Below are positions 1-18,423 of a stretch of DNA of 18,423 nt, piece after piece; positions within the stretch are counted from its first letter, which is position 1; each line of letters opens with the position of its first letter. Both the position numbers and the translations under genes were made by a program. This DNA comes from Streptomyces sp. NRRL S-118 (GTDB lineage: Bacteria; Actinomycetota; Actinomycetes; Streptomycetales; Streptomycetaceae): assembly GCF_000716335.1 (NCBI RefSeq), contig NZ_KL591031.1, positions 39,477 through 57,899 on the forward strand, in the 5' to 3' direction. Under the pieces are notes generated by a model. The model ran no database searches and was not told the DNA's origin. It saw only the letters and a list, made by a program, of their open reading frames with translations.

Positions 1-106
1 CCGCTGCGGCTTTCGCCGGCATCGGCGGGCCGCCGTTGCCCGGCAGGCGGCCGGATCGGTCCGGAAGCATCCCGTCGCCCAGGAGGCCGTGACTACTCTG
101 CAGGGC

Positions 107-559
107 ATGAGCGATCTTGAGATACGCCCGGCCACCGAGGAAGACCTCCCATACATCGTCGCGATGCTCGCCGACGACCCCCTGGGCGCACAGCGCGAAT
201 CCCCCGACGAACTCGCCCCGTATCTCGCCGCCTTCGAGCGCCTGGCGAAGGACCCGAACCAGCACGTGGTCGTGGCCGTTCGCAGGGGCAAGGTGGTCGG
301 GACCCTCCAGCTGACGATCGTTCCGGGGCTTTCCCGCCGGGGTGCCACCCGCTCGATCATCGAGGGCGTGCGCGTCCATGCCGACGAGCGCGGCGGCGGC
401 CTGGGAACGCGGTTCATCGAATGGGCCGTCGAGGAGTCCCGCCGCCAGGACTGCCGACTCGTCCAGCTGACCTCCGACGTCACGCGCACCGACGCCCACC
501 GCTTCTACGAGCGGCTCGGCTTCGAGGCCTCCCACGTGGGCTTCAAGAAGACACTCTGA
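107..559 (+). CDS. GNAT family N-acetyltransferase
   Basis: A 150-residue single-domain GNAT protein, predicted to transfer an acetyl group from acetyl-CoA to an amine; the substrate cannot be told. The acetyl-CoA pyrophosphate-binding loop (motif A) is RGGGLG at residues 95-100, preceded by the beta-4 strand IIEGVRV. The motif B region FYERLGF is at 133-139. Length and C-terminus are normal for the family, so the gene looks intact. Start choice is uncertain. An AGGAGG at 81-86 lies only 2 bases from a GTG at 89 but 20 bases from the ATG at 107. I prefer 107 because the conserved fold begins at once with LEIRPAT; a GTG start at 89 would add six residues. It stands alone, followed by a non-coding stretch and a broken MerR gene on the other strand. 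Confidence 0.88.
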   Translation: MSDLEIRPATEEDLPYIVAMLADDPLGAQRESPDELAPYLAAFERLAKDPNQHVVVAVRRGKVVGTLQLTIVPGLSRRGATRSIIEGVRVHADERGGGLGTRFIEWAVEESRRQDCRLVQLTSDVTRTDAHRFYERLGFEASHVGFKKTL

Positions 560-965
560 TCAGGGGCCTGTTGCTCAGTTCGGCCCGTCGCGCGGCGAGT
601 GGCAGGCGCGTCCGGACAGCCGACCTGTTCGGGTCCGTCCCGGCCGGTGGAACTGCTGGACGGCCCACCGGGCGCCGGGCCGGATGATGCCGGCGCCGTG
701 GCGGGGAGGCGGTGCTGGCAGCAGACCTCGGACAGGCCGCGGCAGGGCGGCCCTCCCGTACGCCGCAAACGTCCCCGACATGACCGGGCGGAGCTGCCGC
801 CGCTTGCACACCGCCCGCCCCCTGCGCCCCGGCCGCCGTCACCGTCCACGCCGGGAACGTCGCCGAGCGGCTTCCTCCCGTCGCGTTCCGGACCCATCCG
901 CTGTGGGGGTGAGGCGCTCCAGTTTGGTCCAGCCGGTCCACCCTCGCTGTCTGAGCAGCTCTCGA
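560..965. other. Gene-free stretch between GNAT gene and MerR pseudogene
   Basis: About 400 bases with no recognisable gene on either strand; the open frames here are arginine/proline-rich and look like shadows. The only structure I noticed is TCAGGGGCCTGTTGCTCAG at 560-578, directly after the GNAT stop. It recurs in nearly the same form at 5677-5694 and resembles the end of an insertion sequence. Confidence 0.5.
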
Positions 966-1668
966 TCAGCCGCGGGCCGGCGGAACCACGTCGAACGCCA
1001 GGGCGTCCATCAGCGCGACGAGGGCGGCTCGATGTCGGTGTCGTCGATGTAGTCCTCGCCCCGATCGTCGGCCATGCGCGTGAGGTAGAGGGCCAGTTCG
1101 TCGGCCAGCTCGACCAGCCCTGGCGCCTCATCGGTCCGGTCGAGTGCCCGGCCCAGCGTGAGGTGGAAGCCGATGAGCTGCGGGTCGGTGATTTTGCTCC
1201 TGCTTGCGTGCCAGCCACTCCGGCACTCGCTCGGGGGAGCGCGCGACCAGGGGGATCCAGCCGTCGCGTTCGACCTGGACGATCCGCTCGTCGACCCCGA
1301 GCGCCCGGAGCCGGTTCCAGGTACTCGACCACGTCCGGGGGCAGCGCCAGGTGGTCCCCGGAGGCAAGGCGGGCGATCCTCTCCCGGTGCCGCTGCCGCA
1401 CCCTGATCTCCGCCCGCAGCCGCTTGTCGATGTCTGCGACCGCCGCGGCGACCCCCCTTTCGTCGGCCCGTAGCAGCTCCCGTACACGCGCCAGCGGGAC
1501 CCCGGCCTCGGTGAGGGTCCGGATCCTGATCAGCTTGAGCACAGCGCAGGCGTCGTACCTCCGGTAGCCGGAGTGGTCCCGCTCCTCCAGCAGCCCTTTG
1601 GCGTGATAGTGCCTCACCGCGCGCACCGTCACTCCGGCGTGCGACGCCAACTCACCGATGGTGAGCAT
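966..1668 (-). pseudogene. MerR family transcriptional regulator, broken by three single-base frameshifts
   Basis: The N-terminal winged-helix DNA-binding domain is clear: LTIGELASHAGVTVRAVRHY from residue 2, then GYRRYDA, the usual MerR wing. The protein continues through a coiled region (ADIDKRLRAEI) to DVVEYLE. It can only be followed further by changing frame. Near 1316-1318 an extra A (CTGGAACCGG) breaks the passage to RLRALGVDERIVQVERDGW. Near 1192-1195 a run of four T (plus strand) carries one extra base before ITDPQLIGFHLTLGRALDR. Near 1025-1028 one base is missing before AALVALMDALAFDVVPPARG, which ends at TGA (966-968). The repaired product would be about 234 residues, normal for MerR proteins with an effector-sensing C-terminal helix bundle. 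As read, only about 117 residues of native sequence would be made before the frame is lost. It lies 87 bases downstream of the small peptide gene on the same strand. Confidence 0.82.
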
Positions 1669-1746
1669 CGGACCAGTCTGCGGGACGGGGGCGTGGGACG
1701 CCGTGGCCGTCCCGGCCGACGTGGGCCGGTGAGTGACCTCACCGTG

Positions 1747-1773
1747 GTCAGTCAGTCAGTCAGCCAGCCAGCC
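1747..1773. repeat. Tetranucleotide tandem repeat (GTCA)4(GCCA)2
   Basis: Four perfect GTCA units at 1747-1762 are followed by two GCCA units at 1763-1770 and a partial GCC. The stop codon of the candidate peptide gene (TCA on the plus strand, 1756-1758) falls inside it. A change of one unit would alter the last residues of that peptide. Confidence 0.85.
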
Positions 1774-1958
1774 GGCCCCGCCCCAGGCGGGCCGGTGGTC
1801 GTGCGGCTCGCTGCGCTGACCCTCGTCACAGATGGTCGAGCACAGCATGGATTCACATTCCTGCGTCTCGGCAGCGCCGGGCCTCAACTCGGTTTCGGTG
1901 ACGCGTGCATCCAGCTCGTCCACCAGCATGTCCAGAGCGGCGGGCTGATCTGCGACAT
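1756..1958 (-). CDS. Small Cys/Ser/Thr-containing peptide, candidate RiPP (lanthipeptide-like) precursor, probably frameshifted near its start
   Basis: The minus strand has a strong ribosome site AAGAAGGAG (1973-1965), 6 bases from ATG at 1958, which begins MSQISPP. The coding-looking peptide continues in another frame: ALDMLVDELDARVTETELRP, then a core with three tandem (S/T)xxC units, TQEC, SMLC and STIC. One missing base in the CCCGCCGC run (about 1940) would join the two frames into a product of about 66 residues. Without repair, an internal ATG at 1929 gives 57 residues, with the (S/T)xxC units at positions 22-25, 27-30 and 31-34. An acidic leader-like segment followed by closely spaced Ser/Thr-Cys pairs is typical of lanthipeptide precursors, and the leader faintly recalls the actinobacterial FxLD type. 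No LanB/LanC, LanM or protease gene is in this window, so function is inference only. Confidence 0.42.
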
Positions 1959-2274
1959 TGCATGCTCCTTCTTTCGGACGGGGCCCGCCGTAGGCAGCGG
2001 CTGCTGCACGGCACCTGTCCAGCCCCGTTCCCGCAGAGGTGCACTGCGAACTGGATTGGCGGAGGCTCGCCAGCAGCACTTGCTTCGCAGGAAGCCGGCT
2101 TCGTCCGACACCCTGTCCGTCGTACGCGGCCGTGCCGTGCCGTGCCGCCGTGGCGCGTCGGGTACCCCGCCCTTCAGTAGCCGCGGCCCCGGGCGGCCGA
2201 CACGCCCCATGCCGGCACGCCGCCGCCTGGACCACGGGTTCACTCGGGGCACACGCTGCGCTTGGGCTCGTGCG
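1959..2274. other. Intergenic region upstream of the small peptide gene
   Basis: About 316 bases with no convincing gene. It holds the ribosome site of the small peptide (1965-1973, minus strand) and a short pentanucleotide run of three CGTGC-type units around 2130-2146. I could not identify a confident promoter. Confidence 0.4.
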
Positions 2275-2874
2275 CTACCGGCAGTTGGTGATCGAGTTAA
2301 CCCGCGACCAGTTCATGTGGTACCCCTGCATCGAGAAGGCCGCAGGCATGTCCGACCAGTCCAGGCTGGTGTAGTAGAGCCGTGGAACCGTGCCGGTGGT
2401 CTGGTTGTTCTGCCAGGAGCCCGTGGAGTAGAACGGGATGAAGTAGTTGTCGCAGGCGTACATGCCGATGGAGTCACCGGAGCCCCACTGGTACTCATAC
2501 GCGCAGAACCATCCGTACGGAACAGGGCTCCACGTCGATGACCAGTCCTTGCACACGGTCGCCTGATACTCGGGCGCTGCCGCCGGTACGAGCTGTCGCG
2601 GCGACCTCTCGCCGGGGACGGACACGTTGAGGACCGCCCCGCTCAAGTCGATCTGGTTCGGTGAAATCTGTGTGCCACGACCACGCAGCTTGACCAGGTA
2701 GTCATCCACCTTGTTTTGCAGGGCGATCGCCTGTCGATCCGACAACCCCGCCGCACGCGCCTGCGTCATGAATCGCAGGTCGGATGGGGACGCTGACGCG
2801 GTTTGCTGGGTTCCCAGTACCAGCAGTAAGCCGGCGAGTCCGATCGACATCCATTGTCTCATTCTGGATTTCAC
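2275..2874 (-). CDS. Secreted beta/gamma-crystallin-like protein, peptidase inhibitor I36 type
   Basis: A 199-residue exported protein. The N-terminus is a Sec signal peptide: basic MKSRMRQW, a hydrophobic run SIGLAGLLLVLG at 10-21, then a likely cleavage near ASA (27-29). Residues 30-95 form a helical segment (LSDRQAIALQNKVDDYLVKL) ending in NQIDLSGAVLNVSVPGE. Residues 105-199 are the crystallin-like domain with GWFCAYEYQW and GSWQNNQTTGTV. Four cysteines (108, 124, 141, 198) could form two disulfides. This layout is common in Streptomyces proteins annotated as peptidase inhibitor family I36, the group of the Streptomyces metalloproteinase inhibitor SMI; inhibition of a protease is inferred from the family only. 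The GTG start at 2874 is chosen because GAGGGA lies 4 bases upstream and the next residues give the signal peptide. It looks monocistronic. Confidence 0.8.
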   Translation of the reverse strand: MKSRMRQWMSIGLAGLLLVLGTQQTASASPSDLRFMTQARAAGLSDRQAIALQNKVDDYLVKLRGRGTQISPNQIDLSGAVLNVSVPGERSPRQLVPAAAPEYQATVCKDWSSTWSPVPYGWFCAYEYQWGSGDSIGMYACDNYFIPFYSTGSWQNNQTTGTVPRLYYTSLDWSDMPAAFSMQGYHMNWSRVNSITNCR

Positions 2875-3417
2875 GGTTCCCTCTTTCCTCTCTCGGATGG
2901 CACCCGCAGGCCTCCGCGCCCTGGCCTCGCACTCAAATTCCCCGGCAGGGTCCGGTGTTGTCCAGTTTTTCGACATCTCTCGAAATGTGCGGCGATGCCG
3001 CCGTGCCCGGTGACCCCGGTGTTCGTCGGTCGCTCCTTCCAGCGCCCCCGTGACTCCCGGTTGTCGCCCGGGTGCCGGGGAGGGAACCATGGGCGCCACA
3101 CGCGCGTGACCCGGTCTGTCCCCGTCGGATTGACGGAGACAACCGGGCCTGAACGCTCAAGAGCCGTCGCATCCGGGGTGGTCCCGGCCGTCCTGCCGGC
3201 TGTGATTCCGGTGGTCGCACCCTGCGTGGGCCCGCTCGACGTGCCGCCGGTCGGCCTGCCGCTCCCTTCCGTCGTGCCGTCGGCCAGGTCACCGGTGACA
3301 GTGCCGCCGCCATGCCCTGATTGGTGCCGTCCGATCCGCCGGTGACCGGTCCACCGTTGACCGCCCACGACGGCGGGTCCCGGAGCGGCACAACAGTGCG
3401 CGTGCCTCACCTCGTGC
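2875..3417. other. Gene-free stretch with Gly/Thr-rich coding-like sequence on the minus strand
   Basis: About 540 bases without a gene I can defend. On the minus strand, roughly 3360 to 3165, one frame reads GGPVTGGSDGTNQG and the next reads TVTGDLADGTTEGSGRPTGG followed by more Gly/Thr-rich residues. The composition stays the same across a frame change, and third positions are rich in G/C. It could be a decayed surface or secreted protein, or simple low-complexity DNA. Confidence 0.35.
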
Positions 3418-4035
3418 TCAGGCGAGGAGCTGCCGCGCCAGTGAGTCGGCGGCCCATTCCTCCCACCGGGCCGGAGACCAGCCTCTGGTCGTGACGAGGA
3501 GGCCGTAGCTCTCCGGGCCGAGGACGGCCAGCGCGATGTCCGCTGCCGACTCGCTGTCGTGGCCGTGCCGCAGAGCACCCTTCGCGGCGAGGGCTTGTGC
3601 GAAGCGGAGCTGGACCGCGTGGCGCTGATCGACGTTGGTACGCCATAGCGCGGCGATCTCCGGGTCGGCGGTCGCGGCACGCACCACGTCGAGAACGGGC
3701 GCGGAGCGCTCCAGGATGCGGCGCGCTCCGGCGGCCTGGAGGGCGAGCTGGGTGGCGGGGGAAGGTTCGTCGAGGATCTCGCGGGCCCAGGGCCGGTCCA
3801 GGGTGGCGACCGGGTCGAGGTCGCCGGCGACGGTGGTGTCCAGGAGTTCCGCCAGCAACTTCCGCTTGGTGCCGAAGGTGAAGTACACGGTCTGGACGCC
3901 GACTTCGGCGGTGCGGGCGATGTCCGCGACCGTCGTGGCGGTCCAGCCCTTCTCCGTGAACAGCCGGGCCGCGGCATCGAGCATCCGCTGCCGCGTGCGG
4001 CGTGCCTTCTCCGCTCGGGTCAGGGCTGCGGGCAC
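3418..4035 (-). CDS. TetR family transcriptional regulator
   Basis: A 205-residue one-component repressor. The DNA-binding domain occupies residues 8-60: RTRQRMLDAAARLFTEKGW, then the helix-turn-helix TTVADIARTAEVGVQTVYFTFGTKRKLL (about 34-60). The rest is the all-helical ligand and dimer domain, with no recognisable specificity. The GTG start at 4035 is chosen because AGGAGG (4045-4050, minus strand) sits 9 bases away. An in-frame ATG at 4068 lacks a ribosome site and would start almost at the operator. The gene is divergent from the dehydrogenase-like gene at 4108, and two copies of one palindromic operator lie in the 72 bases between them. It therefore probably represses both itself and its neighbour until a small molecule, perhaps the neighbour's substrate, binds. 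No oddities seen. Confidence 0.9.
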   Translation of the reverse strand: MPAALTRAEKARRTRQRMLDAAARLFTEKGWTATTVADIARTAEVGVQTVYFTFGTKRKLLAELLDTTVAGDLDPVATLDRPWAREILDEPSPATQLALQAAGARRILERSAPVLDVVRAATADPEIAALWRTNVDQRHAVQLRFAQALAAKGALRHGHDSESAADIALAVLGPESYGLLVTTRGWSPARWEEWAADSLARQLLA

Positions 4036-4073
4036 CTGCGTTCCCCTCCTCAGGAGGTCGACCCTCATCTTTG

Positions 4074-4092
4074 ACTGTAGTGACACTACAGT
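4074..4092. promoter_or_regulatory. Operator 1 for the TetR regulator
   Basis: A perfect 19-bp palindrome, ACTGTAGTGACACTACAGT: two 8-base arms (ACTGTAGT and ACTACAGT) around three bases. It overlaps a -35-like TTGACT (4071-4076) for the rightward gene and a TACAGT -10-like hexamer for the leftward regulator. Size and symmetry fit TetR-family operators. Confidence 0.8.
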
Positions 4093-4099
4093 GTGTTTC

Positions 4100-4118
4100 A
4101 CTGGAGTATGACTACAGT
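4100..4118. promoter_or_regulatory. Operator 2 for the TetR regulator, spanning the start codon of the divergent gene
   Basis: ACTGGAGTATGACTACAGT matches operator 1 in both arms except for one base (G for T at position 5 of the left arm). The surrounding bases extend the symmetry to 11-bp arms (4097-4121) with one mismatch. Its three-base spacer is the ATG at 4108-4110. The centres of the two operators are 26 bases apart. A bound repressor would cover the initiation region of the dehydrogenase-like gene. Confidence 0.75.
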
Positions 4119-5160
4119 GAATGGTGGGCGGGTCCTGGTGGCCGGCGGCTACGGTGCCGTGGGGACGACCGTGGCCGCGACGCTCTCCGGTTGGTTCCCG
4201 CACCGGGTGGTGGTCGGCGGACGCGATGAAGCCAGGGCGCGGCGCCTGGGCGGCGTGCGTGTGGACGTCACCGATCCGGCCGCCTTCCGGCGGACTTTGA
4301 CAGAGCTGGGTGACGTGGCCGCGGTCGTGATGTGCGTGGAACCGCCCGACGCGCGCGTCGCACGCGTCTGCTTCGAGCGGGGCGTGCACGTGGTCGACAT
4401 CGGGGCCACGCCCCGGCTGCTCGAGTCGGTGGCGGCCTTGCACGAGGTGGCGGCCGACGCCGGAGCGACCGGGGTGCTGAGTGTCGGCGTGGCCCCGGGG
4501 CTGACGAATCTCCTGGCCCGCCGGGCTCACGAGGCGGTAGGCGGCTCCGAACGCATCGACCTGACCGTGCTGCTCGGCGCCGGCGAAGCCCACGGCGCGG
4601 ACGCGGTCCGCTGGACGGTCGAGAACCTGGCAGCACCCTCGGCGGCGGGGCGGTTGCGCGTCCCCCTGCCCGGCCACGGCACGCGCACCGCGCACCCGTT
4701 TCCCTTCTCCGACCAGCACACCCTTCCACGCACCCTCGACGGCGCGCGGGTCACGACCCGTCTCTGCCTGGACTCCGCACCACTGACCGCGGCCCTCTTC
4801 GCGCTGCGCCGGGCCGCCCGGTACGCGGTCGTACGGCGAGCCCTGATCGCCTCCTTCCGCCGGGTCCACCTCGGCGGTGACCTCTTCGCCCTGCGGGCCG
4901 ACGCCCACCGCGGGGACCGCCATGCCGCGTACGCTGTGACCGGACGGGCGCAAAGCCGTGTCACCGCGCTGGTCGCCGCGTACGTCACCCGGGAACTGCT
5001 CAGCAATTCACTGCCCGCCGGGGTCCACCACATCGAGCAACTTCCCTCCCTGTCACGCCTGCCGGAGCGGCTCGCCGAACACGGTGTGGCACTGCACCAC
5101 CTCACCGGTCCCCCATTCCGAGGCGACCGCCGCCCATGGTCGGAGCCCGGGACGGGCTGA
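4108..5160 (+). CDS. Saccharopine dehydrogenase-like NAD(P)-binding protein
   Basis: A 350-residue protein with an N-terminal Rossmann fold: strand RVLVAG, the dinucleotide-binding loop GGYGAVG at 13-19, then VVVGGRD at the end of the second strand (34-40) and VDVTDPAAF. The segments VVMCVEPP and GVHVVDIGATP follow the pattern of saccharopine-dehydrogenase NADP-binding domains, and VGVAPGLTNLLA (about 133-144) is the typical start of the second domain. The substrate is unknown, and lysine metabolism should not be assumed. The start is unclear. ATG 4108 has GGAG only one base upstream, so it may be read as a leaderless message. GTG 4117 would have GGAG at 10 bases and lose three residues, and GTG 4093 lies between the operators. 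Transcription is probably controlled by the divergent TetR protein. Confidence 0.82.
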   Translation: MTTVNGGRVLVAGGYGAVGTTVAATLSGWFPHRVVVGGRDEARARRLGGVRVDVTDPAAFRRTLTELGDVAAVVMCVEPPDARVARVCFERGVHVVDIGATPRLLESVAALHEVAADAGATGVLSVGVAPGLTNLLARRAHEAVGGSERIDLTVLLGAGEAHGADAVRWTVENLAAPSAAGRLRVPLPGHGTRTAHPFPFSDQHTLPRTLDGARVTTRLCLDSAPLTAALFALRRAARYAVVRRALIASFRRVHLGGDLFALRADAHRGDRHAAYAVTGRAQSRVTALVAAYVTRELLSNSLPAGVHHIEQLPSLSRLPERLAEHGVALHHLTGPPFRGDRRPWSEPGTG

Positions 5161-5197
5161 CCGGAGGGGTGTGCCGACGGTCCAGCGGTGCTGAGTA

Positions 5198-5219
5198 CCT
5201 CGGCACCTCGGGGCCGAGG
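5198..5219 (+). terminator. Possible hairpin terminator after the saccharopine dehydrogenase-like gene
   Basis: CCTCGGC (5198-5204) and GCCGAGG (5213-5219) form a 7-bp G+C-rich stem with an 8-base loop, 37 bases after the stop codon. There is no U-run, which is common for Streptomyces terminators. Supported only by position and pairing. Confidence 0.35.
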
Positions 5220-5418
5220 AGAGTCCGGTAGGTGTACGCCACCGCTCGCCCCGTCGGCGTCTTGGCGGGCGGCGATCAGCCCTTGTACCGTCGCGCTGTG
5301 GCGGCGCCGCGTGGCGCCAACCGGCTGGGTCGCGCTGCCGGGGCGCTGCTGCGGCAGCTCCTGGTAGTGCTTTGTCAGCTGCTCTTGTTGCGATGGTGTC
5401 TGGTGGTTCGCTGGCTGT

Positions 5419-5475
5419 TTGAGGGCTGGGGAGCTTGCGGCGGTGCGGGTTCGGCTGGAGGAGTTAGCCTCCGGG
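5419..5475 (+). mobile_element. Fragment resembling the N-terminus of an IS701/IS4-like transposase
   Basis: The frame opening at TTG 5419 reads LRAGELAAVRVRLEELAS, a helix that resembles the opening residues of actinobacterial IS701-type transposases. The match stops near 5475. A small palindrome, GGGACGGGCCGTCCC (5473-5487), then separates it from an unrelated transposase scrap. Only about 18 residues support this call, so it is tentative. Confidence 0.3.
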
Positions 5476-5489
5476 ACGGGCCGTCCCCT

Positions 5490-5694
5490 GCGCTGCCGGT
5501 CCGGCTGTCGGTGCCGGAGCGTACAAGCCGCGCAACGCGGTCGAACGATGTATCGACCGGCCCACCCGTATCGTGGTCCCTTCATGCGAACGGAGAAGCC
5601 CGCTCTCGTCCGTCAGGCTGTCCTCCGCCTCACCACCATCCTCGTCCGGGCTCGCGAGTGGTCGAGGCGACGCGTGTCAGGGGCTGTTGGTCAG
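5490..5694 (+). mobile_element. Degenerate 3' end of an IS5-family transposase
   Basis: From about 5516 the sequence reads GAYKPRNAVERCIDR (to 5560). This is the conserved segment of IS5-family DDE transposases around the catalytic glutamate (the ...RNxVERC(I/F)NRLK... box). The frame then breaks. A second frame reads YRGPFMRTEKPALVRQAVLRLT and on through a hydrophobic stretch to AREW, which could be the usual C-terminal tail. TCAGGGGCTGTTGGTCAG at 5677-5694 may be the terminal inverted repeat. The 5' two thirds of the transposase are absent, so the element is dead. The right end overlaps the stop codon of the GNAT gene on the other strand. Confidence 0.5.
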
Positions 5695-6221
5695 AGGGGA
5701 TCGAGGAGCATCAGGACCTCGTCCCGTGTGTCGTCGGGCGCGAAGCGCAGGGCGCTGGGCCAGCGGCCGACCTCCCGCCATCCAAGGCGGCCGTAGAAGT
5801 CCTCCAGCCCTTCCTTCCCCCGGGCCGTGAGCCGGAGTTGCTCCAGCCCCAGCTCGTCACGGGCCACCGTCCGCAGTTCCTGCATGAGAGCGGAGCCGAC
5901 ACCACGCCCGCGGAACCGTGGGTGGGTCTGGAGGTGGTGGACCGTTCCCCAGTGGGCGACGAGCCGAAAGGGATCACGCTTGAGCACGACCCATCCGACA
6001 AGCGCCTCGCCGGACTCGGCGACGATGAGGCGGCTGCGCGACCGGGCGAGACTGCCGAGGAGCTCGTCCGTGACCGGCGCGACATCGTCGTCATGGACCG
6101 GAGGGAAGGGGAATCCCGCAGCGCCACCCGCGTTCGTGACCGCTACCCAGCAGGCAATGAGCTGACGCGTCAGGCCGGGAGTGACCTGGTCCATGCCGGT
6201 GATCTGCCGGAGAGTCGGCAT
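5691..6221 (-). CDS. GNAT family N-acetyltransferase
   Basis: A 176-residue GNAT protein predicted to use acetyl-CoA; the acceptor is unknown. The segment CWVAVTNAGGAAGFPFPPV (24-42) is characteristic of a Streptomyces GNAT subgroup. The acetyl-CoA loop is HPRFRGRGVGSALM (100-113), a strong Q/RxxGxG/A match, preceded by HHLQTH. The motif B region FYGRLGW is at 142-148. The start is uncertain. ATG 6221 is used because the conserved domain begins there (LRQITGMD). In-frame ATGs at 6236 and 6266 would add 5 or 15 residues, and none has a good ribosome site. The gene ends inside a putative insertion-sequence end. It is not closely similar to the GNAT protein at the left edge outside the shared motifs. 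Confidence 0.87.
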   Translation of the reverse strand: MPTLRQITGMDQVTPGLTRQLIACWVAVTNAGGAAGFPFPPVHDDDVAPVTDELLGSLARSRSRLIVAESGEALVGWVVLKRDPFRLVAHWGTVHHLQTHPRFRGRGVGSALMQELRTVARDELGLEQLRLTARGKEGLEDFYGRLGWREVGRWPSALRFAPDDTRDEVLMLLDPL

Positions 6222-6427
6222 GATCTTCTGCTTCATGCGCAGGAGCGTCCCAGGCGGTGCTGACATCGAAGTGGGCGGAGTCCCCGGAGCCGGCAACTGC
6301 TCACGCTTCCGACGACTGTCCGCCAGGCCGCCGCGGGTCGACCGCGAACAGCATGCCGCGCGGCCATACGCAGGGAGGCCGGGCGGACGGCCGCCGGACT
6401 GCGGGCCCGCTCCGATAGGGTTTCGCT

Positions 6428-7036
6428 GTGGAGGACCAGCGTCATCAGGATGAAATCAGCGGTGAGCCGGGGAGTGAGCCGGCCGACGATCCTGACGCGG
6501 CCATGGCCGAGTGGGACACGCCTGAGCCGATCGTGTTCGCGTGCGCTGCCTGCGGCGCGGCGCTGACGGGGCCGCTGAAGCGTTTGCCGGCGATGCCCGA
6601 GGCTCCCTCCTACGCGTGGTGGGAGGCGGAAGAAATGGGGCCGTCACCGGCTACTGTGCCGCCGGGCTTCTATGCGATCGAGACGGAACCGTACGGTGCG
6701 CCTCTCGTCGTTGCCGAGGTACCCGGCCCTGTGATGCCGCGCCACGGGACTCGTTGCAACCCCGAGGGGCAGCCGCTGGTCTCCCAGGGGCCGCGAGGCA
6801 ACATCGTCATGAACCCGGACGACGCCCGCGGGCTGACGACGCGGCACGCCTCCGCCGCGTGTTGCGGGGCCACTCCCTACGGCGGACTGAACCAGCTCTG
6901 CACCTGTGGAACGCGGGTCGCCACCCTCTGTTCCGACTGCTGCCTGCCGTACGAGCTGCACCTCTCACCCGACCACGTGCGCGCCCTGCCGCTGAACCCT
7001 GACGCAGCGGTGTGCGCGGAGGGAACCCCATCCTGA
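6428..7036 (+). CDS. Cys-rich protein of unknown function, likely metal-binding
   Basis: A 202-residue soluble protein with no signal peptide or membrane segment. After an acidic, probably disordered N-terminus (1-30) comes WDTPEPIVFACAACGAALTGPL, where C39 and C42 form a CxxC knuckle followed by G, as in zinc ribbons. A second Cys cluster lies at 145-172: CC, CTC, then CSDCC followed by PYELHLSP. The two clusters could form one zinc site or a pair. I recall similar unnamed Streptomyces proteins starting with WDTPEPI-type sequence and ending with PYELHL, but I know of no function. GTG 6428 is chosen because TAGGG lies 8 bases upstream. An ATG at 6503 just before AEWDTPEP is an alternative that keeps all the conserved sequence. 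It stands alone, with no obvious operon partner. Confidence 0.72.
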   Translation: MEDQRHQDEISGEPGSEPADDPDAAMAEWDTPEPIVFACAACGAALTGPLKRLPAMPEAPSYAWWEAEEMGPSPATVPPGFYAIETEPYGAPLVVAEVPGPVMPRHGTRCNPEGQPLVSQGPRGNIVMNPDDARGLTTRHASAACCGATPYGGLNQLCTCGTRVATLCSDCCLPYELHLSPDHVRALPLNPDAAVCAEGTPS

Positions 7037-7553
7037 TGCGCTCCACCAAGCTGGACCACCACCGTGCCCGTCCCGGGTCACGGCACCTGACCCGTCTCGC
7101 GGATCGGGCCCTGGGTCGGCTTCAGCGGGGCCACTCGCAGCGAGCTGCTCATGCTCCGGATCGCGGCGGCGAGCCCCCCGGGGATCCGCCCTGGCCGTTG
7201 CCGCTGTCATCACCATCCCGGGTCACGTAGCTTCCTGCACGCGGGTCCGTGCATGGTTGATCGCGGGACGTCCTGGGGCCGGTGGCACCGGGGCTTCTGA
7301 CAGTCGATCATCGTCCGCGAGTCAACCGCATGAGTGAGCTGGGTGGCGACAGCCGGAAACTGCCTCAGGCCGGAGCCGCGCTCGATGACGCTGCGAGCCG
7401 TGCCTGCTCGTCACCGAAGCCTGAAGGTCCTCCGCCGGCCGATCCCCGACGGCCCGCGACCCGGTCGCCCGTTCAAGGGTGACCGCTCATGGTTGCGTGG
7501 GCGGCTGCCTGAGGACGGACGGGGCGCAGGGCGGTAGGCGGTTGAAGGCTGCT
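7037..7553. other. Gene-free stretch
   Basis: About 517 bases with no gene, RNA or repeat that I can support on either strand. The open frames are arginine/proline-rich shadows. Together with the TerC remnant beside it, this looks like decayed sequence. Confidence 0.4.
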
Positions 7554-7802
7554 TCAGCCGGCACCACGATTCCCGACCCTCGTCGGCTGCTCCTCCGCGT
7601 CACCGGGCCGGCCGCGGGTGGCGATCAAGGACCAGGTGATGGAGGTCATGATGGTGACGGCGATGACGCCGAGGGTGAGGGGGATGGGCAGCTCGCCGAC
7701 GGGGGTCTCGGAAAGGATGAGCTTGACGCCGGCGAAGGCCAGGAGCACCGCGAGGCCGTAGTGGAGGTAGGCGAAGCGGCGCAGAAGTCCAGCGAGTGGC
7801 CT
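7554..7802 (-). pseudogene. TerC family integral membrane protein, C-terminal remnant
   Basis: Only the last 82 or so codons remain. They read LAGLLRRFAYLHYGLAVLLA, then FAGVKLILSETPVGELPIPL, then a final membrane helix LGVIAVTIMTSITWSLIATR and a short polar tail. This is the conserved C-terminal part of TerC/Alx-type membrane proteins (tellurite resistance or manganese export family), which are normally over 300 residues. Upstream in this frame lie two stop codons (TGA TGA, 7803-7808), and the sequence beyond is not recognisable as TerC. The gene has therefore lost more than two thirds of its length. A GTG inside the remnant could start a 64-residue peptide, but I see no ribosome site that makes this likely. 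Confidence 0.82.
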
Positions 7803-8132
7803 TCATCATTTTCCTGATCTCCATTTACGAGGACCCGGGCCCCGTGTGCGGCACGGGCCAGGACAAGGGCCCCTGCTGAAGCGGACACTTGGCTGCTCGC
7901 ATCGCCTCCGACAGGCGTCACCCGCTGCTGCGGCAGACGAGGGAGGGCCGACGGCGGGCGTCCGTGCCGAAACCGCCCGCCTGGCGCTGTCTGCTGTCCG
8001 TCCCGGCCCGTGGCCTCCCTTCCGGCGGCCGTACGACGGCTGTCGCCGACAGCCGTGCCGGACACCATGGCCGGTGAGGACGTGCCCAGGGGACCTGTTG
8101 CCCGTATGTGGCTGTGCCGGGACGAGTGTTTC
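7803..8132. other. Gene-free stretch upstream of the TerC remnant
   Basis: About 330 bases where the rest of terC would be expected. No TerC sequence, other gene or repeat could be read in any frame. Confidence 0.4.
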
Positions 8133-8924
8133 TCAGGAGAGGTTGTCGACCGGCGTGTGCTGACCCAGGCCCTGGCGGATCGCGACCTCCACGGGTGAGT
8201 ACACGCCGTCGGCCCGTTGCAATTCGTACGGCGCCGCTGGCATCAGCGGCGGCTGGGCCATGAAGCGCGGCCGCACACCATGGTGCGGTTGCGCCGCGTG
8301 TACCAGAAAGGGATGACACAGGAAGACGTCCCCCGGGGATCCGGTGGCGAGGGCGATCGGCCGGTGTTCGGACGCCGCCACCAGTTCGGGCGCGAGGACC
8401 AGTCCACTCGCCCCGTCCTCGCCGTACTTCTCCAGCACCTTCGGTGCGTCGAGGTGTGAGCCGACCCGTATCCGGGTCGGGGCGTCGTCCTCACCGACCT
8501 CGCTGAACAGGAACAGCATCAGCAGCGCGCGGCCCCGCGAACGCAGGTTGGTGAAGTACCAGCTCTCGCCCTCCGGCAGGTAGCTTCCTTCGATGTGCCA
8601 GCCCGCGTCATCCGGTTCCTCCTCGTGCGGGAAGCGCAGGGGGAACGTGCCCAGCGAGTAGCGCGGCTCCCAGCGTCCCTCACCGACCAGCAGGTCGTAC
8701 GCGCGGTGCAGCGAGGGGGAGTTGGGCGCTGCGGCGAACGGCCCCTGGGCCATGCCGGCCACCCAGTGCACAGGCTGGGTCCATGTCGCTTGATCGTCCG
8801 GGTCGCAGCCCGTCTCCCGCCACAGCAGCCGTGAGCAGTCCGCGGCCACGCGAGGCGCGACGGCCCCCTCCAGTTTGACGAAGCCGTTGCGGAGGAAACG
8901 GGATACCAAGGTCGTGTCATCCAT
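8133..8924 (-). CDS. Phytanoyl-CoA dioxygenase (PhyH) family protein
   Basis: A 263-residue member of the Fe(II)/2-oxoglutarate oxygenase superfamily, predicted to hydroxylate a small molecule with O2 and 2-oxoglutarate. After an N-terminal helix (LVSRFLRNGFVKLEGAV, typical of PhyH) the metal site appears as WHIEGSY: H110 and E112 where most members have HxD. The distal histidine is in HPFLVHAAQP (H204 or H209), followed by RPRF (R218/R220), where the 2-oxoglutarate-binding arginine is expected. The core strands LLMLFLFSEVGEDDAPTRI and VGSHLDAP fit the family. ATG 8924 is used; a GTG at 8945 would add seven residues and has no ribosome site either. Glutamate in place of aspartate is unusual but still metal-compatible. 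No neighbour suggests a pathway, so the substrate is unknown. Confidence 0.85.
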   Translation of the reverse strand: MDDTTLVSRFLRNGFVKLEGAVAPRVAADCSRLLWRETGCDPDDQATWTQPVHWVAGMAQGPFAAAPNSPSLHRAYDLLVGEGRWEPRYSLGTFPLRFPHEEEPDDAGWHIEGSYLPEGESWYFTNLRSRGRALLMLFLFSEVGEDDAPTRIRVGSHLDAPKVLEKYGEDGASGLVLAPELVAASEHRPIALATGSPGDVFLCHPFLVHAAQPHHGVRPRFMAQPPLMPAAPYELQRADGVYSPVEVAIRQGLGQHTPVDNLS

Positions 8925-10020
8925 GCTGCCATCGTCCGGCGACACCGGGCCCGGGCACCCGACATCCAGCGCACCGTTTCTGTCAGGTGTTCACCGAGCC
9001 GTTCCCTGGCCACTGGACCGGCAAGGTTGTCCCTCGGCCTCCGGTGCGGACCGGCGCCGTCAGCAGCGCCACCCCGGCGGTTCCCGGCTGCGGGTGCAGC
9101 GGTCTGCGCGGACGGTGGCCCTCGGCCGGTCCTCCACGACCGTGTGAGCCGTCCACACCCCCGGCGCCCGCACCGGCCTCGACCGCGACCATGATGCCGT
9201 CGACCATCGTTCCGGCCGGTGGGGCCGGCACGGGGCGCGTCGCTGCCGCTGCGGCCCACGCCGTAATACCGTGCGTTTCCCCGTCCTCTGGTGCGCGCCG
9301 TACCGGGTCGCGATCGTCCTGTCGTGCCGCCACCTGCATTCCCCTGATGAACGCCGTGGGGGGACGTGGATGCGGCGGGAGCCGCCACCGTACGTCGAGG
9401 AGCTCCCCGGCTTCGCCACGGGCAACCACGGCACCGACTCCCATTCGACGGCTGGAGCGTCACGTGGATCACGAAGAGGTTGACGGCGCGACCGTCGCAG
9501 CTGCCCTCACCCTGGCCCTGCCGTGCGTCGCGCAGGGCAGCGAGCCGACCGCCGCTGAGCCGGCTCCGCAGGTGCAGGGGCGGGTCGGACCGTCCCGCCC
9601 TGTGTACCCGCTGAACGGCGCCCGTGCCCTGCGGGTGACGGGCAGAATCTCCCGCATGCTCTCGCCGTGGGCTTCGGTGCCGGTGTCCTTGACGGTCGCC
9701 GGGACCGTTGTCGTACACGAGTCCGGCCGGGTGCCGGCCGGGCAGGTGGGGGCGGCGGCGTACCGACCACGGTGGGCCGGTGTACCCGGCACGGTGACAA
9801 GGACTCCGGCACGAGGAGGAGTCCGAAGCCGACGAGGGGCCCACCGGCCGAGGGGGGAATCGTGGCCCGTGTCCCCACCGGTTCCCAGCGCCGTCGCCAG
9901 GCGGCCTTCCCGGGGCGACCCTGCCGCTGGCCGTGCACCACTCCCGTGGCGGCCAGTGGCCTGCTCGCGCCGAAGGAGGCGGTCTCTTAGGCTGGTGCAC
10001 GGCTGTGCCGAGGAGGAGCG
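8925..10020. other. Long stretch with no supported gene
   Basis: About 1.1 kb between the PhyH gene and the potassium channel gene, both of which point away from it, so it must hold their promoters. Long open frames exist on both strands because of the high G+C. Their products are low-complexity (Pro/Arg/Ala/Gly), without domains or ribosome sites. One plus-strand segment (about 9470-9770) has about 85% G/C at third positions but reads no family I know. The ribosome site of the channel gene (AGGAGG, 10011-10016) closes the region. Confidence 0.4.
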
Positions 10021-10896
10021 GTGGCGAAGTGGCTGGTGACGCTCGGCGGCTTCGCACTGGCGATGCTCGCTCTCAGAGACGTGTTCCACACCTTGTGGCA
10101 CCCCACCCGCCACGGAGGGCTCAGTCGAGGCGTCATGACCGCGGCCTGGCGGCTCTCCGCCCGCTACGGCCGACGCCGAGCGGTCGGGCTGGCAGGGCCC
10201 CTGGGCATGGTCACCGTCGTGGCCCTGTGGGCGGTCACCATCATCGCCGCGTGGGCTCTGATGTACTGGCCCCACCTGCCGCACGGCTTCTCTTTCGCCA
10301 CGGGCCTCGCGCCGGCGGAACACGCCGGTTTCCTCGACGCCGTCTACATCTCCATCGTCACCATGGCCACCCTCGGGCTCGGCGACATCGCGCCGACCGA
10401 CGCGTGGCTGCGCATCCTCGGCCCCATGGAGGCCGTCGTCGGCTTCGCCCTGCTGACAGCCACGGTCACCTGGGTGCTCGGCATCTACCCCGCCCTGGCC
10501 AGACGCCGGGCCACCGCCTTGCGCATCTCCCAGCTCCGGCGCGCCGGCCTGAGCGGGCAGCAGTGGTACACACCGACGGCCACCACTGCATTGCAGAGCC
10601 TCGCCGCCGATCTGGCGCACGTCTGTGTGGACTTCCGGCAGTACGCGGAGTCGTACTACTTCCACGACGGCGACGTGAGTACCTCGCTGGCCGCGAACAT
10701 CACCTATCTCGCGGCAGTGGTGGACCATGTGCCGGACGGTGCCGGAGAAGAGCCGCGCCTGGTCAGGGAGATCCTGCGTGTGTCTCTCGACGACCTCGCG
10801 GTCACCCTCGACGAGCGCTTCCTCCACACGGGCGGCACGACCGGGCACGTCCTCAACGGCTACGCCCAGGAACACGGGCGCACTGCGAAAGGGTGA
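10021..10896 (+). CDS. Potassium channel family membrane protein with GLGD selectivity filter
   Basis: A 291-residue membrane protein. Hydrophobic helices are at about 3-19 (KWLVTLGGFALAMLALR), 60-85 (PLGMVTVVALWAVTIIAAWA) and 135-160 (LGPMEAVVGFALLTATVTWV). Between the last two lies the pore: SIVTMATLGLGDIAPT, with the filter TLGLGD at residues 117-122. This matches the ion-channel pore domain, but the canonical filter is TVGYGD, so Tyr is replaced by Leu and ion selectivity may differ. The C-terminal 130 residues are cytoplasmic, helical and of unknown role. GTG 10021 has AGGAGG 4 bases upstream. The last 44 bases overlap the end of a convergent PucR-type pseudogene. An actinobacterial family of this layout is known only by prediction. 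Confidence 0.82.
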   Translation: MAKWLVTLGGFALAMLALRDVFHTLWHPTRHGGLSRGVMTAAWRLSARYGRRRAVGLAGPLGMVTVVALWAVTIIAAWALMYWPHLPHGFSFATGLAPAEHAGFLDAVYISIVTMATLGLGDIAPTDAWLRILGPMEAVVGFALLTATVTWVLGIYPALARRRATALRISQLRRAGLSGQQWYTPTATTALQSLAADLAHVCVDFRQYAESYYFHDGDVSTSLAANITYLAAVVDHVPDGAGEEPRLVREILRVSLDDLAVTLDERFLHTGGTTGHVLNGYAQEHGRTAKG

Positions 10897-11560
10897 CGTC
10901 CGGCTCCACCGGCCAGGGGCGGAGCGCCGTCAGCTCCGCCTTCTCGGGCCAGTCGAACAGGCGGGCACCGATCACTGCCGTCCGGAGCACGGAGCGGCCC
11001 CCGGGAACCGCCCGGGTCGGTTCCGGTCGGTTGGCGGATCCGCTCCAGGCGGTACGTCACCACGCGGACGCTCAGCGACAGCCGCCGTGCGGCCTCGGCC
11101 GCCACGCAGCCGGTGTCGAAGTACGCCGTGAGGGTGTCGGCTGGCGCCCCGGGCTCGCCGGAGCGGGCCGCGAACCGCGCGTACGAGGTCGGCCATCGCC
11201 TGCCGGTCGGGGCGGGAACCGGGTGCACGAGGAGGTCGGCGGCGGGCAGCAACGGGTCGTCCAGGTTCATACGCTCCCCCGGACCCAGGGCGTTGAGCGC
11301 TTCCTCGTACGAAGGGACGACTCCACCGACTCCCGGACGCGCCCGGCCGACGGCCACCCGACCGCCGTCGGTCGCGGCGTGCGCCTGTTTGGCGAAGCAG
11401 GTCAGGACATCGGCTTGGTCACCCGGCGCGATGCAGATGAGCCGGCCGTTCTTCGTGGTGCAGAAAGAGGCGGTCCCGAAACGAGCCGCGAGGGACGCTT
11501 CCGCGCCACGGGTGACGGAATGGCCGTCGTCGTACGGCTCCGCCCCTGTGCCACGGCGAC
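10853..11560 (-). pseudogene. PucR/CdaR-type transcriptional regulator, truncated and frameshifted
   Basis: The central part reads RFGTASFCTTKNGRLICIAP, then VGRARPGVGGVVPSYEEALN and LDDPLLPAADLLVHPV. This is the GGDEF-like/central region of PucR-type regulators. One missing base near 11205 moves the frame to RQAMADLVRAVRGPLRRARG. A second break near 11145 leads to DTLTAYFDTGCVAAEAARRL and LSVRVVTYRLERI, the C-terminal helix-turn-helix (HTH_30). A third break between about 11035 and 11000 leads to LRTAVIGARLFDWPEKAELT and a stop at 10853-10855. The N-terminal part of the protein (usually over 100 residues) is missing, and similarity ends near 11560 against a TPR remnant on the other strand. 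The gene is dead as read. Confidence 0.8.
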
Positions 11561-12047
11561 CGGTTGCGACCGGGCGACACCCGGGCCCACGAGCATGCCT
11601 TGGCGCTGCACGTGGAGAACATCCTGCACGCGACCCGTGCCCTCGGCGCGGACTCCTTCGACGCCTTGTCCGCCTGGGAAGGCGCGGGCTCCGTTGCGCT
11701 GTCGGCAGGGGGTGGAACGAGAAGGCCATCGCACTATCTGGAAGACGGCCATCCACAGCGAGCACTGCCGCACCTCGAACAGGCCCTGGCCATCCGCGAG
11801 GGCGTGTTGGAACCGCACCATGCCGACACCCTCGACGAGCTGCTGACGATGATCTCCGCCTATGAGCAGGCCGGCCGACCCGGACAAGGCCATGGCTTGC
11901 GCCCAGCGCCTGGTCACAACCGTGGAACGGGTAGCTCCGCAACACCCCCGCCTGCCAGAGCTACAGGCATACCGCGAGCGGCTGGCGCGGGCACTCGGGG
12001 AGACAGGCAGTGCAGCGCCAGGGCGGGACGGCACGAGGACACCATGA
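11560..12047 (+). pseudogene. Tetratricopeptide-repeat protein, C-terminal remnant with frameshifts
   Basis: Tandem helical repeats of the 42-residue TPR_10/TPR_12 kind are visible in pieces: HALALHVENILHATRALGAD, then NEKAIAL, then ALPHLEQALAIREGVLEPHH and ADTLDELLTMISAYEQAG, and finally DKAMACAQRLVTTVERVAPQ to the stop at 12045-12047. Frame changes occur in the GGGGG run (11708-11712), near 11735 and near 11876; the last is an extra base in GGCCGACCCG. The 5' end is missing and abuts the PucR remnant, which also lacks its 5' end. Such repeats are usual in large Streptomyces NB-ARC or SARP-type proteins, but the N-terminal domain cannot be recovered here. Confidence 0.75.
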
Positions 12048-12416
12048 CGACGGAGGACAGCGCGGATGGCGGCATGGGCCGGGGAGTACGAGGGCGCTGG
12101 TTCCGGATGCCGCCCAAGCAGACGGCGGAAGCACCCGGTTGTTTCTGCCGGGTAGCGGACGACGGTGTCCGGTCGCGGTGCCCGCACTCGTAGGGAGCAC
12201 CGATCACGAGCCGGTGTGCGTCGGCCATGCCCCCCTCACCGTCGCGATCGTGCCGAGCATCGTCCGGAACAGCATCGGCATGGATCTCGGAACAACAGGG
12301 GGCCTTGCGGTCGACGTGGCGGCCCGGACGGCTGTCCAGGACCTGGGGGAGACCCTTGAGGCGCCCCGGCCCGGACGGCTCTCGCCGAACGCCCGCCCGG
12401 CCTGCCCCTGAGCTCG
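12048..12416. other. Gene-free stretch after the TPR remnant
   Basis: About 370 bases. A plus-strand frame to 12411 reads HAPLTVAIVPSIVRNSIGMD and then LGTTGGLAVDVAARTAVQDL. This looks more protein-like than the surroundings, but I cannot assign it. No ribosome site, RNA gene or repeat was found. Confidence 0.35.
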
Positions 12417-12695
12417 TCAGGCCTCACCCGGGTGCATCAACCGGATCGGGCCGGTGACCTGGAAGCGCAGCGGGACTCCGTCGACGGTGACCGGTTCCTG
12501 CGGGAGGTCGGCGCTCGATTGCAGGTACACCGTGATGCAGTACGAGGTGCCGGGCGGGGCCGTCTGTCCGATGCCCAATCCGACGGCTCGGTAGGTCGCC
12601 AGTATGTGCGCCCGATGCCGGTTCAGGGTGCTGCGGACGCGCTCAAGGGTGTTCGGCTCGCTCATGAGGGCTCTGGCCTGTTCGCGACGGATCAT
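12417..12695 (-). CDS. Small protein resembling the N-terminal domain of the neighbouring protease
   Basis: A 92-residue soluble protein. After a basic helix (IRREQARALMSEPNTLERVRSTL) it reads HILATYRAVGLGIGQ, YCITVYLQSSADLP and VDGVPLRFQVTGPIRLMHP. The same order of elements occurs in residues 30-90 of the divergent protease: NIVGMAFGQ, PAVVIYVARKVSDQYLP, IEVDVVETGPVYP. I therefore read it as a free version of that domain; in trypsin-like proteins of this type such a VGxGxG...V.V..TG segment precedes the catalytic domain. It might be a protease partner or inhibitor, which is inference. ATG 12695 is chosen because AAGG lies 5 bases upstream. A GTG at 12755 would add 20 residues, and an ATG at 12665 would remove ten. 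A 349-base gap separates it from the protease. Confidence 0.6.
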   Translation of the reverse strand: MIRREQARALMSEPNTLERVRSTLNRHRAHILATYRAVGLGIGQTAPPGTSYCITVYLQSSADLPQEPVTVDGVPLRFQVTGPIRLMHPGEA

Positions 12696-13044
12696 GCGGA
12701 CCTTGTCCTCGAGCGTACCGGCCGTCCGGCTCCGCCGCGCCGCCGGCGCGAGCACGGCTGCCCGGCGCTGGTCGGCGACCGGAGGACCGCGTACCGCGGG
12801 GACCTCCGGTCCGGGCCGCTGCCCGCGGGACGGCCGCTCCGGGACGACCCCGCGGGCGATCAGGACGTACCGGCCAGGTGAGCGCTGTCACCGGCACAGC
12901 CGATCAGAAGGGGTCGCGGGGCGTGGGACATCGGATGCTTCAGGTAGGTGGAAGTGCGGCGAGCTGCGCATCCGATCGCATCACGGGCCGTGACGTGGGC
13001 CGGGGTCGGCCGTGGCCGGAGGAGCGGACCGGGAGAGGATCTGC
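12696..13044. other. Divergent intergenic region between the small protein and the protease operon
   Basis: About 350 bases that must carry promoters in both directions. I could not pick out a convincing -35/-10 pair or operator. The ribosome site of the protease gene, GGGAGAGG, is at 13031-13038. Confidence 0.4.
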
Positions 13045-14508
13045 GTGGACGAGCGCTATGCGAAAGCCCGGGCCTTGTCCCAGACCGTGAGAAGGACGTA
13101 CTGGCCGGCGTACCAACGGGATTCCAACATCGTGGGCATGGCCTTCGGGCAGCGGATCACCGGCGGGCGCCGGACCGATGAACCCGCCGTGGTGATCTAC
13201 GTGGCCCGCAAGGTCTCCGACCAGTACCTCCCGCGCTCCCGGCACCTGCCCCGGCGCCTGTACGTGGGAAGCGACTCCATCGAGGTCGACGTGGTGGAGA
13301 CCGGGCCCGTCTACCCGCTGGAGTTCACGGCCCGGACCCGGCCGGCGCCCTCCGGGATCAGTGTCGGCCACCAGCTCGTCAGCGCGGGAACCCTGGGATG
13401 CCTGGTACGGGACAACACCGACTCGAGCCTGTGCATCCTCAGCAACAATCACATCCTGGCCAATCACAATGCCGCCATGCCCGGCGACGCGATCATCCAG
13501 CCCGGCACCATGGACGGTGGCACCGCGCCCGGCGACACCATCGCCACGCTCAAACGCTTCATCACCATCGGCATGTCCGGCAACACCGTCGATGCCGCCA
13601 TCGCCCAGGTGACCAATCCTGGTGACGTCGTCGACCGGATGATGAACAACCTCATGCCGATGCCGAGCCCCGGCCATCCCGCCGTGGGACTGCTCTTCGC
13701 CGGCTCCTGCAACCGCACCTTCCTCAACCCCATCCAGGACGTGATGTCCCAGCTCAACATCGCTTTCCCCGCCGGAGCAGGCTCGACCGCCACCGCCCGG
13801 ATCGGGATGAACGTCGAGAAGGTCGGGCGCACCACCGAGTACACGACCTCGACCGTCCTCGAGATCGACGCGACGCTGACGCTCAACTACGACTTCGGTC
13901 CGGCCACGTTCGACAACCAGATCGCCACCGCCTGGCTCTGCGAAGGCGGGGACTCGGGATCCATCGTCTGCCAGGGCGGGGCGGGCGGCAACGAGGACCA
14001 CTGCAGTGGCTGCCTGATCATCTCCATGGCTTCCAGCATGCTCGGCGAGGACCTGTCCGTGCACCAGCAACTGGAGAAGGAGTTCCGGGAGCAGCACCTG
14101 AGCCGGACGCGCATCGGCAAGTACCTGATCGATGTGTTCTTCCACAACGAGGAAAGGCTGGTGAACCGGGCCCGGCAGACACGGCTGAGCGAAGAGGACC
14201 GGGCCCACGCACGCAGGCTGTACGACCGCTATGCCGAGCTGATCACACGGATCATGGCCCGGCCCTACGTCGATGAGACGCGCCTGTCGGCCGAGGACCT
14301 CGCCGAAGCACGGCAGGCACTCGACCTGGCCAAGAAGTACATGACCGCCGAGGAAGGCGCGGTGGCGGACGAACTGTTCAACCTCGCCAAGGGCGCCCAG
14401 GGACTCAAGCCCGGTGAGATCCTCCAGATGCTCAACCACCCCGGACTCCACAACCGGGTGAAGCAGTTGGTCTCCCGGATCGACTTCCTCCAGCAGCCCG
14501 AGCCGTGA
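13045..14508 (+). CDS. Cytoplasmic trypsin-fold serine protease
   Basis: A 487-residue protein with no signal peptide or membrane segment. Residues 25-90 form an N-terminal alpha/beta domain (NIVGMAFGQ ... VVIYVARKVSDQYLP ... VDVVETGPVYP). Residues 100-340 are a chymotrypsin-like domain with a full triad: H136 in LSNNHILANHN (the His box), D183 in NTVDAAIAQV, and S304 in CEGGDSGSIV (GGDSG 301-305). A Cys-containing insert CQGGAGGNEDHCSGC follows. Residues 365-487 are helical and charged (LSEEDRAHARRLYDRYAELI), of unknown function. GTG 13045 is chosen because GGGAGAGG lies 6 bases upstream; a GTG at 13012 would add 11 residues. Its TGA overlaps the GTG of the next gene (GTGA, 14505-14508), so the protease and the prenyl synthase are probably translated together. 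It may act on the synthase, the flavoprotein or an unknown target; there is no evidence which. Confidence 0.85.
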   Translation: MDERYAKARALSQTVRRTYWPAYQRDSNIVGMAFGQRITGGRRTDEPAVVIYVARKVSDQYLPRSRHLPRRLYVGSDSIEVDVVETGPVYPLEFTARTRPAPSGISVGHQLVSAGTLGCLVRDNTDSSLCILSNNHILANHNAAMPGDAIIQPGTMDGGTAPGDTIATLKRFITIGMSGNTVDAAIAQVTNPGDVVDRMMNNLMPMPSPGHPAVGLLFAGSCNRTFLNPIQDVMSQLNIAFPAGAGSTATARIGMNVEKVGRTTEYTTSTVLEIDATLTLNYDFGPATFDNQIATAWLCEGGDSGSIVCQGGAGGNEDHCSGCLIISMASSMLGEDLSVHQQLEKEFREQHLSRTRIGKYLIDVFFHNEERLVNRARQTRLSEEDRAHARRLYDRYAELITRIMARPYVDETRLSAEDLAEARQALDLAKKYMTAEEGAVADELFNLAKGAQGLKPGEILQMLNHPGLHNRVKQLVSRIDFLQQPEP

Positions 14509-15494
14509 CGACACTCCAGCCGACCGGTCGGCACTGGCTCGCGTGCCCCCGCACACGAGCGGCTCTCACCGGACTCGACGCCATCCTGCGCGAGGCGGCC
14601 ACCGCGGACGACCCGCTGCTGCGCATGATGGCCGGCCACCTGCTGCAGCGGGGCGGCAAACGGCTCAGACCGGCCCTGCTGGTGCTGTCCGCCTCCTACG
14701 GCACCTGCCGGCGCGAGCAACTGCTGCGGGCCGCAGCCGCACTGGAACTGGTGCACATCGCGTCCCTCTACCACGACGACGTGATGGACCGGGCACCCAC
14801 ACGGCGCGACGGGCCCAGTGCCAACGCCCGCTGGGGCGACGAACTGGCCGCTCTCGCCGGCACGTACCTGTTCGCCCGGGCCTCGCGCCTCCTGGTGACC
14901 CTGGGCGACGAACCCAACCGCGTCGCGGCCGAGGCCTTCCTGGACGTGTGCAGCGGACAGCTCCAGGAGGCGGAGAACGCCTACGACACCGGCCTCGACG
15001 AAGCGGAGCACCTCCGGATCCTCGCACGCAAGACGGCCACACTGTTCGAACTGCCCTGTCGCCTGGGCACCCAGCTGAGCAAGGCACCACCGGCGTACGC
15101 GGACGCCCTCCGGTCCTACGGACGCAGCCTCGGTCTGGCGTTCCAGCTCACCGACGACGTCCTGGACCTGCCGGGCCGGGGCCGCGGGTCGGGCAAGTCG
15201 ACCGGCACCGACGTGCGCGAGGGGGTCTACTGCCTGACCGTGCTGCGCGCCGTACGGATGGGCGGCGACGTCGGCGCGCGGCTCGCCGCGCTGCTGGGCC
15301 GTGAGGACATGACCGCCGAGCAGGTGGCCGAGGTCTACCGGCTGGTGGAGAGCACCGACGCCGGGCCCGCGGTGCTCGAGCTGGCCCGCTCCCACGCGGC
15401 GGAGGCCCTGGAAGCGCTCCGGGTGCTGCCCGAGGGACCACCGCGCGAGTCCATGGAGAACCTGGCCCGGCACGTGCTCACCAGGTCCAGGTGA
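14505..15494 (+). CDS. Polyprenyl diphosphate synthase (trans-isoprenyl chain-elongating)
   Basis: A 329-residue all-helical prenyltransferase that condenses isopentenyl diphosphate with an allylic diphosphate. All expected motifs are present: GGKRLRP at 50-56 (IPP binding), the first aspartate-rich motif DDVMD at 91-95 in LYHDDVMDRAPTRR, KTATLFELPC near 172, and the second motif FQLTDDVLD at 213-221 followed by GKSTGTDVREG. The residues 5 and 4 before the first motif are Ala and Ser. Small residues here are associated in this family with longer products (C25 or more) rather than C15/C20; this is inference. The GTG start overlaps the protease stop by four bases. The gene downstream encodes a flavoprotein fused to a degenerate copy of this same enzyme, which suggests the two prenyltransferase domains pair or share a substrate. 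Confidence 0.92.
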   Translation: MTTLQPTGRHWLACPRTRAALTGLDAILREAATADDPLLRMMAGHLLQRGGKRLRPALLVLSASYGTCRREQLLRAAAALELVHIASLYHDDVMDRAPTRRDGPSANARWGDELAALAGTYLFARASRLLVTLGDEPNRVAAEAFLDVCSGQLQEAENAYDTGLDEAEHLRILARKTATLFELPCRLGTQLSKAPPAYADALRSYGRSLGLAFQLTDDVLDLPGRGRGSGKSTGTDVREGVYCLTVLRAVRMGGDVGARLAALLGREDMTAEQVAEVYRLVESTDAGPAVLELARSHAAEALEALRVLPEGPPRESMENLARHVLTRSR

Positions 15495-15507
15495 AAGGGG
15501 CCGCAGC

Positions 15508-17697
15508 GTGGACGCAGACGTCATCGTGGTCGGCGCGGGGCCGGCCGGGGCCACCACGGCGTACTGGCTGGCCCGCTACGGCCGGCGCGTGCTCCTGCTG
15601 GACGAGCAGGAGTTCCCCCGGCACAAGACGTGCGGCGATGCGGTCGGGGCGCCGGCCGTGCGCCTCCTCGGCGAGATGGGAGTGCTGCACCGGCTGCAGA
15701 AGGAGCACCGGGATCCGCTGCGCATCCGTGGCACCCGTGTGCGCGTGCACCGGCGGTGGCGCACCTTCACCCACGAAGCGGGGGACTGCGGACTGACCGT
15801 GCCGCGGATCGTCCTGGACGACGCGGTCCGCGCGCAGGCGGTCTCTGCCGGGGCCGACATGCTGCCGCGCACCCGAGCCGTCCGGCTTCTGCGGGACAAG
15901 GATGTGGTGGTCGGCGTGGAGGTGTCGCAGTCCGGCCGGGGTTCGCAGCTCCTGGCTCCCGTCGTGGTGGTGGCGTGCGGGGCCGCATCCGACGCACTGC
16001 TCCCACCCCCCTCCGGAACGGGCGCCGCGACGGGCCGCGGACACGCCGTACGGGGCTACGTGTCCGGGCTGACCGGGCTGACCGACATGCTGGAGATCCA
16101 CATGCCCGTGACGACTCCGGCCGGACACGGGCATCCGCCCGCCTACGGGTGGGTCTTTCCCACCGGCCCCTCGACCGCCAACGTCGGCGTGGGAGTCCTC
16201 GGAGCATGGCCGGGTGGTGACCCGGGCGGCCTCTGGGACACGTTCGTCCGCGCCCTGCGGGACACCGACCCGCGCTGCACGCACCTGCGACAGGACACAG
16301 CCCGCGAGGCCGCGCCCCTGCGTTTCGACTTCGTCCCCGAACGCTGCACCGCCCCCGGGGTCCTGGTGGTGGGCGATGCCGCCGGGATGGTGTCCCCGTT
16401 CACAGGCCACGGCATCGGGCCGGCCATGGAGTCCGGCCGCCTGGCGGCCACGGCCATCCACAGTCGGCTCCGGCCCGGGCTGTCGGCCCCACCGGATCTC
16501 TCCGGGTACGTCCGCAGCCTCAGGAACAGCTATGTCGGCCACTTCGAGGACGGCGATCGATCCGCACGCCGCCACCTGATGGTCTGGCGGACGCTGCACA
16601 GCACCTTCGAAGGTGAGCGGCCGCTGTTCGCGCTGGGCCGCAAAGCGCTCCTCTTCCCGGACGGGTGCAGCGAACTGCACATGACCCGCGTCCTCGACGA
16701 CGCCACATGCGTTCTCGGCGCGAGCGCGCCACGGCTGCGTGCGGATCTCCTCGCGGTCAGCGAGGTGCTCCTGGACGCCGTACGCACCGATTGGCCGTTC
16801 CTCGGTCGCATCACCGCGATGGGGCGGGGCGTGCCCACCGTTCCCCTGCGGCCGGCTCTCTTCACCCTGCTCGCCGGCCGGCTCGTCGCACCAGGACCCC
16901 ATCCCGCCGCGGCCGTCCTGGCCGCTGCCTCGGTCGAGCTCGGCTGCCTCGCCGCCCTGGCCGGGCTCAGCGTCACGGAGGGCACGCGCGACGCGGACGC
17001 CCCGCGTGCCCGGACGGCGGCGAACTGGGGCAACATGCTGGCGCTGATGGTCGGCGACTTCTTGCTCGGCAAGGCCAATGAGCTGGCCGCCCGCACGGGC
17101 ACCGAGGTGAGCCGGATCGTGGCGCAGGCGCTCGCCACCGTCACCGAAGGCCGGATCCGGCAACTCCGCCATGCCCACAACCCCCACCTCACCACGACCG
17201 AGCGCGTGGCGATCCTGACGGAGCAGACCGCCACGCTCTTCGCCCTGCCCTGTGAGCTGGGCGCCCTGCTCGCCGGCGCGACACCGGCCGAGGTCACCGC
17301 CCTCTCGGCATACGGCCGCCACCTCGGCCTGGCCTTCCAGCTGACCGAGGAAGCACGCAGCGCCACCGGCCGGCCCACCAGACTGGGCACGACACTGGCC
17401 TCCGACCTCGCATCCGGCACCTTCGGAGTCCCGGTGCTGCACGTCCTGCACCTCAACAGCAGCGTCAGCACACACCTGCGAACCGTCCTCACCGGACGGC
17501 CCCTCGACGACCAGCACGTCCGGACCGTCATCCGACTCGTCGAGGAAGGCCGGGGGGACACGGCGGCACGAGACTTGGCCACCCACCATGCCCATCAGGC
17601 ACGAGCCGCGCTGCAGCACTTCGCCCCGGGGCCGGTCCGGCACACCATGGAACGGCTGGTCGACCACACCCTGAATCCGCCCCCCGGGTCTGCTTGA
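15508..17697 (+). CDS. Geranylgeranyl-reductase-type flavoprotein fused to a catalytically dead polyprenyl synthase domain
   Basis: A 729-residue fusion. Residues 1-385 are an FAD-dependent oxidoreductase of the geranylgeranyl reductase family: GAGPAG (9-14) for ADP binding, RHKTCGDAVGAPAV (39-51, the conserved KxCGD box), and VVGDAAGMVSPFTGHGIG (about 287-304) for the FAD ribityl. These enzymes reduce double bonds of prenyl chains. After a linker (386-415), residues 416-725 align with the upstream synthase along their length (QTATLFALPCELGALLAG; AYGRHLGLAFQLTEEARS; RHTMERLVDHTL). Its catalytic motifs are gone, however. GGKRLRP is VPTVPLRP (442-449), DDVMD is LSVTE (487-491), and DDVLD is EEARS (614-618). 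It should bind no Mg-diphosphate and make no product. GTG 15508 has AAAGGGG 7 bases upstream, only 13 bases after the synthase stop. The sequence is continuous and in frame, with normal codon use, so the loss of motifs is not a sequencing slip. Confidence 0.88.
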   Translation: MDADVIVVGAGPAGATTAYWLARYGRRVLLLDEQEFPRHKTCGDAVGAPAVRLLGEMGVLHRLQKEHRDPLRIRGTRVRVHRRWRTFTHEAGDCGLTVPRIVLDDAVRAQAVSAGADMLPRTRAVRLLRDKDVVVGVEVSQSGRGSQLLAPVVVVACGAASDALLPPPSGTGAATGRGHAVRGYVSGLTGLTDMLEIHMPVTTPAGHGHPPAYGWVFPTGPSTANVGVGVLGAWPGGDPGGLWDTFVRALRDTDPRCTHLRQDTAREAAPLRFDFVPERCTAPGVLVVGDAAGMVSPFTGHGIGPAMESGRLAATAIHSRLRPGLSAPPDLSGYVRSLRNSYVGHFEDGDRSARRHLMVWRTLHSTFEGERPLFALGRKALLFPDGCSELHMTRVLDDATCVLGASAPRLRADLLAVSEVLLDAVRTDWPFLGRITAMGRGVPTVPLRPALFTLLAGRLVAPGPHPAAAVLAAASVELGCLAALAGLSVTEGTRDADAPRARTAANWGNMLALMVGDFLLGKANELAARTGTEVSRIVAQALATVTEGRIRQLRHAHNPHLTTTERVAILTEQTATLFALPCELGALLAGATPAEVTALSAYGRHLGLAFQLTEEARSATGRPTRLGTTLASDLASGTFGVPVLHVLHLNSSVSTHLRTVLTGRPLDDQHVRTVIRLVEEGRGDTAARDLATHHAHQARAALQHFAPGPVRHTMERLVDHTLNPPPGSA

Positions 17698-17744
17698 CCG
17701 TTCCCCGAACCGCCGCATCGCGACGGGGCGCGGGCGGGCCCACT

Positions 17745-17766
17745 GGGGCTTGTCCACCAGAGCCCC
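17745..17766 (+). terminator. Possible hairpin after the prenyl operon
   Basis: GGGGCT (17745-17750) can pair with AGCCCC (17761-17766) across a 10-base loop, 47 bases after the operon's last stop. The stem is short and has no U-run, so this is only a candidate. Confidence 0.25.
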
Positions 17767-17859
17767 GGCGTTCCGCAGCGAGTCCTTCGCCTGTCGGGCC
17801 GGTGTCGGCCGGGTGCCCCGGCCGGCCACGCTGCTGGCGATGAATCCGGCTCACGCTCC

Positions 17860-17882
17860 AATAGGCCAGTTACTGTCCTATT
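17860..17882. promoter_or_regulatory. Near-perfect inverted repeat upstream of the YdeI-like gene (probable operator)
   Basis: Left arm AATAGGCCAGT (17860-17870), one central T, right arm ACTGTCCTATT (17872-17882); 10 of 11 positions are complementary. It ends 19 bases before the ATG at 17902, and its TACTGT (17871-17876) is -10-like, so a bound dimeric regulator would block initiation. The regulator is not encoded in this window, or lies past its right edge. Confidence 0.6.
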
Positions 17883-17901
17883 TCGAGCCTAGGGTGCTTC
17901 C

Positions 17902-18423
17902 ATGACGACTCAGGAGCCACTTTCGTTCGAGACCGTCGCCGACCTCGACGCCTGGCTTTCCCGGCATCCCGCCCCGCACCAGGGGCTGTGGGTCAAGGTG
18001 GCCAAGAAGGGCTCGGGCCTGCCTTCCGTCACCGCCGCCGAGGTGAACGACGCGGCGCTCTGCCACGGCTGGATCACCGGGCAGCGCAAAGCGCTCGACG
18101 CCACCCATTACCTCCAGCGGATCACCCCGCGCCGGTCCGGCAGCCTCTGGTCCATGGTCAATGTGCGGCGGGTGGCCGTGTTGACCGCCGCCGGGCGGAT
18201 GCGCCCCGCCGGGCTGGCCGAGGTGGACGCCGCCAAGGCGGATGGGCGCTGGGCGGTGGCCTACGCGTCCCAGCGTGACGCGACGGTCCCGGACGACCTC
18301 GCCGCGGCGCTGGAGCGCAGCCCCGCGGCGAAGGCGGCCTTCGACGCGCTCGGAAGGACCGACCGGTATCTCGTCGTGCTGGACCTGCTGCGCGCCCGGA
18401 CGGACGAGCGGCGGGCCGCCCGG
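17902..18423 (+). CDS. YdeI/OmpD-associated family protein (partial, runs off the right edge)
   Basis: 174 residues are visible with no stop before the window ends. The N-terminus LSFETVADLDAWLSRHPAPH, then QGLWVKVAKKGSG, and VNDAALCHGWITGQRKALDA (about 48-67) followed by YLQRITPRRSGSLWSMVNVR match the YdeI/OmpD-associated family, named from Escherichia coli and linked there to antimicrobial peptide tolerance. The biochemical role is not known. ATG 17902 has AGGGTG (17891-17896) 5 bases upstream. Most of a typical protein of this family (about 190-200 residues) is present, so only a short tail is missing. A probable operator lies just upstream. Confidence 0.85.
   Translation, partial: MTTQEPLSFETVADLDAWLSRHPAPHQGLWVKVAKKGSGLPSVTAAEVNDAALCHGWITGQRKALDATHYLQRITPRRSGSLWSMVNVRRVAVLTAAGRMRPAGLAEVDAAKADGRWAVAYASQRDATVPDDLAAALERSPAAKAAFDALGRTDRYLVVLDLLRARTDERRAAR

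Follow-up and report, generated by a model that had tools for sequence, protein, structure and literature searches.

The window, by which we mean the whole 18,423-nucleotide stretch of Streptomyces sp. NRRL S-118 DNA that was analysed, encodes a protein that joins a flavoprotein of the GG-reductase family to a trans-prenyl-synthase domain devoid of its catalytic motifs, and an intact synthase is encoded immediately upstream. We propose, at a probability of about 0.58, that in a heteromeric trans-prenyl diphosphate synthase the fusion protein serves as the non-catalytic subunit and carries a prenyl reductase with it. The synthase and the fusion together form the constant core of a protease-bearing cassette, which an earlier note on this DNA had overlooked. 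The features concerned are:

12417..12665, minus strand: small divergent ORF of 82 aa (MSEPNTL...), found in all four type 1 cassettes
13012..14508, plus strand: NAL1-like serine protease of 498 aa (PF25608, 41.9 bits; rice NARROW LEAF 1 structures, E 2.5e-7)
14505..15494, plus strand: intact partner trans-prenyl synthase of 329 aa, all three motifs kept
15508..17697, plus strand: fusion gene, GG-reductase-family flavoprotein and dead trans-prenyl-synthase domain, 729 aa in one uninterrupted frame
15508..16542, plus strand: reductase part, residues 1-345 (TIGR02032, motifs, fold match to 3oz2 and 3atq), with GxGPAG (9-14), PRxKxCGD including Cys42, YGWVFP (213-218) and GDAAG (289-293)
16699..17682, plus strand: dead synthase domain, about residues 398-725 (PF00348, BLASTP to the upstream synthase, 9imq)
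16834..16845, plus strand: lost GGKR site, PTVP here (residues 443-446); K replaced by V or I in 30 and R by P in 28 of 33 dead domains
16966..16980, plus strand: lost first DDxxD site, DDVMD to LSVTE (residues 487-491); second D replaced by S in 30 of 33 dead domains
17347..17361, plus strand: degraded second DDxxD site, DDVLD to EEARS (residues 614-618), acids remaining

The similarity of the two neighbouring genes is far greater than chance would give. BLASTP aligned fusion residues 406-723 with the upstream synthase over 323 columns, 114 of them identical (35%, 139 bits, E 8e-41), and the alignment includes the KTATLF/QTATLF and GLAFQLT blocks. This agrees with the earlier note, which had read both the homology and the shared blocks from the sequence, but the homologous region extends over about 320-330 residues, not the 310 it gave. 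Its statement that the frame is intact and codon use normal also holds, as the GC content by codon position of the single 729-aa ORF (0.76/0.55/0.88) is near that of the synthase gene (0.77/0.52/0.90). The profile search that the note had suggested recovered PF00348, FAD-binding families and TIGR02032. The PF00348 match covers fusion residues 505-677 (94.3 bits against a cut-off of 27, E 9.3e-27), and among PDB structures the dead domain matches the nonaprenyl diphosphate synthase 9imq (E 2e-32). A single-chain structure model of the fusion reached a pLDDT of 85.3 and a pTM of 0.84; because the reductase half filled the fold search run with the whole model, the fold of the dead domain rests on its sequence and on the helical model.

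In the window's dead domain GGKR and both DDxxD motifs, by which an active synthase is recognised, are all replaced. The same claim in the earlier note stands for GGKR and for the first DDxxD, which is gone, but the second is better called degraded, with acidic residues left in place. A protein homology search gave 84 matches, of which 36 (P0001-P0035 and P0052, the P0009 row being a 441-aa fragment) were aligned over their C-terminal parts. The first DDxxD is absent from 35 of these rows, and homologues keeping it, which the note had named as evidence against its own reading, come down to P0033, which branches elsewhere; the second DDxxD is kept in P0008, P0010 and P0033. Motif residues were tabulated for 33 dead domains (P0001-P0031, L079 and L016) and 15 partner-like synthases. 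Neither the lysine nor the arginine of GGKR is kept in any dead domain, the first aspartate of the first motif survives in 1/33 (leucine replaces it in 21) and the second in none, whereas all 15 partner-like synthases keep every residue tabulated, those of the second motif and the KT lysine included. Acids of the second motif persist more often (19, 13 and 3 of 33 for its three aspartates) and the lysine of the KT segment is present in 18/33, so some ligand binding may persist in the dead domains. At the same time R426, W429, P430, R448 and P449 are invariant in 30 aligned fusions, and S488 and V489 nearly so; such conserved replacements at the old catalytic sites look like the mark of a new role rather than of drift.

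Six full-length fusion loci were available as DNA: the window, G210, S. roseoverticillatus (L009), S. olivoreticuli (L010), G101 (L016) and the Rhodococcus oxybenzonivorans plasmid pRB98 (L079). In all six an intact synthase lies immediately upstream of the fusion, and the fusion frame is open; about 26 of the 30 aligned fusions are known here as proteins alone. In the window the synthase gene starts with GTG and shares 4 bases with the protease gene, and the fusion starts after a gap of 13 bases. Two cassette types were recognised. Type 1 (four loci) consists of the divergent small ORF, the NAL1-like protease, the synthase and the fusion, while type 2 (G101 and pRB98) consists of a small ORF, an S8 protease, an SCP2-like protein, the synthase and the fusion. 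In an all-against-all tblastn comparison (E 1e-8, at least 60 aa), the matches listed lie within the cassette blocks, and the synthase and the fusion are the sole genes common to both types. Among the partial matches, L011 and L081 cover the synthase part only and the synthase part, respectively, and L080 the reductase part.

The dead domain is under purifying selection. Nei-Gojobori dN/dS values for four non-independent pairs among four Streptomyces loci were 0.27, 0.23, 0.26 and 0.29 for the dead domain, 0.28, 0.20, 0.34 and 0.33 for the partner synthase, and 0.46, 0.36, 0.35 and 0.36 for the reductase part (residues 1-345). The constraint on the dead domain is thus similar to that on its partner, and its dN/dS is below that of the reductase part in every pair. 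A functionless, decaying synthase remnant carried along by the reductase would account for the lost catalytic motifs, but it is strongly disfavoured and very improbable, given these values, the open frames at all six loci, the new invariant residues in 30 fusions and a single clade that extends from Streptomyces to Rhodococcus.

That clade was recovered in a careful tree of 38 rows, comprising 18 of the 33 dead domains, 13 partner-like synthases, four paralogues from the host genome and three other synthases. The dead domains form one clade (support 100/99), the partner-like synthases group together (90/82), and the two are joined apart from the host paralogues and the other synthases (97/95); the non-host synthases came from the dead-domain search, which limits the outgroup sample. 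A quick wider tree (54 rows, with 25 dead domains and six host paralogues) agrees. Of the host's ten PF00348 matches, the synthase and the fusion are two; among the other eight, L004 was dropped for having no recognised motif and the C20 match was left out of the trees. The host also has three TIGR02032 matches over the cut-off, the fusion among them, and since further matches to both families exist in the genome, the pair is additional to its other copies. The reductase parts of 28 fusions likewise fall together (support 90). When the dead domain was used as the query by itself (E 1e-12), the 18 matches listed were a fragment of a fusion (P0009) and 17 proteins of synthase length. Motifs are intact in all nine of the 17 that were tabulated (P0085, P0087-P0093 and P0095), and within this range no unfused dead copy was seen. 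Duplication, fusion and loss of catalysis is the path these comparisons indicate. Together with the 6/6 adjacency and the purifying selection, this common origin gives good support to the view, already taken in the earlier note, that the domain has been retained for a role other than catalysis, in the pathway that its neighbouring synthase serves.

Trans-prenyl synthases act as dimers, and a usual path to a heteromer is duplication of the gene, loss of catalysis in one copy and retention of both side by side. As would be expected of a non-catalytic subunit, the dead domain is homologous to the active subunit, has lost the motifs that the latter keeps, and is encoded beside it. In the mechanism we propose, the upstream synthase would make an all-trans chain and the dead domain would most likely take the place of the second subunit, since these enzymes are dimers. 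It would thereby tie the active synthase to the reductase and may tune chain length or activity. The chain would then pass to the flavoprotein domain, which would hydrogenate one or more of its double bonds. Physical contact, channelling, the length of the chain, the double bonds affected and the eventual purpose of the lipid are what we infer here. In all eight partner sequences compared, A or G and then S stand five and four places before the first DDxxD; small residues there presumably favour long products, which suggests that the partner makes a long chain.

Evidence on contact between the two synthase chains is mixed. Distances among dead domains and among partners correlate closely over eight pairs (r 0.988, Mantel p 0.0006), two of which (P0006/P0085 and P0007/P0087) are presumed pairings and suggestive only, and linked inheritance alone can explain such a correlation, with no need for contact. 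In the segments labelled helices E and F, which we take to be the usual dimer interface, mean identity between dead and partner-like sequences is 0.35 and 0.23, against 0.57 in the KT segment and 0.58 in the segment preceding the second motif; a preserved dimer interface is not indicated by these values. The divergence of these presumed dimer helices suits a different arrangement, in which two dead domains pair with each other, their sole task being to dimerise the reductase or to hold its substrate by the tail, and the synthase is a separate homodimer of the same pathway. Hydrophobic replacements at the former diphosphate site (K to V or I, and D1 to L, at the frequencies given above) would also suit hydrocarbon binding. 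Such self-pairing does not itself predict, however, that the dead domain should be most closely related to partner-type synthases, nor that the pair should persist in both cassette types while all else changes, and we consider it rather unlikely, though well ahead of a decaying remnant. A further point against the heteromeric reading is that the partner-like group, supported at only 90/82, includes synthases with no known adjoining fusion, such as P0093 from Micromonospora (which stands for 36 sequences), so the synthase may also function alone.

In the window's fusion the reductase half carries the marks of its family. TIGR02032 covers fusion residues 4-317 with 178.2 bits against a curated cut-off of 158.8 (NCBIfam), Pfam adds matches to FAD-binding families, and the GGR structures 3oz2 and 3atq are fold matches of this half of the model. 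According to the accessible part of PMC6309074, a critical cysteine and the YXWXFP motif are common to GGRs proven to reduce prenyl substrates. The window's fusion has the flavin-site motifs, the redox cysteine and YxWxFP. Across 30 aligned fusions Cys42 is invariant and YxWxFP is present in 28, the exceptions being P0002 (H for F) and P0017 (A for P). Translations of the subtilase-type loci depart from this motif (FGWINP in L016 and FGWIHY in L079), and in L079 GAAAG replaces GDAAG; these departures weigh against the proposed mechanism.

The remaining cassette genes differ between the types. The His, Asp and Ser of the type 1 protease lie in LSNNH, DAAIAQV and GGDSGS, motifs found in all four type 1 loci, and are likely to be the catalytic set, their roles being assigned from the sequence. 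Protease matches at E 1e-10 occurred in 46 of 392 genus genomes, full-length only in the three with a type 1 cassette, after which scores fall from 917 to 91 bits. The 82-aa ORF matches no Pfam or NCBIfam family, and that it regulates the protease is a guess. BLASTP did not support its being a paralogue of the protease N-domain (13.9 bits), and the equivalent comparison for the subtilase-type small ORF was weak (20 bits, E 0.026). In type 2 the SCP2-like protein of 150 aa (L079:10570-11022, plus strand; L016, about 12350-12850, minus strand) resembles UbiJ/SCP2 lipid carriers in its predicted structure; the pRB98 copy has no Pfam match and its relatives have no NCBIfam match. Beside the G101 cassette lies a second S8-family protein (L016:5404-7260, minus strand), probably a dead protease, with IGTGV for DTG and GTGTASAHLAG for GTSMATPHVAG. 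The cassette is also adjoined by a Gln-rich protein of 155 aa (L016:7284-7751, minus strand) with no match in the stretch of pRB98 examined.

The cassette is rare, and the earlier note's concern that the fusion might be peculiar to one strain is answered by its presence in other strains and genera. At E 1e-60 the fusion was found in four of 392 sampled Streptomyces genomes, the window's own included. Among the matches listed at E 1e-70, with two candidates scored per genome and samples overlapping the genus sample, it was full-length in 2/394 class genomes and 1/396 phylum genomes (the window's alone), and the other matches listed stop before residue 382, i.e., they cover the reductase part only. 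P0002 is a protein of S. ficellus, and other named sources of the fusion include Actinomadura chokoriensis, Rhodovulum sulfidophilum and an Acidimicrobiales MAG. The SCP2-like family was present in one of the 392 Streptomyces genomes, the type 2 one (E 1e-6). Viral contigs gave four matches to the fusion protein, reaching at most residues 4-218 and none of them a fusion, and no match to the SCP2-like family. pRB98 is typed as mobilizable, with transposases and a zeta-toxin gene near the cassette. No description of the fusion or the cassette was found in open PubMed Central papers, those on conflict systems included.

These features allow wider readings of the cassette. It may be a pathway for a specialised metabolite or modified peptide, the protease maturing a peptide whose lipid comes from the prenyl module; this idea is compatible with the other readings, and we hold it only tentatively. 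Its sporadic and self-contained nature, its occurrence once on a plasmid and, in G101, its position about 22 kb from a contig end fit such a pathway, as does the setting of a protein distantly related to the window's protease, but Pfam scans found no cyclase, prenyl-acceptor transferase or methyltransferase in the cassette proteins they covered, and a precursor peptide was not identified. The related protein, on a Rhizobium ruizarguesonis plasmid (L103:3390-6939), has as neighbours a radical SAM protein and a HEXXH protein for peptide modification; conjugation genes surround them, and the whole looks like a peptide-modification cluster. It is also possible, though doubtful, that the pair is the constant centre of a mobile module not recognised before. 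The module would couple an interchangeable serine protease (NAL1-like or subtilase) to a dedicated apparatus for a reduced polyprenyl lipid, which a UbiJ/SCP2-like carrier would pass on in one type; it might serve lipid signalling or conflict, gated by the protease, and not housekeeping metabolism.

Several assignments to known systems were considered and set aside. The upstream synthase scores 199 bits against the encapsulin-cargo model NF041169, far under its cut-off of 450. No PADLOC or NCBIfam match amounts to membership of a defence system. In PADLOC the synthase, protease and small ORF of the window had no match, nor did three pRB98 proteins (the small ORF, the SCP2-like protein and the synthase), and the fusion had a weak desaturase match (E 6e-4). 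The S8 protease of pRB98 matched the PADLOC 'subtilase' model (127 bits; best anti-phage IetS model, 49.5 bits), and the second S8 protein of G101 matched it at 31 bits; in NCBIfam the nearest model to the former was the T7SS mycosin, at 132 bits where the cut-off is 279, and the anti-phage IteS model gave 39 bits against a cut-off of 900. Five of 11 plasmid records with a relative of the protease annotate that relative as a DNA/RNA non-specific endonuclease, which calls to mind the peptidase-NucA systems that Kaur 2020 lists as System 3 of its conflict systems. These combine, in the accessible part of PMC7159879, a trypsin-like peptidase with a NucA endonuclease; a NAL1/trypsin-like protease is also present in the type 1 cassette, but the cassette proteins scanned contain no NucA family, and this assignment was rejected.

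Among systems closer to the pair itself, the single-domain GGR/MenJ family (TIGR02032; 3oz2 and 3atq) shares a flavoprotein fold and motifs with the N-terminal portion of the fusion but has no synthase domain. P0033 (720 aa) also joins a reductase-family flavoprotein to a trans-prenyl synthase; unlike in the window's fusion, the synthase keeps its motifs (HDDIMD and DDWLD), and each of its halves falls on another branch in the tree for that half (supports 86 and 91). It is probably an independent fusion with an apparently active synthase, and it suggests that a link between the two activities was favoured on more than one occasion. The small subunits of HepS/HepT and of the Micrococcus luteus enzyme are not known to be recent paralogues of their active subunits. 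These bacterial heptaprenyl and hexaprenyl synthases are two-subunit enzymes, the M. luteus small subunit regulating chain length, and as described in the accessible part of PMC7839719 their small subunits, unlike the fusion, carry no reductase. The mint GPPS is a heterotetramer of large and small subunits in which the non-catalytic, homologous small subunit lacks DDxxD, as the dead domain does; it is a plant enzyme and, in the same part of that source, has no reductase attached (PMC7839719).

If the heteromeric reading is true, the inactive-paralogue scaffold known from plant isoprenoid complexes has been reached independently by bacteria, here in covalent form, and the pair offers a compact system for testing the transfer of a prenyl chain from synthase to reductase. 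It would illustrate an evolutionary path in which a dimeric enzyme is duplicated and one copy is killed and kept as a docking or regulatory domain, and its protease cassette hints at a use of isoprenoids that we did not find described in open papers. PDB entry 5xn6 contains the rice proteins Os07g0580900 and Os02g0668100, which we take to be GGPPS1 and GRP. Zhou reportedly described in 2017 a complex of rice GGPPS1 and GRP with GGR and LIL3. According to the accessible parts of PMC9399743 and PMC9863795, GRP is inactive, forms a heterodimer with GGPPS1, enhances its activity and brings it to the GGR complex. GRP, of the plant SSU II type, keeps the aspartate-rich motif that comes first and also has a pair of CxxxC motifs (PMC9863795, in part), whereas the dead domain lacks the first motif. 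As far as these sources go, GRP parallels the dead domain as an inactive synthase paralogue that pairs with an active enzyme and recruits it to geranylgeranyl reductase, but rice GGPPS1, GRP and GGR are separate proteins, whereas in the window the dead domain and the reductase are one chain.
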